Assembly (NCBI GenBank): GCA_020073345.1
Contig: JAIQFI010000014.1
Location: forward strand, 1 to 64,000
Reading direction: 5' to 3'
Length of the DNA stretch: 64,000 bases
Origin: Terriglobia bacterium
GTDB taxonomy: Bacteria; Acidobacteriota; Terriglobia; Bryobacterales; Bryobacteraceae
The stretch's first letter is position 1, and every line of letters starts with the position of its first letter. Under the pieces are notes generated by a model. It was not told the origin of the DNA. It searched no databases and was given only the letters and a program-made list of their open reading frames with translations. Positions 1-64,000 of the stretch are shown in pieces. Both the position numbers and the translations under genes were made by a program.

Positions 1-172
1 ACGCTGAGCGAAGTCTCCTGGAGCCATTGACAGAATTCAAGTAGAGCCATGGAAAGAAAAGACCTCTTTATGCTCCCAGTCCGGCTTTTCAGAATACCCA
101 ACCGGTCCATTTATGTCAAACCAGGCAAGTCAAATTTCGCTCGATGACTCTCGTATCATAGGAGTTCCTGGC
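1..172. other. non-coding leader before purM
   Basis: I see no convincing gene here. A TTGACA-like hexamer lies at 27-32, but no matching -10 box follows at normal spacing. An AGGAG at 160-164 is the likely ribosome binding site of purM. The in-frame ATG at 113 is possible but has no comparable site in front of it. Confidence 0.4.
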
Positions 173-1204
173 ATGTCCTCAGCAAAACCGATCGGCTACC
201 GACACTCCGGCGTGAACATCGATGAGGCGGAACGCGCCGTCGCGTCCATCCGCACCATGGCGCGCCGTACTTTCAGTCCGGCCGTGCTGACGGATATAGG
301 CAGCTTCGGCGGCGGTTATCTGCTGAAGGGCTACAAAGATCCGGTGCTGGTGTCGTCGGCCGACGGCGTCGGAACGAAGCTCAAGCTGGCGTTTATGACC
401 GGGCAGCATTCCACGGTGGGCGAAGACCTGGTCAACCATTGCGTAAACGATATCGCGGTGCAGGGCGCCGTGCCGTTGTTTTTCCTCGACTACTTCGCGG
501 TGGGGAAGCTGGATGCGAAGGTCGCCGCCCGAGTGGTGTCGGGCATGGCGCGCGGGTGCCGCAATAACCGCTGCGCGCTGATCGGCGGCGAAACCGCGGA
601 AATGCCCGGCATGTACGCGCCCGGCGAATACGATCTGGCGGGGTTCATCGTGGGCGTGGTCGAGCGCAAGCGGATGCTCACCGGTAAGACCATTCGTTCC
701 GGAGATGTTCTTATCGGACTACCGTCAACGGGTCTGCACACGAACGGCTACTCGCTCGCGCGGAAACTTCTGTTCGAAGTCGCGGGCCACCGGGCCGATA
801 CCCGGATCGAAGAACTGGGCGGTTCGCTCGCGCAGGAGCTGATGAAAATCCACCGCAGCTACCTGAAGCCGTTGCGCGCGCTGCACGATGCGGGAATCCT
901 CAAGGGAGCGGCGCACATCACCGGCGGCGGCATCACGGATAACACGCCGCGCATTCTTCCCAAGGGCCTGGGTGTGCGGATCGACGTGGGCTCGTGGCCC
1001 GTGCTGCCGATGTTCCAACTGCTGCGCAAGATCGGCAATATTCCGGAGCAGGACTGGCGGCGGACCTTTAACCTCGGCATCGGGATGATCCTGGTGGTTT
1101 CGAAACGTGATCTTCCGAAGGCCGTCACGTTGCTCAAGAGCCTGCGCGAGCGCTGGTATCAGATCGGGGAAGTGGTTCGCGGCAGCGGCGTGATGTACGC
1201 ATGA
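173..1204 (+). CDS. purM: phosphoribosylformylglycinamidine cyclo-ligase
   Basis: PurM closes the imidazole ring in the fifth step of purine synthesis, turning FGAM into AIR with ATP in the cytoplasm. The 343-residue product has the normal PurM length. The family nucleotide-site motif DGVGTKLK is at about residues 64-71, followed by VNDIAVQGA at 91-99 and the glycine-rich GGGITDN segment late in the protein. I chose the ATG at 173 because AGGAG lies 8 bases upstream and the result matches family length; an in-frame ATG at 113 would add 20 residues. The stop overlaps the purN start in ATGA, so the two are translationally coupled. Confidence 0.95.
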   Translation: MSSAKPIGYRHSGVNIDEAERAVASIRTMARRTFSPAVLTDIGSFGGGYLLKGYKDPVLVSSADGVGTKLKLAFMTGQHSTVGEDLVNHCVNDIAVQGAVPLFFLDYFAVGKLDAKVAARVVSGMARGCRNNRCALIGGETAEMPGMYAPGEYDLAGFIVGVVERKRMLTGKTIRSGDVLIGLPSTGLHTNGYSLARKLLFEVAGHRADTRIEELGGSLAQELMKIHRSYLKPLRALHDAGILKGAAHITGGGITDNTPRILPKGLGVRIDVGSWPVLPMFQLLRKIGNIPEQDWRRTFNLGIGMILVVSKRDLPKAVTLLKSLRERWYQIGEVVRGSGVMYA

Positions 1205-1809
1205 GTAAACGGCTCGGAATCCTGATTTCCGGGCGAGGGTCCAATTTGCTGGCGATCGCCGACGCGATTGCCGCACATCGATTGGACGCCGAAATCGCAG
1301 TCGTGATCTCCAATCGTTTGGAAGCCCCGGGAATCGCTCTGGCGCGGGAGCGCGGCCTGCACGCTGTCGCACTCGCCTCCAAGGGGCTCGATCGCGAAGC
1401 CTACGATCACCAGTTGATTGACGAACTGCGGAGGAGCCGCGTGGATCTGGTCTGTCTGGCGGGCTACATGCGGATCCTGAGCGGCCACTTCATCCGCGAA
1501 TTTCACCAGCGGATCCTGAATATCCATCCCTCGCTGCTGCCGGCATTCCCGGGGCTCGACGCGCAGCATCAAGCGCTGGAGCATGGCGTCAAGTTTTCCG
1601 GTTGCACGGCGCATTTTGTGGAGGAGGGCCTGGATTCGGGCCCTATCATCTCCCAAGCGGTGGTACCGGTGCTGGCAGACGACACCGCGGACGCGCTTTC
1701 CACGCGGATTCTCGAGGAAGAGCACCGGATTTATCCTGAGGCGATCGGCCTGGTGTTATCCGGGCAATATCGAATCGAGGGAAGACGAGTAAGACGCAAC
1801 CTGAAGTGA
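1201..1809 (+). CDS. purN: phosphoribosylglycinamide formyltransferase
   Basis: PurN transfers a formyl group from 10-formyl-tetrahydrofolate to GAR in purine synthesis. The 202-residue protein has the phosphate-binding GRGSN at 11-15, the catalytic Asn107 and His109 in NIHPSLLPAFPG, and the catalytic Asp145 in EEGLDSGPII. All three catalytic residues of the family are therefore present. It overlaps purM by four bases (ATGA), which gives a two-gene purine operon. A probable terminator follows within 45 bases of the stop. Confidence 0.96.
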   Translation: MSKRLGILISGRGSNLLAIADAIAAHRLDAEIAVVISNRLEAPGIALARERGLHAVALASKGLDREAYDHQLIDELRRSRVDLVCLAGYMRILSGHFIREFHQRILNIHPSLLPAFPGLDAQHQALEHGVKFSGCTAHFVEEGLDSGPIISQAVVPVLADDTADALSTRILEEEHRIYPEAIGLVLSGQYRIEGRRVRRNLK

Positions 1810-1852
1810 GAAAAGCCAGCCTGACGCGGCACTACTCGTCTAAGGACTAGAA

Positions 1853-1880
1853 GGGACTAGTGCTCTTAGTCCTACCTTTT
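1853..1880 (+). terminator. probable intrinsic terminator of purMN
   Basis: GGGACTA at 1853-1859 can pair with TAGTCCT at 1867-1873 (one G-U pair) around a 7-base loop, and ACCTTTT follows. A second copy of AGGACTA at 1843-1849 could form an alternative, larger stem. Modest stem length keeps confidence moderate. Confidence 0.5.
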
Positions 1881-1885
1881 ACGCC

Positions 1886-2890
1886 ATGGTTACGGTCCAC
1901 TACAGGCGGTGGTGTCCGCCTCAGAGCCCGTTGCGGATCGAATTTCCGCCGGAGCTGCTGCACGACGTCCGCTTGATGAATGCGCAGCCCGCCCGCCTGC
2001 CCCTGAGATGGATTCCCCGCGTGAACCGCGTGGTGACTCAGTCCAGCGGGTTGCTGTTCGGCGTGCGGCAGGAGAATGAGGTGCGGGTGCTCGCAGCGCA
2101 CGCTGATAAGAGTCCCGACGGCTTATCTCCATTGGGTATTTTTGTGTGCCGGGCTCGCGGCGAGGTGTTCCTCACGGACGACGATCTGGCCAGTTTCGAG
2201 AAACAACAGGGAGTCCTGGCCCTGGTCGTGGCGGGCGGTCAGGCGGGCTTCTTTGTGCGCGAACCTGACGGAAGCGTGCAGGCGATCCGCAGTCACGAGG
2301 AATTTCGGGTGGCTGACGCGGCTACCCGGCCTGTTGCCGAAAGAGCCGACGCCACGGCCGAGCGGAGAGCTCCCGACCGCCCTTGGCGTGGGGACCATGT
2401 TTGGAAGCGAGTTGCGGCGTGCGCGGCGTTGTTCCTGGTTCCCGCGGGCGCCTTTGCCTACTTGCGTCCCCTCCTGCCGCGGCTGCCGATCGCCGTTGTG
2501 CTCCGCGAGGAGGCCGGACAATTGGTGATCGGCTGGACCGCGGGAGCACTCGCCGAGGGCGGCCGTCTGGAGATTCGCGATGGAAGCGAGCGAAACATCC
2601 TGATGCTGCGGGCCAATACGTCCAGCGCCACCTACAGACCGAAGGGCGATGACGTGGAGGTACGCGTTTCGACGGAAACCCGCGCCGGCGGGGCGCACTG
2701 GGAGGCGGCGCGATTCGCGAGCCGGACTCCCCGCGGGACAAGTGGGACACTGGCGGCATCCGGCGCGCTGCAGGACCGGATTGGTGCGTTGATGCTTGAA
2801 GCGCAGGAGCTGCGACGTTCGCTGGCCGAGGGGCAGGCGCGGACCCAAGCGCTGGCGGCAAATCTGGCGGCAGCTACACGAGAACGGTAA
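1886..2890 (+). CDS. single-pass membrane protein of unknown function
   Basis: The 334-residue product has an N-terminal soluble domain of about 150 residues, a charged linker, one hydrophobic segment at about residues 172-192, a small beta-rich domain, and a C-terminal helix (about 295-334) rich in Glu, Ala, Arg and Leu that looks coiled-coil. The N-terminal domain carries strands such as GLLFGVR and GIFVCRARGEVFLTDDDL, which faintly recall a JAB/MPN fold, but I do not see the JAMM metal ligands. No Shine-Dalgarno precedes the ATG, and the start sits right after the purMN terminator. Its last 17 bases overlap the end of convergent mqnE. I do not recognise a named family. Confidence 0.75.
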   Translation: MVTVHYRRWCPPQSPLRIEFPPELLHDVRLMNAQPARLPLRWIPRVNRVVTQSSGLLFGVRQENEVRVLAAHADKSPDGLSPLGIFVCRARGEVFLTDDDLASFEKQQGVLALVVAGGQAGFFVREPDGSVQAIRSHEEFRVADAATRPVAERADATAERRAPDRPWRGDHVWKRVAACAALFLVPAGAFAYLRPLLPRLPIAVVLREEAGQLVIGWTAGALAEGGRLEIRDGSERNILMLRANTSSATYRPKGDDVEVRVSTETRAGGAHWEAARFASRTPRGTSGTLAASGALQDRIGALMLEAQELRRSLAEGQARTQALAANLAAATRER

Positions 2891-3992
2891 ACGCGTTCTC
2901 GGCACGCTGCACCGGCCGGTACAGTGTGTCGCGTTCCACTGGTTCGCGTCCGGCTTCCGTGATCAAACGCATCAGCTCACCGCGGCGCAAGTTTTGGCTG
3001 GTGGTGGCGCCGGCATCGTGGTAGATCCGCTCTTCCACTAATGTCCCGTCGAGATCGTCGGCGCCGAAGCGTTGGGCGATCTGGGCGATGCGGGGCGTCA
3101 TCATCACCCAGTACGCCTTGATGTGCGGAATATTATCCAGCATCAGGCGCGAAACGGCGACTTCGCGGATATCGTCGAAACCGGTGGTTTTGGGGATATG
3201 CTCGAGCGGTGTATTGTCGGGATGGAACGCCAGCGGGATGAAGGTCTGGAACCCTCGGGTTTCGTCCTGAAGCTCGCGCAGCCGGAGCAGGTGATCGAGG
3301 CGGTCCTCCGGAGTTTCGATATGACCGTAGAGCATGGTGCAGTTGGAGTGCAGTCCCATCTGGTGCGCGATGCGGGCCGTATCGATCCATTGCTGGCCGG
3401 TCAGCTTGTGATCGCAGATGATGCGGCGCACGCGATCGTGGAAAATTTCGGCGCCGCCGCCGGGCAGGGAATCCATGCCGGCGTCTCGCAGGCGCTCGAG
3501 TACTTCGCGCTCGCTGATCTTGCCGCGCTGCGCGAAATAGCCGATCTCGACCATGGTGAAGGCTTTCAGGTGCACCTGCGGAAAACGCTGCTTCAGGCCG
3601 CGCAGCATCTGGCAGTACCAATCGAGGGTCAGCTCCGGATGCAGGCCACCCACGATGTGGAATTCGGTGACGGCTTCGGTATAGCCGTGGCCGGCCTTTT
3701 CCCAGACTTCCTCGAGCGACATGGTGTAGGCCTTGGGATCCTTGGCCCGCTTGCCGAAAGCGCACAGCTTGCAACTGGCCACGCAGACGTCCGTCGGATT
3801 GATGTGGCGATTGACGTTGAAGTAAGTTTTGTTGCCGTGGAGCCGCTCGCGGACCTGGTTCGCCAGCCAGCCGACGCCCAGCAGATCGGGAGTGCGGTAG
3901 ATCGTTAAGCCGTCCTGATAGGACAGCCGCTCGCCGGATTCGACCTTGGCGCGGATGGCTTCTAACCGGGGGTCTTCAAATACCGGTATCAT
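2874..3992 (-). CDS. mqnE: aminofutalosine synthase (radical SAM)
   Basis: MqnE joins SAM and 3-[(1-carboxyvinyl)oxy]benzoate to make aminofutalosine in the alternative menaquinone route. The protein carries the radical-SAM cysteines as CVASCKLC (Cys70, 74, 77, counting from the ATG at 3992), the SLPGGGAEIF segment, and the late QTFIPLAFHPDNT segment typical of MqnE rather than MqnC. An upstream in-frame ATG at 4016 would add 8 residues; neither start has a strong ribosome binding site. The gene is divergent from the kinase at 4031. A UbiA-type prenyltransferase about 2.4 kb away fits the same pathway. No mqnA, mqnB, mqnC or mqnD is in the window. Confidence 0.9.
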   Translation of the reverse strand: MIPVFEDPRLEAIRAKVESGERLSYQDGLTIYRTPDLLGVGWLANQVRERLHGNKTYFNVNRHINPTDVCVASCKLCAFGKRAKDPKAYTMSLEEVWEKAGHGYTEAVTEFHIVGGLHPELTLDWYCQMLRGLKQRFPQVHLKAFTMVEIGYFAQRGKISEREVLERLRDAGMDSLPGGGAEIFHDRVRRIICDHKLTGQQWIDTARIAHQMGLHSNCTMLYGHIETPEDRLDHLLRLRELQDETRGFQTFIPLAFHPDNTPLEHIPKTTGFDDIREVAVSRLMLDNIPHIKAYWVMMTPRIAQIAQRFGADDLDGTLVEERIYHDAGATTSQNLRRGELMRLITEAGREPVERDTLYRPVQRAENAFTVLV

Positions 3993-4030
3993 TCTGAATA
4001 AACGGGCTGAATACACAGAGTATCAAACCA

Positions 4031-6360
4031 ATGACATCGGATGAATGGAGCATCGACCAGCCCGACCGGGGAGGCTTCGGTCCTGGCACGCAGATCGGTG
4101 CGTACCGTGTCGAAGCGCCACTGGGCGAAGGCGGGATGGGACGGTCTACCGGGCACTCGACACCAAGTTAAATCGTCCGGTGGCGATCAAGTTCCTCTCC
4201 AATGAAGTGGCTGACGCGAACGCCCGCCGTCGGTTCCAGCGGGAGGCGCAACTGGCTTCTTCGCTGAACCATCCGCATATTCTGACTGTGTATGACGTCG
4301 GTGAATTCGAGGGGCGGCAGTACCTCGTCACAGAGTTCATCGACGGCGGGACACTGCGCGATTGGGCCAAAGCCGGGAAGAGGATCTGGCGAGAGGTCGT
4401 CGAGCTGCTCATGGGCGTCGCCGACGGGCTGGCCGCCGCGCATCAAGCTGGCATTCTGCACCGTGACATCAAGCCGGGAAATATTCTGGTCGCCAAGAAC
4501 GGTTACGCGAAGCTGGCCGATTTTGGACTGGCGAAGATCGAGGAGCGCCCGGGCGATGACCAGACGCGAACACTGACGGAAGGGCATACGCGCCCCGGCG
4601 TGATTCTGGGAACCATCGCGTACATGTCGCCGGAGCAGGCTTCGGGCAAGCCGCTCGACGCGCGGAGCGATATTTTCTCGTTTGGCGTCGTGCTGTATGA
4701 ATTGCTCGCCGGGAAGCGGCCGTTCGCCGGAGCCACCGAACTGGAAGTGCTGAAGACCATCATCCACGGAGCACCCGAGCCTTTGGGTGAGAGCGTTCCG
4801 CAGCCGCTGCGCCTAGTGGTAGAAAAGGCGCTGGAGAAGGATCCAGCCGAGCGCTATCAGTCGATGCGCGAGATGGTGGTCGACCTGCGACGGCTGGCGC
4901 GCCAGTCCGAGGCCAAGGGCGCCCCGGCTCGTCTTCCCTGGACGTGGGCGGCGGCGGTCCTGGTGCTGCTGGTCGCGGCCGGCGCCTGGCGATTCTGGCC
5001 AAGCAACGGCTCGCCGCAAGTCCGCTCGATCGCCGTGCTTCCGCTGCGGAATCTCTCCAACGATCCGAACCAGGAGTATTTCTCCGACGGAACCACCGAA
5101 GCCATCATTTCGAATCTGGCGCAGATTCATTCCCTGAAGGTGATCTCGCGCACCTCCGCCATGCACTACAAGGGAACCACGAAACTTCTGCCGGAGATCG
5201 CGCGGGAGCTGGGTGTGGACGCCGTCGTGGAAGGCTCCATCCAGCGGATGGGAGAGCGCGTGCATGTTTCGGCCCAGTTGATTCAGGCCTCGACCGACGC
5301 CCACTTGTGGGCCAAAGATTACGACCGCGAGACTTCCGATCTTCTCCGGCTGCAAGCGGACCTGGCGCGGGAGATCGCCGCGGAGATCAAGGCGGAGGTT
5401 ACACCCGACGAAGCAAAACGTTTGATTAATGCCCGCGTCATCATGCCCGCGGCCCAGGAAGAATATCTGCTCGGCCGCCAGGCATATCGGAGTGCGGAGT
5501 ACAAACGAGCGATCGAGCATCTCAACAAGGCCATCGAACTCGCGCCCGATTACGCGGCGGCCTACGGAATTCTGGCGATGTCGTGGCACTTGGGCGAGGC
5601 GGTTGGTGTTTCGAAACGAGAAGATGTGGAGAAGTATGGACGAAGCGCGGCCGTGAAGGCGCTGGAGCTGGATCCCAATCTTTCGGAAGCACACCTGGCG
5701 ATCGCCGGGATCAAGTGGCTCGAGGACTGGGACTGGGCGGGCGCCGAGCAATCCTTCAAGCGGGCGTTTGAGTTGAACCCCGGGAGCGTCGAAACATGTT
5801 CTTGCTACATTGCCTTCCTGGGCATGATCGGGCGCGTGGAGGATGCGGTCAGGCTGGCGGAGGCCAGCATTGCGAGAGATCCGTTATCCGAGAACGTCGA
5901 AGGCTCTTACGGCCAAGCGTTGTATCTCGGCCGCAGATACGACCAAGGCCTGGCTCACTTTCAGCGGTCGGCGACTCTGAATCCGCAGACTCTTTTCTTT
6001 AAACCCTATCTGGCGAGGACCTACCAACAAATGGGCAAGCCGCTGGACGCCCTGGCGGTGCTCGACCGCGCCGAGTTCCGGAACTCGCCGCCACTGGCGC
6101 TCGCATATGCCGCGCTGGGACGGCGTGTCGATGCAATGAAGATCCTGGCGGGTTTCCCGAAGGATGCGCCGGATCCTTACGGGATCTCCCTGGCTTATTT
6201 TTCGCTGGGAAACAAGGATCTGGGGTTCGAGTGGCTCACCAGGGCGTTCGACCAGCGGCAACTGTTCCTGAGCATGGCCAAGTTCGATCCGGCTCTCGAC
6301 AGCGTGCGCTCCGACTCGCGGCTTCAGGCGCTGGTGGCGCGGCTGAAGTTACCTGGCTGA
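4031..6360 (+). CDS. Ser/Thr protein kinase-TolB-like-TPR protein, frameshifted near the N-terminus
   Basis: The long frame (4045-6360) encodes a bacterial Hanks-type kinase. It has the VAIK lysine, HRDIKPGN catalytic loop, DFG and a MSPEQ segment, then a membrane segment at about 4938-4990, a TolB-like domain starting at VRSIAVLPLRNLS, and TPR-like repeats to the end. The expected N-terminus lies in another frame: the ATG at 4031 reads a normal start ending in PLGEGGMG, and the long frame resumes with TVYRALD. The two join only if one A is restored at 4141 (gga-acg instead of gga-cg). So either a real one-base deletion has hit the ATP-binding glycine loop, or this is a sequence error. The translation of the long frame before residue 32 is not genuine protein. 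The gene is divergent from mqnE and convergent with ubiA. Confidence 0.85.
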
Positions 6361-6370
6361 ATCCATCGGG

Positions 6371-7249
6371 TCACGCCAAGAAGATATCCGCTGCCCAGAA
6401 TGCGAAGAAGATCACGCTGACGTAGCCGTTCATGGTGAAGAAGGCCGCGTCGATCCGGGAGAGGTCGTTCGCTCTTACTAGCCGATGTTCCCAAGCTAAT
6501 AGCCCAGCCACGGCGACGATTCCGGCGTCGGCCACGGCTCCCAGTCCGAAGGATCGAACGAGCGCGACCAGGCACGCCAGCATCCCCAGGTGCAGAACGC
6601 GGGCGATCCACAGCCCGCCGGCAATGCCGAACTTCCGCGGGATGCTGTAGAGCCCCGAGTGCACGTCGAAGGCGTAATCCTGGCAGGCGTAGATGATGTC
6701 GAATCCGGCGGTCCACAGCGTCACGGCGGCGGTAAGCCAGAGAATGCGGGGATCAAGCGAACCTTGCATGGCAATCCAGGCGGCGGCCGGTGCGATTCCC
6801 AGAGAGAATCCCAGCACCAAATGTGCCAGCGAAGTGAAGCGCTTGGTGAAGGAGTAGAACATCACGATCGCCAGCGCCAGCGGCGCCAGCTTCAGGCACA
6901 ACGAGTTCAATCCGGCCGCGGCCAAGAGGAACACCGCGGCCCAGAACACGATAAATCCCCAGGCGAACTTTCGCGAGAGCAGCCCGGCGGGAAGATGACG
7001 CGCCTTGGTGCGGGGATTGCGGGCGTCGATATCGGCGTCCAGGACGCGGTTAAATGCCATGGCGACGGAGCGCGCGGCGACCATGGCCAGGACGATCCAG
7101 GCCAGCTTGATCCACAGCAGTTCCCGAGGGAATCCGGCTTCCCGCCAGGCCAGCAATGCTCCGGTGAGCGCGAAGGGGAGGGCGAACACGGAGTGCTCGA
7201 ACTTGATCATTTCGAGCGTCAGGCGAATTCGCTTAAGAAACTTCGGCAA
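6371..7249 (-). CDS. UbiA-family polyprenyltransferase (probable MqnP)
   Basis: UbiA enzymes attach a polyprenyl tail to an aromatic acceptor in the membrane. The 292-residue protein is very hydrophobic, with about eight membrane segments. It keeps both Asp-rich prenyl-diphosphate motifs: NRVLDADID in the first half and a DYAFDVHSG-type motif in the second. With mqnE nearby and no ubiquinone genes in view, the likely acceptor is the naphthoate of the futalosine pathway (MqnP), although 4-hydroxybenzoate prenyltransferase (UbiA) cannot be excluded by sequence alone. Its ATG is only 17 bases from the start of the divergent DUF192 gene, so the two promoters must interlock. Confidence 0.85.
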   Translation of the reverse strand: MPKFLKRIRLTLEMIKFEHSVFALPFALTGALLAWREAGFPRELLWIKLAWIVLAMVAARSVAMAFNRVLDADIDARNPRTKARHLPAGLLSRKFAWGFIVFWAAVFLLAAAGLNSLCLKLAPLALAIVMFYSFTKRFTSLAHLVLGFSLGIAPAAAWIAMQGSLDPRILWLTAAVTLWTAGFDIIYACQDYAFDVHSGLYSIPRKFGIAGGLWIARVLHLGMLACLVALVRSFGLGAVADAGIVAVAGLLAWEHRLVRANDLSRIDAAFFTMNGYVSVIFFAFWAADIFLA

Positions 7250-7266
7250 TCAGCTACTATTCTAGT

Positions 7267-7722
7267 GTGGTGAAGGCCTTCTTCGCGTTCGCGGCGGTTC
7301 TGTTGTTGCTGCCGGCCTGCGGTCCCAAGCCAACGGACGTCGGGGATCTGAACATCACCGAGGTCACCTTCCCGAACGGCAAGACAGTGCTCGCCGAGAC
7401 CATGCTGCGCGAGATCGACCAGATGCGCGGCATGATGTTCCGAGATACGCTCGCCAAGGACCGGGGCATGCTGTTCGTGCATTCCGCAGACGGGAACCAT
7501 GCCTACTGGATGTACCAGTGCCGCATTCCGCTGGACATTATCTGGATGAATCACGACCGGCGGATCGTCGAGATCTCGGCGAACACACCGCCTTGTCCCT
7601 CCAAGTCGGCGAAGCAATGCCCGAATTTCGGGGGGCACGAGAAGGCTCGCTATGTGCTGGAGCTGGCCGGGGGTGGAGCCGCGTTGTATGGCCTGCGCGT
7701 CGGCGACACGCTCAGTTTTTAG
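7267..7722 (+). CDS. DUF192 family lipoprotein
   Basis: A small DUF192 protein of unknown biochemical role. The N-terminus is a lipoprotein signal ending in a lipobox LLPAC (Cys at about residue 18), so the mature protein should be membrane-anchored outside the cytoplasm. Family features are the MRGMMFRDTL-like segment, the MLFVH strand, the MYQCRIPLDIIWM core and the C-terminal GLRVGDTLSF. Translation starts at one of two consecutive GTG codons (7267 or 7270). The gene is divergent from the UbiA-type gene and ends 28 bp from the convergent response regulator. Confidence 0.85.
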   Translation: MVKAFFAFAAVLLLLPACGPKPTDVGDLNITEVTFPNGKTVLAETMLREIDQMRGMMFRDTLAKDRGMLFVHSADGNHAYWMYQCRIPLDIIWMNHDRRIVEISANTPPCPSKSAKQCPNFGGHEKARYVLELAGGGAALYGLRVGDTLSF

Positions 7723-7750
7723 TGGCGGTGCTCGCGTGTATTCGCGACCG

Positions 7751-8401
7751 TCATAAGTGGCCGTTATACTGTTCGAGCGCGACTTTCACGAGTTGGGCCC
7801 GGGTATGTACGCCCAGCTTCTCGAACAACTGCCGCAGCGACGCTTTGACGGCGGCTTCGGAAATGTCGAGCTGCTCCGCGATCTCACGGTTGGTCAGCCC
7901 TTGTAGGACATGCTGGACGACAACGCGATCGCGCTCGGTGAACTTGGGATGCAGTCCGGTACTGGCCCGGTCCACGGATTGGAACAGCGCCGTCAGGTAC
8001 TCGTCTTCAATGCAAGCTTCTCCCGCCATGACTTTGCGGATGGCTCCGCAAAGAACCTTGGTGGGATGGTTCTTATGAAGTATTCCGGCCACGCCGGCCT
8101 GAACCAGCTGAACCGCTTCGCGGCCGCTGATGCCGGCGGTGACAATGAGAATGCGTCCTTGAAAAGCTGTCTTCTTGGTGTGTTCCACGAACTCCAGCGC
8201 GCGTTCCTTACCGAGGTCCACGTCCAGAAGAACCACATCCGTGCGTGAGTTCAGGAGCGAGAGCGCCTCCGCCGCGGAGGACACTTCACCGATCACCTCC
8301 AGATCCTGCTCGGTCGCCAGCATTCGCGCCAGACCTTCCCGGAACATGGCGTGGTCGTCCACCAGCAAAACTTTGATCACTCGATCGGATGTCGCGTTCA
8401 T
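7751..8401 (-). CDS. NarL/FixJ-type response regulator
   Basis: A two-domain regulator of 216 residues. The receiver domain has the acidic pair at about residues 15-16 and phospho-acceptor Asp60 in VVLLDVDLG. A LuxR-type helix-turn-helix follows, with the LTNREIAEQLDISEAAVKASL recognition region near residue 170. It starts two bases after the stop of the histidine kinase at 8404-9780, so the two form one operon and should be cognate partners. An ammonium transporter is transcribed divergently about 400 bp beyond the kinase, which makes it a possible target; that is inference. Confidence 0.93.
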   Translation of the reverse strand: MNATSDRVIKVLLVDDHAMFREGLARMLATEQDLEVIGEVSSAAEALSLLNSRTDVVLLDVDLGKERALEFVEHTKKTAFQGRILIVTAGISGREAVQLVQAGVAGILHKNHPTKVLCGAIRKVMAGEACIEDEYLTALFQSVDRASTGLHPKFTERDRVVVQHVLQGLTNREIAEQLDISEAAVKASLRQLFEKLGVHTRAQLVKVALEQYNGHL

Positions 8402-8403
8402 GC

Positions 8404-9780
8404 TTATACGGCTTCCAACTCGACCGCGAAGGTGCAGCCTTGCGGCTGCGGCTCGAACTTCAGGTCTCCCCCGTAGCTTCGCACAATAGACCGGGACACA
8501 TAGAGTCCCAGACCGCTTCCGGACGCCCCCGCCTGAAACGGCTGGAACAACGTTTCGGGGGAAGAAATTCCTGGACCCGAATCTTCAAATCGTACGGTGA
8601 CTTTCTTGAGTTCCCTCGCCACGGTGACAGTCAACAACCGGAGGGTTTCCGGTTGTACTGCCCGATGGCTGTTCTGAACCAGGTTCAGAAACGCCTGCAG
8701 AAGCCCATGCGGCTCAGCCAGCACTTGCGGGATGTCAGCCGGCAAACGCCACAGCACCTTTCCCCCGATCTCGCGCCAGTCCGCTTCGATGACGATTCTG
8801 AGGTTGTCGAGCACCTCTTTTAACGGCACCGGCTCCAGTACAGCTTGGGATTTGGTTTGCAGTTTCAGGGACGCCATTGCCTCGAGCCCCTCGATCCAGT
8901 TCACGATGGCCTGAAAATCCTTATCCTGGGCCAGATTATGGGAACGGCTCAAACTCTCGCACAGACGCGCCAGCACACCGCAGAAGTTACGGACTTCGTG
9001 CGACAGGGCGGTGGCCATAATCCGATTGCCGGTCAGAAGCTGCCGTAAACCTTCTTCTTCCCGCGCCCGCATTTCCTCCGAGGAATCGACCACGATTGCG
9101 GCCAGCCGGTGGCCTTCGTCGGTGCCATAGAGGGAAAACCACATGTGGGCCAGAAAGACTTCTCCGTTTTCGCGGGTTCCCTGACATTGGGCGGCGGTGC
9201 GGAGACCGGCCGGAGCGATTTCCGCCCGGAGCGCGTCAGCCAGTACAGGCAAGTAGTGCCGGATTTTCCGACCCTGAACTGTTTCGCCCGCGGGAATCAT
9301 GAACAGACTGTTGGCGGCGGCGTTTGCGGCGAGCACTATGCCGTTGCCGTCCACCGTAAGGATGGCGGCTGGACTGCTCTCCGCCATGACTTTCAGTTGT
9401 TCCTCTGCCTCGTGTCGCAGGTTCTGTTCGATCTGCATCCGGATGAGATGGTTTCGGACCAGCTCGTGATTTCGCACCCATCCTGACACAAACAATCCCG
9501 AAACAAAGTAAGCTGCGACCGCGAAGATGAACCGCAGCGCCAGTTCCGCGGGCGAACCGGTGGTGTCGAAGAGCGCCCGCAGATAAGAACACACGCCCGC
9601 AAGGAAGCCGATCTCCACGGGACTGAGCACCACGGCGCCCAGCATCATGGGCACGATGTACAGCGGCGCCAGCGAGACATTGTGGCCCACTAGCCAGTCG
9701 GCCAGACTCACCAGCGCTACTAGGATCGTGGTTGTGGCCAGGATTTTGAACTTCCCGGCTCGTAACAAGAGGGCAATCAT
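8404..9780 (-). CDS. membrane PAS sensor histidine kinase
   Basis: The 458-residue kinase has three or four membrane segments within residues 10-100, then a helical linker, a PAS domain (about 130-235), a HisKA helix with His261 in LSHEVRN, and an ATPase domain with N box (NLVQNSHRAV), a DSGPGIS loop and a GSGLGLYVS loop. All catalytic motifs look intact. GGAG lies 10 bases before the ATG. It is followed two bases later by its response regulator. The signal is unknown; the small membrane part suggests sensing in or near the membrane, with the PAS domain inside the cell. Confidence 0.93.
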   Translation of the reverse strand: MIALLLRAGKFKILATTTILVALVSLADWLVGHNVSLAPLYIVPMMLGAVVLSPVEIGFLAGVCSYLRALFDTTGSPAELALRFIFAVAAYFVSGLFVSGWVRNHELVRNHLIRMQIEQNLRHEAEEQLKVMAESSPAAILTVDGNGIVLAANAAANSLFMIPAGETVQGRKIRHYLPVLADALRAEIAPAGLRTAAQCQGTRENGEVFLAHMWFSLYGTDEGHRLAAIVVDSSEEMRAREEEGLRQLLTGNRIMATALSHEVRNFCGVLARLCESLSRSHNLAQDKDFQAIVNWIEGLEAMASLKLQTKSQAVLEPVPLKEVLDNLRIVIEADWREIGGKVLWRLPADIPQVLAEPHGLLQAFLNLVQNSHRAVQPETLRLLTVTVARELKKVTVRFEDSGPGISSPETLFQPFQAGASGSGLGLYVSRSIVRSYGGDLKFEPQPQGCTFAVELEAV

Positions 9781-10177
9781 AATCAGTTAGCTCCAAGATA
9801 CTTTCGACGCGGCCGAACCACAACACCTTTTGCTATGCGCTCTGTTCGGCATGCAGGTATCGAAAGATATCTAATGCGTGATCTACCGATACTTTCCTGG
9901 ACGATAACAATGAGGATTGGGCTCAAAGAGGAACCCTAGTGGCTCCGGTGCCAGTTCCTTCGATCTTCCCTCGGCTATCTCACGGACGGAGCAAACTCTA
10001 TCCTTCAAAGACATCAAAATTTCCTATTGGACAGTTAGGTTCCAGCGACCTTAGACTACTCTTTCGCCACGCTTGCGAAACATTCGCCCCGTCCCGCGCG
10101 AGTTGAACTGAAGACCTGGAAGCACTCCTCGAATTCAAACTGACTTGGATGTAAGCCATCCACAAGGGAGCCTTTTT
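9781..10177. promoter_or_regulatory. 397-bp divergent control region between kinase and amtB
   Basis: No gene is visible. GATACTTTC occurs at 9797-9805 and again at 9888-9896, and a related inverted form (GAAAGATATC) lies at 9862-9871, all on the kinase side. This looks like a cluster of protein-binding sites. I searched by eye for a sigma-54 type -24/-12 element in front of amtB and did not find a good one. AAGGGAG at 10164-10170 is the amtB ribosome binding site. Confidence 0.4.
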
Positions 10178-11779
10178 ATGACGAATACTTTATCTTTCGC
10201 CGGTAAGCTTTCTCGACTGCGGGAGCGCTTGCGGACACCGGAATGGCGTAAGTACGGGCAGATCCTGCTGATGGGCAAGTTCCTGGGCATCGCATTGGTC
10301 TTCATTCTCGCGCTCTTCATGCATCCGGAGATGATGGGCTTGAGCGCCCACGCTCAGACCCCCGACCCCGTGCTCAAGGGCAATGACATCGTCAATCCGG
10401 TCAATACGGTTTGGGTGCTGGTGGCTGCGTTCTTGGTTTTCGGCATGCAGGTCGGCTTCACCATGCTGGAAGCCGGATTCTGCCGCTCCCGCGAGACCGT
10501 CAACGTGCTCATGGAATGCGTAGTGGATACCTGCCTATGCGGTCTCCTCTTCTACGCTTGGGGTTTCGCCTTCATGTTCAGCCACGGCAACGGCTTCATC
10601 GGCATGAACTGGTTCTTCTTGAAAGGCGCTCCGGCGACGTATGAGGGAACGGGCATCGCCTTCCTCGCCGTCTGGCTGTTCCAGTTTGCTTTCGCTGATA
10701 CTTGCTCGACGATCACCTCGGGCGCGATGATCGGGCGCACAGCCTGGATCGGCGATCTGCTTTATAGCTTCGCGGTGTCGGGCTTCATCTATCCGATCAT
10801 CGGCCACTGGGCTTGGGGTCCGGACGGCTTCCTGGCGGTCATGGGCCAGCCCGGCTACTTCCTGCCATGGGTGGGAACCAGCTTCCACGATTTCGCGGGC
10901 TCGACGGTGGTGCACACCATCGGCGGCATGATCGCTCTCGCCGGCGCTCTAGTGCTCGGGCCACGGATGGGCCGCAGATTCAAGCGGGACGGCGGCGGAC
11001 CGATGATGCCGCATGATCTGACCATCGCCGCTTCCGGCGGATTGCTGCTGTGGTTCGGCTGGTACGGATTCAATCCGGGCAGCACGCTATCCGCTATGGA
11101 TTTCATCGGCATCGGTCGGGTGGCGGCAAATACCACGCTAGCTGCATGCGCGGCGGGATTGACGGCCATGATCTACGCTTACATGCGCAGCAAGATCTGG
11201 GATGTCAGTTTTACGGTGAACGGCTTCCTGGCCGGCTTAGTCGCGATTACGTGTCCGTGTTACTGGGTCAGCCCGACGGGCGCCATTGCTTTAGGCGGAA
11301 TCGCCGGCGTGATCGTGGTCATGGGAGTCGAAGTGCTCGAGTATTTGCGAATCGATGACCCGATCGGCGCGGTTCCGGTGCATGGAATCTGCGGAATCTG
11401 GGGGACGCTGTCATTGGGGTTATTTGCCGCCGGTCAATATGGCTCCACTGGGCCGTTCGCGCCGGACAATTCCGCGCCTCTGACCGGGCTATTCTACGGA
11501 GGCGGAATGACCGTCCTGAAAGCTCAGATGGTCGGCAGCGCGCTCATCACGGTCTCGACGTTTGCCGTCGCCATGGTGGTGATGTTGACCATCAACGCGA
11601 TGGGACTGTTGCGCATCTCACCGGAAGGCGAACAGCACGGTCTGGATCTGCACGAGCATGGTATCTCCGCTTATCCGGAATACGTGATTGCGTCTATCGG
11701 AAGGCCGGGTGGCATGGCAGCGGAGCCGGCCACCAGCCATGCGGTCTCCTCGCTCTCGGCGAGTCCCAAGACGGTCTAG
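10178..11779 (+). CDS. amtB: ammonium transporter, Amt family
   Basis: Amt proteins conduct ammonium across the inner membrane. The 533-residue product has about eleven membrane segments and both conserved pore histidines: His246 in FHDFAGSTVVH and His402 in AVPVHGICGIWG. The ATG at 10178 is chosen because AAGGGAG lies 7 bases upstream; an in-frame ATG at 10145 lacks this. The N-terminus is longer than usual: about 30 basic residues precede a hydrophobic segment ending in SAHAQ, which could be a signal peptide. No glnK gene follows. Instead a short LysR-like gene starts 10 bases after the stop. Confidence 0.94.
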   Translation: MTNTLSFAGKLSRLRERLRTPEWRKYGQILLMGKFLGIALVFILALFMHPEMMGLSAHAQTPDPVLKGNDIVNPVNTVWVLVAAFLVFGMQVGFTMLEAGFCRSRETVNVLMECVVDTCLCGLLFYAWGFAFMFSHGNGFIGMNWFFLKGAPATYEGTGIAFLAVWLFQFAFADTCSTITSGAMIGRTAWIGDLLYSFAVSGFIYPIIGHWAWGPDGFLAVMGQPGYFLPWVGTSFHDFAGSTVVHTIGGMIALAGALVLGPRMGRRFKRDGGGPMMPHDLTIAASGGLLLWFGWYGFNPGSTLSAMDFIGIGRVAANTTLAACAAGLTAMIYAYMRSKIWDVSFTVNGFLAGLVAITCPCYWVSPTGAIALGGIAGVIVVMGVEVLEYLRIDDPIGAVPVHGICGIWGTLSLGLFAAGQYGSTGPFAPDNSAPLTGLFYGGGMTVLKAQMVGSALITVSTFAVAMVVMLTINAMGLLRISPEGEQHGLDLHEHGISAYPEYVIASIGRPGGMAAEPATSHAVSSLSASPKTV

Positions 11780-11789
11780 TTTGGATCGC

Positions 11790-12065
11790 ATGCTCGATCT
11801 GAGGAAACTCCAGACGTTTCAAGTGGCCGCCGCGACGGGTAACTTTACTCGCGCGGCGGTCGAGCTTGGTTGCTGCCAATCCAGCGTGACGGTGCATATC
11901 AAGGCGCTGGAAGACGAACTTGGCGTTCCGCTGTTTGAGCGCCGCCGGTCGTCCAAAACGGTGGTTCTCACCGAAGTTGGACGACGAGCTCTGGATTTCG
12001 CGGGACGGCTGCTGGCGTTGGCGGAAGAGGCGAAAGCCGCGTTCCATTCCACGCCGCTCCGCTGA
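11790..12065 (+). CDS. LysR-type DNA-binding domain alone (truncated regulator)
   Basis: The 91-residue product is a complete LysR winged helix: FTRAAVELGCCQSSVTVHIK recognition region, LGVPLFERRR wing and the start of the linker helix (ALAEEAKAAF). It then stops. The whole effector-binding domain, normally some 200 residues, is absent, and convergent rfbD begins 24 bases later, so no room remains for it. An in-frame TTG at 11781 could add three residues. It is either a remnant cut off by a rearrangement or a working one-domain regulator that lies directly behind amtB. Confidence 0.75.
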   Translation: MLDLRKLQTFQVAAATGNFTRAAVELGCCQSSVTVHIKALEDELGVPLFERRRSSKTVVLTEVGRRALDFAGRLLALAEEAKAAFHSTPLR

Positions 12066-12089
12066 GCGACGGGGTTACGCTTCGCGCCG

Positions 12090-13001
12090 CTACCGGCGCT
12101 GATCCGCGGCTGACAATCGGGCGGCGCGGGCGTTCAAGTATTCCTGAATGGCGTCGTCCAGTGAAGGCATCGGTGCGATTCCGAGCGCTTCCATTCGGGC
12201 GTTGCTCAGCGCCGAGTACTTGGGCCGGCGTGCGGCGGTACGGAATTCGCGCTCGTTCGTGGGTTTGAGCGGGGGGTTCAGCCCGGCGGCCGCAAAGATC
12301 TTGGCCGCCCAGTCGAACCAGGAGATGGGTGCGCCGCCTCCAATATGGAAAATCCCGCCCATCCTGTGTGTCCCGCGCTCCACCAGATCCGCGGTTCGCG
12401 CGGCCAGCGCGGGCGCGTAAGTCGGCGAGGCCACATGATCCTCCACCACCCGAATCGGCGTGTTCTGGGCAGTGTTCTGAGCGGCCAGCCTCAGCATCAG
12501 CTCGACGAAATTGCCGCGCGCGGTCTGGAGGCCTCCCGGCCCGAAAACACCCGAGGTGCGGATAATCAGCGGCGTATCCAAATATGCTTGCGCGTACAAC
12601 TCGCCCGCGAGCTTCGAAACGGCATAGGCGCCCAGCGGGTGGGTCGGATCTTCTTCGCGATAAGCGCGGCCGGCCTGGCCGTCGAAAACGTAGTCGGTGG
12701 AGAAATGCACCAGTTGCGCGTCGCTATTCCGGCAGGCGACCGCCAGATTGCGCACCGCGAGCGCGTTCACCTGGAACGCCGCCAGGGGCTCTTTTTCGGC
12801 TACGTCGACCTGGTTATACGCGGCGGCGTTCAGAACTACGGCGGGATCACATCCGGCGATTGACCGCTCTACTGCAGCGGCGTCGGTGATATCGACGGTG
12901 GAGCGTTCGAAGCAGGCGACTTCGTAGCCTCGCGCGGAGAATTCGGATTTTAGCTCCACGCCGAGCTGGCCCCGGCTGCCGAACAACGCGACTCGCTTCA
13001 C
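12090..13001 (-). CDS. rfbD: dTDP-4-dehydrorhamnose reductase
   Basis: RfbD makes dTDP-L-rhamnose from the 4-keto sugar with NAD(P)H, for surface polysaccharides. The 303-residue protein has the Rossmann motif FGSRGQLG at residues 7-14, the STDYVFDG segment, and the YxxxK catalytic pair in YAVSKLAGE near residue 130. The length is normal. No rfbA, rfbB or rfbC lies beside it, so the rest of the pathway must be elsewhere. Confidence 0.9.
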   Translation of the reverse strand: MKRVALFGSRGQLGVELKSEFSARGYEVACFERSTVDITDAAAVERSIAGCDPAVVLNAAAYNQVDVAEKEPLAAFQVNALAVRNLAVACRNSDAQLVHFSTDYVFDGQAGRAYREEDPTHPLGAYAVSKLAGELYAQAYLDTPLIIRTSGVFGPGGLQTARGNFVELMLRLAAQNTAQNTPIRVVEDHVASPTYAPALAARTADLVERGTHRMGGIFHIGGGAPISWFDWAAKIFAAAGLNPPLKPTNEREFRTAARRPKYSALSNARMEALGIAPMPSLDDAIQEYLNARAARLSAADQRR

Positions 13002-13016
13002 TTTACCGCCAGTGTC

Positions 13017-13385
13017 TCATCGCCAATTGAGGGCTGCCCACAGCAGCAGTCCGACGGCGCCGGGAAGAAGCAGCTCCGGCCAGTTCCGCCGCAGGAAGCG
13101 AGCCAGAGGCCGCGCGGCTTTGGGCGGCCGGGTCTCGTCCTGGGCGGGCGCCATCGACGCCGCCAGCCGTGTGCGAAGCGCCGAGGGCAGGCCCTGCAAG
13201 GCGCGCAAGATTTCCTTGCGTCCGCGCCGGTCGGCGATCAAAATCGTCGCGGAATTAAAGCCGTTGGTGGATTCTTCGAGCTCCTTCCGCAAGCGCTGCG
13301 GAATCTCGCTGACCGAGCGGTACACCCGGGTGCGGTCACCCTTGGCGATGAAGATGGTGGAAGTCTTTACGGTCACGCGGTGCAT
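13017..13385 (-). CDS. small tail-anchored protein of unknown function
   Basis: From the ATG at 13385 the product has about 122 residues: a short beta-rich N-terminus, a helical Arg/Lys-rich middle, and a single hydrophobic segment at the very C-terminus (LLLPGAVGLLLWAALN). This is the layout of a tail-anchored membrane protein. GGAG lies 8 bases before this ATG; the frame also opens upstream from a TTG at 13409 that overlaps the stop of the LysR gene. It sits between lysR and rfbD on the same strand. I recognise no family. Confidence 0.6.
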   Translation of the reverse strand: MHRVTVKTSTIFIAKGDRTRVYRSVSEIPQRLRKELEESTNGFNSATILIADRRGRKEILRALQGLPSALRTRLAASMAPAQDETRPPKAARPLARFLRRNWPELLLPGAVGLLLWAALNWR

Positions 13386-13405
13386 CGCCCGATCTCCGAC
13401 TCCGT

Positions 13406-14365
13406 TCAATTCTCCGCGGGAACGGTTTTAGCGACCCGCTCGATGGAGCCCGCGGTTTTAGCCGGCACGCGAACTATCGTATCCACCACCGAGTTCTTGA
13501 GCGTCACTTCAATGAATCCCAGCGCAGCTTTTGAAAGAGCCTTGTCCTTCCTATAGATTAACGCAAGCTGCCGCACCATGGGCTCGGGTCCGAGCGAGAT
13601 CGCGGCCAGTTTACCGGAGGCGACTTCATCGCGGCAATGCGTTCCGGCCAGGAAGCTGATCCCCAGTCCCGCCAGGACAAAGCGCTTGATCATCTCGGTC
13701 GAGTCGAGCTCCATGGAGGAATTGATGTCGTCCTCCACCGGTTCGAGCCATACGGATAGGCGCCGGCGGGTGGTGCCGGTTTTGGGCATCAGCAGCGGAA
13801 AGCCGACCAGGTCGGCCGGCAGGATTTGCTGTTTGCGGGCCAGCGGATGAGTGGCCGGCATCAGCGCTTTGATCTCGTCGGAGTGAATTTTGACCACCTG
13901 CAGCCGCTTCTCGGCCACGGGAAGCTGGGTGATGCCGAAATCCGCCTGGTTGTCGAGCACGGCCTCCACGACGCGGGCGCCGTAAGAACGATCCACCAGG
14001 ATTTGCACGTTGGGAAACTGCTTCTTGAACTCGGAGAAAACCAGCGGCAGGACGTAGATGCAGGTGGCTTCATTGGCCGCGATGAGCAATTCCCCGCGCG
14101 GGACGCGTTCCAGCTCATTGATCGAATCCTGGGCGCGGCGCCGCAGCGCCAGGATCTGCTCGGCAAAGTCGGCGAAAATATGCCCGGCCGGTGTGATGGC
14201 GATCTTGGTCCCCAGCCGCTCAAAGAGGGGAGCGTTCAGTTCCTGCTCGAGCTGCCGCACTTGAGCGCTCACGGCCGGTTGGGTTCGAAAGCACGACTGC
14301 GCGGCTTTAGAGAAGCTCTTAAGCCGGACAATCTCCAGAAATGTGTGGAGCTGATCGAGATCCAT
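13406..14365 (-). CDS. LysR family transcriptional regulator
   Basis: A full-length 319-residue LysR regulator. The winged helix lies in residues 1-65 (FSKAAQSCFRTQPAVSAQVR), followed by a linker and a periplasmic-binding-like effector domain that starts at RGELLIAANE. The overall look is near the CysB/Cbl type. The ATG at 14365 is preferred: GGAGG lies 12 bases upstream, whereas it directly abuts the alternative ATG at 14377. The gene is divergent from the TIGR03790 gene, and a small palindrome lies in the shared promoter, which suggests it controls that gene and itself. Confidence 0.9.
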   Translation of the reverse strand: MDLDQLHTFLEIVRLKSFSKAAQSCFRTQPAVSAQVRQLEQELNAPLFERLGTKIAITPAGHIFADFAEQILALRRRAQDSINELERVPRGELLIAANEATCIYVLPLVFSEFKKQFPNVQILVDRSYGARVVEAVLDNQADFGITQLPVAEKRLQVVKIHSDEIKALMPATHPLARKQQILPADLVGFPLLMPKTGTTRRRLSVWLEPVEDDINSSMELDSTEMIKRFVLAGLGISFLAGTHCRDEVASGKLAAISLGPEPMVRQLALIYRKDKALSKAALGFIEVTLKNSVVDTIVRVPAKTAGSIERVAKTVPAEN

Positions 14366-14408
14366 GGAAAGTCCCATCCTCCCTCTGGCGGAGATGGTCC
14401 TTATGCTT

Positions 14409-14421
14409 CTAGTTATACTAG
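14409..14421. promoter_or_regulatory. palindrome in the LysR/TIGR03790 divergent promoter
   Basis: CTAGT-TAT-ACTAG forms a perfect 5-bp-arm palindrome. Its centre also contains TATACT (14414-14419), a good -10 box for the plus-strand gene whose ATG is at 14428. A LysR regulator gene starts 44 bp away on the other strand, so this is a candidate operator. Confidence 0.4.
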
Positions 14422-14427
14422 CATTGC

Positions 14428-15537
14428 ATGCGCGCCGCGATGGGCCAGATGCTGGGGGTCCTTATTTTGGCTCAGCAAATACTTGCTGCTCAAGGGGTTG
14501 CGAATGTCTTGCTGGTGGTGAACGACGCTTCTCCGCTGTCCCGGGACATTGGGCAGTACTACGCCAGCCGGCGGGGTGTGCCACCCAGGAACATCTGCCA
14601 CATCCGGACGGTGGAGACGGAGGGCATTGAGCGGTCAAAGTACGACCGGGAAATCGCCGGGGCCGTCGGCACCTGCCTGACGCACAACAACCTAACGGAA
14701 CAGGTTCTGTACATCGTCACGACCGGAGGCATTCCGCTGAAGATCGGCGGATCCTCAGGAATGGGAGGGGATTACGCCGCGGTGGACAGCGAACTCACCC
14801 TGTTGTATTCCGATTTGAAGCTGGGGAAACCGCATCCCATCGCGGGCCCGGCTCTCAATCCCTACTTTGGCAAGCGCGAGGCGAAATTCACGCACCCAGA
14901 GTTTCCCATGTATCTCGTAACGCGACTGCAATCCTACGATTTGGAAGGCGTCAAGGCGATCATCGATCGCGGCATGCACGCTGTTAATCAGGGGAAATTC
15001 GTGATCGATACGGAATCACCTGATCTCAAGGAGGGCGATTCCTGGCTGCGTCAAGCCGCCAAGCTTTTGCCCAAGGACCGGGTCATCTTCGATGGATCGT
15101 ACAACGTCATCTATGACCAAACGGAAGTAATCGGGTACGCGGGGTGGGGCTCGAACGATCACCAACGCCATCGCCGGTTCTTAGGATTCCAGTGGCTTTC
15201 GGGAGCGATTGCCACGGAGTTCGTCTCCACCAACGGCCGGACCTTTCAAAAGCCTCCGGACGGCTGGAACATCAGCGATTGGAAGTCTCCCCATCTATGG
15301 TTCGCTGGAAGTCCTCAAACGCTCACAGCCGATTATTTGTTGGAAGGCGCTACCGCAGCCACAGGTCACGTCGACGAGCCGTATCTCGCCATGACCCCGC
15401 ATCCCGAGTATCTGCTGCCGGCGTATTATTCCGGCCGCAACCTGGCGGAGAGTTACTATATGTCGATCCGCGCGCTGAGCTGGCAGAACATCATGATCGG
15501 AGACCCGTTGTGCTCGCTCGGTCCGCCGGGACGGTGA
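14428..15537 (+). CDS. TIGR03790 family exported protein
   Basis: The 369-residue protein begins with a signal-peptide-like segment and contains conserved stretches such as NVLLVVND, YYASRRGVP and YIVTTGGIPLKI that I associate with the TIGR03790 family. That family is uncharacterised and was noted for occurring mainly in genomes that also encode exosortase. No exosortase or PEP-CTERM protein is in this window. The ATG at 14428 sits 9 bases after a TATACT -10 box, so the mRNA may be nearly leaderless; a second ATG lies at 14440. The protein ends at the junction with the hydrolase gene. Confidence 0.8.
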   Translation: MRAAMGQMLGVLILAQQILAAQGVANVLLVVNDASPLSRDIGQYYASRRGVPPRNICHIRTVETEGIERSKYDREIAGAVGTCLTHNNLTEQVLYIVTTGGIPLKIGGSSGMGGDYAAVDSELTLLYSDLKLGKPHPIAGPALNPYFGKREAKFTHPEFPMYLVTRLQSYDLEGVKAIIDRGMHAVNQGKFVIDTESPDLKEGDSWLRQAAKLLPKDRVIFDGSYNVIYDQTEVIGYAGWGSNDHQRHRRFLGFQWLSGAIATEFVSTNGRTFQKPPDGWNISDWKSPHLWFAGSPQTLTADYLLEGATAATGHVDEPYLAMTPHPEYLLPAYYSGRNLAESYYMSIRALSWQNIMIGDPLCSLGPPGR

Positions 15538-15558
15538 ATCCTGAACACCTTTAGACCG

Positions 15559-16545
15559 TTGTTCCGGAATCCGCACCTAGCCACGATCGCCGCGAATTTC
15601 TGGCCTCGTCCCGAGAGCGAGCGGCAATGGCCGGTGGAAGCAGTGGCCTTTCAGACCGAGCCCGGCGTGCGGGTGCTGGTCCATTCGCAACCCCCCCTGG
15701 AGAAACCTATAGGGCAGAGGCCCCCAGAGAAGCTCACGGGCGAGCTGATCCTGGTGCATGGTCTGGAGGGATCGAGCGCCGCCGGATACGCCCGTAGCAT
15801 GGTTCAAGCTGCTCTCCAGCGGGGCTGGGCGACGCACCGGTTCAACATGCGCGGGTGCGGCGACGCCGACGAACTGGCGTTGACCGGCTATCACGCCGGC
15901 CAGACCAGCGACCTGCTGGCCTTCCTGCGCGAGCGCCGCCGGACTAGTTCTTTGCCAATCTTCGTGATCGGATTCTCTCTCGGTGGAAATGTGACGCTGA
16001 AGCTGGCGGGGGAACTGGCGGAGGGTGCGGGAGAGCTGTTGACCGGGGTGTGCGCCGTATCGACGCCGATCGACCTGGCGGCGTGCGTCGCCGCGCTGGC
16101 CGAGCCGCGGAACTTCATCTATCAAGGCCGGTTCCTGAGCCGTTTAAAAGACCGGATCCGGCGTAAGAATCGCCAGGCGCCGGACGTCTATACTCTGGAA
16201 CACTTGCCCAAAATTCGCACTATCGAGGACTTCGACGACCACTACACGGCGCGGCTGTTCGGCTTCGGCACGGCGGCAAACTATTTTCGCACCCAATCAT
16301 CGAACCAGTTCCTGGAGCGCATCCGGGTGCCCGCGTTGCTGGTTCAGGCCAAGGACGACCCACTGGTCCCCTTCCAGATTTTTGAGCATCCGGCCTTTGA
16401 TAGAAATCCGTGCCTGACGCTAATGGCGGTGGAGCATGGGGGCCATTTAGGGTTTCTTTCCCGCGGGAAAGACCGATTCTGGCTGGACGGCACAGTGCTG
16501 GACTGGGCCGAAGGGAACATAAACCGCCCAAAGCACGTATCCTAG
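15559..16545 (+). CDS. YheT-like alpha/beta hydrolase
   Basis: A probable esterase of the YheT/ABHD1-3 group, 328 residues from the TTG at 15559. The nucleophile elbow is GFSLGG, the oxyanion HG follows LILVHGLEG, an Asp lies in KDDPLVP and the catalytic His in VEHGGHLGF. The reading frame is open back to the preceding stop at 15535 and already encodes family-like residues before the TTG (FRPLFRNPHLATI), so real translation may begin at CTG 15541 or another non-standard codon, coupled to the upstream gene. No ATG or GTG is available in that stretch. Confidence 0.8.
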   Translation: MFRNPHLATIAANFWPRPESERQWPVEAVAFQTEPGVRVLVHSQPPLEKPIGQRPPEKLTGELILVHGLEGSSAAGYARSMVQAALQRGWATHRFNMRGCGDADELALTGYHAGQTSDLLAFLRERRRTSSLPIFVIGFSLGGNVTLKLAGELAEGAGELLTGVCAVSTPIDLAACVAALAEPRNFIYQGRFLSRLKDRIRRKNRQAPDVYTLEHLPKIRTIEDFDDHYTARLFGFGTAANYFRTQSSNQFLERIRVPALLVQAKDDPLVPFQIFEHPAFDRNPCLTLMAVEHGGHLGFLSRGKDRFWLDGTVLDWAEGNINRPKHVS

Positions 16546-16564
16546 GAGTTCAGGACATCTTCAC

Positions 16565-17806
16565 GTGAAATCCCAAGCTTCCTTCTTCGAGGCCGCCAAG
16601 GTCGCACTGGATTCGCTGCGCGGCAGCAAACTGCGGAGTTTCCTGACCCTTTTGGGCATTATTCTCTCCACCACGACGCTGATTTCGGTGATGTCAGTGA
16701 TCCACGGGATGGACACGGTGGTGGCCACCAGCGCCTCCACCATGGGAACGGAAGGGTTCCGGGTGCTGCGCTTCGCGTTCATTGCCAACTGGGACCCCAA
16801 GAAGTTCCTGGAGTACCAGCGCAAGAACCCGCAGCTTTCTCTCGAAGAATACGATTTCCTGAAAAGCCGGGTCACTTTGGTGAAGGAAATGAGTCCCTCC
16901 TCCCAGCGCAGCGTCAAGGTGACGTTCGAGGGAGACCTGGTGGATGGAGTCGCGCTGATTTCTTTTAACTCGACTGGCGCTACTTTGTCCAATACCGAGA
17001 TCGAGACGGGCCGCATGTTCACGCAAACCGAAGACGATCGTCACGTCGAGGTAGTGGTGCTGGGAGCCGATCTGAAAAACCGATTCTTTCCGAACGTGGA
17101 TCCGATCGGAAAGACCGTTCAAATCGATGGCCGTCCGTTTCAAGTGATCGGAGTGGCCAAGTCCAAGGGAAGCGTGTTCGGGCAGTCCCAGGACAATTTC
17201 GTGTCCATCCCCATCCAGACCCATGTCAAGATATACGGGGCCAGGAGTGGTCTGCAATACAACTTCTCGGCGTTGAGCAAGGACCGGATGACGGAGGCGG
17301 AAGACGAGATTCGCGTGCTGCTGCGCGCGTCGCGGCACCTGCGGCCGGATCAGGACGACACCTTCATGATTATTTCCTCGGATACGCTGATCGCGGCGTG
17401 GAACAGCTTGACGGGCGCGATCGCGGCGGCCGCCGTGGGCATCGTCAGCGTGTTCATGGTGGTGGGCGGGGTGGTGATCATGAACATCATGCTGGCCGTG
17501 GTGAGCGAGCGCACGCGCGAGATCGGCGTACGCAAGAGCGTGGGCGCGCGCCGGCAGGACATCCTGAATCAGTTCCTGGTGGAATCGTCCACGCTGGCCG
17601 GCATTGGCGGATTGATCGGCGTCACCATTTCCTGGCTGATCGCGCTGATTGTCCGCAACACCACGCTGGTTCCCATGGAAACTCCGCTCAACGGCGTGAT
17701 CATCGGGGTAGCGCTATCGGTGGTGGTGGGATTGTTTTTCGGAATTTATCCGGCGCGGCGGGCGTCCCGTCTGGACCCCATCGTGGCCTTGCGGTCGGAA
17801 AATTGA
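16565..17806 (+). CDS. MacB/FtsX-type ABC transporter permease
   Basis: A 413-residue permease with the MacB layout: first membrane helix at about 20-45, a large periplasmic domain, then three C-terminal helices in the FtsX domain with the signature ERTREIGVRKSVGARRQDI. It starts with GTG. The next gene, 19 bp downstream, is a second permease of the same type, so the two may form a heterodimer. Neither gene nor its neighbours encode the ATPase that MacB-type systems need, so the energy source must be encoded elsewhere. Confidence 0.9.
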   Translation: MKSQASFFEAAKVALDSLRGSKLRSFLTLLGIILSTTTLISVMSVIHGMDTVVATSASTMGTEGFRVLRFAFIANWDPKKFLEYQRKNPQLSLEEYDFLKSRVTLVKEMSPSSQRSVKVTFEGDLVDGVALISFNSTGATLSNTEIETGRMFTQTEDDRHVEVVVLGADLKNRFFPNVDPIGKTVQIDGRPFQVIGVAKSKGSVFGQSQDNFVSIPIQTHVKIYGARSGLQYNFSALSKDRMTEAEDEIRVLLRASRHLRPDQDDTFMIISSDTLIAAWNSLTGAIAAAAVGIVSVFMVVGGVVIMNIMLAVVSERTREIGVRKSVGARRQDILNQFLVESSTLAGIGGLIGVTISWLIALIVRNTTLVPMETPLNGVIIGVALSVVVGLFFGIYPARRASRLDPIVALRSEN

Positions 17807-17825
17807 TTTCGGCGAACGGACTCTC

Positions 17826-19055
17826 ATGAATCTGCTGCTATCGGTGATCGGGCTGGCGCTGGCGACGCTGCGTGAGAACAAGGTGCGATCCTTCCTCACG
17901 CTGCTGGGAGTGATGATCGGCACCGGGACCATTATCGGGGTGGGATCCATCCTGACGGGCCTGGACAGCGCGGTGACCGGCGCGATCCGGAGCCTGGGGA
18001 CCAACACCGCGATCGTCATGAAGATCGGGCCGAGTTTCGGGGGTGGACGAACACCGGAGCAACGCATGCGCCGTCCACTTACGTACGAGAACGGCGCGGC
18101 GATCGCCGAGCGATGCCCGTCGGTGGAGCACGTGAGCCCCATTCTGGAGCCGCCCAACGGCATCCTGCGCGCGCGCTACAAGGGTAACGACGCGTTCCAG
18201 CTGCAGATGTTCGGCACCTCCGAGTTCTACGCCACAGCGGGCCAGGCCGATATGATGACGGGACGCTTTTTCAGTGACGCCGAAGACCGGCATAAGATGT
18301 CGGTGACGGTGATTGGCCAGGATATCTACAAGCAGCTGTTCGGCAAGGAAGATGCGATTGGGAAAATCATTCTGGTGGCCGGCCACGAGCTCCAAGTGGT
18401 CGGGGTCATGAACACTCCCGCTACTGCTCTGCCGGGTCAAAATGACACTCGCGTGGTGGTTCCTTACTTCACCATGCGCAAACTGTTTCCCACCGCGAAG
18501 GAACACGAACTGATGGTGGAAGCCAAGGACGGGCAACTTGCGGCCGCGATCGACCAGATCCGCTCCGTGCTCCGCCAGGAACGGCGCGTCCCCTTGAACA
18601 AGCCCGACAGCTTCGACATCTCGACGGCCGACCAGCTCGTGGACCAATTTCGTTCGGTCACCTCGGTGGTGGCGCTGGTGATGGTGGTGCTCAGTTCCAT
18701 CGGGCTGCTGGTGGGTGGGATTGGCGTGATGAATATCATGCTGGTATCCGTGACGGAGCGCACGCGCGAAATCGGAGTGCGCAAGGCCATCGGCGCGCGC
18801 CGGGGCGATATCATCATCCAGTTCCTGACCGAGGCCGTGGTGCTCACCGGATTGGGCGGGCTGATCGGGATGCTGTTCGGCTATACCGTGTCGCTGGTCA
18901 CGCGATTTTTCCTGCCGAATCTGCCGACGCTGGTGCCGCTGTGGGCCGTGTTGCTGGGGATCGCGGTCAGCGTGGGCATCGGCGTGTTCTTCGGAATCTG
19001 GCCGGCCAGCAAGGCCGCGCGACTGGATCCGGTGGAAGCGCTGCGGTACGAGTAG
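17826..19055 (+). CDS. MacB/FtsX-type ABC transporter permease
   Basis: A second 409-residue MacB-like permease, related to but clearly different from its upstream neighbour. It shows the N-terminal helix, the periplasmic domain, and the FtsX signature ERTREIGVRKAIGARRGDI followed by two more helices, ending in ARLDPVEALRYE. It is cotranscribed with the upstream permease. Transport substrates of such pairs range from lipoproteins to peptides and macrolides; the sequence does not say which applies here. Confidence 0.9.
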   Translation: MNLLLSVIGLALATLRENKVRSFLTLLGVMIGTGTIIGVGSILTGLDSAVTGAIRSLGTNTAIVMKIGPSFGGGRTPEQRMRRPLTYENGAAIAERCPSVEHVSPILEPPNGILRARYKGNDAFQLQMFGTSEFYATAGQADMMTGRFFSDAEDRHKMSVTVIGQDIYKQLFGKEDAIGKIILVAGHELQVVGVMNTPATALPGQNDTRVVVPYFTMRKLFPTAKEHELMVEAKDGQLAAAIDQIRSVLRQERRVPLNKPDSFDISTADQLVDQFRSVTSVVALVMVVLSSIGLLVGGIGVMNIMLVSVTERTREIGVRKAIGARRGDIIIQFLTEAVVLTGLGGLIGMLFGYTVSLVTRFFLPNLPTLVPLWAVLLGIAVSVGIGVFFGIWPASKAARLDPVEALRYE

Positions 19056-19075
19056 CGCCTTCCTTTTAATCTTTC

Positions 19076-19130
19076 TCCTATTGCTTTCCCACAAGAGCGG
19101 TGGTATTCTTCCTCTGGGAAACCAATAGGA
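19076..19130 (+). promoter_or_regulatory. padR promoter framed by a 16-bp inverted repeat
   Basis: Arms TCCTATTGCTTTCCCA (19076-19091) and TGGGAAACCAATAGGA (19115-19130) are complementary at 15 of 16 positions with a 23-base spacer. Inside lies a good promoter: TTGCTT at 19081-19086 and TATTCT at 19104-19109, spaced 17. The left arm covers the -35 box and the right arm the start site and Shine-Dalgarno. This is the expected architecture for a dimeric regulator such as PadR acting on its own operon; an RNA hairpin that hides the ribosome site is an alternative reading. Confidence 0.65.
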
Positions 19131-19132
19131 CC

Positions 19133-19477
19133 ATGCAAGAGAGAACCGACGTTTGGCAGGGCACGCTGGCCCTGATGGTTTTGAAAACGCTGAACGCTCT
19201 GGGCCCACTGCACGGATACGGCATCGCGCGGCGCATCGAGCAGACCAGCGAGAACCTGCTTTCCATCAATCACGGCACCCTCTATCCAGTGTTGTTGAAG
19301 CTGGAGCAGGAAGGCTCGATCGCGTCGGAATGGGGCGTTTCCGACAACAATCGTAAAGCCAAGTTTTACCGGATCACCAAATCGGGCATGAAGGAATTGA
19401 CCGCCGCGGAGCGTGAATGGCAGCGAGCCAACGACATCATGGCGCGTTTCTCCGCTCTGCAAGGAGAGTCGTCATGA
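19133..19477 (+). CDS. PadR family transcriptional regulator
   Basis: The 114-residue protein is a typical PadR winged-helix repressor: DVWQGTLALMVLKTL opening helix, GPLHGYGIARRI recognition region, the NHGTLYPVLLKLEQEG segment and the wing with YRITKSG. The ATG at 19133 gives the standard family N-terminus; the in-frame ATG at 19100 would lie inside the promoter. The stop overlaps the ATG of the ADOP permease (ATGA). Small PadR genes directly before duplicated permeases are a common acidobacterial arrangement, and the inverted repeat at the promoter suggests autoregulation. Confidence 0.93.
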   Translation: MQERTDVWQGTLALMVLKTLNALGPLHGYGIARRIEQTSENLLSINHGTLYPVLLKLEQEGSIASEWGVSDNNRKAKFYRITKSGMKELTAAEREWQRANDIMARFSALQGESS

Positions 19478-22128
19478 AATCGTTGCGGCGCGGCTGGAGA
19501 CGCCTGCTTGGGTCTCTTTCCCGCGAAGAATCCGATATATCCGACGAGTTGCAGTCGCACATTGAGATGCAGACCGAGGATAACCTCCTTGCCGGCATGC
19601 CGCCCGGAGAAGCGCGCCGCCAGGCCAAGCTCAAGTTCGGCGGGATGGATTCCGTAAAAGAGAGCTATCGCGACCAGCGTGGCCTGCCATGGCTCGAAAC
19701 CATATGGGCGGATCTCCGCTATGCCGCGAGAGGACTGCGCAAGAGTCCCGCTTTCACCACAGTCGCCGTGCTCACGTTGGCCATCGGAATCGGAGCGAAC
19801 ACGGCCATCTTCAGCCTGGTGAATCAACTCCTCCTGCATCCGTCGGGCATCTCGAATCCCGAACGAGTGGTCGGATTGCGCACGCACTACCCTAAGCTGA
19901 ATCTCGAATTTGATTTTTCATCGGCATCTAACCTCCCCGATTTGCAAGCTAGCGCCAATGTTTTTGAGTTTGCCGCTATTGGCGGCGGCAGCGATGTGAA
20001 TTACACCGGCGGAGACACACCAGAGCGCTTGCAAGGCGCGCCCGTTTCTCCGGACTGGTTCGCCGTGTTCGGCGCCAAGCCGCTGATCGGCCGCCTTTTC
20101 ACGCCGGAGGAAGACCAACCCGACAGGAACCGCGTCGCCGTGCTCTCCTACGCTGCATGGACCCGGTTGTTCGGCGCCGACCGCAACGTGATCGGACGAA
20201 CCGTTTCATTGAATCAGATCCCCTATCAGATCGTCGGTGTGATGAAACCGGAGTTTCAATCGCCCTGGGCCACCGACGTCTGGATGCCGGTCGGACTGCA
20301 ACCCCAGGCCTATTCTCCTCGCAATCGCTTTAACGAGCGCTTCTTTCTCGCTGCGCGCATCAAGCCCGGCGTATCCTTCGAACAGGCCCAGGCCTGGATG
20401 GGGGTGCTCACCAGCCGCGTCCACAATTCAGATCCACAAAGCGCCGCCATCGCCAATAACAGCAACTGGAGCATCTCCATCGTTCCTTACACCGATTCCA
20501 CTGCTGGAGATAACAAGGCCGCTGTGCTTCTGCTGTTGGGAGCCGTTGGTTTCGTGTTGCTGATCGCCTGCTCCAACATTGCCGGCCTGATGGTTGCGCG
20601 GACGTCGGTTCGCTTTCGAGAGATGGCTGTGCGCGCCGCACTGGGAGCAAGCCGGGCGCGGCTGATGGGGCAGATCCTGTCGGAAAGCCTGTTGCTCGCA
20701 GCGGCCGGCGGCGCCACTGCTCTGGTTTTCGCGGCCGCCGCCATGCGGCTCCTGTTGCAGCTCGCACCGGAGAACGCCGCTATGGGGCTCCATGCGAGCC
20801 TCGACCCGTATGTGATGATGTTCTGCGCCGGAGCGTCCATTGTGTCGGGTGTCCTGTTCGGACTGGCTCCCGCGTGGCAGATTTCTAAATTCGACCTGCA
20901 AGGCTCGCTTAAAACCGAAGGGCGCGCCAGCACTTCGGATTCGCGAAGGCAGCGTCTTCGTTCGCTGCTGGTGGTGGGCGAGACAGCTCTGGCCTTGACG
21001 CTGCTGATCGCGGCCGGTCTCTTTCTGCGGAGTTTCGTGCGATTGCAGACCGTCAGCCCGGGGTTCGATCCGCATGGCGTCATGACCGCGAATTACTGGC
21101 TCCCGCCCTCGCAGTACGCCACTGGACAGGCGCAGGCCAATTTCAATCGAACTCTTCTGGCGCAGCTCCGCGGGACTCCCGGAGTCACGGTGGCAGGGCT
21201 GGGCGGGCCGCTCCCGTTCAGCAACTCCAATGAAGCCGGTTCCTTCGTGATAGAAGGCCGGGCCGTACGCCCGGACGAGCCCGGACCCCATGGCGATCGC
21301 CGTTCCGTCTCACCGGGATACCTGGAAGCCCTTTCGATTCCTTTAAAGCGCGGACGGTACTTTACGGATCAGGATCGCATCGACACAGAGCGCGTCGCCA
21401 TTGTCGACGAGATTCTGGCCCGTCAATACTGGCCCAACGAAGATCCTCTAAACAAGCGCATTCGGGCCACCCAGGAGAACGCGCCTTGGTACACCATCGT
21501 CGGCGTCGTGGGCCACGTGACTCACTCCGATCTGGCCAGCGACGACGGCAAAGGCGTTACCTACTTCACGGTGTTTCAGAACTCGGTTGCCAGGGCGACG
21601 ATCGTGGTCAAGACGTCCAAGGATTCCGCCACCGCGGCGAGTTCGATTCGTAACGCGGTGCGCTCCGTGGATCCGCATCAGGCCGTATACACTCTTCGCT
21701 CCATGGACGAGTACGTCTCCCAGTCGCTCGCTACCCGGCGGTTCGGAATGCGGCTCTTGGCATTCTTCGCGCTGACTGCGCTCTTCCTGGCGGCGCTGGG
21801 CCTCTACGGAGTCATCAGCTATTCGGTGACGCAACGCACCCGCGAGATCGGCATTCGCATGGCCCTGGGCGCGGAGCGCCGATCCGTGCTGGCGCTGGTG
21901 GTGGGTCAAGGATTTCGTCTGGCGGCGATCGGCGTGGGTCTGGGCGCGGCCGGAGCGCTGCTCGGGGGCCGGATGATCCAGAGTCAGTTGTTCGGAGTCC
22001 GCGCTGATGACCCCCTGACGATTGCGATGACGGCGGCCGCGTTGCTAGCCGCCGCCCTCCTGGCCAGCTATCTGCCCGCGCGCAGAGCCGTTCGGGTGGA
22101 TCCAGCGGTGACGCTGCGCAGCGAGTAG
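19474..22128 (+). CDS. ADOP: duplicated orphan MacB-like permease
   Basis: An 884-residue acidobacterial duplicated orphan permease. A soluble prefix (about residues 1-80, DELQSHIEMQTEDNL) precedes the first MacB core and FtsX module (RFREMAVRAALGASRARLM), then a second full MacB core and FtsX module (RTREIGIRMALGAERRSVL). So one chain holds two permease halves. AAGGAG lies 7 bases before the ATG, which overlaps the padR stop. As usual for this family no ATPase gene is adjacent. The internal duplication is old: the halves are only recognisably similar around the FtsX signatures. Confidence 0.93.
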   Translation: MKSLRRGWRRLLGSLSREESDISDELQSHIEMQTEDNLLAGMPPGEARRQAKLKFGGMDSVKESYRDQRGLPWLETIWADLRYAARGLRKSPAFTTVAVLTLAIGIGANTAIFSLVNQLLLHPSGISNPERVVGLRTHYPKLNLEFDFSSASNLPDLQASANVFEFAAIGGGSDVNYTGGDTPERLQGAPVSPDWFAVFGAKPLIGRLFTPEEDQPDRNRVAVLSYAAWTRLFGADRNVIGRTVSLNQIPYQIVGVMKPEFQSPWATDVWMPVGLQPQAYSPRNRFNERFFLAARIKPGVSFEQAQAWMGVLTSRVHNSDPQSAAIANNSNWSISIVPYTDSTAGDNKAAVLLLLGAVGFVLLIACSNIAGLMVARTSVRFREMAVRAALGASRARLMGQILSESLLLAAAGGATALVFAAAAMRLLLQLAPENAAMGLHASLDPYVMMFCAGASIVSGVLFGLAPAWQISKFDLQGSLKTEGRASTSDSRRQRLRSLLVVGETALALTLLIAAGLFLRSFVRLQTVSPGFDPHGVMTANYWLPPSQYATGQAQANFNRTLLAQLRGTPGVTVAGLGGPLPFSNSNEAGSFVIEGRAVRPDEPGPHGDRRSVSPGYLEALSIPLKRGRYFTDQDRIDTERVAIVDEILARQYWPNEDPLNKRIRATQENAPWYTIVGVVGHVTHSDLASDDGKGVTYFTVFQNSVARATIVVKTSKDSATAASSIRNAVRSVDPHQAVYTLRSMDEYVSQSLATRRFGMRLLAFFALTALFLAALGLYGVISYSVTQRTREIGIRMALGAERRSVLALVVGQGFRLAAIGVGLGAAGALLGGRMIQSQLFGVRADDPLTIAMTAAALLAAALLASYLPARRAVRVDPAVTLRSE

Positions 22129-22129
22129 C

Positions 22130-24325
22130 TTATTGGCGCTGCTCGGAAGCCGACCGTGCCAGCTCCAGCGCCCGCGCTCTCACACCCCGCAGGTCGAGCT
22201 TGCCCGTCCCCAGCACAGGCAGCTCATCCACGCGATGGATGTTTTCCAGTTTGGGCAGCCACAGCTTGGGAAGATCGGTCTTCGAGAGACGGTGCCAGAG
22301 TTCCTCGGGTGTGATCGTAGGATCCGTATAGAGCACGGCTAGGCGCTCGCCCTTGCGTTCGTCGGGCAGGCCGGTCACCACGCAAGGTGAGTCTCCGCAC
22401 GACTTGCTGATTAATTCTTCCACCAGCAAATGCGGAACCATCTCGCCGCCGACTTTGCTGAAACGCGAAATCCGGTCGGTGATTGCCAGGAACCCGTCTT
22501 CATCGACTTTGGCCATGTCGCCGGTAATATACCAGTCGTCCTGGAACACCTGTGCCGTCCGCTCGGGCTGGTTCAGATATCCCAGCATCCGGTTGGGACC
22601 CTTCACCAGCAGCATGCCCTCCTGGCCGGGTGGGAGCAGTTCCCTCGTCTCCGGGTCCACGATTCGTACGGCCACTCCCGGAATCGGCAGTCCTACCGTA
22701 CCGTGTTTCGTGCCGATCTGGACCTCCTTGCCCTCCCGAAAGTCCGGCGTGTTCACCGCCACCACCGGAGACATTTCAGTCATGCCGTAGCCTTCCAGCA
22801 AATCGATGCCGAAGGTCTCTTCGAACTCCTTGCGCAGCGGCTCGCGAAGTTTTTCCGCGCCCACCACCACAAAGCGCAGCGAGGCGAACTGTTCCCGGGT
22901 GCACTTGCGCATGTACGTTCCGCAAAACGTGGGTGTGGACAGCAGGAAGGTGCCTTTGTATTTGTGGACCAATTCTCCAATAACTTTTGCGTCCGTGGGG
23001 TTGGGATGATAGACCACTCCGCCGCCGGTGAACAGCGGCAGCCAGATCGTCGCCATGAAGCCGAACGAGTGAAACAGCGGCAGCACTCCGATGATGCGGT
23101 CGCGCTGGTCGAGCGAGAAGAGCTGCAGCACCGCGTCGACGTTGTTCGCCAGATTGAAGTGCGAAAGCATGATGCCTTTCGGTACGCCGGTACTGCCGCT
23201 CGAGAAGATCACCGTGGCCAGGCCGTCGGGGTCGCCTTTGGGTGTGAGCCAGGACGCCGGCGCCACCCGGGCTTTCACAAGTGCCCAGAACTTTGCGGCT
23301 TTGCCAATCGAAGCGAGAATATCTTCGAGATAGACCGAGCCCTCCGGAGCTTCAAGCTTGGCCTTAGCCAGGAAGACCTTGGAAGTGATGACGGTCCGGA
23401 TTTCGCACTGGTCCGCCGCATAGACCATCGATTCCTTCCCGCCGGTAAAGTTCAGGTTCACGGGCACTCTTCCGGCCAGCGAGACGCCCAGGTTCGCCAG
23501 CGCTCCGCCCACGGTAGCGGGCAGTAGCAAGCCGATCATCCTCTGAGAGTCCGCCCTTCGGCGGACCTCTGCCGCGAGCAGCAACGCTGCAGTGAGCACG
23601 CGGCCGTAAGTCAGCTCGCGGCCGGTGGAATCGGCCATGGCGAACTTGCCCCAGTGGCGGCGGGCCAGCCGCACAAAGCGCCCAGGCAGCGTCGCACCCG
23701 GTTCCCGGGTCAGTTCGGCGGCCTCGCTTCCCAGTTCCTGGACCGCCTGCCGGGCGGCCAAAGCAGTGGCGGGCGAGGGCAGAGGCGTGCCGAAACAAAC
23801 CGTAACCGGATAGGGCCAACGCCGCGGGCTCTTCCCAAAAAACTGCCCGCCCGCGAAACTGAAGATGCTGCCCCACACGCGGTCCAGATGAACTGGGATC
23901 ACGGGAACGTCCAGCCCCTCGATGATCTTCTCCATCCCACGCTTGAAAGGCAGCAGGTTGCCGGTGCGAGTGACCGATCCTTCGGCAAAGATGCAGATGA
24001 CGTGCCCGGCTTCCAGCTCCTTTCGTGCGGATTGGATCGCGGCAGTCATCGCGCGCGGTCCGGTCAGATCGACAGGAATGGTACGCAGCGCGCGGAGCAG
24101 CCCGCGGAAAGCCCAATGCTCGTAGTAAGGGCGCCAGATCATGAAGCGCACGTGGCGGTGCCGCGCGGCCCATCCGACCAGGAATCCGTCCATCAGGGAG
24201 ACGTGATTGGATACCAGCAGAGTGCCGCCTTGCGACGGCACATGTTCAGCGCCCACCACCCGGACGCGATACAAGATCGCGATCAGGCATCGGACGGCCA
24301 TGCGCACCAGGAACAGCGGGATCAC
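22130..24325 (-). CDS. Aas-like acyltransferase / acyl-ACP synthetase fusion
   Basis: A 731-residue two-domain enzyme. Residues 1-210 are a PlsC-type acyltransferase with an N-terminal membrane segment, NHVSLMDG (HX4D) and FAEGSVTR. The rest is an AMP-forming ligase with FSSGSTGVPKGIMLSH, YGMTEMSP, the WYITGDMAKVDEDGFL block and the late catalytic lysine in GTGKLDLRG. Such proteins re-acylate lysophospholipids with activated fatty acids at the membrane; E. coli Aas is the model and has this order, though without a third MFS domain here. The stop is one base from the end of the convergent ADOP gene. Confidence 0.9.
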   Translation of the reverse strand: MIPLFLVRMAVRCLIAILYRVRVVGAEHVPSQGGTLLVSNHVSLMDGFLVGWAARHRHVRFMIWRPYYEHWAFRGLLRALRTIPVDLTGPRAMTAAIQSARKELEAGHVICIFAEGSVTRTGNLLPFKRGMEKIIEGLDVPVIPVHLDRVWGSIFSFAGGQFFGKSPRRWPYPVTVCFGTPLPSPATALAARQAVQELGSEAAELTREPGATLPGRFVRLARRHWGKFAMADSTGRELTYGRVLTAALLLAAEVRRRADSQRMIGLLLPATVGGALANLGVSLAGRVPVNLNFTGGKESMVYAADQCEIRTVITSKVFLAKAKLEAPEGSVYLEDILASIGKAAKFWALVKARVAPASWLTPKGDPDGLATVIFSSGSTGVPKGIMLSHFNLANNVDAVLQLFSLDQRDRIIGVLPLFHSFGFMATIWLPLFTGGGVVYHPNPTDAKVIGELVHKYKGTFLLSTPTFCGTYMRKCTREQFASLRFVVVGAEKLREPLRKEFEETFGIDLLEGYGMTEMSPVVAVNTPDFREGKEVQIGTKHGTVGLPIPGVAVRIVDPETRELLPPGQEGMLLVKGPNRMLGYLNQPERTAQVFQDDWYITGDMAKVDEDGFLAITDRISRFSKVGGEMVPHLLVEELISKSCGDSPCVVTGLPDERKGERLAVLYTDPTITPEELWHRLSKTDLPKLWLPKLENIHRVDELPVLGTGKLDLRGVRARALELARSASEQRQ

Positions 24326-24441
24326 AGGAATAGTGTAAGCCTAGAAGTCCGAAATGTTGAACCGGGACCCGGCGTCAGCTTATCCTCTAGACTGTAGAGA
24401 TTGGCTCTTTAGAGCCGCGCGCAGAGGGGAATGAGGAAACT

Positions 24442-25272
24442 GTGAAGCTGTTGTTGTGTTCCATAGTGTGTTCGATCGCGGCGGCCCAGCAGGCGCCCGC
24501 TCCTGCTCAAGCCCAGGCTCCGCCCCCGGCGCCCACCCTGCAGCCGCAAGAGCCCGAGAACATCGAACGGATGTTTTCGATCGGAGTCTACGATTGGCTG
24601 CCCAGCGGGGGGCCTAAGTTCCGAGCCGGGACGAACACCATCGTGCCCCCTTCTCACGATCTGACGCTTCCGCAGAAGCCGTCGCGAGCCTACGGCGCGG
24701 TGCTCACGGTTCCGATGAAGGGAAACACGCGCCTGGAAGTGTCCTATTTGACGATGAACGATCGGGGCAACGCCCTGGCCCCTACGGACCTGAGCTTGTT
24801 CGCCGCGAGCATTGCGAAGGGTGAACCTCTAGCGATGGACTACAGCCTTCGCCACCTCAAGCTGTCCTGGAACTATCTGACGTATCCGAATCCACCGCAG
24901 GATGCCAAGTTCCGGATTAAGACACTCTGGGAGGTCCACTTCCTGCAGGTTTATCCCACGGTAGTGGCGACCGTGACATCGCCCGATCAGCCAGTCGGCG
25001 AGACGCAAAGGATCATACTCCCGGCCGCGGGTTTGGGAATGGAGTATGTGCCGTCGAAACACTTTCGCATGGAGTGGCGAGGATCCGGAATGGGATTTCC
25101 GAATCGCTCGTCGATAGGGGACTCGGAAGCAACGCTGGTAGGCCGCATCCGCCGTCTCGAAATCTTCGCGGGCGGAAAGTTCCTGTATTTTCGGACTTCT
25201 CCCAAGAAGGAAACGTACATTAAAGGCATGCTGTGGGGGCCGGTCGGCGGCGTGCGGTGGGTTTTCAAATAA
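24442..25272 (+). CDS. exported protein of unknown function
   Basis: The product has 276 residues. A GTG start with GAGGA a few bases upstream gives a signal peptide ending near SIAAAQQ, followed by a Pro/Ala/Gln-rich linker of about 20 residues. The rest alternates short hydrophobic and polar strands (for example LKLSWNYLTYPNPP and EVHFLQVYP) and ends in GGVRWVFK with a terminal aromatic region, so an outer-membrane beta-barrel is plausible. I recognise no family. The gene is divergent from the Aas-like gene and ends 2 bp from convergent hpnD. Confidence 0.75.
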   Translation: MKLLLCSIVCSIAAAQQAPAPAQAQAPPPAPTLQPQEPENIERMFSIGVYDWLPSGGPKFRAGTNTIVPPSHDLTLPQKPSRAYGAVLTVPMKGNTRLEVSYLTMNDRGNALAPTDLSLFAASIAKGEPLAMDYSLRHLKLSWNYLTYPNPPQDAKFRIKTLWEVHFLQVYPTVVATVTSPDQPVGETQRIILPAAGLGMEYVPSKHFRMEWRGSGMGFPNRSSIGDSEATLVGRIRRLEIFAGGKFLYFRTSPKKETYIKGMLWGPVGGVRWVFK

Positions 25273-25274
25273 GG

Positions 25275-26123
25275 CTAAATCGCGCAGCGGGCCAAAATCC
25301 AGATCTTCTCCCAGGCGGGCACGCGGACTCGCTCGCGGAGCACCTCGTAACCGGAATTCGAGATGCGTTCGAGCAGGCGCGAGTAAATCCCGATCAGGGC
25401 CTTGAGCGACGCGCGGCTTCCGCTGTGGACCATGTCCATCAGCGGCTCGGAATCCCGATAGTAGGCTCGCGCGCGCTCGGCTTCGAACTCCAGCAGTTGG
25501 CGTAAGCCGGGTGATAGTGCGTCCCCGGACAACTCCGTTGTCTTTACTCCGAACCGAGCCAAGTCTTCTGCGGGTAAATAGACGCGGCCGTGTTCGGCGT
25601 CCTCGCGCACGTCCCGAAGGATATTGGTGAGCTGAAACGCCACGCCGCATCGCTCGGCCAAGCGGAGAGCCTGGGGATCGTCGAAGCCGAAAATGTGAAT
25701 GATGGTCAGCCCCACCACGCTGGCGACGTGATAGCAATAGTCGTACAGCTCCTGAAACGTCTGGATGTGACGGACCTGGAGATCCGAGCTGACGCCGCGG
25801 ATCATGGCTTGGAAATATTCGTGCGGGATGCGGTAGCGCGCGACCGCATCACAGAACGCCGGCCACAGCGCGTGTTGGGGAGAGTGTTCGGGGGCGCTGC
25901 CCCCCAGCGCGGCATCGAGATCCGCCTGCCAGCGTGCGATGGCGCCCGCGCGGTCGCTGACGCCCTCCGCGTCACTTAGGTCGTCGCAATAGCGCATGAA
26001 TGCGTAAATCGCGCACATGGCCTGGCGCTGCGGCCGGGAGAGCAGCAGGAAGGAGTAATAGAAGTTCTTGGCCTGGGTGCGCGCCACGCGCTCGCAGAAG
26101 GCGTAGGACTCCTCGAGCCGCAT
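25275..26123 (-). CDS. hpnD: presqualene diphosphate synthase HpnD
   Basis: HpnD condenses two farnesyl diphosphates to presqualene diphosphate, the first squalene step of the hopanoid pathway. The 282-residue protein has the first Asp-rich motif DDLSD at 47-51 and the second as NILRDVREDAEHGRVYLP. The ATG at 26123 gives the family N-terminus; the frame is open further upstream but runs into hpnC. It lies 7 bp downstream of hpnC and is the last gene of the hopanoid operon. HpnD and HpnC are paralogues; this one is called HpnD from its FYYSFLLLSRPQRQAMCAIY segment and position. Confidence 0.9.
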   Translation of the reverse strand: MRLEESYAFCERVARTQAKNFYYSFLLLSRPQRQAMCAIYAFMRYCDDLSDAEGVSDRAGAIARWQADLDAALGGSAPEHSPQHALWPAFCDAVARYRIPHEYFQAMIRGVSSDLQVRHIQTFQELYDYCYHVASVVGLTIIHIFGFDDPQALRLAERCGVAFQLTNILRDVREDAEHGRVYLPAEDLARFGVKTTELSGDALSPGLRQLLEFEAERARAYYRDSEPLMDMVHSGSRASLKALIGIYSRLLERISNSGYEVLRERVRVPAWEKIWILARCAI

Positions 26124-26130
26124 GGCTTTT

Positions 26131-27015
26131 CTAAGCGGCCCGCGAGGCCGGACGCGAAAATGCCCGCCGTGTGAGTGCGCCCAGCAGCAGTCCCACGCGC
26201 TCGACTTTCGAGATCGCGGGCCTGGACCTGAGGACATCGTAATCCTGGCGCTCGATCTTTTCCAGAACCCGCAGGCCGCCCCGGCTGAACAACTCCAGGT
26301 CGATAGCCAGGCGCCGGTCGACGGAATCCGCCAGTGGAAGCCCTTGGAGGAAAAGGTCGCGCGTGAGATTCACGGCCTCCTGCATGGCCGCGCGAAAGCG
26401 CCCATCGAACTGGCGCGCGAACAGCGCCTCCAGCGGATAGCCATGAGCCTCCAGCAAATCCAGAGGCAAATAGACCCGGTCCTTTTCGAGATCGACCGTG
26501 ACGTCCTGCCAGAAATTCGCCAGCTGCAACGCCGTGCAGGTTGCGTCAGAGAGCGCCTGGCGCTCCGAGTCGCGATATCCGCACAGCCCCAGCACCAGCC
26601 GCCCTACCGGATTCGCGGAATAACGGCAGTACTGGGACAGCTCGTCGAAGTTGCGGTAGCGCGTGACGGTCTGGTCTTGCTCAAAGGCACTGATCAGGTC
26701 TTCGAACAACGTGGCGGGCAGGGAGAATTGGCGAACGGTGGCTCCCAGCGCCACGAAAACGGGATGCCGGGCCTGGCCCGTGCACATAGCCTGCAGCTCG
26801 CTGCGCCACCAGGCCAGCAATCGAAGGCCTTCCGCCGTGTCGCCGGTCTCGTCTCCCAGATCGTCCGCCCAGCGGCAGAACGAATAGACGTTGTAGAAAT
26901 CCTGATGCAGGCGCTTGGGCAGCAGCAGGCTCACCACGTGAAAATTTTCGTAGTGATGCGTCGCCAGCCAGCGCGTGTAGGCTCGCGATTCTTCAGGCGA
27001 CCAGGCGCGCTCCAT
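26131..27015 (-). CDS. hpnC: hydroxysqualene synthase HpnC
   Basis: HpnC turns presqualene diphosphate into hydroxysqualene. The 294-residue protein has DDLGDE at 51-56 and the second motif as NFWQDVTVDLEKDRVYLP, the NFWQDV form being typical of HpnC. The N-terminal HYENFHVVSLLLPKRLH also matches that family. It lies between the dehydrogenase pair (56 bp upstream) and hpnD (7 bp downstream). The third enzyme of this route, the FAD-dependent HpnE, is not next to it. Confidence 0.92.
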   Translation of the reverse strand: MERAWSPEESRAYTRWLATHHYENFHVVSLLLPKRLHQDFYNVYSFCRWADDLGDETGDTAEGLRLLAWWRSELQAMCTGQARHPVFVALGATVRQFSLPATLFEDLISAFEQDQTVTRYRNFDELSQYCRYSANPVGRLVLGLCGYRDSERQALSDATCTALQLANFWQDVTVDLEKDRVYLPLDLLEAHGYPLEALFARQFDGRFRAAMQEAVNLTRDLFLQGLPLADSVDRRLAIDLELFSRGGLRVLEKIERQDYDVLRSRPAISKVERVGLLLGALTRRAFSRPASRAA

Positions 27016-27071
27016 CGCTTCCGGTGACGCGAGGAATTGGATGGGGTAGAGGTACGTAGAGGGGACCTCCT

Positions 27072-28124
27072 CTACGGGATGATGGCGGTCTTGAGGTGGC
27101 CGTTGTGGCTCATCAGATGCTGCATGACTTCCAGCAGGTTCGAGAGCGGCTCGACGCGATTCACGAAATCGCGGGCGGTCACGCGGCCCCGGCTGATGAT
27201 GTCCAGGGCTTGCTGGATCAGGGCCGGCGTGTGATGGAAGCTGGCTTTGAGCGTCAGCTCGGAATAATGCAGCAGGCCGGCATCCACCGGGACCTCGGTT
27301 CCTTCCGGACAGCCCCCGAAGAAGTTCACCACGCCTCCGCGGCGCAGCAGCTTGACGGCCAGATTCCAGACCTCGGGCAGCCCGACCGCTTCGATAACGA
27401 TATCCGCGCCTCGCCCTCCGGTCAGCTTATGAACGGGGGTCACGACGTCGGAGCCTTCCTCGTTCAGCACCACTTCGTCCGCGCCCATTCCGGTGGCACG
27501 GTCGAGTTGCGAACGCCGGCGTCCGATGGCGATCACTCGCGCGCTATAGACCGCCTTGGCCAGGCGCACGAACATCATGCCGATGGGGCCCAATCCGATC
27601 ACTGCGATGGTATCGCCAGGCTTGACACCGCTCTCCTCCAGGCCGCGAATCACGCATGCCAGAGGTTCCACCAGCGCGGCATCCTGATAACTGACGTGCG
27701 CCGGGAGCTCGTGCATGTTCTTGGCCACGATCCGCTCCGGGATACGGATGAACTCGGCGTAGGCTCCGTTGTTGAACAACAGGTCCTCACACAGGTTTTC
27801 CTGACCGCGCTGGCAATAGTAACAGGCGCCGCAAGGGGCCGAGTTCGCGGCCACCACGCGCTGCCCCACGCGGAATCCCGTGACATCGCTTCCCACCGCC
27901 GCCACGTCTCCGGCTAATTCATGTCCGAATAGGGCGGGCGGCCGGATCATCTTCGCGTGATAGCCCCGGCGGAACACTTTGACGTCGGTCCCGCACGTCA
28001 GCGCCGCGCGGACGCGTACCAGTACATCTCCCCGGCCCAGCTTGGGAACGTCAACCCGTTCAATGCGAAGCCGCTCCTTGCCGTACAGTACGGCGGCGCT
28101 CATCCGCTGCATCTCTGGACTCAT
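27072..28124 (-). CDS. zinc-dependent medium-chain dehydrogenase, hopanoid operon
   Basis: A 350-residue MDR-family oxidoreductase of the polyol/threonine dehydrogenase type. The catalytic zinc site uses the Cys in ALTCGTD, the GHE pair in FGHELAG and a later Glu; the structural zinc site is CGACYYCQRGQENLC. The NAD(P) site is VIGLGPIG. Its ATG overlaps the stop of the upstream dehydrogenase (ATGA). It lies inside the hopanoid operon between hpnG and hpnC, so a role in processing the hopanoid side chain is likely, by analogy with sugar-aldehyde/polyol chemistry. That role is inference. Confidence 0.88.
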   Translation of the reverse strand: MSPEMQRMSAAVLYGKERLRIERVDVPKLGRGDVLVRVRAALTCGTDVKVFRRGYHAKMIRPPALFGHELAGDVAAVGSDVTGFRVGQRVVAANSAPCGACYYCQRGQENLCEDLLFNNGAYAEFIRIPERIVAKNMHELPAHVSYQDAALVEPLACVIRGLEESGVKPGDTIAVIGLGPIGMMFVRLAKAVYSARVIAIGRRRSQLDRATGMGADEVVLNEEGSDVVTPVHKLTGGRGADIVIEAVGLPEVWNLAVKLLRRGGVVNFFGGCPEGTEVPVDAGLLHYSELTLKASFHHTPALIQQALDIISRGRVTARDFVNRVEPLSNLLEVMQHLMSHNGHLKTAIIP

Positions 28125-29254
28125 TTGTTTGGGTGGACTACTACCTTTAACGATACCTCATCCGGATGCAAAGCGCGCTCAATGCCCCTATGAATATCAT
28201 TTAATGGAACCCGATGAGTGATCAGTTCTTCCACGGCCAGAGCCCCGCTGAAAACCAGGTCTGCGGACTCCTTTTGGAGGTCCACGGAAGCGCTATAGGA
28301 CCCGAAGAGGGCGCGCTCCCCCACGCACACGTCCGCGCCCGACACTTCAATGCGCTCCTGGTGCGAGGTTTGGGCAAATAGCAGGATTCGCGCGCCCGGC
28401 CGCGAGCAAGCCACGGCCTGCTGGACGATCCCAGGGGCCGAAGCCGCCACGATGACCAGATCGGCGCCACGGCCACCGGTCATGCTCCTGACCCGGCCAT
28501 CCAGGTTTTCGTCGCGCGGGTTAAATGCCTCCTCGACACCGAAACTCAGCGCCAGTCCGCGGCGGCTGGTCATGGTGTCGGTGACGATCACACGCGCGCG
28601 GGTCCGCACGGCCATCATGGTGAAGATTAGCCCGATGGGGCCCTGTCCCAGCACCGCGACCACATCTCCGGGCTGCGGATCGATCTGCTTGAATCCCTTG
28701 AGGCACGTGTTCACCGGCTCGACAAAACACGCCTGATCGAAGGTCACGCCATCCGGAATTGCCTCGACGCCGCGTTCCACGATCCAATCCATGACACGCA
28801 CGTACTGCGCGAAGCCGCCCCCGGCGGGTTCAAATCCCGCCGTCACGCCGACTTGCTTGTACACCGGGCATTGGGCAAACAACTTGCGCCGGCAATAGAA
28901 GCATTCGCTGCACGGAATGTGGTGAAACACCACCACCCGGTCGCCGGGACGGAAGCGCCGGACGCCGGATCCCACCGCGGCCACCACGCCCGCGGTTTCG
29001 TGGCCGTAAACCCGGGGCGGCGCCAGCAGGTCATACGCGATCTTCTTCAGATCCGTGTGGCAGATACCACAGGTTTCCACGCGGACTAATATTTCCCCCG
29101 CGCCGATCTCTGGGACGGGAATGGCTTCCACCTCGACGCGTCCGGCGCCGCGATACACAGCGGCTTGCATGGTCGCTGCTTCTGGCAGCGTTGATGCTGC
29201 CTCAGGCCTCGTCACCACCGGATTCTCAGCGACGCTAATTTTCGCAGTTGGCAA
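28121..29254 (-). CDS. zinc-dependent medium-chain dehydrogenase, hopanoid operon, TTG start
   Basis: A second MDR oxidoreductase, 377 residues. The catalytic zinc ligands lie in VETCGICHTD and YGHETAG, the structural site is CSECFYCRRKLFAQC, and the nucleotide site is VLGQGPIG. It is only distantly similar to its downstream neighbour, so the pair is not a recent tandem copy. The start is taken as TTG 29254 because AGGAG lies 6 bases upstream; this adds a 28-residue leader before the ATG at 29170, where family similarity begins. The TTG start overlaps the end of hpnG by 20 bases, so translation is coupled. Confidence 0.86.
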   Translation of the reverse strand: MPTAKISVAENPVVTRPEAASTLPEAATMQAAVYRGAGRVEVEAIPVPEIGAGEILVRVETCGICHTDLKKIAYDLLAPPRVYGHETAGVVAAVGSGVRRFRPGDRVVVFHHIPCSECFYCRRKLFAQCPVYKQVGVTAGFEPAGGGFAQYVRVMDWIVERGVEAIPDGVTFDQACFVEPVNTCLKGFKQIDPQPGDVVAVLGQGPIGLIFTMMAVRTRARVIVTDTMTSRRGLALSFGVEEAFNPRDENLDGRVRSMTGGRGADLVIVAASAPGIVQQAVACSRPGARILLFAQTSHQERIEVSGADVCVGERALFGSYSASVDLQKESADLVFSGALAVEELITHRVPLNDIHRGIERALHPDEVSLKVVVHPNK

Positions 29255-29900
29255 GAAACTCTCCTAACCGTTCCGCGGCCCGGCGGCAATCCCGATCCAG
29301 GCGCATCAGCCTGGGCAACACAGTGAAGGGACGCCCCAGGGCTGCCAGCGCAATGCGCGTTCGTTCGAACCGCCCATCCGCATCGCGATACCGATTAAAG
29401 TCCAGCGGCAGATCCTCCCTCGCGGCGTCGGACACCACGCGGACGCAGCCAAACGGCAGCGCCCACTCCTGCGCCTTTTGAGCGACTGCGGCTGATTCCA
29501 TCTCGACCACAGCCGCGCCTGTGGCCGCCCGCAAGTCCCGCTTTTCCCGAGCCGTGAACGCGACTCGGTCTACTGATACCACGTCGCCACGCACAAACGA
29601 CGCTCCTAACCCTTTTGGAACTTCACCCGATACGACGATATCACCAATCCGTAGCGCCGGGTCAAGGGCTCCGCAGAAGCCGACACTCAGGATCCGGTCC
29701 ACGTCCGGTCTCCGCCCTAGCGCGCGCTCCACCAGCCTCGGTCCGGGGCCGTTGGCGATCAAAAACCAGCGGCTGTTTTTCCACTCGGCCTCGCGTGAAA
29801 ATGCCGCGCCGGGCCATTTTAAAGGGCGAACTTCACCCACGCGCTTCAAGATTCCTTCGAACTCGCGCGCTTCTGCCGCAACCATGAGCCAGGTGATCAC
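29235..29900 (-). CDS. hpnG: adenosylhopane nucleosidase/phosphorylase HpnG
   Basis: HpnG removes adenine from adenosylhopane to give the ribosyl-type side chain. The 221-residue protein is a nucleoside-phosphorylase fold: SVGFCGALDPALRIGDIVV near residue 75 and the family VVEMESAAVAQKA near residue 140, with the catalytic Asp in VRVVSDAA. The start is GTG 29900, two bases after the hpnA stop, giving the first strand MITWLMVAAEAREF; ATG 29885 is the alternative. The frame is open far upstream, but that part overlaps hpnA and does not look like protein. Confidence 0.85.
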   Translation of the reverse strand: MITWLMVAAEAREFEGILKRVGEVRPLKWPGAAFSREAEWKNSRWFLIANGPGPRLVERALGRRPDVDRILSVGFCGALDPALRIGDIVVSGEVPKGLGASFVRGDVVSVDRVAFTAREKRDLRAATGAAVVEMESAAVAQKAQEWALPFGCVRVVSDAAREDLPLDFNRYRDADGRFERTRIALAALGRPFTVLPRLMRLDRDCRRAAERLGEFLANCEN

Positions 29901-29902
29901 CG

Positions 29903-30883
29903 TCAGCAGTATCCGTTCTCCTGAAACCAGACTACAGCGCGACGCAAAGCGTCTGCCGCTGGACCTGGGGAATACCCTAGCTCCCGCGCAGCCTTGTCGT
30001 GACGCACCCACATCTTCTTTCGCGACATTCGAACGGCGTCCAGAGGCGCTCGGGGCTCTTTCCCGGTGATCTCCGCCCAAGCTGTGGATGCGACTCCCGC
30101 GGCGTAGGCAACCGCGTAGGGAATCTGCACGCTGGGCGCTTTTCGCTCCAGAATTCCTGCCAGCGCCTCCAGAATCTGCTGGAGCGTCAGGTTCTCCGAA
30201 CCCAGGATGTAGCGCTCTCCCGGCACACCGCGCTCGCACGCGGCAAGATGCCCGCAGGCTACGTCCCGCACGTCTACTACATTCAAGCCCGTATCGACGT
30301 AGGCCGGGATCGCCCCGCGCACGAAATCGACGATGATCTTGCCGGTGGGTGTGGGCTTGAAGTCGTGGTCGCCCACCGGCGCGGTGGGGTTTACGATCAC
30401 TACGGGAAAGCCGCTTTCCGCAAATTCCATCGCTACCTGCTCGGCCAGGAACTTCGAGCGCTTGTAGGGACCCTGCATATCACTTAGAAACGCCTCACTA
30501 CGCTCGTCTCCAATGCCGTCAGGAGTGTTCACGCCGATGCAGCCCACCGTGCTGGTGTAAACGAACCGCTCGACGCCTGCGCGCCGGGAGGCATCGAGCA
30601 TGGCCCGGGTGCCGTCGACATTCGACCGGTACATCTCCTCGGGCTCGCGCGTCCACAGCCGATAGTCCGCTGCGACGTGGAAGACTGTCTCACAGCCCTC
30701 GACAGCGCGCTCGAGCGAAGCAGGATCGCGCAGGTCACCTTGGACAGGCTGGACTTCGGGCAGCTCTCGGAGTTTTGCGGGATCGCGCGCCAGGGCGCGT
30801 ACCTTAAGGCTGCGTTCGAGTAAGGCTCGGGCGACGTGCCACCCGACGAAGCCGGTGGCTCCGGTGACGAGCGTGGGCTTCAC
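29903..30883 (-). CDS. hpnA: hopanoid-associated NAD-dependent epimerase HpnA
   Basis: A 326-residue extended short-chain dehydrogenase. The Rossmann motif GATGFVGWHVA is at the N-terminus and the catalytic YxxxK in YKRSKFLAE; the VNPTAPVGDHDFKPTPTGK segment is characteristic of HpnA. HpnA is a regular member of hopanoid clusters, described as a sugar epimerase, with an unsettled reaction. The start is GTG 30883, 7 bases after the hpnH stop. It lies between hpnH and hpnG in the operon. Confidence 0.92.
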   Translation of the reverse strand: MKPTLVTGATGFVGWHVARALLERSLKVRALARDPAKLRELPEVQPVQGDLRDPASLERAVEGCETVFHVAADYRLWTREPEEMYRSNVDGTRAMLDASRRAGVERFVYTSTVGCIGVNTPDGIGDERSEAFLSDMQGPYKRSKFLAEQVAMEFAESGFPVVIVNPTAPVGDHDFKPTPTGKIIVDFVRGAIPAYVDTGLNVVDVRDVACGHLAACERGVPGERYILGSENLTLQQILEALAGILERKAPSVQIPYAVAYAAGVASTAWAEITGKEPRAPLDAVRMSRKKMWVRHDKAARELGYSPGPAADALRRAVVWFQENGYC

Positions 30884-30890
30884 GAAAGTT

Positions 30891-32006
30891 TCAGCCCAGC
30901 AGCCAGCTCAGGGTCTTGAAGGGATCACTGAGCTTGGCGTTGATGCCGTAAGCCGAGGAAGGCTCATAGCCGCAGTGCACCATGCACTGATCGCAGCGCG
31001 GGTCATTCCCCGAGCCGTAATTCTCCCACGGGGTCTTGGTCATGAGATCTTCGAAGGTCTCATGATGCGCGTCGGTGATCAGATAGCACGGGCCTTTCCA
31101 GCCCTTGACGTTGTAGGTCGGGTTGCCCCAAGCGGTGCAGGGAAGATCGCGATCGCCCTTGAGGAAGTCCATGTACACCGGCGACGAGACCAGCGGGAAA
31201 CGTTTCGCGATTTTGTCGATATCCTTGAACTTCTCGTAGATGTCCTCGCGCGTCATGAAGATTTCCTGGTCGTTCACCGAGGAATACCCGTACGCCGGCG
31301 AAATCGTGTGCCCGTCTACCTTGAACTGTGCCAGGAACGTGTACAGCTCTTCGATCTCGTTCATATCGGTTTCGCGATAAACGGTGGTGTTGGTGAACAC
31401 CCGGAATCCGTTTTCCTTGGCGATACGAATCCCCTCGACAGCGGCCTTGAACACGCCCGTGCGCTCCACCGCCAGATCGTGATTCTTCTCCATGCCGTCC
31501 AGGTGAACGTTCAGGACCAGCCCGGCATGCGGCGTGAACTCTTTGAGCCGCTTGCCGATGAACATGCCGTTAGTGCACAGCTGAATATACTTGCCGCGCT
31601 TCAGGATTTCCTGGCAGAGCTGAGGCAGCTCCGGATAGAGAAACGGCTCACCGCCGCAGATCGAGACCATCGGAGCGCCGCATTCATCGACGGCCGTCAG
31701 GCACTGTTCCAAAGTAAGTCGCGAGCTGATGGAGGTTTCATACTCCCGAATGCGCCCGCAGCCGGTGCAGGTGAGATTGCAGGCGTGCAGCGGCTCCAGC
31801 ATCATCACCAGCGGAAAACGCTTGCTCAACATCGGATGCGGCTTGCGATCCGCGCGAGCAGACGGAATCTGCGCGTGCACGATGCGGAAGGGGTTCTTGG
31901 CATCCTCGGTATGGCCCAGGTTCTTCTGCCACTCGGGGCGCGGCCGCAGCTTGTTCTTGGCGATGTAGGTCGCCATGCTGGCCGCCTGGGTAATGGGAAA
32001 TCTCAT
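30891..32006 (-). CDS. hpnH: adenosylhopane synthase HpnH (radical SAM)
   Basis: HpnH couples a 5'-deoxyadenosyl group to diploptene to make adenosylhopane, the first C35 hopanoid. The 371-residue protein has the radical-SAM cluster as CNLTCTGC (Cys76, 80, 83), the GGEPFLYPEL motif, and C-terminal cysteines in CDQCMVHCGYEPS. The ATG at 32006 overlaps the shc stop (ATGA), and AGGAG lies about 10 bases upstream. The frame is open for another 440 bases upstream, but that part is antisense-like shadow inside shc. Confidence 0.96.
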   Translation of the reverse strand: MRFPITQAASMATYIAKNKLRPRPEWQKNLGHTEDAKNPFRIVHAQIPSARADRKPHPMLSKRFPLVMMLEPLHACNLTCTGCGRIREYETSISSRLTLEQCLTAVDECGAPMVSICGGEPFLYPELPQLCQEILKRGKYIQLCTNGMFIGKRLKEFTPHAGLVLNVHLDGMEKNHDLAVERTGVFKAAVEGIRIAKENGFRVFTNTTVYRETDMNEIEELYTFLAQFKVDGHTISPAYGYSSVNDQEIFMTREDIYEKFKDIDKIAKRFPLVSSPVYMDFLKGDRDLPCTAWGNPTYNVKGWKGPCYLITDAHHETFEDLMTKTPWENYGSGNDPRCDQCMVHCGYEPSSAYGINAKLSDPFKTLSWLLG

Positions 32007-33934
32007 GAGTGGGTTGCTCCTCTTGCTTTCCGGTAGGCTGCCAGCGCCAGAACCGGGAAGGAATGCCGGTACAGATGATATTGCAGATAGAAAACGCCGG
32101 GGAATCCGGTGCCGGTGGACAAATCCTCGTCCCAGCCGCCGTCGCTCTGCTGGGTTTCGACCAGATACTCGATGCCCTTGTGGAGGCTGCTGCTGGTGGT
32201 GTCGCCTCCGGCAATCAGCCCCAGGACCGCCCAGGCCGTCTGCGAGGGTGTGCTGTGGTCGGCCGTGTAGGTTCCGTTGTTGTAGCTGGCGCAGCTCTCG
32301 CCCCAGCCGCCATCGGCGTTCTGGATGGAACGCAACCATTCGCCGGCGCGCAGGATATAAGCTTCCCGGTCGCTCTCGCCGGAGGCCTGCAGTCCGCGCA
32401 GGGCCAAATAAGTGCCGTAGATATAATCGACACCCCAGCGCCCGTACCAACTGCCATCGGATTCTTGCGCCTTTTTAAGATACGCCACGCCGCGCCGCAC
32501 GGCCTCCTGGCTATGCGGAACGCCGCAGGCCGCGAGGGCCTCCAGCACGCGTCCGGTGATATCCGGACAGGTGGGATCGAGCATCGCGTTATGATCCGCG
32601 AAGGGCACGCTGCTTAGAAAATTCCAGTTATTGTCGACGTCGAACGCCGCCCAGCCGCCATCCGAGCCTTGCATCGCCAGAAGCCAGTCGATGGCGCGCT
32701 TGCGGGCTGCCTGCTGCGCTTCCGGATCGGACGCGGTGGATTGCGAAAGGGCCAGGAGAACCTGGGCAGTGTCGTCGATATCGGGATACCACTCGTTGGC
32801 GAACTCGAAATACCAGCCCGAGGGCTCCACGTTCGGCCGCTTTACGCTCCAATCGCCTTTTTGGCGGACTTCCTTCGAAAGCAGCCAGTCGGCTGCGGGC
32901 GTTAGAGCACGTCCCGGCACGCATCCCGATTCCCCCAAAACATGCACCGCGATGGCCGTGTCCCACACCGGCGAATAGCAGGGCTGAAAGAAGAATCCGC
33001 GATGATCGTCGATCATCAGGTTCATGAATTGGCGCGTCGCTTCCTGCACGTCGGGATGATCCGGCGGATATCCGAGCAGGTCCAAAGCCATCACGACGTA
33101 CATCATCGAAGGGTAAATGGCTCCCAGCCCATCCGAGTGGCGCGTCCGCGCGAGAATCCATTGCTCGGCGCGGCGGATCGCTCGCGTCCGCAGACTCCGC
33201 GAACCGTGCCGCTCCCACAATTTCAGCAGCCGGTCCGCCACGAAGAAAAAATTGCCCCAGCTGAGGATCTTCTCACGATCCACAAAGGCCAGCGGGACGC
33301 CCGGCACAAACAGTTCTTCGACGGTGAATCCCGCGGGCACCGGCCGGCGCGGATTCATGGAGTGCAGGATCGAGAGCGGGGTGACGATCGCGCGCGTCCA
33401 AGAAGACATTTCGTAAATCAGGTTGCCCGCGAGGTTCAGCTCGGGAGGAATCGAGGGCGTGTGCTCGCGCGGATACAGTCCGAACAGGCTGAGGTTGATT
33501 TTGACGTAGCTGTTGGCCGCCTGCAGGCCGCCCAGAGCCAGAATGCGCTCCCTTAAACGAGCCAGACTGGCATCGCCGGTGTCGATTCCCGCCACCTTCA
33601 GCGCGACATACGCCTTGATGCTGGCGCTGACTTCAGAGGGCCCTTTTTCATAGATGCTAAAACCGCCATCCGGCAACTGGCGGGCGAGAATGGAGCGTAC
33701 GGCCTTGTTGATAAGCCCGCGGGTCGGCGGATTCCAGACTCCATCTGGTTGGGGTGGATGACGCCACAGCTCCAGCAGAATGAAATCGGACTCGAGCGTG
33801 GTGTCCGCAGTGAGCTCGCCGCACCAGTATCCTTCACCGGCCCGGCGGCTGAGGAGGTACTCGGCGGCGCGGCCCAACGTCGCGGACGACGTTGGCAGCA
33901 GGGCGTCCGCGATTTGCAGACTGGGGCTGCTCAT
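32003..33934 (-). CDS. shc: squalene-hopene cyclase
   Basis: Shc cyclises squalene to hopene at the membrane. The 643-residue protein has the catalytic DIDDTA at about 385-390, and several QW motifs (QESDGSW, QNADGGW, QQSDGGW), with the usual GWGES and GTGFPGVFYLQYHLYRH-type C-terminal signatures. The length is normal. The ATG at 33934 overlaps the ispH stop (ATGA), so the cyclase is translationally tied to the last enzyme of isoprenoid precursor synthesis. The frame is open another 66 codons upstream inside ispH; those are not used. Confidence 0.97.
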   Translation of the reverse strand: MSSPSLQIADALLPTSSATLGRAAEYLLSRRAGEGYWCGELTADTTLESDFILLELWRHPPQPDGVWNPPTRGLINKAVRSILARQLPDGGFSIYEKGPSEVSASIKAYVALKVAGIDTGDASLARLRERILALGGLQAANSYVKINLSLFGLYPREHTPSIPPELNLAGNLIYEMSSWTRAIVTPLSILHSMNPRRPVPAGFTVEELFVPGVPLAFVDREKILSWGNFFFVADRLLKLWERHGSRSLRTRAIRRAEQWILARTRHSDGLGAIYPSMMYVVMALDLLGYPPDHPDVQEATRQFMNLMIDDHRGFFFQPCYSPVWDTAIAVHVLGESGCVPGRALTPAADWLLSKEVRQKGDWSVKRPNVEPSGWYFEFANEWYPDIDDTAQVLLALSQSTASDPEAQQAARKRAIDWLLAMQGSDGGWAAFDVDNNWNFLSSVPFADHNAMLDPTCPDITGRVLEALAACGVPHSQEAVRRGVAYLKKAQESDGSWYGRWGVDYIYGTYLALRGLQASGESDREAYILRAGEWLRSIQNADGGWGESCASYNNGTYTADHSTPSQTAWAVLGLIAGGDTTSSSLHKGIEYLVETQQSDGGWDEDLSTGTGFPGVFYLQYHLYRHSFPVLALAAYRKARGATHS

Positions 33935-34914
33935 ACCCGTGCAACGGTTTGGATTTGCACCGTGCGCGTCAGCTCCGCAGGCAGGTTGAAGCGCACGTCC
34001 TCTTCTTTGACTTCCATCTCTTCCAGCTGGGCGAAACCACGTTGCTGGAGAAAGTCGACCAGTTGCTGCACCAGATTTTCGGGCGCTGATGCCCCGGCCG
34101 TGAGCGCCACGGTTTGAACATTTTCCAGCCACTCACGCCGAACCTCGGTCAGATCGTCCACCAGGTATGCGGGCACGCCCATTTTTTCGCAAACTTCGAC
34201 CAGGCGGCGCGAATTTGAGCTGTTCTGTGAACCGACTACCAGAAGCACCTCGCACAGCGGAACTACAGCTTTCACGGCGACTTGGCGGTTTTCCGTGGCG
34301 TAGCAGATGTCCTGCGCCGCCGGCCCCTGAATCTTGGGAAACTTCTCTTTCAGGCGCTGCACGATGTCGCGGGTTTCATCCAGGCTCAGGGTGGTCTGGG
34401 TGATGAAGGAAACACGCTCCGGATGGGCGACTTCGAGGCGGTCCACGTCTTCTACCGTCGAAACCAGCGCGGTCGATTCGGGAGCCTCGCCCAGCGTGCC
34501 GATCACTTCGTCGTGATCCTTGTGGCCGATCAGAACGATGGTGAAGCCCTTCTGCGCGAACTTCACCGCCTCCAGGTGTACTTTAGTCACCAGAGGACAA
34601 GTGGCGTCAATCACTTTGAGCTTTCGCTGGAGTGCCTGGGTCCGCACTTCGGGCGACACCCCATGCGCACTGAAGATGACTCGCGCGCCCGCGGGCACTT
34701 CATCCAGCTCTTCCACGAAGATGGCCCCTAACGCCCGAAGCTCCTCAACCACGTGCCGGTTGTGAACGATTTCCTTCCGCACGTAGATGGGAGCCCCATA
34801 CATGTTCAGAGCGATCTTCACGACGTCGATCGCGCGGACCACTCCGGCGCAGAAGCCTCGTGGCCGCAACAAGATAATCTTCTTCCCCGCTGCGGACGAA
34901 GGGGTGGAGGACAT
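33931..34914 (-). CDS. ispH: 4-hydroxy-3-methylbut-2-enyl diphosphate reductase
   Basis: IspH makes IPP and DMAPP from HMBPP with an iron-sulfur cluster. All three cluster cysteines are present: Cys22 in RGFCAGV, Cys106 in DATCPLV and Cys204 in DICYATENRQ. The substrate-binding HNRHVVEEL, SAHGV and SQNSSNSRRL motifs are intact. The ATG at 34914 is chosen over the ATG at 34941 because a perfect TATAAT lies between them, 6 bases upstream of 34914. It is the first gene of the hopanoid operon, which places C5 precursor supply under the same control as hopene synthesis. Confidence 0.94.
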   Translation of the reverse strand: MSSTPSSAAGKKIILLRPRGFCAGVVRAIDVVKIALNMYGAPIYVRKEIVHNRHVVEELRALGAIFVEELDEVPAGARVIFSAHGVSPEVRTQALQRKLKVIDATCPLVTKVHLEAVKFAQKGFTIVLIGHKDHDEVIGTLGEAPESTALVSTVEDVDRLEVAHPERVSFITQTTLSLDETRDIVQRLKEKFPKIQGPAAQDICYATENRQVAVKAVVPLCEVLLVVGSQNSSNSRRLVEVCEKMGVPAYLVDDLTEVRREWLENVQTVALTAGASAPENLVQQLVDFLQQRGFAQLEEMEVKEEDVRFNLPAELTRTVQIQTVARV

Positions 34915-34920
34915 AGCCCG

Positions 34921-34926
34921 ATTATA
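34921..34926 (-). promoter_or_regulatory. -10 box of the ispH-hopanoid operon, possibly leaderless
   Basis: TATAAT on the minus strand ends 6 bases before the ispH ATG at 34914. A start site at normal distance would fall on or next to that A, giving a leaderless mRNA. No good TTGACA-like -35 is present at 16-18 bases. Confidence 0.45.
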
Positions 34927-35016
34927 ACAACTCGGCTTCAACGGGCGAGCATGGCATTTGGGTTAACAACAATTAATCAACGTCCGGCCGGTTGATTCGA
35001 TCTTGCTGGAATACGG

Positions 35017-36426
35017 CTAGCGCTTTTCGGGGATCAGAACGAGGTCCATTTCCACCACTCCACCGCTGTCTATGTGAATGCTGGCGGGCGACCCGTCACC
35101 GCTGACACCCACTTCTTGAGTCTCTGCCTTCGATAGTTGCAGAGTATATTCACCGGGCGCCAGATCATCCAATTCGTAGACTCCTGCCGAATCGGTCTTT
35201 ACTGTCTTGCGATAGGCCGGCCCTGTTACCTCGATTTGCGCATTTGCGATGAAGGCCGGTCGGATGGGACGTTCCAAGCCGGACCTAAATTTCTCTGGCC
35301 CTCGTACATATCCCATAACGTGGCTAGTGCCTGGGGCCGGAGGGTTCCGAAGCAGGCGCAAGTCGATGCTAGCGATCTGTATGGGCTTAGTGCGGCTGCA
35401 ACCAATTCCGCCCTCTACTATCGGAAGGAATTGGGTCACCACTCCCCCGACGCGACGTCCGTCGAAAAAATAAGTTTCACCCTCCCAGTAGACGAAGTTT
35501 GTGAGCAGTACCAGACGCGTCCAATGAGGCATTCCCCAGAATCTCTCCTGGACGAACCCGATGGCCCAATCGCCGACCTTCCCATCGCCATCCGACGGCT
35601 GAAGATCGCCGTGGGCGCGCAACAAAGCGTCAATCGAGCGGCCGGCAAAAAGAACCTTTGCGGTGAATACGGCATGAGTTGGAGACAAAGGGCGAACGAA
35701 GGGAGGCTTACCCCTACAATCTCCACTGAAGAGAGATGAGCCTAACCCAGACAGGGTCAACATAAGAACGATATCTAGACCGAGAATGCCTACAAGGGTC
35801 ATCAGGAAAGCCAAGACTCGTTTCGCTGGAGAACATGGTCGAGACCGCAGAAGAGAGGGCCAGCCAGATTTATCGGTTCGCAACCAAAACAGTCCGACCA
35901 GAGCAAAGGGCGACGACCATGCAGCCAGTCGCGGCAGCAGCGCGATAGTCCACCTGGAGTAGACAAATATTGGAACGGCAAGCAACGCTACCGATAAAAA
36001 CACGATGGCGGCTCGTTTTTTTCCAGGCCAGATCCAGAAGGGAGGCAGCAATACGGCATAGAAGAGCGCCGCCAGTCCGATGGCGATAGCAGGAATAGGC
36101 GTCTCGAACCAGCCGACATTGTCGCGCCATACCAGAAAACCCGAATCCGGGTAGGCGAGGCAAAACGCTGCAACCGGCATCACGGCCAAGAAAGTGATTC
36201 CCGCCGACCTGCGGTTTCGAAGTGCAAGAAGGGAACCGAAGAGGAATCCTAGTCCGAGTAAGGCCAAGCCGGCAAGATCAAACCATCGCAAGTACCACGC
36301 TGGAGAGCGGTCCGCTAGGGGAGCCGACGCCATTCCGAATAAAGCGCACGCGACGAAACCAGCGATACAACCCAGTGTCACCGCAAGCCAGCTCACGATT
36401 TTTTGTACAAGCGAACGCTTTAGCAA
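35017..36426 (-). CDS. polytopic membrane protein with C-terminal carboxypeptidase-regulatory-like domain
   Basis: A 469-residue protein. The first 235 residues hold about seven hydrophobic segments; the middle is soluble; the last 90 residues form a carboxypeptidase-regulatory-like beta-sandwich (IEVTGPAYRKTVKTDSAGVY, then LDDLAPGEYTLQL). It starts with TTG 36426, with AGGAGG 5 bases upstream, so this rare start is well supported. The base composition around it looks less GC-rich than in the hopanoid operon, by eye. I recognise no named family; the domain mix suggests a cell-surface role. Confidence 0.75.
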   Translation of the reverse strand: MLKRSLVQKIVSWLAVTLGCIAGFVACALFGMASAPLADRSPAWYLRWFDLAGLALLGLGFLFGSLLALRNRRSAGITFLAVMPVAAFCLAYPDSGFLVWRDNVGWFETPIPAIAIGLAALFYAVLLPPFWIWPGKKRAAIVFLSVALLAVPIFVYSRWTIALLPRLAAWSSPFALVGLFWLRTDKSGWPSLLRSRPCSPAKRVLAFLMTLVGILGLDIVLMLTLSGLGSSLFSGDCRGKPPFVRPLSPTHAVFTAKVLFAGRSIDALLRAHGDLQPSDGDGKVGDWAIGFVQERFWGMPHWTRLVLLTNFVYWEGETYFFDGRRVGGVVTQFLPIVEGGIGCSRTKPIQIASIDLRLLRNPPAPGTSHVMGYVRGPEKFRSGLERPIRPAFIANAQIEVTGPAYRKTVKTDSAGVYELDDLAPGEYTLQLSKAETQEVGVSGDGSPASIHIDSGGVVEMDLVLIPEKR

Positions 36427-36745
36427 GGCGACCTCCTGCGGCTCCTTGTATATCGTTCCGAATCGCCTAGATCTTAAGAGAAAACCCAGTTAGTTTGACA
36501 CCAGACAATTTCCGAAGTTCCTTCGTTCGCGCCAGTCAGTGGTCATGGAAAATACGCACGATTCACAGCAAGATCTTGATTTGTTCGTCCTCCCTTGAGT
36601 ACCGACCAAGTTCGACGTCGCCACAACTAAGCGCAGCGCCGTCGATAATGGCGACTTTGCGGTCCGCAGTCTGCCAGGGAAGACCCCCCTTGCTCAGGTG
36701 GCGACTGGTACTCACCCAGCGATACAGAATGCGCGGCGGCCTATT
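36427..36745. other. 319-bp spacer with a possible gene remnant
   Basis: The spacer between two minus-strand genes is less GC-rich than its surroundings by eye. On the minus strand, GTG 36715 to the TGA at 36563-36565 reads about 50 codons of protein-like sequence (TADRKVAIIDGAALSCGD, ending DEQIKILL). The same frame is open back to the stop of the beta-helix gene. No ribosome site precedes it, and I recognise no family. It may be the tail of a lost gene. The promoter of the 35017-36426 gene should lie in the left part. Confidence 0.3.
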
Positions 36746-38296
36746 TTAGTTACCGGCGCATATGAAGTTGAACGGATCCGACGATCCCACTGTGCCAGTC
36801 ACAGTGAAGGACGCCGCGTTGATGTTGGTCACGATGAGAGCGATGGCCGTGGTCGAGTTGCTCACGGTGCATCGGTAAGTATCGGTGGCTGTGAACTGTG
36901 CGCCGCCAGCGAAGCTGATCGTGGACGTCCCGGCGATAAGCGTGCCGCTGCCCATCACGAAATGAGCGTTCTGAAATGGAGCGCCAGCCACCGATAGCAG
37001 GCTCGGCGGATTCGTTTGGATGGATTGGAACCCGGAAAGGTTGACCGGGAGCCCACCGCCAAGGTTGGTGACGGAGGCCCGCAGCAGGTTTCCGCTGCCG
37101 CTGTTGATCGCGGGATAGACGCCTGGGAAGCTCGTCGAGATGTTTTTGAACGAGTCGTTCACGCTGGTGAAGTCTTCGATGGTGCCCTTCGCCATCGTAT
37201 CCGGGCAACCATCCGCTGGACTCTGCACGGACGACAGCAGCACGATGCCGCCGATTCCAAGGTTCGAGTAGGAATTGCCTGATGAATTCACGTGCCGGAT
37301 GATCGACTGGCAATTCGCCTGGACGAAGACCGCAGCGTAGTCGGGCGCATAGGCGCTCGGATTCTCGGTGATGATGTTGTCTTGAACATTAAACACCGGC
37401 AGGATCACGCCGCAGTAGGTGTAGGCCGCCACCGCCTGAAAGGCGCTGCGGATGGTGTTGTTCCGCACCGTCCAGCCGAGATAGTCGTTATTGATCGTCG
37501 GGCAGACCGCACCTACGCCAAACGTGCCGGAGATCAGCTTGATCGCGCTCGAGGCGTAGTGCTCCATGCGATTGTCGGCGATCCGGACTTCGCGCACGGC
37601 CAGCGTGTAGATGCCGTGGTCGCCGTTCCCGTCGCCGGTGAGGGTGTTGTTGACGATCCAAGCCTTCTTGCCGTTGGCGATATTGAGCGGGTTCGAGACG
37701 TTGTTTCCGGCGGCGGTGTTGGTCCTGATGTCGCAGTCCTCGACCACCAGCGTATCGAACAGGTCCGTGTAATTGTCCTTGCCGGCAATGATCAGGCCGA
37801 AGTTGAAGCCGGCCGAATTAAAGCGGATGAACTGGAACGTCTGACCCACCGAAGTCGCTGCGGGATTGGAGCCACGCACCACGGCTGCCATGCCCAGGTC
37901 GGTCGAGAGCGGGGTCGTGTTCACGGCTATGTCGATCATGGTCAGCGAGAAGTCGGTCGCGAACGCCTTCTGGGCTGCCGAATGATTGGTGTGGAAGGTG
38001 ATGCTGGCCTGGGGACCGTCGCCGTGAACGTAGAGCGCGCACGGCAGCGTGACCACGTCGGATACGTTGTACTGGCCGCGCGGGAAGTAGAGGCTCGGCA
38101 CCGTTGGCGTGTAACTCGTCGCACAAGCGCTGTTCGCCGCATTCTGAATTGCAGTAGTGTTATCGAAGCTCGCATTCCCGAGCGCTCCGAAGTCTGTCAC
38201 GTCGAATGTTCGGCCGAAAAGGGAACAGGAGACGAGGAGAAAGAAAAGGCCGGCTCTGTGAAGCAAGGTGGTGCGCGGCGTGAGACAGCAAGTCAT
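36746..38296 (-). CDS. secreted right-handed beta-helix (pectate-lyase-like) protein
   Basis: The 516-residue protein begins with a signal peptide and then FDVTDFGALGNASFDNTTAI, the classic opening of pectate-lyase-superfamily beta-helices. Many short strands with Asn/Gly turns follow. The last 80 residues form a separate module (starting near GTSTISFAGGAQFTATDTY and ending FICAGN) that looks like a small C-terminal beta domain I have seen attached to unrelated secreted or phage-like proteins. GGAGG lies 9 bases before the ATG. Polysaccharide binding or cleavage is the likely role, without a visible catalytic signature. Confidence 0.85.
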   Translation of the reverse strand: MTCCLTPRTTLLHRAGLFFLLVSCSLFGRTFDVTDFGALGNASFDNTTAIQNAANSACATSYTPTVPSLYFPRGQYNVSDVVTLPCALYVHGDGPQASITFHTNHSAAQKAFATDFSLTMIDIAVNTTPLSTDLGMAAVVRGSNPAATSVGQTFQFIRFNSAGFNFGLIIAGKDNYTDLFDTLVVEDCDIRTNTAAGNNVSNPLNIANGKKAWIVNNTLTGDGNGDHGIYTLAVREVRIADNRMEHYASSAIKLISGTFGVGAVCPTINNDYLGWTVRNNTIRSAFQAVAAYTYCGVILPVFNVQDNIITENPSAYAPDYAAVFVQANCQSIIRHVNSSGNSYSNLGIGGIVLLSSVQSPADGCPDTMAKGTIEDFTSVNDSFKNISTSFPGVYPAINSGSGNLLRASVTNLGGGLPVNLSGFQSIQTNPPSLLSVAGAPFQNAHFVMGSGTLIAGTSTISFAGGAQFTATDTYRCTVSNSTTAIALIVTNINAASFTVTGTVGSSDPFNFICAGN

Positions 38297-38620
38297 GATT
38301 CAAAACCTCCGATTCGCTTCCACCGTAAGACCGGGGGCCCATTCGACATGAGGAACTGCGACTGGATTGGCAAGAAAATAATGCAGTTCAGCGTTAACCA
38401 AATGCCGGACCGCTCTTGACCTGGGGTGCAAAGACTTCCATTGGATGACGGCGTACTCGGAATGTTCCTGGTTTTCAACTGCTTGAATTGGACGCCGCTT
38501 CGCAACCTCGCGAAAACGCAATGCCGGAAGGAGGAATTCACGAAAAATGCCCGACCCTTTGGCTTCTTACACTTTTTGGGTTCGTTTTGTCGCTGCGTTT
38601 TTCGCGGTGGCGGCGCTGGG
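38297..38620. other. 324-bp intergenic stretch
   Basis: This lies between the beta-helix gene and rnj, both on the minus strand. Short frames exist on each strand, but none has a ribosome site or protein-like composition. GGAGG for the downstream gene lies at 38306-38310. I see no clear terminator for rnj and no strong promoter boxes. Confidence 0.35.
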
Positions 38621-40291
38621 TCAGACTTCCAAAATCACCGGCATAATCAGCGGGCGTCGCGAGGTTTGCTTGTTCAGGAACCGCTTCAGATCGGTGCGGA
38701 TCTTTTCCTGCATCACGCCCCAATCGCCGCGCTCCTCGGCGGTCGATGACTCCAGAGTCTTCAGGACCACCTGGCGGGCCTCCTGCAACACTCCGGTGCT
38801 GTCTTCGGAGGACATAAAGCCGCGGCTCACGATTTCGGGCAAGCCTTCGCAGCGCCCGGTGCTCTTGCTGATGGCGATGATAGGCAGTACGAATCCGTCC
38901 TCGGAGAGATGACGGCGGTCGCGTATCACGAACTCCTCCACCACTTCATCCAGCGTGCCGGAATCGATGCACACACGGCCGACCGGCACATCCTCTGCCT
39001 TGCGTGCTCCGTGGTCGTCGATTTCCAGCGTGTTGCCGGACTCCAGAATGAACGTCTCCTTCAAGCCCGAGTGGCTCAAATGCTGGGCCAGCTTGGCGTG
39101 CCGGGCGAGCTGCCGGTATTCGCCATGAACCGGCACGAAATACTTCGGCCGGACCAGATTCAGAACCAGGCGCAGCTCCTCGGCGCTGCCGTGACCGGAG
39201 ACGTGAATGGGCGGGTTCATGGTTCCGTAGACCACATCGGCGCCGCGCCGTGAGATGTGGTTGATCATCCGGTAGATGCCTTTTTCGTTCCCGGGGATGA
39301 TGCGGGCGCTCAACGCCACGGTATCGCCGCGCTCGATCGAAAGATGTTTGTGATTGTCCACGGCCACGCGCGACAGCGCCGACATCGGCTCGCCCTGCGT
39401 CCCGCTCACGACTGCCACGACCTTGTTGGGAGGCAGGGACATAGCGTCCTGAGGCCGCAAGAGCACGCCGTCGGGGATGGTGAGGAGTCCCAGATCGTGC
39501 GCGATTTCGGTGGTATTGGTCATGCTGCGGCCGAAAAACGCGACTTTGCGGCCGTACTGATGCGCGAAATCCAGAATCTGCTGGAGGCGGTGAATGGAGG
39601 AGCTGAAGCAGGAGATCACCAGGCGGCGCGGCGAGCGCACGAACAGGTCCTCCAGCCGCGGCCCCACAGCGCGCTCACTTTCGGTGTAGCCGGGACGATC
39701 GACGTTGGTCGAATCCGACATCAACAGCAGTACGCCGCGCTTGCCGTACGCAGCCAGCGTGTGCAGGTCGAACAGAAGATTATCGGTGGGCGTCGGATCG
39801 ACCTTGTAATCGCCGGTATGGATGATCACGCCGAGGGGCGTGGTGATGGCCAGCGCCACGCAGCTTACCAGCGAGTGTGTGACGTGGATGAATTCGATAG
39901 AGAAGGGCCCTAGTTCCAGCCGATCGCCGGGCTTGACCGTGTTGAGCTTGGCGTCATCGGTCATCTGATGCTCTTCCAGGCGCCGTTCCACCAGCGCCAG
40001 AGTGAAGGCCGTGCCGTACACCGGCACGGAAATCTGCTTCAGCAGAAACGGCACGCCGCCGATGTGATCCTCGTGGCCGTGCGTCAGGATCAGGCCGCGG
40101 ACGTGGGCTGCGTTCTGTTCCAGGTAGGAGAAATCGGGGGTGACGATATCGACGCCCAGGAGCTCATCGTCCGGGAACATCATCCCGGCGTCCACTACGA
40201 TGATGTCGTCGCCGTAGCGGATGGCCATGGAGTTCATTCCGAACTCGCCCAGGCCGCCGAGAGGGATGATCTTCAGCTTTTGATCGGACAA
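38621..40291 (-). CDS. rnj: ribonuclease J
   Basis: RNase J is a metallo-beta-lactamase-fold nuclease with 5'-exo and endonuclease activity on mRNA and rRNA. The 556-residue product has the zinc motif HGHEDH at 71-76, a later DSTN, the beta-CASP region and the C-terminal HVSGHGSAEELR and FVPVHGEYR motifs. It starts with TTG 40291; this gives the usual N-terminus (KIIPLGGLGEFGMN), and no upstream ATG fits. The length is normal. No strong Shine-Dalgarno is visible. Confidence 0.95.
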   Translation of the reverse strand: MSDQKLKIIPLGGLGEFGMNSMAIRYGDDIIVVDAGMMFPDDELLGVDIVTPDFSYLEQNAAHVRGLILTHGHEDHIGGVPFLLKQISVPVYGTAFTLALVERRLEEHQMTDDAKLNTVKPGDRLELGPFSIEFIHVTHSLVSCVALAITTPLGVIIHTGDYKVDPTPTDNLLFDLHTLAAYGKRGVLLLMSDSTNVDRPGYTESERAVGPRLEDLFVRSPRRLVISCFSSSIHRLQQILDFAHQYGRKVAFFGRSMTNTTEIAHDLGLLTIPDGVLLRPQDAMSLPPNKVVAVVSGTQGEPMSALSRVAVDNHKHLSIERGDTVALSARIIPGNEKGIYRMINHISRRGADVVYGTMNPPIHVSGHGSAEELRLVLNLVRPKYFVPVHGEYRQLARHAKLAQHLSHSGLKETFILESGNTLEIDDHGARKAEDVPVGRVCIDSGTLDEVVEEFVIRDRRHLSEDGFVLPIIAISKSTGRCEGLPEIVSRGFMSSEDSTGVLQEARQVVLKTLESSTAEERGDWGVMQEKIRTDLKRFLNKQTSRRPLIMPVILEV

Positions 40292-40405
40292 GTCTCAAGC
40301 GTAACAACTTTTGTCGCGCACAACGCAGCAGGACGCGATCTCTCGTGATTCTGCCGCGATGCGGTGCGCGCCCTACGCTGTGCGCTTTGCGGGGGTCCGG
40401 ACTCT

Positions 40406-41605
40406 TCAGCGAGGAATTTCGCGGCCCAGGTAGCGGGAGACGGCCGACCAAAGCTCGTTGGCGTCGATCGGTTTGGACAGGAATGCCTGCATGCCGATGG
40501 CGCGGCACTGCTCGCGCACCTGATCCGAGCAACTGGCAGTCAGCGCGAGAATCGGAACGTCGCGGTAGCTGTCCATCCGGCGGATTTTCGCGGCTGCTTC
40601 CAGACCGTTGATGTCGGGCATCTGCAGATCCATGAGGATCAGGTCGTAATGCCGCCGCGTGACCGCAACCAGCGCTTCGCGACCCGAGGCCACGCAATCC
40701 ACATTCTTGAGGCGGCGCTGCAGGACGTGGCGCAGTACCGTGATGCCGATCGGATCATCCTCCACGGCGAGCACGGCGGGACCGGGGTCAGCCAGGCGGG
40801 CATGCTGGCCAGCGGGCGGCGCGGCTGGACGGCGCAGAGGGACTTCCAGCGTGAACGTGGAGCCTACGTCAGGACGGCTTTCGACACGGATCTCGCCGCC
40901 CATGAGCGTGGCCAGCTTGTGCGCCAGCGCAAGACCCAATCCGAGTCCCGGATATGCGCGCGCAAGGCCGCTTTCGCCCGGCCGGAAGGATTCGAAAAGG
41001 CTGTCCAGTTTGTCGGCGGGAATGCCTATCCCGGTGTCACGCACCTCGGCCATGAGCACGCCGGGCTTGTGCTGCTCCGTGGTTCTCATGGACACGCGGA
41101 CGTCGACCGATCCCGTATGGGTGAACTTGATGGCGTTGTTTACCAGGTGCCCCAGCAGTTCCCGTAGGCGCGCTGCGTCCCCCAGCAGGGTTTCCGGAAG
41201 CCCGCTGTCGAGCGTCAGCCGCAGGGCGATCTGCTTCAGTGCGGCTTTGGGGCGCTGCTGCGCGAGGGCCGCATCGAGCATCTCTTTTACGCTAAACTCC
41301 GTCTCCTCCAGGCCGATCTGCCCAGCTTCCAGCGCCGCGTATTGCAGGCTGGAATTCAGAAGCTCGGAGAGCGATTCGGCGCACAAATGGGCAGCGTTGA
41401 GGTAATCGCGCTGGTCCTCGTCGATGCTGGTTTCCAGTAGCAGGTCGAGCATGCCCAGGATCCCGCTTAAGGGCGTGCGGATCTCGTGGTTCAGGCTGGC
41501 CAGGAAGACGCCCTTGATCTGATCGAGCTGCGGCTTGTCGGGCTGCGCAATAACCAGGTCAGGAGTATCCTGCGTCTCGTCCGGTGGAGCTACGTGAACA
41601 ACCAT
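40406..41605 (-). CDS. soluble hybrid histidine kinase-response regulator
   Basis: A 399-residue protein without membrane segments. A short N-terminus leads into HisKA with His40 in LNHEIRTPLSG, then an ATPase domain with N box (HLVNNAIKF), DTGIGIP and GLGLGLA loops, and a C-terminal receiver domain with the acceptor Asp in LILMDLQMPD and the conserved Lys in FLSKPID. It has no PAS or other sensory domain, so the input must come by protein contact or through an unrecognised partner. It stands alone, upstream of rnj on the same strand. Confidence 0.92.
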   Translation of the reverse strand: MVVHVAPPDETQDTPDLVIAQPDKPQLDQIKGVFLASLNHEIRTPLSGILGMLDLLLETSIDEDQRDYLNAAHLCAESLSELLNSSLQYAALEAGQIGLEETEFSVKEMLDAALAQQRPKAALKQIALRLTLDSGLPETLLGDAARLRELLGHLVNNAIKFTHTGSVDVRVSMRTTEQHKPGVLMAEVRDTGIGIPADKLDSLFESFRPGESGLARAYPGLGLGLALAHKLATLMGGEIRVESRPDVGSTFTLEVPLRRPAAPPAGQHARLADPGPAVLAVEDDPIGITVLRHVLQRRLKNVDCVASGREALVAVTRRHYDLILMDLQMPDINGLEAAAKIRRMDSYRDVPILALTASCSDQVREQCRAIGMQAFLSKPIDANELWSAVSRYLGREIPR

Positions 41606-41676
41606 GCCGAAATACTTCCTTCGGCAGTTTCCCAGGCGCAGTTTAGGGGTTTACTTTAGCACTCATGTACCAGAGA

Positions 41677-42480
41677 CTATTGCTTTTTGGCGGGTGACGG
41701 AGCCTTTTTCTCGTCTTTCGCTGGTGCCGGTTTAGGCTGATCGACCTCGTCGCCGAAGGTGATGGTCGTAGTGGCCCGGAACTGCTTATAGTCCTCATAG
41801 CGAACGGTTTGCTTGATACGCTGGTCGTACTCGGGGAAGTGCAGTGTGGCGTTGGCGATGGTATAGGTGGGGAACCAGTATTGGCCATCGATCTGTTCCC
41901 TGTAGGTCTCGAACTTGGGGTAAGCGTTCCCTTTTTTGAAAACGCCGGTGCCGCGGCCGTAGCTCTTCACGATCTGCAGGTCGCGATCGTCCACCCAGAC
42001 GATCCCTTCGAAGTAGCGCTGGCCGGCGTCGACTTTCTTGGGTTTTACGGCAAACGCGTAGCACCCAATCTCATCGAGCTTCTCCTTGCCGAGATAGCGG
42101 ATCAAGTACTTGGGCAGTTCGGTCGTGGTCAACACGAAGGGTTGGACGCTGCGCAAGTCCTCCAGGTCCTCCGGGGTGAGGAGGATGTGATCGAGTGTAG
42201 AAACCGGGGCGCGCACCACATGCTCGGTCCGCTTTCCGGCCGTATCGAAGACGATGTCGGAAACCGTCTCCCAACGGCCGGTGGCGGTTCCGGACGGCTC
42301 CAGTTCCTGAATCCGCGCGGTCTGCCGGTAGGTGTAGTTCTCGCGGGCCTTGGCAAATTGGGCTTCTTTGGCTGCAAACTTTTGGACGATCTCGTCGATC
42401 TGGGCTTGCGACGGGTCCGGCGCATCCGCGGCAATAAGAAGCCCGGCGGCTCCAAGAATCATCAGGCCGAATAAGCGCAT
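41677..42480 (-). CDS. LolA-like exported protein of unknown function
   Basis: The 267-residue protein has a signal peptide (cleavage near LLIAADA), a helical start, and then a run of strands typical of the LolA/LolB-like fold: GRWETVSDIVFD, YFEGIVWVDDRDLQIVKSYG and GQYWFPTYTIANATL. The last 30 residues are Pro/Lys/Ala-rich and probably disordered. AAGGAG lies 5 bases before the ATG. Proteins of this shape are frequent in Acidobacteria, with unknown role. It lies just behind the acyl-CoA dehydrogenase on the same strand. Confidence 0.8.
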   Translation of the reverse strand: MRLFGLMILGAAGLLIAADAPDPSQAQIDEIVQKFAAKEAQFAKARENYTYRQTARIQELEPSGTATGRWETVSDIVFDTAGKRTEHVVRAPVSTLDHILLTPEDLEDLRSVQPFVLTTTELPKYLIRYLGKEKLDEIGCYAFAVKPKKVDAGQRYFEGIVWVDDRDLQIVKSYGRGTGVFKKGNAYPKFETYREQIDGQYWFPTYTIANATLHFPEYDQRIKQTVRYEDYKQFRATTTITFGDEVDQPKPAPAKDEKKAPSPAKKQ

Positions 42481-42510
42481 GGAATCTCCTTCTTCCTTAG
42501 ACGAGCATCG

Positions 42511-43689
42511 CTACGTCCGGTTTCCGAGTAATTGTTTGGCGATGGTCAATCGCTGCATATTGCTGGTGCCTTCATAAATCCGGCCGATCTTGGCGTCGCG
42601 ATATAGTTTTTCGACCGGGTAATCCTTGGTAAAACCGACGCCTCCCAGAACTTCGACGGCTTTCGAGGCCACCCTTTCGGCTACCTGCGACGCATAGTAC
42701 TTGCACATGGCTGCTTCCATCAGATAAGGCCGTCCGGCGTCTTTGAGCCGCGCCGCGTTGTACACCATCAGGCGGGCGGCTTCCACTTCCACCGCCATCT
42801 CCGCCAATTCGAATTGTACTCCCTGAAATTCCGCGATCGGCTTGCCGAACTGTTTGCGCTGGCGGGCGTAATCGATGGCGTGACCCAGCGCGCCTTCGGC
42901 CAGGCCGGTCATCTGCGCGCCGATTCCGATGCGGCCCTGGTTCAGCGTTTCGATGGCAATTTTGTAGCCCTGCCCGACTTCGCCGATGATGTTGGCCTTG
43001 GGTATGCGGCAATCATCCAGGATCAGCTCGCAGGTGGAGGACGCGCGGATGCCCAGTTTGTCTTCTTTCTTGCCGACCGCGAATCCGGGGAAATCGCGCT
43101 CGATCAGAAATGCCGTGATGCCCTTGTAGCCTGCCTCGGGATTAACTGTGGCGAACAGCAAGAACAAACTCGCTTCGGCAGCGTTGGTGATCCAGAGTTT
43201 CCGTCCGGTGAGGCGATATTCGTCCCCGGACTCCGCTGCGCGCGTCGTCAGCGCAAACGCATCCGAGCCCGATCCGGCTTCGGACAATGCATAACTGGCG
43301 ACGGCGTCCTTGGCGGCGCGGGGCAGCCAGCGCCGCCGTTGGTCTTCACTTGCCCACTGCAGGAGCGCGTTGTTGAACAACGTGTTCTGCACGTCCACGA
43401 TCACCGAAGCGGAAGGGTCCACCTTAGCCAGCTCCTCGATCGCCAGGATCGCCTGGAAAAATGTTCCGCCTTGCCCGCCATATTCTTCTGGAACGTCGAC
43501 GGCCATGAGTCCCAGGTCGAACAATTCGGTTATCAATTCCTTGCGGAAGACGCCGGCATCGTCCATGGCGCGCACGTGCGGAGCCAGGCGCTCGGCCGCG
43601 AACCTCCTGACGGAGGCCTGAAACATGGATTCTTCTTCGCTGAGCTGAGTCAGCGGCGCCGCGGCGGGATGCTTGTCGGCGGCCAGCAT
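42511..43689 (-). CDS. acyl-CoA dehydrogenase
   Basis: An FAD enzyme that introduces the alpha-beta double bond in acyl-CoA. The 392-residue protein has the signatures YALSEAGSGSDA and QFGKPIAEFQ, and the C-terminal catalytic Glu in IGRIYEGTSN, which is the placement found in short-chain/butyryl-type enzymes. The ATG at 43689 fits the family length; the frame is open 180 codons further, but those overlap the divergent amidase genes. A TATACA-like box lies just upstream. It may be cotranscribed with the exported protein 30 bp downstream. Confidence 0.93.
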   Translation of the reverse strand: MLAADKHPAAAPLTQLSEEESMFQASVRRFAAERLAPHVRAMDDAGVFRKELITELFDLGLMAVDVPEEYGGQGGTFFQAILAIEELAKVDPSASVIVDVQNTLFNNALLQWASEDQRRRWLPRAAKDAVASYALSEAGSGSDAFALTTRAAESGDEYRLTGRKLWITNAAEASLFLLFATVNPEAGYKGITAFLIERDFPGFAVGKKEDKLGIRASSTCELILDDCRIPKANIIGEVGQGYKIAIETLNQGRIGIGAQMTGLAEGALGHAIDYARQRKQFGKPIAEFQGVQFELAEMAVEVEAARLMVYNAARLKDAGRPYLMEAAMCKYYASQVAERVASKAVEVLGGVGFTKDYPVEKLYRDAKIGRIYEGTSNMQRLTIAKQLLGNRT

Positions 43690-43715
43690 CACCTTGATTG
43701 TATAGTGACTACGAA

Positions 43716-43883
43716 ATGACTGACTGGAAAGCACTGGCCGCCGCCGCCGAGCCGCCTGTACCCGAGGACCTGTTGCCGGACGTGATCCCGGCCCTTGAGA
43801 AGCTGGAAGCCGCGTTCCGGCCGCTGGAGCGAGCGCTGCCACCCGATACGCTCCTCTGGACCAGCTGCGAGGACGACGCGTGA
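43716..43883 (+). CDS. 55-residue protein coupled to an amidase
   Basis: A short acidic protein (begins MTDWKALAAAAEPP, ends WTSCEDDA) with a helix-forming middle (ALEKLEAAF). Its stop overlaps the GTG start of the amidase by four bases, so it is translated just before and probably together with it. A TATAGT box at 43701-43706 is 9 bases from the ATG. It is much too short for GatC and does not match it. The overlap and composition argue for a real gene, perhaps an amidase partner or a translational leader. Confidence 0.6.
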   Translation: MTDWKALAAAAEPPVPEDLLPDVIPALEKLEAAFRPLERALPPDTLLWTSCEDDA

Positions 43884-45247
43884 CGGTCCCCGTCACCATA
43901 GGCGAAATCGGCGCGGCATTGCGCGCGAAAAAGATCTCGGTGCGTGAACTGACGGAAGAAGCGTTGCGGCGCGTGGCGGAGGCGAATCCACGCCTGAACG
44001 CATTCCTCACGGTCACGGAAGCGGCAGCACGCGCCCGCGCGGAGGCTTTAGAGGACGAACTCGCGCGCGGCATCGACCGCGGGCCTTTGCACGGCATTCC
44101 GATCGCGCACAAGGACAACATCTGTACGCGTGGCGTGCGCACCACCAGCGGGTCGAAAATCTTCGCGGACTTTGTACCGGAGCACGACGCGGCGATTGTC
44201 AGCCATTTGAACGACGCGGGCGCTGTCATGATCGGAAAAACCGGGATGCACGAGTTCGCCTATGGCATCACTTCGAACAACCCGCACTTCGGCGCGATTC
44301 GGAATCCATGGGATCTGGGGCGGATTCCCGGTGGATCGAGCGGCGGGTCGGCCGCGGCGGTGGCGACGGGACTCATTCCTCTCGCCACCGGCTCGGACAC
44401 GGGAGGGTCTATTCGCATTCCGGCGTCGTTCTGCGGCGTGGTGGGGTTGAAGCCGACCTACGAACGGGTGAGCCGCAAGGGTGTGATGCCGCTCGGACTA
44501 ACGCTGGATCACGCGGGTCTGCTGGCGGGCTCGGTGCGCGACACCGCGCTGGGGTACAACCTGATCGCGAAACATTCGAGCGGCTACCTGCCTCCCGCGC
44601 ACGCCGATTTGCGGGGCATGCGCATCGGCGTGCCCGAAAATTTCTTCGTGGAGAGAATTGCCCCGGAGGTCATGCTTTCGTTCCGCGCGGCGGTGCAGAC
44701 AGCGGCAGCGTTGGGAGCCCACGTGACCGAGATACGGCTGCCGGACGTTGAAGCGGTCAACGTCGTCGGACGCGTAGCGCAACTTTCGGAAGTCTCGGCA
44801 CTGTTAGCCGGTTACCTCGACCGCCGTACCGAAATCGGGCGGGACATTTTGGTGCTGGTGGAACAAGGCCGGCTGATTCCCGCGATCGATTACCTCAACG
44901 CACAGCGTGTCCGCACCGTGCTGGCCCGGGACTTTTCGAAGATTTGGAAGAATCTCGATTGCCTGATGACGCCGGCCACGGCGATCACCGCCCCAAAGAT
45001 TGGCGAGATGACGGTCGCGTTCGGCTCGATCAGTGAAGATGTTCGCATGGCTGCCACTCGCTTGGCCCGGCCGTTTAACGTGTTAGGCTGGCCGGCGCTG
45101 GCTCTGCCGTGCGGGTTTTCAAGCGCGGGATTGCCGATCGGTTTGCAATTGGTGGCTCCGCCCCAGCAGGAAGACACGTTGCTGCAGGCCGGCGCAGCTT
45201 TGGAGGACGCCTTCGGAATCGCGGGGCGGCGCCCGCCGTTGCCGTAA
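43880..45247 (+). CDS. amidase signature family enzyme (GatA-like)
   Basis: The 455-residue enzyme has the Ser-cisSer-Lys triad of amidase-signature hydrolases: Lys78 in IAHKDN, Ser153/154 in [10 protein letters not shown] and Ser177 in [12 protein letters not shown]. It resembles GatA, but no gatB or true gatC is near, so it is more likely a metabolic amidase than the tRNA amidotransferase. The start is GTG 43880, overlapping the small upstream gene. Its stop directly abuts the stop of the convergent transporter (45247/45248). Confidence 0.88.
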
Positions 45248-46591
45248 CTAGTCGGGGAGTTTCTCGGGCGGTTCGGGCAGCCAGAACGTGAGTACCAGAG
45301 CCAGCAGATACACGCCGACTCCCACGACGGCCGCGGCGTAGGCCAGTTGCGCCCCCGGCAACGCCGCCGGCATGACCGCGGCGAGATGCGTCGTGACAAA
45401 AGACGCCGACGTCCCGAGCATTCGGCCACCGACGTTCGCCGCGAATCCCTCGCCGGTCCCACGCAGATGCAGCGGATAGATCCGGGGCATGTAGTTCCCG
45501 AGAAACGTGAGTTGCGCGATGGTGAAAAACCCGGCCATGAACACGCCTATGCGGAATAGCTCCAAGCTGCGCGTGCCTGTGTAGAAAAAGACAATCGCTG
45601 TGACAAATAGGCCGGGTATCAGGAATACTCTCAGCAGCGCGCGCCGGCTGACGATCAGCAGCCCCAGGCTGGCAATGGTGAATCTGCCCGCCAGGCCTCC
45701 GAGTTCCTGCATGGTCTGCGCGCCCGCTGTCGCCTGACCGCGCTCGGATGTAGGTAGCAGCCGGACCTCTGGAAGACCCGCGGCGATTTGCGGCGATTGC
45801 TGTACGGTCCCGAATGCGGCTCCATAGGCGCAGGCGAACAGCAGGGCGGTCACGACGGTGCTGCGGCGAAACTCCGGACGGAAAAGTTCCGTCACGCTCG
45901 GCCGCTTGAGGGTCCCTTCGAGGCGCCGCTGTTGCCACTGCGGAGATTCCGGCAGGAACGGGCGGATGAGCATCAAGGGAATCGCGGGAACGACACCGGA
46001 GATCAGCGTATAACGCCACGCGGAGTGTCCGCCGTAAATAGCCGGGAGATCTGCGCCGTAGCGATTGGCGAGATAGAATGCGCCGGCAACCATGGCTCCA
46101 CCCAGGGAAGAGAACAACTGGGTATAGCCGAGCACGGCCTCGCGCATTTTGGGCTCGGGGAACAGTTCGGCGAGCCATGCGACCGCCGCGATGAATTCGA
46201 CGCATATACCGGCGAAGCACAGCGCGCGAAACAGGAGCAGTGTTTCCATGCGCGTGGACATTCCCGCGGACAGGGCCGACACGGTGTAGAGCAGGATGCT
46301 CCAAACCAGGATGCGCCGCCGCCCGAAGCGATCCGCGAGGTAGCCACCCCACAAGCCGCAGAAGCCTCCGACCAGAGGCGGGATCCAGAACAGCAGTCCC
46401 GTCCAGTGGCGGTATTCGGCCGTGCCCGGAGAGAATCCGCCGAGTTCCATGACGGCGGGCTGCAACACCAGCGGAGCCACCAGCACCTCGTAGATGTCGA
46501 ACAGGAAACCGACCGCGGCCATGGCGCAAATGGTCCACTTGATGGGGTTAGAGATGTGGACGGGGTTGGAGATGCGCGGGGGGGCGGACAT
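45248..46591 (-). CDS. major facilitator superfamily transporter
   Basis: A 447-residue transporter with twelve hydrophobic segments. The MFS loop signature appears as GGYLADRFGRRRIL after helix 2, and a related ERTQ-like segment is lacking. The fold and the FDIYEVLV opening recall the sugar/metabolite-H+ symporter group. The N-terminus repeats ISNP twice. Adjacent genes (amidase, ORF6N remnant) are on the other strand. The substrate is unknown; an amide or carboxylic acid linked to the convergent amidase is only a guess. Confidence 0.87.
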   Translation of the reverse strand: MSAPPRISNPVHISNPIKWTICAMAAVGFLFDIYEVLVAPLVLQPAVMELGGFSPGTAEYRHWTGLLFWIPPLVGGFCGLWGGYLADRFGRRRILVWSILLYTVSALSAGMSTRMETLLLFRALCFAGICVEFIAAVAWLAELFPEPKMREAVLGYTQLFSSLGGAMVAGAFYLANRYGADLPAIYGGHSAWRYTLISGVVPAIPLMLIRPFLPESPQWQQRRLEGTLKRPSVTELFRPEFRRSTVVTALLFACAYGAAFGTVQQSPQIAAGLPEVRLLPTSERGQATAGAQTMQELGGLAGRFTIASLGLLIVSRRALLRVFLIPGLFVTAIVFFYTGTRSLELFRIGVFMAGFFTIAQLTFLGNYMPRIYPLHLRGTGEGFAANVGGRMLGTSASFVTTHLAAVMPAALPGAQLAYAAAVVGVGVYLLALVLTFWLPEPPEKLPD

Positions 46592-46659
46592 GAAAAACGC
46601 AAGGCTAGCACATAGCAGTATCGGTGAGACAACTTAAGGCCAGTTATCACTATGGTCGT

Positions 46660-47206
46660 ATGGCCACTTCGCGAAAACCCGCTGACTCTAAGCTTTCGGT
46701 TCCGGTGCAACTCGTTGACCGCAGGATCTATATGATCCGGGGACAAAAGGTCATGCTGGATGCAGACCTGGCGGAACTCTACCAGGTGCCCACGAAACGT
46801 TTAAATGAGCAGGTTCAGCGCAATCCCGGCCGCTTCCCGAAGGATTTTATGTTTCGCTTGAAGCAAGCGGAGTTCAAAAACTTGAGGTCGCAAATTGCGA
46901 CCTCAAGTTGGGGCGGACGCCGCAATCTGCCATACGCGTTCACCGAGCACGTGCGTAGCCATGCTTTCGGCCGTGCTGGCCAGCGTGCGCGCCGTCAAGA
47001 TGAGCGTCCTGATCATCCGTGCGTTCGTGCGCATGCGCGAGCTGCTGGCGAATCACAAGGAGCTGGCGATCCGGGTGGAAAGAATCGAAGATCTGCAGAG
47101 GCGGCAGGTTTCGGTGATTACGATCCTTGCGGATGAGATCAGCGAATTGAAGGCGATCCCTCCGCCAGGACCCAAGCGCCGGATCGGTTTCCCACGGCAG
47201 GGATAA
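46660..47206 (+). pseudogene. ORF6N domain protein, frameshifted
   Basis: The first part (ATG 46660) is a standard ORF6N domain: IYMIRGQKVMLDADLAELY, KRLNEQVQRN, FPKDFMFRL and SSWGGRRNLPYAFTEH. After that the frame goes wrong. The expected continuation (VAMLSAVLASVRAVKMSVLI, then IRAFVRMRELLANHKELA) is present in another frame that ends at 47206. One extra T at 46952 (cacgtgcgta for cacggcgta-like sequence) accounts for the shift. ORF6N proteins are phage- and plasmid-related putative DNA-binding proteins. This is either a decayed copy or a sequence error. Confidence 0.75.
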
Positions 47207-47231
47207 CGCCCTGCTACATTTGAAGGAAGCC

Positions 47232-48053
47232 ATGCAAAAAACCAGTGACGTCGCTCAACTGGCTGCGATTACTAAACGCATGCGGCGCACCGCGATCGAG
47301 ATGATCACCGAGGCGGGTTCGGGTCATCCGGGCGGGTCCCTGTCGGCGGCTGAAATCGTGACGACGCTGTTTTTTGATGTCCTGCGTCACGATCCTGAAA
47401 ATCCCCAGTGGCCGGATCGTGACCGGTTCATCCTGTCGAAGGGACACTGCTGCCCGATCCTCTACGCCGTCATGGCGGAGTGCGGGTATTGCCCCAAAGA
47501 CCAGCTGATGACCTTGCGCAAGCTCGGTTCGATCTACCAGGGTCACCCGGACGTCCGATTTCTGCCGGCGCTGGAGGCATCCACGGGCTCGTTGGGGTTG
47601 GGGCTTTCACTTGGTCTGGGTATGTCACTAGCCGCGAAGATGAATGGAGGCAAGGCGCGATCCTACGTCGTATTGGGCGATGGCGAGATCCAGGAGGGCC
47701 AGATCTGGGAAGCAGCCATGGCCGCAGCGTTCCTCCGCGTAGATAACCTGGTGGCGATTGTCGACTACAACCAGATCCAGCTGGACGGTTTCGTCAAGGA
47801 CATCATGAGTCTGGAGCCGCTGGCAGAGAAGTGGCGCGGCTTCGGATGGCACGTCATTGAGGCGTACGGGCATGACATCGCGGCTCTGCAAAGTGCGTTC
47901 GGCGAAGCGTCCTCGGAGAAAGGCAGGCCCACTTGCATCATCGCTCACACCATCAAAGGTAAGGGCGTATCGTTCATGGAGAACAATCCCAAGTTCCACG
48001 GTTCCGCGCCGACCCGCGAGGAGTGCGCAAAAGCTCTTCAGGAGCTGGCCTGA
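47232..48053 (+). CDS. transketolase, N-terminal subunit
   Basis: The thiamine-diphosphate binding half of a split transketolase, 273 residues. It has SGHPGGSLSAAEI, LSKGHCCPILYA, the ThDP motif GDGEIQEGQIWEAAMAAA and DYNQIQLDG. AAGGA is 5 bases before the ATG at 47232. The pyrimidine-binding half follows and overlaps it by one base (TGATG). Together they should transfer two-carbon units in the pentose phosphate pathway, or act in a related ThDP reaction, since split forms are less well characterised. Confidence 0.93.
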   Translation: MQKTSDVAQLAAITKRMRRTAIEMITEAGSGHPGGSLSAAEIVTTLFFDVLRHDPENPQWPDRDRFILSKGHCCPILYAVMAECGYCPKDQLMTLRKLGSIYQGHPDVRFLPALEASTGSLGLGLSLGLGMSLAAKMNGGKARSYVVLGDGEIQEGQIWEAAMAAAFLRVDNLVAIVDYNQIQLDGFVKDIMSLEPLAEKWRGFGWHVIEAYGHDIAALQSAFGEASSEKGRPTCIIAHTIKGKGVSFMENNPKFHGSAPTREECAKALQELA

Positions 48054-49018
48054 TGCCTGCCAAAACCAAATACGAACTCCCGCTGGGCGCTGCCACGCGC
48101 GAAGCGTTCGGGAAGGCGCTGGTGGATCTGGGACGGACGAATCCGGATGTCGTGGCACTGGATGCGGATCTCTCCAAATCCACGTACACGGCCGGATTCG
48201 CGAAGGAGTTTCCCAGCCGCTTCATCGAGTGCGGTATCGCCGAATCTAACATGATTGCGATCGGAGCGGGCCTGGCGTCCGCCGGGAAGATTCCGTTCGC
48301 GGCGAGCTTTTCGGTGTTCGCCCTGAACAAAGGATTCGAGCAGTTACGAGTCACCGCGGCGTATCCCAACGTGAATCTCAAAGTGGTAGGCACGCACAGC
48401 GGCATCTCGATCGGTGAAGATGGGCCCTCGCAAATGAGCGTGGAAGATCTGAGCCTGGCCTGCTCTCTGCCGGGATTTACGGTGCTTTCTCCCGCCGACG
48501 AAACGTCCATGATCGAGCTGGTCAAGCTGTCGGCGGCGCACGTCGGGCCGGTTTTTATCCGCGCCGGGCGGCCCAAGGCTGCGCGCATCTATCAAGCGGG
48601 CCGCCAGTTCAAAATCGGCCAGGCGATCGAGCTGCTGGAAGGCTCGGATGTAACGTTGATCGCCACCGGTTTGCTGGTAGCCGAGTCGATTCGCGCGGCG
48701 GAAGCACTCGAAGCGGAAGGGATTTCCGCGCGGGTGATCGACTTCCACACCATCAAGCCTCTAGATCGCGAAGCTATTGCACGGGCGGCGCGCGAAACCG
48801 GGGCGATCGTGGTTGCCGAGGAGCACCTTGCCGATGGCGGATTAGGCGTGCGCATCGCGCAAGTGGTGGCCGAAACGCATCCGGCCCCCATGGAATTCGT
48901 GGGGATCCAGAACACCTACGCGGAATCGGCGACGCCGGAGCAGCTGCTCGACAAGTACGGCCTGCTGGCGCGCGATGTGGCCGCAGCCGCGCGGCGCGTT
49001 GTGAAGCGGAAGCGTTAG
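48053..49018 (+). CDS. transketolase, C-terminal subunit
   Basis: The second half of the split transketolase, 321 residues: the pyrimidine-binding domain with VALDADLSKST, FIECGIAESNMIAIGAG and HSGISIGEDGPSQM, then the C-terminal domain with TLIATGLLV and VVAEEHLADGGLG. The ATG overlaps the last base of the N-terminal subunit stop, with GGAG 9 bases before. The two chains form the active tetramer. A histidine-kinase-like gene follows 9 bp later, which may place the regulators in the same transcript. Confidence 0.93.
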   Translation: MPAKTKYELPLGAATREAFGKALVDLGRTNPDVVALDADLSKSTYTAGFAKEFPSRFIECGIAESNMIAIGAGLASAGKIPFAASFSVFALNKGFEQLRVTAAYPNVNLKVVGTHSGISIGEDGPSQMSVEDLSLACSLPGFTVLSPADETSMIELVKLSAAHVGPVFIRAGRPKAARIYQAGRQFKIGQAIELLEGSDVTLIATGLLVAESIRAAEALEAEGISARVIDFHTIKPLDREAIARAARETGAIVVAEEHLADGGLGVRIAQVVAETHPAPMEFVGIQNTYAESATPEQLLDKYGLLARDVAAAARRVVKRKR

Positions 49019-49027
49019 ATCCCGTCC

Positions 49028-49684
49028 ATGGCGAAGCGGCTTCGCACCAGGCACAAGGCGAAGAAGACCGTGAAGAGCGACGTGGAGCAGGTGGCCGCGC
49101 TCTATGTCCAGGCGCGGGCCATGCTCATTCGCGCCGGGCGTACGCTGCACGATCACATCGGATCGTCGCTCTCGGCCGCGGGAGTGCAACTCCAACTGCT
49201 GAGCATGGACATGCCCGCGGCTCAGGAGCGGATCGGAGAAACGCTCCGGATCCTGGAAGAGGCGCTCGATCGGGTTCGGGATCTTAGTCAGAACTTGTGC
49301 CCTTCGCCGGCGTACCGGGGCGGCCTGAAACAGGCCCTTTTGCGGTTGGTCGACCAATATGGATCGGGCAGTTGTCAGATAGAAGTTGAGTACTCCGTGA
49401 CAGCCGCGGTGCCGGCGGAGATCGCCGTGGCGCTCTACGAGGCTGGCTGTGCGGCGGTGGAGCAAGCGCTTCAGCGGGGAGCCGCGCGGGTAAACATCGC
49501 CGTGCGGGGCACCGGCCGGGTGGTTCTGCGCATCGTGGACGACGGGCGGAAGACCGGCCGCGCTCGCGCGTTGTCGGCGATCCGCTCCCTTGCGCGCGAA
49601 CAAGGACTGGCATTTGAATGCACGACAGGAAAGAGTACAATTGTTTCCATCTGCTATGCCAGTCGACGTACTGCTCGTGGATGA
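49028..49684 (+). CDS. NarX-type histidine kinase with degenerate ATPase domain
   Basis: The 218-residue soluble protein has a HisKA_3-type helix with His41 in TLHDHIGSSLSAAG. An ATPase-like region follows, but its motifs are eroded: where related kinases have an E-A-x-x-N box, this one reads AAVEQALQRGAARV; DDGR survives, while the glycine lid is replaced by KTGRARALSAIRSL. So ATP binding is doubtful. It overlaps the downstream response regulator by 29 bases, so the two are a pair. It may act as a phosphatase or scaffold for that regulator. Confidence 0.8.
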   Translation: MAKRLRTRHKAKKTVKSDVEQVAALYVQARAMLIRAGRTLHDHIGSSLSAAGVQLQLLSMDMPAAQERIGETLRILEEALDRVRDLSQNLCPSPAYRGGLKQALLRLVDQYGSGSCQIEVEYSVTAAVPAEIAVALYEAGCAAVEQALQRGAARVNIAVRGTGRVVLRIVDDGRKTGRARALSAIRSLAREQGLAFECTTGKSTIVSICYASRRTARG

Positions 49685-50327
49685 TCATAAGATCATGCGC
49701 GATGGCATCAAAGCCATCCTGAACCGATCGAGCGAATTCCGCGTGGCAGGCGAAGCTGAGAACGGCTCGGACGCCGTGCAGTTCGTCAAGAAATTCCATC
49801 CGCAGCTGGTGCTGATGGATATCGGTCTGCCGGGCTTGAACGGCGTCGAAACCACGGCTGAAATCCTGAGGCACCAGCCGGACTGCAAGATCGTGATTCT
49901 TTCGATGTACGACGATGAGAATTCCGTGGTGAGCGCGGTGCGCTCCGGCGCACGTGCTTTTGTTCTCAAACGCGCTTCCGATAACGATCTTCTCGAAGCG
50001 TTGCGGATGGTTGCGGCCGGCGGCATGTATCTTAGCCCGCAGGTATCCGACCGCCTGCTCACGCGCATCCAGAAGGGCAACCTGGAATCGCGCCAGACGC
50101 CCGCGGTGCTCGAATCGCTTTCGCCCCGCGAGGTGCAGGTGCTGCGGCTGGTGGCCGACGGGAAAACCAGCAAGGAAATCGCGGTTCTGCTCGACCTGCG
50201 CGAGCAGACTGTGCGCAGCTATCGCAAGACCATGATGAAGAAGCTGGGAGTCAACAACGTGGCAGGTTTGACGCAGCTCGCGCTTTCCACGGGCCTCACG
50301 CACGCCGCGCGCGGCACCCACAAGTGA
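49656..50327 (+). CDS. NarL-type response regulator
   Basis: A 223-residue regulator with receiver acidic pair Asp9-Asp10, phospho-acceptor Asp55 in LVLMDIGLPG, the conserved Lys in FVLKRAS, and a LuxR-type helix-turn-helix (LSPREVQVLRLVADGKTSKE). It begins inside the upstream kinase-like gene and its stop overlaps the GTG of the amidohydrolase gene (GTGA), so four genes from transketolase onward could be one transcript. Confidence 0.92.
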   Translation: MPVDVLLVDDHKIMRDGIKAILNRSSEFRVAGEAENGSDAVQFVKKFHPQLVLMDIGLPGLNGVETTAEILRHQPDCKIVILSMYDDENSVVSAVRSGARAFVLKRASDNDLLEALRMVAAGGMYLSPQVSDRLLTRIQKGNLESRQTPAVLESLSPREVQVLRLVADGKTSKEIAVLLDLREQTVRSYRKTMMKKLGVNNVAGLTQLALSTGLTHAARGTHK

Positions 50328-51244
50328 GTGACCAGATGACCCGGCCCTCGCCCTGGGGGCCGCTGGCCGTAGCCGACGCGCATCTGCACTTCTTCTCGCA
50401 TCACTTCTTCTCCACACTAGTTAGCCAGAAGCCGGGCTTGACGATCGAGGCCGCGGGCGCGCAACTGGGTTGGCAACTGCCTACGCGGGAGCCGGAGAAG
50501 CTAGCGGCCACCTGGGTCCGCGAGCTTGACCGGCACGGCGTGTTCGCGTCGGCGCTGATCGCCAGCGTACCCGGCGATGAGGGCTCGGTGACTGCCGCAA
50601 CGCGTGCCTTTCCGGACCGTTTTTTCGCGTACGCGATGGTGAATCCGCGGGCGCTGACAACCGGTCTGCCGGCCACGTTCTCAGAAGTGCGCGTGGCCTG
50701 TCTGTTTCCGGCGATGCACGGATACTCCGTGCAGGACGACTGCGCCCGGCCGGTGTTTGAATGGGCCCAGACCCATCGGCGGGCGGTGTTCGTGCACTGC
50801 GGCGTTCTGAGCGTCGGTGTGCGCAAGAAGCTGGGGTTGCCGTCGCCCTTCGATATGCGGTTCTCGAATCCCGTCGATTTGCACGCCGTCGCGCTGCGCT
50901 ATCCCGAAGTTCCGATGATCGTGCCGCACTTCGGCGCGGGCTATTTTCGGGAAGCTCTGATGCTGGCCGACCAGTGCTCGAACGTCCACCTGGATACGTC
51001 CAGCTCCAATCAATGGATGCGCTACCACGCCGGGCACCTCACCTTGCGCGAGGTTTTCCGGCATGCCTTGGAAGTTGCGGGGCCCAGGCGGCTGCTGTTC
51101 GGGACGGATTCCTCGTTTTTCCCGCGCGGCTGGCAACACGGGATCTTCGAGGATCAGGCACGGGCGCTCTATAAAATCGGGACCAGCGAAGCGGATGCGC
51201 GAGCCATATTCAGCGAAAACTTAGTGAGAATTCTCGCGGCCTGA
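50324..51244 (+). CDS. amidohydrolase family protein (TIM-barrel)
   Basis: A 306-residue member of the amidohydrolase-2 group. The metal-binding HxH is in VADAHLHFF, a His in IVPHFGAG, and the C-terminal Asp in LLFGTDSSFF. Members include decarboxylases and lactone hydrolases, so the reaction is not fixed by sequence. The start is GTG 50324, overlapping the regulator stop by four bases. It lies 17 bp upstream of an uncharacterised gene. Confidence 0.87.
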   Translation: MSDQMTRPSPWGPLAVADAHLHFFSHHFFSTLVSQKPGLTIEAAGAQLGWQLPTREPEKLAATWVRELDRHGVFASALIASVPGDEGSVTAATRAFPDRFFAYAMVNPRALTTGLPATFSEVRVACLFPAMHGYSVQDDCARPVFEWAQTHRRAVFVHCGVLSVGVRKKLGLPSPFDMRFSNPVDLHAVALRYPEVPMIVPHFGAGYFREALMLADQCSNVHLDTSSSNQWMRYHAGHLTLREVFRHALEVAGPRRLLFGTDSSFFPRGWQHGIFEDQARALYKIGTSEADARAIFSENLVRILAA

Positions 51245-51261
51245 GGCAACGTCATCTTGGT

Positions 51262-51813
51262 ATGACGCTTGTGAATAAGACACTCGACACATTCCGCCTT
51301 CGGCGAAAATCCGTGTTCCGGTATCCGATGGACCCGGCGCCACGCACGGCCGTGCTAGCGGCCTGTTTCAGGCAACCAAGGCTGCGGCCGAATTATCCCG
51401 TTCGGGTTTTCCCGCAGGGCTGGTCCGAGGAGGTCTCCGCATTCGCCCCGGCTGCCATCGCGGCCCCGCGCGAACAATTGCTGAAGCTGGCTGCGGCCGA
51501 CCGGCCGCCCGAGCTTACTCATGCGGCCATCGCACTCGAGAGTCCCGGCGATCCGATGCTCTCGGCGGTGGAGCGCGAACGGCTGTGGCGGGCGTTTCGC
51601 GTCCCGGTGTTTGAGCAAATCATCGGGCCGGACGGCGAGCTGCTCGCGGCCGAGTGCGAGGCGCACGACGGGCTACACATCGAGATCCCCGGCTTGCCGT
51701 GGAACGGCTACCGGCTCGAATTGGCAGCGTGCGGCTGCGGCCGCAAGACCCCGCGCCTGACACCGGTCCAGCCAGCCGAACGTGTCCGTAGCGCGGCTGC
51801 TTACGCACGCTGA
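51262..51813 (+). CDS. protein of unknown function, weakly like the C-terminal part of an adenylate-forming ligase
   Basis: A 183-residue protein without signal or membrane segment. Around residues 115-145 it reads VPVFEQIIGPDGELLAAEC then AHDGLHIE, which recalls phenylacetate-CoA-ligase-like proteins, but the AMP-binding core is absent. It ends in a Cys-x-Cys-x3 stretch (CGCGRKTPRL). It is preceded by the amidohydrolase and followed by tRNA-Leu. It may be a truncated gene or a small domain of its own; the similarity is weak and by eye. Confidence 0.6.
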   Translation: MTLVNKTLDTFRLRRKSVFRYPMDPAPRTAVLAACFRQPRLRPNYPVRVFPQGWSEEVSAFAPAAIAAPREQLLKLAAADRPPELTHAAIALESPGDPMLSAVERERLWRAFRVPVFEQIIGPDGELLAAECEAHDGLHIEIPGLPWNGYRLELAACGCGRKTPRLTPVQPAERVRSAAAYAR

Positions 51814-51841
51814 AAGCATGTCCGGGAACACCCACGCGGGC

Positions 51842-51847
51842 TATAAT
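51842..51847 (+). promoter_or_regulatory. -10 box of tRNA-Leu
   Basis: TATAAT lies 20 bases before the first base of the tRNA, the right distance for a start a few bases upstream of the mature end. A convincing -35 box is not visible. Confidence 0.45.
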
Positions 51848-51867
51848 GCCTACAGTCACGTCCCTGC

Positions 51868-51952
51868 GGCCCCGTGGCGGAATTGGCAGACGCGCCAGAC
51901 TTAGGATCTGGTCTCGAGAGAGGTTCCGGTTCGACCCCGGACGGGGCCACCA
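51868..51952 (+). tRNA. tRNA-Leu (anticodon UAG)
   Basis: The 85-base sequence folds into a type II tRNA with a long variable arm. The acceptor stem pairs GGCCCCG (51868-51874) with CGGGGCC (51942-51948), then discriminator A and an encoded CCA. The anticodon stem is CCAGA/TCTGG around the loop CTTAGGA, giving anticodon TAG (codon CUA). The D arm GGCGGAATTGGCAGACGC and T loop TTCGACC are standard for leucine tRNA. Confidence 0.96.
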
Positions 51953-52159
51953 GTGTTCTTGGGCCTGACCTCTGCGAAATGCTGCTCGTGCCTCATCTCA
52001 GGACAGCGCCCGGCAGCGCATTCTAACCACCAAGATCCTTTTTTCACGAACAAGCTGCGCGTTTTAGCGCAGGCCTGGAATCGCACAGCTAGCCGCCGGA
52101 GAGCAATAAGCCTTCTCGAATCACAGCCCTGCGTTCTTAAGTCACGTAAGGAGGCTCGA
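51953..52159. other. intergenic stretch between tRNA-Leu and the leader peptide
   Basis: No gene is supported here. A run CCTTTTTT near 52037-52043 may serve as tRNA transcription end, but the upstream stem is weak. The promoter of the exported protein gene should lie in the second half. Confidence 0.3.
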
Positions 52160-52195
52160 GTGCTTCCACGTTACCCGAAAGGAGGATCTCAATGA
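52160..52195 (+). CDS. 11-codon leader peptide before the exported protein
   Basis: GTG 52160 reads MLPRYPKGGSQ and stops at TGA 52193-52195, which overlaps the ATG (52192) of the next gene. A full AAGGAGG lies 5 bases before the GTG, and a second AAAGGAGG for the downstream gene lies inside the mini-gene. Two strong ribosome sites in tandem, with overlapping stop and start, suggest translational coupling or attenuation. The peptide has no run of a single amino acid that would indicate classic attenuation. Confidence 0.45.
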   Translation: MLPRYPKGGSQ

Positions 52196-52740
52196 TCCAC
52201 AAATCGACAACTTGGATGGCCATTCCCGGGCTGCTGCTGGCAGGGTTCCTGGCTATCCCGCCCGCTTCGAAAGCTGCCAACGCTCCCGATTCTGAACAAG
52301 TCTCGAAGCTTCTTTCCGAAGCAAAGACGATGTCATTCCAGTTGAAGGAAGACGCCGTCACCATGGAGAGTTTCACCCGCATGAACGTGAGCTGGGAAAG
52401 CCACGCTGCGGCGATCAACCAGATCAAAGACCACATCAATGCTTTGACACGCCAGACGGCCAAGCTTAAAGAAGCAAGAAGCACTGGTTCGCCCTGGCAA
52501 CAGACCGCGATCGATCGGATCTCGCCGTTCCTGGATGAACTCGGTGGATATACCTACGCGGTTATCGAGCACATCAACGGCACGACAAAACACACGCCGG
52601 CTGAATACAAGGACTACCTGGAAGCGAACGCCGACTACGCGACGGACTTGGCCGCAATGATCGGAGACTTTGTCGATTTCGGCAAGACCAAGGACCGTTT
52701 ACAGAACCTTGGCGACAAACTCGAAATTGGCAGACGCTAA
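52192..52740 (+). CDS. exported all-helical protein of unknown function
   Basis: A 182-residue protein with a clear signal peptide (cleavage near ASKAANA), then a mature part that is almost entirely helical: SEQVSKLLSEAKTMSFQL, AINQIKDHINALTRQTAKL and a final amphipathic stretch with AAMIGDFVDFGKTKDRL. It has no cysteines in the mature part and no known motif. GGAGG lies 6 bases before the ATG. It is followed 27 bp later by a TonB receptor on the same strand, so a periplasmic helper of that receptor is a reasonable guess. Confidence 0.8.
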   Translation: MIHKSTTWMAIPGLLLAGFLAIPPASKAANAPDSEQVSKLLSEAKTMSFQLKEDAVTMESFTRMNVSWESHAAAINQIKDHINALTRQTAKLKEARSTGSPWQQTAIDRISPFLDELGGYTYAVIEHINGTTKHTPAEYKDYLEANADYATDLAAMIGDFVDFGKTKDRLQNLGDKLEIGRR

Positions 52741-52767
52741 TCAAGAGAAGCAAGGGGAGGGACAACC

Positions 52768-54978
52768 ATGAATACGTTCAGACTGCACCTGTTGGTTGGG
52801 CTGTTGTTCAGCGCCATGATCGCGCAGGCGCAGATCTTTGGAACCGTTCGCGGCACTGTCCTGGATCCTCAGAAGCTGCCGATCCCTGGGGCCATGGTCA
52901 CCTTGAAGGCCCAGGGATCGGCTTGGTCGGCAGAAGCGAAAACAAACCAGGCCGGCGAATTCAGTGTTCCCACTGTGCCTGCCGGCGCCTATACTATCGA
53001 AATCGAGCATCAGGGCTTCCGGACGATGAGCGAGCTGCTCACGCTGAGCATCGGAGGCGCGCCGACCCTGATCTTCTTCATGGAGTTGGGTTCGGTCAAG
53101 ACCGACGTGGAGGTTACCGCGGCGCTCGAAATAACCAACCCCGAATCCTCCAGTCCCCCGGTCAGCATCTCCGAACAGGACATTCTGCACACACCGGGTG
53201 CGGACCGCACCAGCAGCATGAATTTCGTCACCGACTACGTGCCGGGGAGCTACATGTTGCACGATCACCTGCACATGCGTGGTGGGCACGGCGTCAGCTG
53301 GCTGGTGGATGGCGTTCCCATTCCCAATACGAACATCTCAACCAACGTTGGCCGCCAGATGGATCCCAAAGACATGCAGTCGGTGGAAGTATCCCGGGGC
53401 GGTTACTCCGCCCGCTACGGCGATCGCACTTACGGGATGGTGAACATCGTCACACGCTCGGGCTTCGAATTCGACCGGGAGGGCGAACTCAAGATAGGCT
53501 ACGGAAGCCTGAACCAGACCAACGATCAGTTGAGCCTGGGCGGTCACAGCACGAATTTCGCGTACTACGGCAGCCTGACGGGGAGCCGCACCGATCTCGG
53601 CCTGGAGCCTCCCACCACCTACATCCTTCACAATCAGGGATCAGCACTGGGTGGATTCACATCGCTGTCCTATAACGCGGGACCGAACGATCAGTTGCGG
53701 ATGAACGCATCCCTGCGCAGGGATCGGTACCAGATTCCAAATACGTACGCTGATCAGGCCGCGGGCTTCCGGGACGTCGATGTCGAACGGGATTCGTTTG
53801 TGAACTTTTCCTGGGTTCATACGGTGAACGCGTCCACACTGCTCACGGTGTCGCCCTTTTATCACTATAACAACGCCCAGTACTTAGGAGGGCCCGGGGA
53901 TCCACTGATCACCACGAATGAGCGTGTGTCCCACTATGCGGGTGGCCAAGTTACGCTCGGCGTGGTGGAAGGGCGGCACAATTTCAATGCCGGACTCTAT
54001 GGGTTCCAGCAAAGAGACGACAACCTGTTCCGGCTGGAACAGACGGGGGCAAACCCTCTGAGCGCCAGCGAGCACATTCAGCCTGTGGGAAGCGTTGCGT
54101 CGGCGTTCCTCGATGAGCAGTACAAGCCCTGGCGATGGGTCACGCTCAATGCCGGTCTGCGATTGACGCACTACTCCGGGCAATTGAGTGAGAATGCGGC
54201 GAACCCGCGCATGGGAGCGTCCATCGAGATCCCCCGTCTTAAGTGGGTTGTGCGCGGCTACTACGGCTATTACTATCAGCCGCCGCCGCTTTCGACGATC
54301 AGCGGGCCGCTTCTGTCCTTTGCGATTGCGAAGGGTTTCAATTTTCTGCCGGTGCACGGCGAACGCGACCGCCAAAAGGAAATCGGATTGACGATTCCGT
54401 ACCGTGGCTGGGTGGCGGACTTTGCTCACTTCCAGACCGACGCCTCGAACTTTGCCGACCACGATGTGCTGGGTAACTCCAATATCACCCTGCCTCTCAG
54501 CATCGAGTATGTGCGCGTTCGCGGGTGGGAAGGGACGATCCGCTCGCCGCAAGTGTGGCATAGGGTGCGGTTCCATCTGGCCTACTCGAATCAGGTCGTC
54601 AAAGGGCGCGGCGCCGTCACCGGCGGCCTGACCAACTTCATCGCGCCAGCGCAAGGATTCTTCTACATCGATCACGACCAGCGCGATACGCTATCGACGG
54701 GCGGCGAGGCAACGCTGCCGTGGCGCACCTGGATGTCCACGAACATCAACTATGGGTCGGGATTCCTCGATGGCGATGGTCCCCGACACCTGCCGCAGCA
54801 CACCACCGCGGACTTTTCCATAGGGAAGAGCTGGCGCGAAGACTGGACGTTCACGTTCACCCTGTTGAATATTGCCGATACACGTTATCTGCTCGGCAGG
54901 GATAGCTCTTTTGCGGGCACGCATTACAACGATCCTCGGCAGGTTATGGGGCAGGTCCGCTATCGATTCCACTATTGA
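52768..54978 (+). CDS. TonB-dependent receptor with N-terminal carboxypeptidase-regulatory-like domain
   Basis: The 736-residue outer-membrane protein has a signal peptide, a carboxypeptidase-regulatory-like domain (GTVRGTVLDPQKLPIPGAMV, about residues 25-110), a plug (GHGVSWLVDGVPIPNT, DPKDMQSVEVSRGGYSARYG) and a beta-barrel ending in a C-terminal aromatic (VRYRFHY). GGAGG is 9 bases before the ATG. Such receptors import siderophores, glycans or peptides; the ligand is not evident. It is probably cotranscribed with the helical exported protein before it. Confidence 0.92.
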   Translation: MNTFRLHLLVGLLFSAMIAQAQIFGTVRGTVLDPQKLPIPGAMVTLKAQGSAWSAEAKTNQAGEFSVPTVPAGAYTIEIEHQGFRTMSELLTLSIGGAPTLIFFMELGSVKTDVEVTAALEITNPESSSPPVSISEQDILHTPGADRTSSMNFVTDYVPGSYMLHDHLHMRGGHGVSWLVDGVPIPNTNISTNVGRQMDPKDMQSVEVSRGGYSARYGDRTYGMVNIVTRSGFEFDREGELKIGYGSLNQTNDQLSLGGHSTNFAYYGSLTGSRTDLGLEPPTTYILHNQGSALGGFTSLSYNAGPNDQLRMNASLRRDRYQIPNTYADQAAGFRDVDVERDSFVNFSWVHTVNASTLLTVSPFYHYNNAQYLGGPGDPLITTNERVSHYAGGQVTLGVVEGRHNFNAGLYGFQQRDDNLFRLEQTGANPLSASEHIQPVGSVASAFLDEQYKPWRWVTLNAGLRLTHYSGQLSENAANPRMGASIEIPRLKWVVRGYYGYYYQPPPLSTISGPLLSFAIAKGFNFLPVHGERDRQKEIGLTIPYRGWVADFAHFQTDASNFADHDVLGNSNITLPLSIEYVRVRGWEGTIRSPQVWHRVRFHLAYSNQVVKGRGAVTGGLTNFIAPAQGFFYIDHDQRDTLSTGGEATLPWRTWMSTNINYGSGFLDGDGPRHLPQHTTADFSIGKSWREDWTFTFTLLNIADTRYLLGRDSSFAGTHYNDPRQVMGQVRYRFHY

Positions 54979-54993
54979 GATCGAACTGACTTG

Positions 54994-55827
54994 CTAGTGC
55001 GTCATTGAGTAGAGGACGTAGTTCACGCCGATGCGGATTCCCAGCGCGGAAAATCGCTCAGGATAAGCAGGCAGATCCGCGAACTCCCAGGAATCGCCGA
55101 TATCCGAATTGGCCGTAATGGCTACCATGAGGCGGCCCTTATCGTCGCGAATGCCCCTCCACTGCGGAGTGATGCCGCCGTCGCGCGGCCCGCGCCGCAG
55201 GCCCCATTCGCCGAGGATCTGATACCGGTCGTCCAGGTCGTACACGATGTGAAACAGCGCTTCTTCGTTGGTCAGCTCGACAATATCGCGGTTGGGAAAA
55301 ATCTTCTTCATGCCCGCTTCGAACCCGCGCCACTCGTCCGGACCCCAGAAGTCGTCGGCGTAGAAAAAGCCGCCGCGCAGCAGGTATTCGCGGATTTTCG
55401 CAGCCTGCTCGTCGGTCAGATCCCAGTTTCCGGTCAAGCCTGAATAGAGCCAGGGCCAGTTATAGATGTCATCCACGTCGTCCGGATTCACGGGCTGCTC
55501 CAGACCACGCGCGTTCACCCGGCTCAAGCGCCGTAGCGCGACAACGAAATGCCGGTCGGCGCGCGGATAGTCCTCGGTCCAGCTGGTGCCGCCCTCGCGC
55601 CAGTTTCTGCGTCCGCGGAATTCGAACCGCGCGTACGGAAGCGAAGGGAACATCAACCGGGCGAACACGAATTCGGCCGGATCCTGTCCGTCGGCAGGGA
55701 TAGGGATGTCGTCGTACTGTTCGAGACTCTCGAAGAGCCGCCACGGGCGCTGGTACGCATATAGGCAGCAGCCACAAAGTGCCAGGCCGCCTATTCCCAG
55801 CCACAACGCGTTTTTCAGCTTGATCAC
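54994..55827 (-). CDS. DUF4159 family exported/membrane protein
   Basis: The 277-residue protein has an N-terminal membrane anchor (LWLGIGGLALCGCCLYAY) and a DUF4159 domain: FVFARLMFPSLP, WTEDYPRADRHFVVALRRL, YNWPWLYSG, GGFFYADDFWGPDEW and the terminal VLYSMTH. DUF4159 resembles a class I glutamine amidotransferase-like fold without known activity. A paralogue lies at 62572-63399, well over half identical by eye. It converges on the TonB receptor gene and has no obvious operon partners. Confidence 0.88.
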   Translation of the reverse strand: MIKLKNALWLGIGGLALCGCCLYAYQRPWRLFESLEQYDDIPIPADGQDPAEFVFARLMFPSLPYARFEFRGRRNWREGGTSWTEDYPRADRHFVVALRRLSRVNARGLEQPVNPDDVDDIYNWPWLYSGLTGNWDLTDEQAAKIREYLLRGGFFYADDFWGPDEWRGFEAGMKKIFPNRDIVELTNEEALFHIVYDLDDRYQILGEWGLRRGPRDGGITPQWRGIRDDKGRLMVAITANSDIGDSWEFADLPAYPERFSALGIRIGVNYVLYSMTH

Positions 55828-55849
55828 ACGCTTATCCCACCACGCACAC

Positions 55850-56137
55850 TCAAGCCGGCATCAGATCCTGATTCACCCACAACAGGTTCCAGGGACGGAT
55901 GGTCCAGGATACAAACACGCCGCCCTGTCCGAACGGATCGTTACGTATCATTTGCTCGACTTCCTCTTTCGATTCCGCCTCGTAGATCAGCAACCCGCCG
56001 CTGTCGTCGGTGAACGGGCCGGCCATGGCCGCCTTGCCTGCTTTTCGGAGACCCATCAGGTATTCACGATGCGGGGGCCGGAACTGGGCAATTTTGCTCT
56101 TGTCCGGCGTGTATTCGATGACGGCGGCGAATTTCAT
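55850..56137 (-). CDS. YciI-like protein
   Basis: A 95-residue dimeric ferredoxin-like fold of the YciI family. The opening MKFAAVIEYTPD, the RPPHREYL His, the GPFTDDSGGLLIYEA strand-turn and the late IRNDPFGQGG match the family. The family has a conserved His/Asp pair thought to be catalytic, but no general function. It lies upstream of the DUF4159 gene on the same strand and is divergent from the U32 gene. Confidence 0.85.
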   Translation of the reverse strand: MKFAAVIEYTPDKSKIAQFRPPHREYLMGLRKAGKAAMAGPFTDDSGGLLIYEAESKEEVEQMIRNDPFGQGGVFVSWTIRPWNLLWVNQDLMPA

Positions 56138-56212
56138 AGGATTTTCTAGTGTATCCCCATCTTACCGCCGCCCCTGCCGGTCCCCGTCGGGCGGCAGCAT
56201 ACACTTGATGTA

Positions 56213-58711
56213 GTGGTTCCTTCCCGTACCAAGCCCGAAATCAAGAGTCCCGCCGGTCATTGGCCGCAGCTACACGCGGCCATCGAAGCGGGCGCCGACG
56301 CCGTGTACTTCGGGCTGACACATTTCACCGCGCGGGCCAAAGCCGGATTTACCATGGCGGAGCTACCGGAAGCTCTGCGAACTCTACATCGGCGCGGCGT
56401 CAAGGGATACGTAACGTTCAACACCCTGATCTTCGACAATGAGCTGCCGGCCGCAGCCAAAGCCGTCGCCGCGATCGCGGAAGCCGGCGCCGATGCAATC
56501 CTGGTGCAAGATTGGGCAGCCGTAGCGCTCGCTCGCCGTATCGCGCCGGATCTTGAAATCCACGGCAGCACGCAGATGAGCATCACCAGCGTGGAAGGCG
56601 TGAGACATGCCCTAGGGCTGGGCGTCCGGCGCATGATTCTTGCCCGCGAGCTTTCGCTCGACGAGATCCGGACTATCCGGCAACAAACGGACGCTGAGTT
56701 GGAGCTGTTCGTGCACGGCGCGCTGTGTGTTTCGTATTCGGGGCAGTGCTTTTCTTCGGAAGCCTGGGGCGGCCGCAGCGCCAATCGCGGCCAGTGCGCG
56801 CAAGCGTGCAGGCTGCCCTATGAAATGCTCGTCGACGGTGTCTTGCAGCCTTTGGGCGATGCGCGCTACTTGCTTTCGCCCGGCGATCTGTACGCGCTCG
56901 AACAAGTGCCCGAGATTGTGCGCATCGGCATCTGCGCTCTGAAGATCGAAGGCCGGTACAAGGATGCGGAGTATGTCGCTGTGACTACCCGCGCGTATCG
57001 AAAAGCCGTGGACGAAGCGTGGGCCGGACGCGAGCAACCCGTCGAGAGTGGAGTGAAAGCCACGCTTGAACAGGTGTATTCGCGCGGGCTTGGGCCGTTC
57101 TTCCTCACCGGGACCAATCACCAAGCGGTGGTGCGAGGGCGCGCGCCCCGGCATCGCGGATTGCGGGCTGGCCGCGTGATTCGCGCGTCCTCGGCCGGCG
57201 TACTCGTAAAGCCCGATGTCCTTGAGTCGCCGTTGAAACCGGGCGACGGTGTGGTATTTGACGCCGCTGACTGGCGCAGTCCCCAGGAAACGGAGGAGGG
57301 CGGACGCATTTATCAGGTGCTGACCGCGGCGGAAGGTCTCGAACTCGCCTTCGCCAATGGAGCAGTGAACACAGCCCGGATTCGCCCCGGTGATCTGGTG
57401 TGGCGCACGCATGACCCCGAGATCGATAAAGCTGCGCGACCCTACACTACCGCTACAGCGCCCGTGAGCAGGCAGAAGGTGGATGTTCGCGTCGAGGCGC
57501 GTGAGGGCCAACCTCTGGAGCTGGAATGGCATCTGCCGGCGCGGCCTGACATCTGCGTTCGCGTCGTTTCCGATGCGCCGCTCGAGGCTGCGCAGAATCG
57601 TGGACTTACTCCCGAGTTGCTGCGCGAACAACTTGGCCGTTTGGGCAACACGCCGTACGAACTCGGTAAAGTGGACCTGGTATCCGAAGGTTCGCCCTTC
57701 GCGCCCAGTTCGCTGCTGAATCATTTGCGCCGGCACGCAGTCGAGAAACTGGTGGAACTCCAGTCGAAGCCGCCTGGGCTCCAGATTCACGATCCAGAGA
57801 CCGCGGTAGAGCAATTATTGCCATCCCCAAAACCGGCCGAGGCGGGCGCGACAAAACTTCATCTTCTGGTACGCACGGCGGAGCAACTGGACGCCGCCAT
57901 CGCGCTCGCGCCTGCCAGTATCACGCTCGACTATCTCGATCTGTACGGTTTGCGGCCCTCGCTCGACCGTGTGAAGGCCGCCGGGATCGAAGCGCGCGTG
58001 GCTAGTCCACGCGTCTTGAAACCAGGAGAGCAGCGCATAGCCGATTTTCTGCTGCGTTGCGAAGCCCCAATCCTGGTTCGTTCCGCGGGCCTTGTGGAAA
58101 CGCTCCGTTCGGCTGGCGTTCGCCTGGATGGAGATTTCAGCCTCAACGCCGCCAACGCCATCTCGGCCTCTATGTTGCTCGCGACGGGATTGGGTCGCAT
58201 GGCCCCCACGCACGATTTGAACGCCGCGCAGATCGCAGCGCTGGCCCGCGGCGTCGATCCGTCGCGGCTGGAGGCGATCGCCTACCACCATTTGCCTGTG
58301 TTCCACACCGAACACTGCGTCTTCTGCAGGTTTTTATCCACCGGCACCAGCTATCGCGACTGCGGCCGGCCGTGCGAGAAACACCAGGTCGCGCTGCGTG
58401 ATTCTGGCGGTCGCCCTCACCCGGTGATGGCGGACGTTGGCTGCCGCAATACGGTCTTCGGAGCCGAAGCCCAGGAGGCGAGCCTTCATCTGGCCGAATG
58501 GCTCGCCGTGGGAATCCGGCATTTCAGGCTTGAGTTCGTGCATGAGACGCCGGACCAGGTCACACGCATCGGCCGCGCCTTCGCCGATTTCTTCGCCGGC
58601 CGCTCGACGCCCGAGGAACTCCGCAGCACGCTCCGGCGCTGCGCTCCGGAAGGTGTGACCGAGGGCAGTCTCTTTGTGCCTGCCAGTTCACTGCTGCCGG
58701 TGTTGCAGTAA
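56213..58711 (+). CDS. U32 family peptidase-like protein
   Basis: An 832-residue U32 protein beginning with GTG. The N-terminal TIM-barrel-like part has KSPAGHWPQLHAAIEAGADA and VYFGL; the family signature is ELFVHGALCVSYSGQCFSSE then NRGQCAQACRLPYE with its metal- or cluster-binding cysteines. A long insert and a C-terminal region with further cysteines (TEHCVFCRF, DCGRPCEKH) follow. The E. coli relatives RlhA and TrhP act in RNA hydroxylation, so an RNA-modifying role is as likely as proteolysis. The length exceeds RlhA by nearly 180 residues. Confidence 0.88.
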   Translation: MVPSRTKPEIKSPAGHWPQLHAAIEAGADAVYFGLTHFTARAKAGFTMAELPEALRTLHRRGVKGYVTFNTLIFDNELPAAAKAVAAIAEAGADAILVQDWAAVALARRIAPDLEIHGSTQMSITSVEGVRHALGLGVRRMILARELSLDEIRTIRQQTDAELELFVHGALCVSYSGQCFSSEAWGGRSANRGQCAQACRLPYEMLVDGVLQPLGDARYLLSPGDLYALEQVPEIVRIGICALKIEGRYKDAEYVAVTTRAYRKAVDEAWAGREQPVESGVKATLEQVYSRGLGPFFLTGTNHQAVVRGRAPRHRGLRAGRVIRASSAGVLVKPDVLESPLKPGDGVVFDAADWRSPQETEEGGRIYQVLTAAEGLELAFANGAVNTARIRPGDLVWRTHDPEIDKAARPYTTATAPVSRQKVDVRVEAREGQPLELEWHLPARPDICVRVVSDAPLEAAQNRGLTPELLREQLGRLGNTPYELGKVDLVSEGSPFAPSSLLNHLRRHAVEKLVELQSKPPGLQIHDPETAVEQLLPSPKPAEAGATKLHLLVRTAEQLDAAIALAPASITLDYLDLYGLRPSLDRVKAAGIEARVASPRVLKPGEQRIADFLLRCEAPILVRSAGLVETLRSAGVRLDGDFSLNAANAISASMLLATGLGRMAPTHDLNAAQIAALARGVDPSRLEAIAYHHLPVFHTEHCVFCRFLSTGTSYRDCGRPCEKHQVALRDSGGRPHPVMADVGCRNTVFGAEAQEASLHLAEWLAVGIRHFRLEFVHETPDQVTRIGRAFADFFAGRSTPEELRSTLRRCAPEGVTEGSLFVPASSLLPVLQ

Positions 58712-58735
58712 CTCCAGATTTGATAGAGTCGTGCC

Positions 58736-59245
58736 ATGAAACTTCCGTTTGTGCTGTCCGTACTGGCGCTCGCCATGGGTCCAGCGCTGGCGCAAAAGAT
58801 CGACATCGAATTCGACGACTCCGCCAATTTCGCCGCATACAAGACGTTTCACATTGTGGAAGGCCAGCTCAACGCTAAGGCCGCGGCGCTCAATAGCGAA
58901 CTCACGCGGCGCAAGATCGAAAACGAAATCCGCAAGCGGCTTACCGAGAAGGGGTTGATGGAAGTGGAGAGCAAGCCCGATCTGAACGTTCGCTTCACCC
59001 TGGGACAAGCTCGAAAAACGGAAGTGGAGGCTTATCCGGCAGGTTGGCGCGGGTTGGGCACGCGACGTGTGCGAGTCGCGTACACCCAGGGAACGCTAGT
59101 CATCAACCTGCGCGATACCAGCCGTAAGGAACTCGTCTGGCGCGCGATTGCGGTGGAGGAGAAAAACGATCCTGCGCAGATCTCTCAGCACCTTGACGAT
59201 ATGGTCAGGAAGTCGATCGAGAAGTATCCGCCCAAAACGAAATAG
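58736..59245 (+). CDS. DUF4136 exported protein
   Basis: A 169-residue protein with signal peptide (cleavage near GPALA) and the DUF4136 pattern: FDDSANFAAYKTF, a helix with RRKIENEIRKRLTEKG, PDLNVRFTL, GTLVINLRDTSRKELVWR and a C-terminal helix. Members are often lipoproteins; here no lipobox Cys is present, so it is likely periplasmic. The function is unknown. It lies 24 bp behind the U32 gene on the same strand. Confidence 0.85.
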   Translation: MKLPFVLSVLALAMGPALAQKIDIEFDDSANFAAYKTFHIVEGQLNAKAAALNSELTRRKIENEIRKRLTEKGLMEVESKPDLNVRFTLGQARKTEVEAYPAGWRGLGTRRVRVAYTQGTLVINLRDTSRKELVWRAIAVEEKNDPAQISQHLDDMVRKSIEKYPPKTK

Positions 59246-59248
59246 CCG

Positions 59249-59833
59249 CTAGTGATCGTGCCCGGCGTCCGGCCCGAATGCCGAGCGGTGATACGGCGCT
59301 GCCGGTGTCGACATTTTCTGGTGCTCGGGACCGGTGGCCGGGCGCGGACCCGGATACTTGATCAGGTCCCAGCCGGCGAAGTTCTTATTCCCGCCATAAT
59401 ACGGATCGCCAAACATGCCTTCGAGCGTCAGCCTGCGCGCGCGATTGAAGAACACGCGGCCTGAGGGCAGTCCCTCGGCGCGATTGGCGTCGATAGCGGT
59501 GAGCACTTCGTCGCGTTTTTCGGCTGAGAGATCGGCCAGCGGCGCACCGTGCGCCCGGCGGGCATACGCGTCCACGGCTTCCAGGCCCGCGATGAACGCG
59601 TCCTTTTCGCCCTTGAGATATCCGGCTAACTGGCGGTCGATGTAATTCTGCGCGCCGGCGTCCACAGCTCCCGGACCGTTTTCATCGCGCGGGATCAGCC
59701 GGTCGATAAATGCTTCAAGTGTGCGAAGCTGCGCGGGCGTCAAGGCGTGCTCTGATTGCTGTCCAGAGGACTTAAGCGCGGCGACAGGGACAAGCGCCGC
59801 GCTGGCGATCAGAGTACGCCGGGAAAACGACAT
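59249..59833 (-). CDS. gluconate 2-dehydrogenase subunit 3-like exported protein
   Basis: The 194-residue protein has a twin-arginine signal (SRRTLIASAALVPVAAL) and then the subunit-3 domain: TPAQLRTLEAFIDRLIPRDE, FFNRARRLTLEGMFGDPYYGGN and GWDLIKYPG. In known systems this subunit escorts and works with a GMC-type flavoprotein. No GMC gene is present. Instead it follows a PEBP protein (5 bp) and an alpha-hydroxy-acid oxidase on the same strand. The ATG at 59833 gives the Tat signal; the longer frame upstream is not protein-like. Confidence 0.85.
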   Translation of the reverse strand: MSFSRRTLIASAALVPVAALKSSGQQSEHALTPAQLRTLEAFIDRLIPRDENGPGAVDAGAQNYIDRQLAGYLKGEKDAFIAGLEAVDAYARRAHGAPLADLSAEKRDEVLTAIDANRAEGLPSGRVFFNRARRLTLEGMFGDPYYGGNKNFAGWDLIKYPGPRPATGPEHQKMSTPAAPYHRSAFGPDAGHDH

Positions 59834-59838
59834 GGATT

Positions 59839-60456
59839 CTACTGCTGCCCGAACATCCCGATATACACGCCCTTCGAAAGAACTTTGCCGTTCATCGCGG
59901 CCATCAGATCCGCGCGGGAGGTGCTGGCAGGAAGGCCGAGCTTGGCACTGAGAGCGTAAATCTCGAAGGTGTAGTGATGATCTCCGTGGCCGGCCGGCGG
60001 ACACGGGCCGAAATACCCAGGTTGACCGGCGATGTTGTTGGGCTGCTTGGCGCCGTTCGGAAGGTCAGCCGTGTTTGGCACCCCCGCCGCCAGACTGGTG
60101 GCATCCCCTGGTATGTCGAAGATGGCCCAGTGCAGGACGTCATTGGTAGCGGAGCCCGCCAGCACCGGATCGGGATCGTGCAGGATCAGAGCGTAGCTCT
60201 GGGTTCCGGCGGGACCGGCGGTCCAGCTGATCGCCGGGGAGGGAACTCCCTGGCCGGCCGCGCAAGTGTTCGCTGCGGGAATCTTGCCGCCGTCGGCGAA
60301 GCCCGCGATGGTCATCTTGACCATGGGAGGAAGGTTGGGACCTTTGCCCTTTCCGCCGCCTTTACCGCCACCCTTGCCTTTGTCTTGCGCGATCATGGCG
60401 CCCGCGCCCACTGCGACTACTAGCGCCACCGCCATCAGAAACCGAGTTACTCGCAT
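59839..60456 (-). CDS. PEBP/YbhB family exported protein
   Basis: A 205-residue phosphatidylethanolamine-binding-like protein. The signal peptide is followed by a Gly/Lys-rich linker of about 16 residues, then the PEBP core: CAAGQGVPSPAISW, ALILHDPDP, VLHWAIFDIP and YFGPCPPAGHGDHHYTFEIY with the ligand-site His. The function of bacterial PEBP proteins is mostly unknown. It sits between the oxidase (42 bp) and the gluconate-dehydrogenase-like subunit (5 bp) on the same strand. Confidence 0.9.
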   Translation of the reverse strand: MRVTRFLMAVALVVAVGAGAMIAQDKGKGGGKGGGKGKGPNLPPMVKMTIAGFADGGKIPAANTCAAGQGVPSPAISWTAGPAGTQSYALILHDPDPVLAGSATNDVLHWAIFDIPGDATSLAAGVPNTADLPNGAKQPNNIAGQPGYFGPCPPAGHGDHHYTFEIYALSAKLGLPASTSRADLMAAMNGKVLSKGVYIGMFGQQ

Positions 60457-60498
60457 TGTAGATGTATTCTCCTCATTTCAAACTGTACACAATTTCTT

Positions 60499-61671
60499 CT
60501 AGCTTCGTTTAACCGCCGCCCGGGTGATGTCCTTGATGGCCGGGGTTCCGCACTGTTGCATGGTCAGCCGCAATTCGGCGCGCAGGATATCCAGGACCCG
60601 CTCCACGCCTTCCTGGCCGAAGGCGGTTAACCCGTAGATGTAGGGGCGGCCGATGCCGACCGCGCGCGCGCCCAACGCCAGCGCCTTGTAGATGTCCGTC
60701 CCGCGGCGAAATCCGCCATCCACCAGCACCGGAAGCTGGCTGCCCACGGCGTCGACTACCTCGGACAGGCTTTCAATGGTGCTGCGCAAAGTTTCCGTGG
60801 CGCGGCCGCCGTGATTCGAAACCACTACCGCATCCGCGCCATGCTCGCGGCACAGGCGCGCGTCCTCGGCGGTATCGATGCCTTTGATGATCAACTTCAT
60901 CTTGGTCAGTTTGCGCAGCCGATCCACGTAGGTCCAGTTCGCCGCAGCCGGGTTGATGCCTCCTTCGATTCCGTCCAGCATCGGCCGTCCTTTAAGCGAC
61001 CCGACTCCGTCGGTGTGGCAGGACAGGCAGTTTCGAGTATCGGTGCGCCGCATACGCGTTGCGGTCTCCGTGTTACGTCCGCCCAACAGATCCACCGTCC
61101 ACACCAGGACGGGACAGCCCGCGGCCTCCGCCCGGCGAACCATCTTCTCGGTGCCCTCCCAATTGACGGGCATATAGAGCTGATACCAGAGCGGGCCGCC
61201 CAGCGCTCGGACGACGTCCTCCACTGAAGAAGACGAAACGGTGGAAAGAATCTGGGTGGCCTTTTTGGCTTTGGCCGCTCGTGCGACCGCGACTTCGCCC
61301 TCCGCGTGGAACATCTTCTGGCCACCCACCGGGCACAGGAAAATGGGCGTTTCCCAGGAGACCCCGAACACTTCCGTCCGAAGATCGGGTTTGGAAACGT
61401 CCACCAGCCGCCGTGCGCGGAGCTGGAAGTGTTGAAACCCCTCGCGGTTGAGCTTCAGCGTGGCATCGTCATCCACGCCGCTCATCAAGTAACCAAGATG
61501 CGCGGGAGGCAGCATTCCGCGCGTGAGAGCCTCGAAATCGCTCACACTCAGGGCGTCGGCCGCGCGATAAACGGCCGGGGAGCTCTGCTGCGCCCAGGCC
61601 CGAGCCGCCAGCGGGCTGGCTGCGAGAAAACGCAAAAACTCGCGGCGTTTTGTAGGTGGCAGGGAAGGCAT
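60499..61671 (-). CDS. exported FMN-dependent alpha-hydroxy-acid oxidase with a CXXCH motif
   Basis: A 390-residue enzyme of the lactate/glycolate oxidase family. The N-terminus is a twin-arginine signal (TKRREFLRFLAASP). Catalytic residues are Tyr61-like, Lys263 in LIIKG and His287 with Arg290 in SNHGGR; the FMN site includes LVDGGFRRG and GRPYIYG. Unusually, residues 215-219 (61015-61029) read CLSCH, a covalent haem-c attachment motif, placed in the loop before the C-terminal half of the barrel. The enzyme may therefore pass electrons to an attached haem outside the cytoplasm. The ATG at 61671 is chosen for the Tat signal. Confidence 0.88.
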   Translation of the reverse strand: MPSLPPTKRREFLRFLAASPLAARAWAQQSSPAVYRAADALSVSDFEALTRGMLPPAHLGYLMSGVDDDATLKLNREGFQHFQLRARRLVDVSKPDLRTEVFGVSWETPIFLCPVGGQKMFHAEGEVAVARAAKAKKATQILSTVSSSSVEDVVRALGGPLWYQLYMPVNWEGTEKMVRRAEAAGCPVLVWTVDLLGGRNTETATRMRRTDTRNCLSCHTDGVGSLKGRPMLDGIEGGINPAAANWTYVDRLRKLTKMKLIIKGIDTAEDARLCREHGADAVVVSNHGGRATETLRSTIESLSEVVDAVGSQLPVLVDGGFRRGTDIYKALALGARAVGIGRPYIYGLTAFGQEGVERVLDILRAELRLTMQQCGTPAIKDITRAAVKRS

Positions 61672-61751
61672 CGCCGCTGATTTTAGCAAAGAATAACTCT
61701 CTAAGAATTACGGGGACATCCCTGTGGTAAAATTCGATAAATCCGTTTAAT

Positions 61752-62549
61752 GTGGACTACCCGGTGAACTCTTTTACGAACGCGCGCCAGCCGAACATTG
61801 CGGCGGAATTCTCCTCCCAGACGGGGCGCACCGTCCTGAATCTGCGCGAGATGCTCCTGCGCGGCGATTTTCAGCCGGGAGAGCGCCTGTCGGAGCTTCC
61901 CCTGGTGGCGCGGCTGGGTGTTTCGCGGACCCCGATTCGGCTGGCTTTGGATCGTCTGGCAAACGAGGGCTTGCTGGAAATCTGGCCGACCGGCGGTTTC
62001 GTGGTGCGCGCTTTCACGTTGACCGATGTGTACGACGCCATCGAGATGCGCAGCGTGCTGGAAGGCGCCGCGGCCCGCCTGGCCACGGAGCGGCTTGAGG
62101 ACCGGCGTGAACTCTCAGCTCTTCGCACGCTCCAGGAAGAACTGGAGAGGGTGATGCCTCTTGATCCCCAGCTTTATCCCACCATTGATTCCTTCGCTAC
62201 GTATCTGGATTTGAACGAGTCCTTCCATTCAACTTTGGTCGACCTGGCGAAGAGCGCCATGCTGCGCAAGTCGGTGGACCGCCTGCTCTCGCTTCCGTTC
62301 GCGTCGCCCAGCGCCACGGTGTTCGCGCGGCTCAAACTGCCTAAGGCGAAGGAGCTGCTGACCGTCGCCCACGATCAGCATAACGCCCTCATTGAAGCCA
62401 TTGAGAATCGCCAGGGAAGCCGCGCCGAGAGTCTGGCCCGGGAACACGCCAGCCTTGCACTTCGAAATCTGGAGGCCACTTTGGCCGATAAGGAAATCTT
62501 GAACTCCGTCCCGGGAGCCTCGCTTATCCGAATGCCGGGCGTGGCTTGA
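61752..62549 (+). CDS. GntR/FCD family transcriptional regulator
   Basis: A 265-residue regulator: GntR winged helix at about residues 28-90 (GERLSELPLVARLGVSRTPI), then an all-helical FCD ligand domain with the metal-binding His residues expected around LNESFHSTL and AHDQHNALIEAI. The start is GTG 61752 or GTG 61764. It is divergent from the hydroxy-acid oxidase across an 80-bp gap, and FCD regulators often respond to carboxylic or hydroxy acids, so it is the likely controller of the oxidase group. GGGACATCCC at 61713-61722 is a short palindrome in the gap. Confidence 0.9.
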   Translation: MDYPVNSFTNARQPNIAAEFSSQTGRTVLNLREMLLRGDFQPGERLSELPLVARLGVSRTPIRLALDRLANEGLLEIWPTGGFVVRAFTLTDVYDAIEMRSVLEGAAARLATERLEDRRELSALRTLQEELERVMPLDPQLYPTIDSFATYLDLNESFHSTLVDLAKSAMLRKSVDRLLSLPFASPSATVFARLKLPKAKELLTVAHDQHNALIEAIENRQGSRAESLAREHASLALRNLEATLADKEILNSVPGASLIRMPGVA

Positions 62550-62571
62550 AGGCGTGTGCCGGTGGCGACAG

Positions 62572-63399
62572 CTAGTGCGTCAGAGCGTACATCACGTAGT
62601 TGACCCCGATGTTGATGGCCAGATGTGAGTATTTCTCCGGGTAGCGGGGATCGTCAGCGTATTCCCAGGCATCGCCCAGATCCGAGTTCGGCGTAATCGC
62701 CGCCACGATCCGGTTCTTGTCGTCGTAAATAGCGCGCCAGTAGGGGGTGTCACCCCCGTTCTGCGCCCCGCGGCCATACAGACCCCAGGCGCCTAGAATC
62801 TGGAAGCGGTCGTTCAAGTCGTAGAGGATGTGAAACGCGGTATCTTGTTCGGGAATATCCACGGGGGTCTTTCCGGGAAGGACGCGCCCCATGCTCTGCA
62901 TGAAAACGTCCCACTCAAACGGTCCCCAAAAATCATCGCACCAGAAGAAACCTCCGCGAGCCAGGTAATCCCGCATCTTAGCGGCTTGTTTGTCGGTCAG
63001 ATCCCACTCGCCCGGCCGCACCGCGTAGAGCATGGGCCAGTTGTAGACGTCGTCTTCATCGTCCAGATTCACGGGCTGTTCCACCGGGCGCGCGTCGATC
63101 CGCGTCAGGCGGCTCAGCGCGGTCAGAAAGTGACGGTCGGCGCGGGGATAGTCTTGCGTCCAACTGGACATGCCGTTCATCCATCCTCGCCGGCCGGAAC
63201 GGTCGAAACGCGCGGTGGGGGCAGGCGGATACATCAGCCTCGCAAACACCCATTCCGACGGCCGCTGTGCATCGTCCGGCATCTGGAAGTTGTTGTACTC
63301 GATGGCCGGGTACTCGCGAAACTCACGCTGCCACGCGGACAGGGACCCGACCAAGACGGCGCCGCCGGCCAGCAGGAGCAGGATGTAACGACGGCTCAT
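62572..63399 (-). CDS. DUF4159 family protein, paralogue of 54994-55827
   Basis: A 275-residue protein with an N-terminal membrane anchor (YILLLLAGGAVLVGSLSAW) and the DUF4159 domain: WVFARLMYPPAP, WTQDYPRADRHFLTALSRL, YNWPMLYAV, GGFFWCDDFWGPFEW and VMYALTH at the end. It shares most motifs with the protein at 54994-55827. Both are single genes on the minus strand. It is divergent from the tannase-like gene. No activity is known for the family. Confidence 0.88.
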   Translation of the reverse strand: MSRRYILLLLAGGAVLVGSLSAWQREFREYPAIEYNNFQMPDDAQRPSEWVFARLMYPPAPTARFDRSGRRGWMNGMSSWTQDYPRADRHFLTALSRLTRIDARPVEQPVNLDDEDDVYNWPMLYAVRPGEWDLTDKQAAKMRDYLARGGFFWCDDFWGPFEWDVFMQSMGRVLPGKTPVDIPEQDTAFHILYDLNDRFQILGAWGLYGRGAQNGGDTPYWRAIYDDKNRIVAAITPNSDLGDAWEYADDPRYPEKYSHLAINIGVNYVMYALTH

Positions 63400-63449
63400 G
63401 ACGCGACCAAATCCCTCCAGAGGATAGCACCTGGAATATCATAGGTGGC

Positions 63450-64000
63450 ATGGTCGCGCTCCGGAAACTCCTATTCGTTTGCGCGCTGGCTTCTGCGAGC
63501 CTGCTGGCAGCGTCCGTGAAGAAGTGTGAAGAACTGGCCTCTACGCCCTTCGGGACCGATGTGAAGATTGAATCCGCGAAGCTGGTGGCGGCCGCCGCCA
63601 ATCTTCCGGAACACTGCGATGTGCGCGGAGTGATCTGGCCCGAAGCTAAGTTCGCGGTGAAACTCCCCGCCAACTGGAACAACCGTTTCCAAATGGTCGG
63701 CAACGGAGGCTGGGCGGGGACCATCAGCATCGCGGCGGTCGATACTGCGGTTCGCTTGGGTTACGCGGCCACCTCGACCGACACGGGCCACGATGCGCAA
63801 AAGGAGCCGGGCGCGATCTTCGCCTACCCGAGTGCAAATAATCCCAACGCCGCGCGCAAGCTGGTCGACTTCGGCTATCTTGCCGTGCACGAAACAGCGC
63901 TGCTGGCGAAGAAGATTATCCACGCGTATTACGGGAGTGATCCGCGGTATTCCTACTGGGTTGGCTGCTCCACGGGCGGTCGTCAGGGATTGATGGAAGC
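63450..64000 (+). CDS. tannase/feruloyl esterase family protein, 5' part only
   Basis: The ATG at 63450 opens a frame that runs past the end of the window without a stop (about 183 codons visible). It begins with a signal peptide (cleavage near SLLAA) and reads the tannase family pattern: PANWNNRFQMVGNGGWAG, STDTGHDAQ and YYGSDPRYSYWVGCSTGGRQG, the last being the nucleophile elbow with its Ser. Such enzymes cleave ester bonds in plant polyphenols outside the cell. The remaining two thirds lie beyond the window. Confidence 0.88.
   Translation, partial: MVALRKLLFVCALASASLLAASVKKCEELASTPFGTDVKIESAKLVAAAANLPEHCDVRGVIWPEAKFAVKLPANWNNRFQMVGNGGWAGTISIAAVDTAVRLGYAATSTDTGHDAQKEPGAIFAYPSANNPNAARKLVDFGYLAVHETALLAKKIIHAYYGSDPRYSYWVGCSTGGRQGLME

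Follow-up and report, generated by a model that had tools for sequence, protein, structure and literature searches.

Paired zinc MDR dehydrogenases in acidobacterial hopanoid clusters: a candidate, lineage-restricted redox module for the hopanoid side chain

The window analysed here, a stretch of 64,000 nucleotides from contig no. 45 of the 6.2 Mb genome of a Terriglobia soil bacterium, carries on its minus strand a compact cluster of genes in the order ispH-shc-hpnH-hpnA-hpnG-ADH2-ADH1-hpnC-hpnD (Table 1), in which ADH2 and ADH1 encode two zinc MDR dehydrogenases and HpnA is the sole other dehydrogenase-like protein; hpnE is sited elsewhere in the same genome (HpnE match of 445 bits). Lipids of the bacteriohopanetetrol (BHT) type rank among the main sources of fossil hopanes. 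An earlier note on this DNA had placed the two dehydrogenases in the hopanoid operon directly after hpnG and had put them forward as candidate reductases for the conversion of the ribosyl side chain to BHT. Their placement is confirmed by the neighbours hpnG, hpnA, hpnH, shc, hpnC, hpnD and ispH, of which HpnG and HpnD score below the curated cut-offs of their models, and the premise that this reductase has not been firmly assigned agrees with papers of 2017 and 2025, the available text of which still calls the BHT-forming enzyme unknown (PMC5462960, PMC12583986).

Table 1. Genes and features of the hopanoid cluster, with positions in the window
Feature	Position	Strand	Characteristics
hpnD, presqualene diphosphate synthase	25275..26123	-	TIGR03465, 266.8 bits, slightly below cut-off of 278.6
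hpnC, squalene synthase	26131..27015	-	TIGR03464, 352.4 bits, above cut-off
ADH1	27072..28124	-	zinc MDR dehydrogenase; ADH_N and ADH_zinc_N above Pfam cut-off; zinc residues conserved
ADH2	28121..29254	-	zinc MDR dehydrogenase; TTG start; ADH_N and ADH_zinc_N above Pfam cut-off; zinc residues conserved
hpnG end / ADH2 start, 20-base overlap	29235..29254	-	TAGGAG upstream of TTG; identical in the window and two congeners
hpnG, adenosylhopane nucleosidase/phosphorylase	29235..29900	-	TIGR03468, 128.7 bits, below curated cut-off of 187.1
hpnA, extended SDR 'hopanoid-associated sugar epimerase'	29903..30883	-	TIGR03466, 456.5 bits, above cut-off
hpnH, radical SAM adenosylhopane synthase	30891..32006	-	TIGR03470, 412.8 bits, above cut-off
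shc, squalene-hopene cyclase	32003..33934	-	TIGR01507, 633.3 bits, above cut-off
ispH	33931..34941	-	TIGR00216, 331.4 bits, above cut-off

The reading frames of ADH1 and ADH2 are open on the minus strand over the whole of the spans listed. The hpnG frame extends to 30239, its start being probably the GTG at 29900, and the start of hpnH was placed at MRFPITQ within an open frame of 30891-32450; the starts of shc (open frame 32003-34132) and hpnD (open frame reaching 26237) were likewise inferred. The overlap of 20 bases between hpnG and ADH2, which the earlier note had also described, hinges on the TTG start of ADH2; given this start, the TTG, the preceding TAGGAG and the overlap are identical in all three sequences compared, namely the window and the two congeners fetched (G187 and G289). 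The ATGA by which ADH2 and ADH1 were said to be coupled is seen in two of the three (the window and G187, not G289).

The two proteins, of 377 (ADH2) and 350 (ADH1) residues, are 33% identical to each other, and both bear out their description as distinct MDR dehydrogenases with intact catalytic and structural zinc sites: alongside the Pfam domains, they share the catalytic-zinc residues (the Cys, the GHE and the Glu of the EP motif) together with a structural-zinc signature, C-x2-C-x2-C-x7-C, and the zinc residues are invariant in the closest aligned rows, the window's own included (32/32 for ADH1 and 33/33 for ADH2, counts that leave out 8 and 2 more distant rows, respectively). Against the NCBIfam families whose activity is known, both proteins score below every cut-off, the best equivalog scores being 181.5 bits against 450 for IolM, 169.7 against 458 for threonine 3-dehydrogenase (Tdh) and 117.1 against 550 for galactitol-1-P dehydrogenase; among proteins of solved structure, 4cpd, 4ej6 and threonine dehydrogenases are the closest in sequence.

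A usual rule for MDR enzymes is that an acidic residue where strand 2 of the nucleotide domain ends denotes use of NAD(H), and its absence use of NADP(H). At this position ADH2 displays an NAD(H)-type motif (VIVTD) and ADH1 an NADP(H)-type motif (VIAIGRRR), and the difference extends well beyond the window: Asp or Glu is found in 30/30 of the ADH2 rows linked to hpn genes, while 30/31 of the hpn-linked ADH1 rows (G037 being the exception) are non-acidic, in most cases with a Lys or Arg shortly after. These motifs suggest NAD(H) as the cofactor of ADH2 and NADP(H) as that of ADH1, which would make ADH1 a better candidate for a reductase than ADH2, the gene that overlaps hpnG. In Planctomycetota (without the G851 fragment) ADH2 is acidic in 19/19 rows and ADH1 non-acidic in just 13/18, so that the NADP side appears less strict there. 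ADH2 additionally carries an insert, GVTAGFEPAGGG (TAGF...GGG), and its EP zinc ligand is followed by N-T. Other acidobacterial families have unlinked sister genes of ADH2, and all 15 of these rows are without the insert, which is found in rows of family f39, Omnitrophota, cyanobacteria and Planctomycetota (19/19 of the last, with letter changes in 6); it thus marks a subfamily rather than the hopanoid link.

In 297 genomes drawn from the Acidobacteriota, ADH2 was detected at an E-value of 1e-60 in 51, of which 46 score at least 344 bits and five at most 214; genomes of the former group are referred to as having a strong ADH2, a line chosen after the gap between 344 and 214 bits was seen. ADH1 was detected at 1e-60 in 69 genomes, with 48 of at least 367 bits (strong), and HpnH in 76, all over the family cut-off, a count defined by the 1e-90 threshold alone. 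All 46 strong-ADH2 genomes possess a strong ADH1, the remaining two strong-ADH1 genomes being G132 and G273. Going upstream from ADH2, the first reference gene met is hpnG in 32 genomes and hpnA in 12 (all of family f28), with none in two (G066 and G221), so that hpnG or hpnA precedes ADH2 in 44/46 and the linkage cannot be ascribed to chance. HpnH accompanies the strong ADH2 in 42/46 genomes (Fisher p 1.7e-25, ignoring kinship); of the four genomes without it, G113, G211 and G282 are 84-93% complete and have the pair between hpnA and hpnD, the fourth being G221. Within the carrying lineages the pair is therefore linked to hpnG or its cluster, as would be expected of a lineage-restricted reductase.

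ADH1 directly follows ADH2 in 27/46 genomes and lies at a separate place in 19/46, where hpnC follows it in every case (19/19). The neighbourhoods of the two genes match acidobacterial clusters delineated in PMC5462960, where ug1 comes after hpnA-hpnG in cluster C and ug2 opens cluster A (ug2-hpnC-hpnD-hpnE); for ug2, of about 350 residues, Zn-binding alcohol dehydrogenase is a frequent annotation, and the functions of ug1 and ug2 are given as unknown in the available text of that paper. The gene order in the window and the 46 genomes, with ADH2 after hpnA-hpnG and ADH1 before hpnC-hpnD (hpnE being elsewhere in the window genome), agrees with both placements, and ADH2 is hence probably ug1 and ADH1 ug2. 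Since the contiguous order is common to families f1, f50, f28 and part of f2, the split order is probably derived, in which case the position of ug2 beside hpnC requires no role in squalene synthesis. A stand-in for HpnE, which the place of ADH1 before hpnC might bring to mind, is not needed in the window genome, given the HpnE found elsewhere in it; among 21 genomes searched at 1e-20, no HpnE was found in five (G007, G203, G037, G132 and G119), and the pair is present in G203 and G037, where ADH1 may still take that part.

The survey of both families next to hpnG that the earlier note had called for thus recovered the linkage, but it also revealed the pair outside hopanoid clusters. G221 has the pair without a match in its genome to HpnH (1e-90), HpnG (1e-15) or SHC (1e-30), and in its family relative G066 the pair is located away from the genome's own hopanoid genes, beside genes identified by their domains as QueF and proline dehydrogenase; similar genes are present in G221. 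The ADH1 ortholog of G132, a genome without SHC at 1e-30, adjoins methionine-salvage-like genes. Neighbours in such non-hopanoid contexts, a few of them checked against Pfam and the rest named by reading, vary by lineage and point to no single pathway.

Beyond the phylum, ADH2 (1e-70) occurs in 3/237 Omnitrophota, all three among the seven with HpnH (Fisher p 1.6e-5, ignoring kinship): in G320 the pair diverges from hpnC-hpnD-hpnE, in G451 it diverges from hpnC and the same stretch carries shc-hpnH a further 6 kb away, and no hpn gene was found near it in G403. In Planctomycetota, ADH2 (1e-70) occurs in 20/392 genomes, the weakest match (G851, 263.8 bits) being a fragment at a contig end, and ADH1 lies beside it in 18/20, the other two being cut by contig ends. 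In the 5-18 kb fetched around these genes, BLAST with acidobacterial references, which could miss divergent genes and met many contig ends, detected no hpn gene apart from two weak HpnH matches of 50-52 bits; ADH2 was found at 1e-40 in none of eight named HpnH-positive planctomycetes. A 43% relative (314-325 bits) exists in 6/10 of the named cyanobacteria searched, where the same search, subject to the same limits, detected no reference hpn gene in the surrounding 17-18 kb. In a multi-phylum scan of named genomes, restricted to the best 80 HpnH loci among the matches listed, many of which end at contig ends, ADH2 and ADH1 were nearby only at L125 and L136, both acidobacterial, and weak MDR relatives at L114 and L121 (78 and 115 bits). 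A whole-genome search of 42 of these 80 records yielded ADH2 of at least 359 bits in eight, comprising seven of the eight acidobacterial records (all except G338, Bryobacteraceae) and one Omnitrophota.

To judge from the pairs of G221 and of the planctomycetes, the module may be able to function where hopanoids are absent, and the pair by itself is no marker for them. They also lend weight to the strongest of the competing explanations, according to which ADH2 and ADH1 form a generic alcohol or aldehyde redox module that has no hopanoid substrate and resides in the hopanoid operon just for shared expression or membrane supply: the same subfamily, with its insert and its pairing, is present in Planctomycetota without hpn neighbours found, and the surroundings in G066, G221 and G132 are those described above. 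Against this explanation, which we regard as somewhat doubtful, stand the position of hpnG or hpnA next upstream of ADH2 in nearly all strong-ADH2 Acidobacteriota, the retention of ADH1 beside hpnC after every split, and the recurrence of the hopanoid link in Omnitrophota.

Phylogenetic trees are in accord with a wider origin. In a tree of 101 rows, from which L114 and L008 were dropped, support is 100/94 for the ADH1 clade, which takes in the hpn-linked rows, those of f39 and a single G132 gene, and 99/96 for the ADH2 clade, and the pairs of f32, f77, f60, f66, f47, f45 and f25 branch outside both clades in parallel, some on long branches. The ADH1 rows of Acidobacteriota that are hpn-linked group in a single clade (98/96), also in a tree of 115 rows that includes Planctomycetota (96), which was built by a quick method after removal of paralogs from the window, of a further, more distant MDR and of 11 redundant genomes. 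In this larger tree the ADH2 clade counts 43 rows and has no internal resolution, and hpn-linked ADH2 is not set apart from planctomycete ADH2. An old two-gene module that later moved into hopanoid clusters fits these trees best.

Hopanoid genes are also frequently found without the pair. Of the 76 HpnH-positive Acidobacteriota, 34 lack a strong ADH2, and among 24 of these checked for HpnG at 1e-15, 22 gave a match, 15 of them at most 4 kb from hpnH on the same contig; the model is a weak one, as none of 30 genomes, the window's included, reaches the TIGR03468 cut-off, and the 1e-15 threshold also matches 4/14 controls. In the two genomes without an HpnG match (G007 and G273) hpnH lies near a contig edge, and a joint loss of hpnG and ADH2 there was dropped as evidence because the contigs end soon after hpnH or hpnA. 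The 34 include three two-contig genomes of 3.7 Mb (G096, G123 and G165, with HpnG checked in G096), which have a 45-47% ADH1 relative, at a distance from hpn genes in the loci inspected (L046, L200 and L201). Inspection by eye of 16 neighbourhoods without a strong ADH2 disclosed no MDR gene near hpnG and no likely aldehyde reductase except HpnA. The one exception, outside these 16 and in the single genome G278 (L058), is a different MDR protein whose gene shares the strand of shc and precedes it by two genes, with 25% identity to ADH1, ADH_N and ADH_zinc_N over their cut-offs, and GHV replacing GHE. The available text of PMC5462960 reports ug2 in all SD1 and SD3 strains and not in Chloracidobacterium thermophilum, which makes BHT, and that of PMC12583986, on Alphaproteobacteria, names no obvious candidate beside the hpn cluster except hpnA, hpnB, hpnL and hpnM.

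The pair is thus not present wherever HpnH and HpnG occur, and a role as the general ribosylhopane reductase is contradicted by this distribution, which is of the kind that the earlier note itself had said would refute its proposal. What survives of that proposal is a pair of conserved genes tightly linked to hopanoid genes in several families of Acidobacteriota and, once more, in Omnitrophota; as other HpnH-bearing lineages do without the pair, any reductase role can be lineage-restricted only, and in this form it is possible, if short of an even chance.

Our preferred reading, held tentatively, is that the pair constitutes a redox module of the hopanoid cluster that reduces ribosylhopane, in its open-chain aldehyde form, to BHT, with ADH1 as the likelier reductase. 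Acidobacteriota and, independently, Omnitrophota would have taken an older and wider module into their hopanoid clusters, where it would most likely act on the polyol side chain produced by HpnH and HpnG. Provided that the side chain is the target, the aldehyde form would be the obvious substrate for a reductase that uses NADPH. ADH2 and ADH1 would be two halves of a single module acting jointly in opposite nucleotide pools, ADH1 reducing the aldehyde with NADPH and ADH2 serving as an oxidising or recycling partner; the cofactors, joint action, substrate and direction are all inferred here. Counting against this reading are the HpnH-positive genomes without the pair, the pairs outside hopanoid clusters, the scores below all NCBIfam cut-offs for known activities, and the fact that ADH1 adjoins hpnC, not hpnG, when the pair splits. 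Moreover, the zinc ligand of the EP type is characteristic of polyol, ketose and glucose dehydrogenases, whose substrates are mostly secondary alcohols, ketoses or hemiacetals. The assertion that polyol-type MDR enzymes catalyse just this sort of aldehyde/alcohol step was therefore too strong, and secondary alcohols or hemiacetals are at least as likely as substrates.

The latter consideration favors a second alternative, in which the pair acts on the side chain for a purpose other than BHT formation, with ribosyl hemiacetal or an alcohol oxidised in an NAD-linked step, an NADPH-linked reduction, and redox epimerisation or oxidised side chains as the outcome. The opposite nucleotide motifs, kept even when the two genes are unlinked, would suit such chemistry, and 34R and 34S isomers of BHT are known in bacteria (PMC12583986, available text). 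We nevertheless deem this alternative unlikely, as the cofactor use is a prediction from the motifs, the available text of PMC5462960 reports no such hopanoid for the acidobacterial strains, and no paper on ribonyl hopanoids was found in the open-licence literature searched. A bolder variant, in which ADH2 with NAD+ oxidises a single side-chain carbon and ADH1 with NADPH reduces it, either on the opposite face or at the aldehyde, would have a module borrowed from another pathway both make BHT and set its stereochemistry while other phyla use unrelated enzymes; it is a long shot. Least convincing, and in our estimation improbable, is that HpnA reduces ribosylhopane and the MDR pair is accessory. 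HpnA does adjoin hpnG in many HpnH-positive Acidobacteriota without ADH2 as well and was suggested for this step in PMC5462960, but the same paper, in its available text, refers to evidence that Burkholderia cenocepacia can form BHT without hpnA and that some BHT producers lack the gene.

To return to the tentatively preferred module, the acidobacterial cluster offers three dehydrogenase-like candidates for BHT formation (HpnA, ADH1 and ADH2), the survey predicts use of NADPH by ADH1, and the two MDR genes belong together in any test; BHT formation may not depend on one conserved enzyme.

Reduction of ribosylhopane, the same reaction as the one proposed here, was reportedly observed by Bodlenner et al. 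(2015) in a cell-free system of Methylobacterium organophilum. The enzyme at work there, and the BHT-forming enzyme altogether, is not established according to the available text of PMC12583986. With the polyol-type MDR enzymes (sorbitol and threonine dehydrogenases, and the NADP(H)-dependent ketose reductase 1e3j) ADH1 and ADH2 share the domains, the two zinc sites and the EP ligand; they differ in lying far below every equivalog cut-off, in the subfamily insert of ADH2 and in the hydrophobic lipid proposed as substrate. In the open-licence literature searched we found no paper that proposes ADH1 or ADH2 as the ribosylhopane reductase, nor their pairing, its reach or the candidate role. The linkage to hopanoid genes itself is already published: the neighbourhoods hpnA-hpnG-ug1 and ug2-hpnC-hpnD-hpnE of PMC5462960 are those described here, but in the available text of that paper ug1 is left without an identity, ug2 is tied to the squalene genes and the two are not treated as a pair, whereas in the present survey they emerge as a pair that is contiguous in 27 of 46 genomes.

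Outside the hpn clusters, the two zinc-dependent MDR dehydrogenases encoded in the hopanoid operon, ADH2 and ADH1, have relatives both as a pair and singly (coordinates are collected in the table). In family f39 (G066 and G221), QueF and proline dehydrogenase genes, called by Pfam for L070 and by eye for L069, precede the pair in place of hpn genes. The TAGF insert of the ADH2 subfamily also occurs in ADH2-like genes of two cyanobacteria, at L229 and L230; at neither locus was ADH1 found adjoining, and at both a glycosyltransferase gene is divergent from the ADH2-like gene (by a Glyco_transf_28 domain for L229, by eye for L230).

Coordinates of the features discussed
Feature	Location	Strand	Remark
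MDR protein, G278	L058 3066-4310	+	25% identity to ADH1
ADH2-like gene, cyanobacteria (Dulcicalothrix, Calothrix)	L229 8581-9627	+	TAGF insert
	L230 8674-9720	-	TAGF insert
hpnE, window's genome	G000 C13:32945-34210		apart from hopanoid operon
Acyltransferase and acyl-ACP/CoA ligase protein	window 22130-24325	-	match to PRK08633
ADH2-ADH1 pair context, f39	L070 5108-8617		QueF and proline dehydrogenase genes upstream
	L069 6056-9276		as L070
ADH1 ortholog	L067 7240-8289	-	52%

G278, which carries hpnH-hpnA-hpnG and lacks a strong ADH2 (at least 344 bits), encodes an MDR protein distinct from the pair, in which GHV replaces the catalytic-zinc motif GHE and a glucose-dehydrogenase C-terminal domain scores above cut-off; shc lies two genes downstream on the same strand. 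Seven planctomycete loci (L266, L270, L271, L273, L274, L275, L277) hold a third MDR gene on the opposite strand, together with a gene that resembles one close to the pair at acidobacterial L203, for a 3-hydroxyacyl-CoA dehydrogenase (assigned by Pfam for L203 only).

Downstream of the window's operon, on the same strand and beyond one opposite ORF, the acyltransferase-ligase protein covers positions 410-1145 of the 1147 in PRK08633, and thus is without the N-terminal part.

No SHC was found, at 1e-30, in the genome holding the L067 ADH1 ortholog. Divergent from that ortholog are genes whose products show Aldolase_II, ARD and HAD domains, a content that reads like methionine salvage. The sugar of methionine salvage is a 5-substituted ribose, a feature that it has in common with ribosylhopane.
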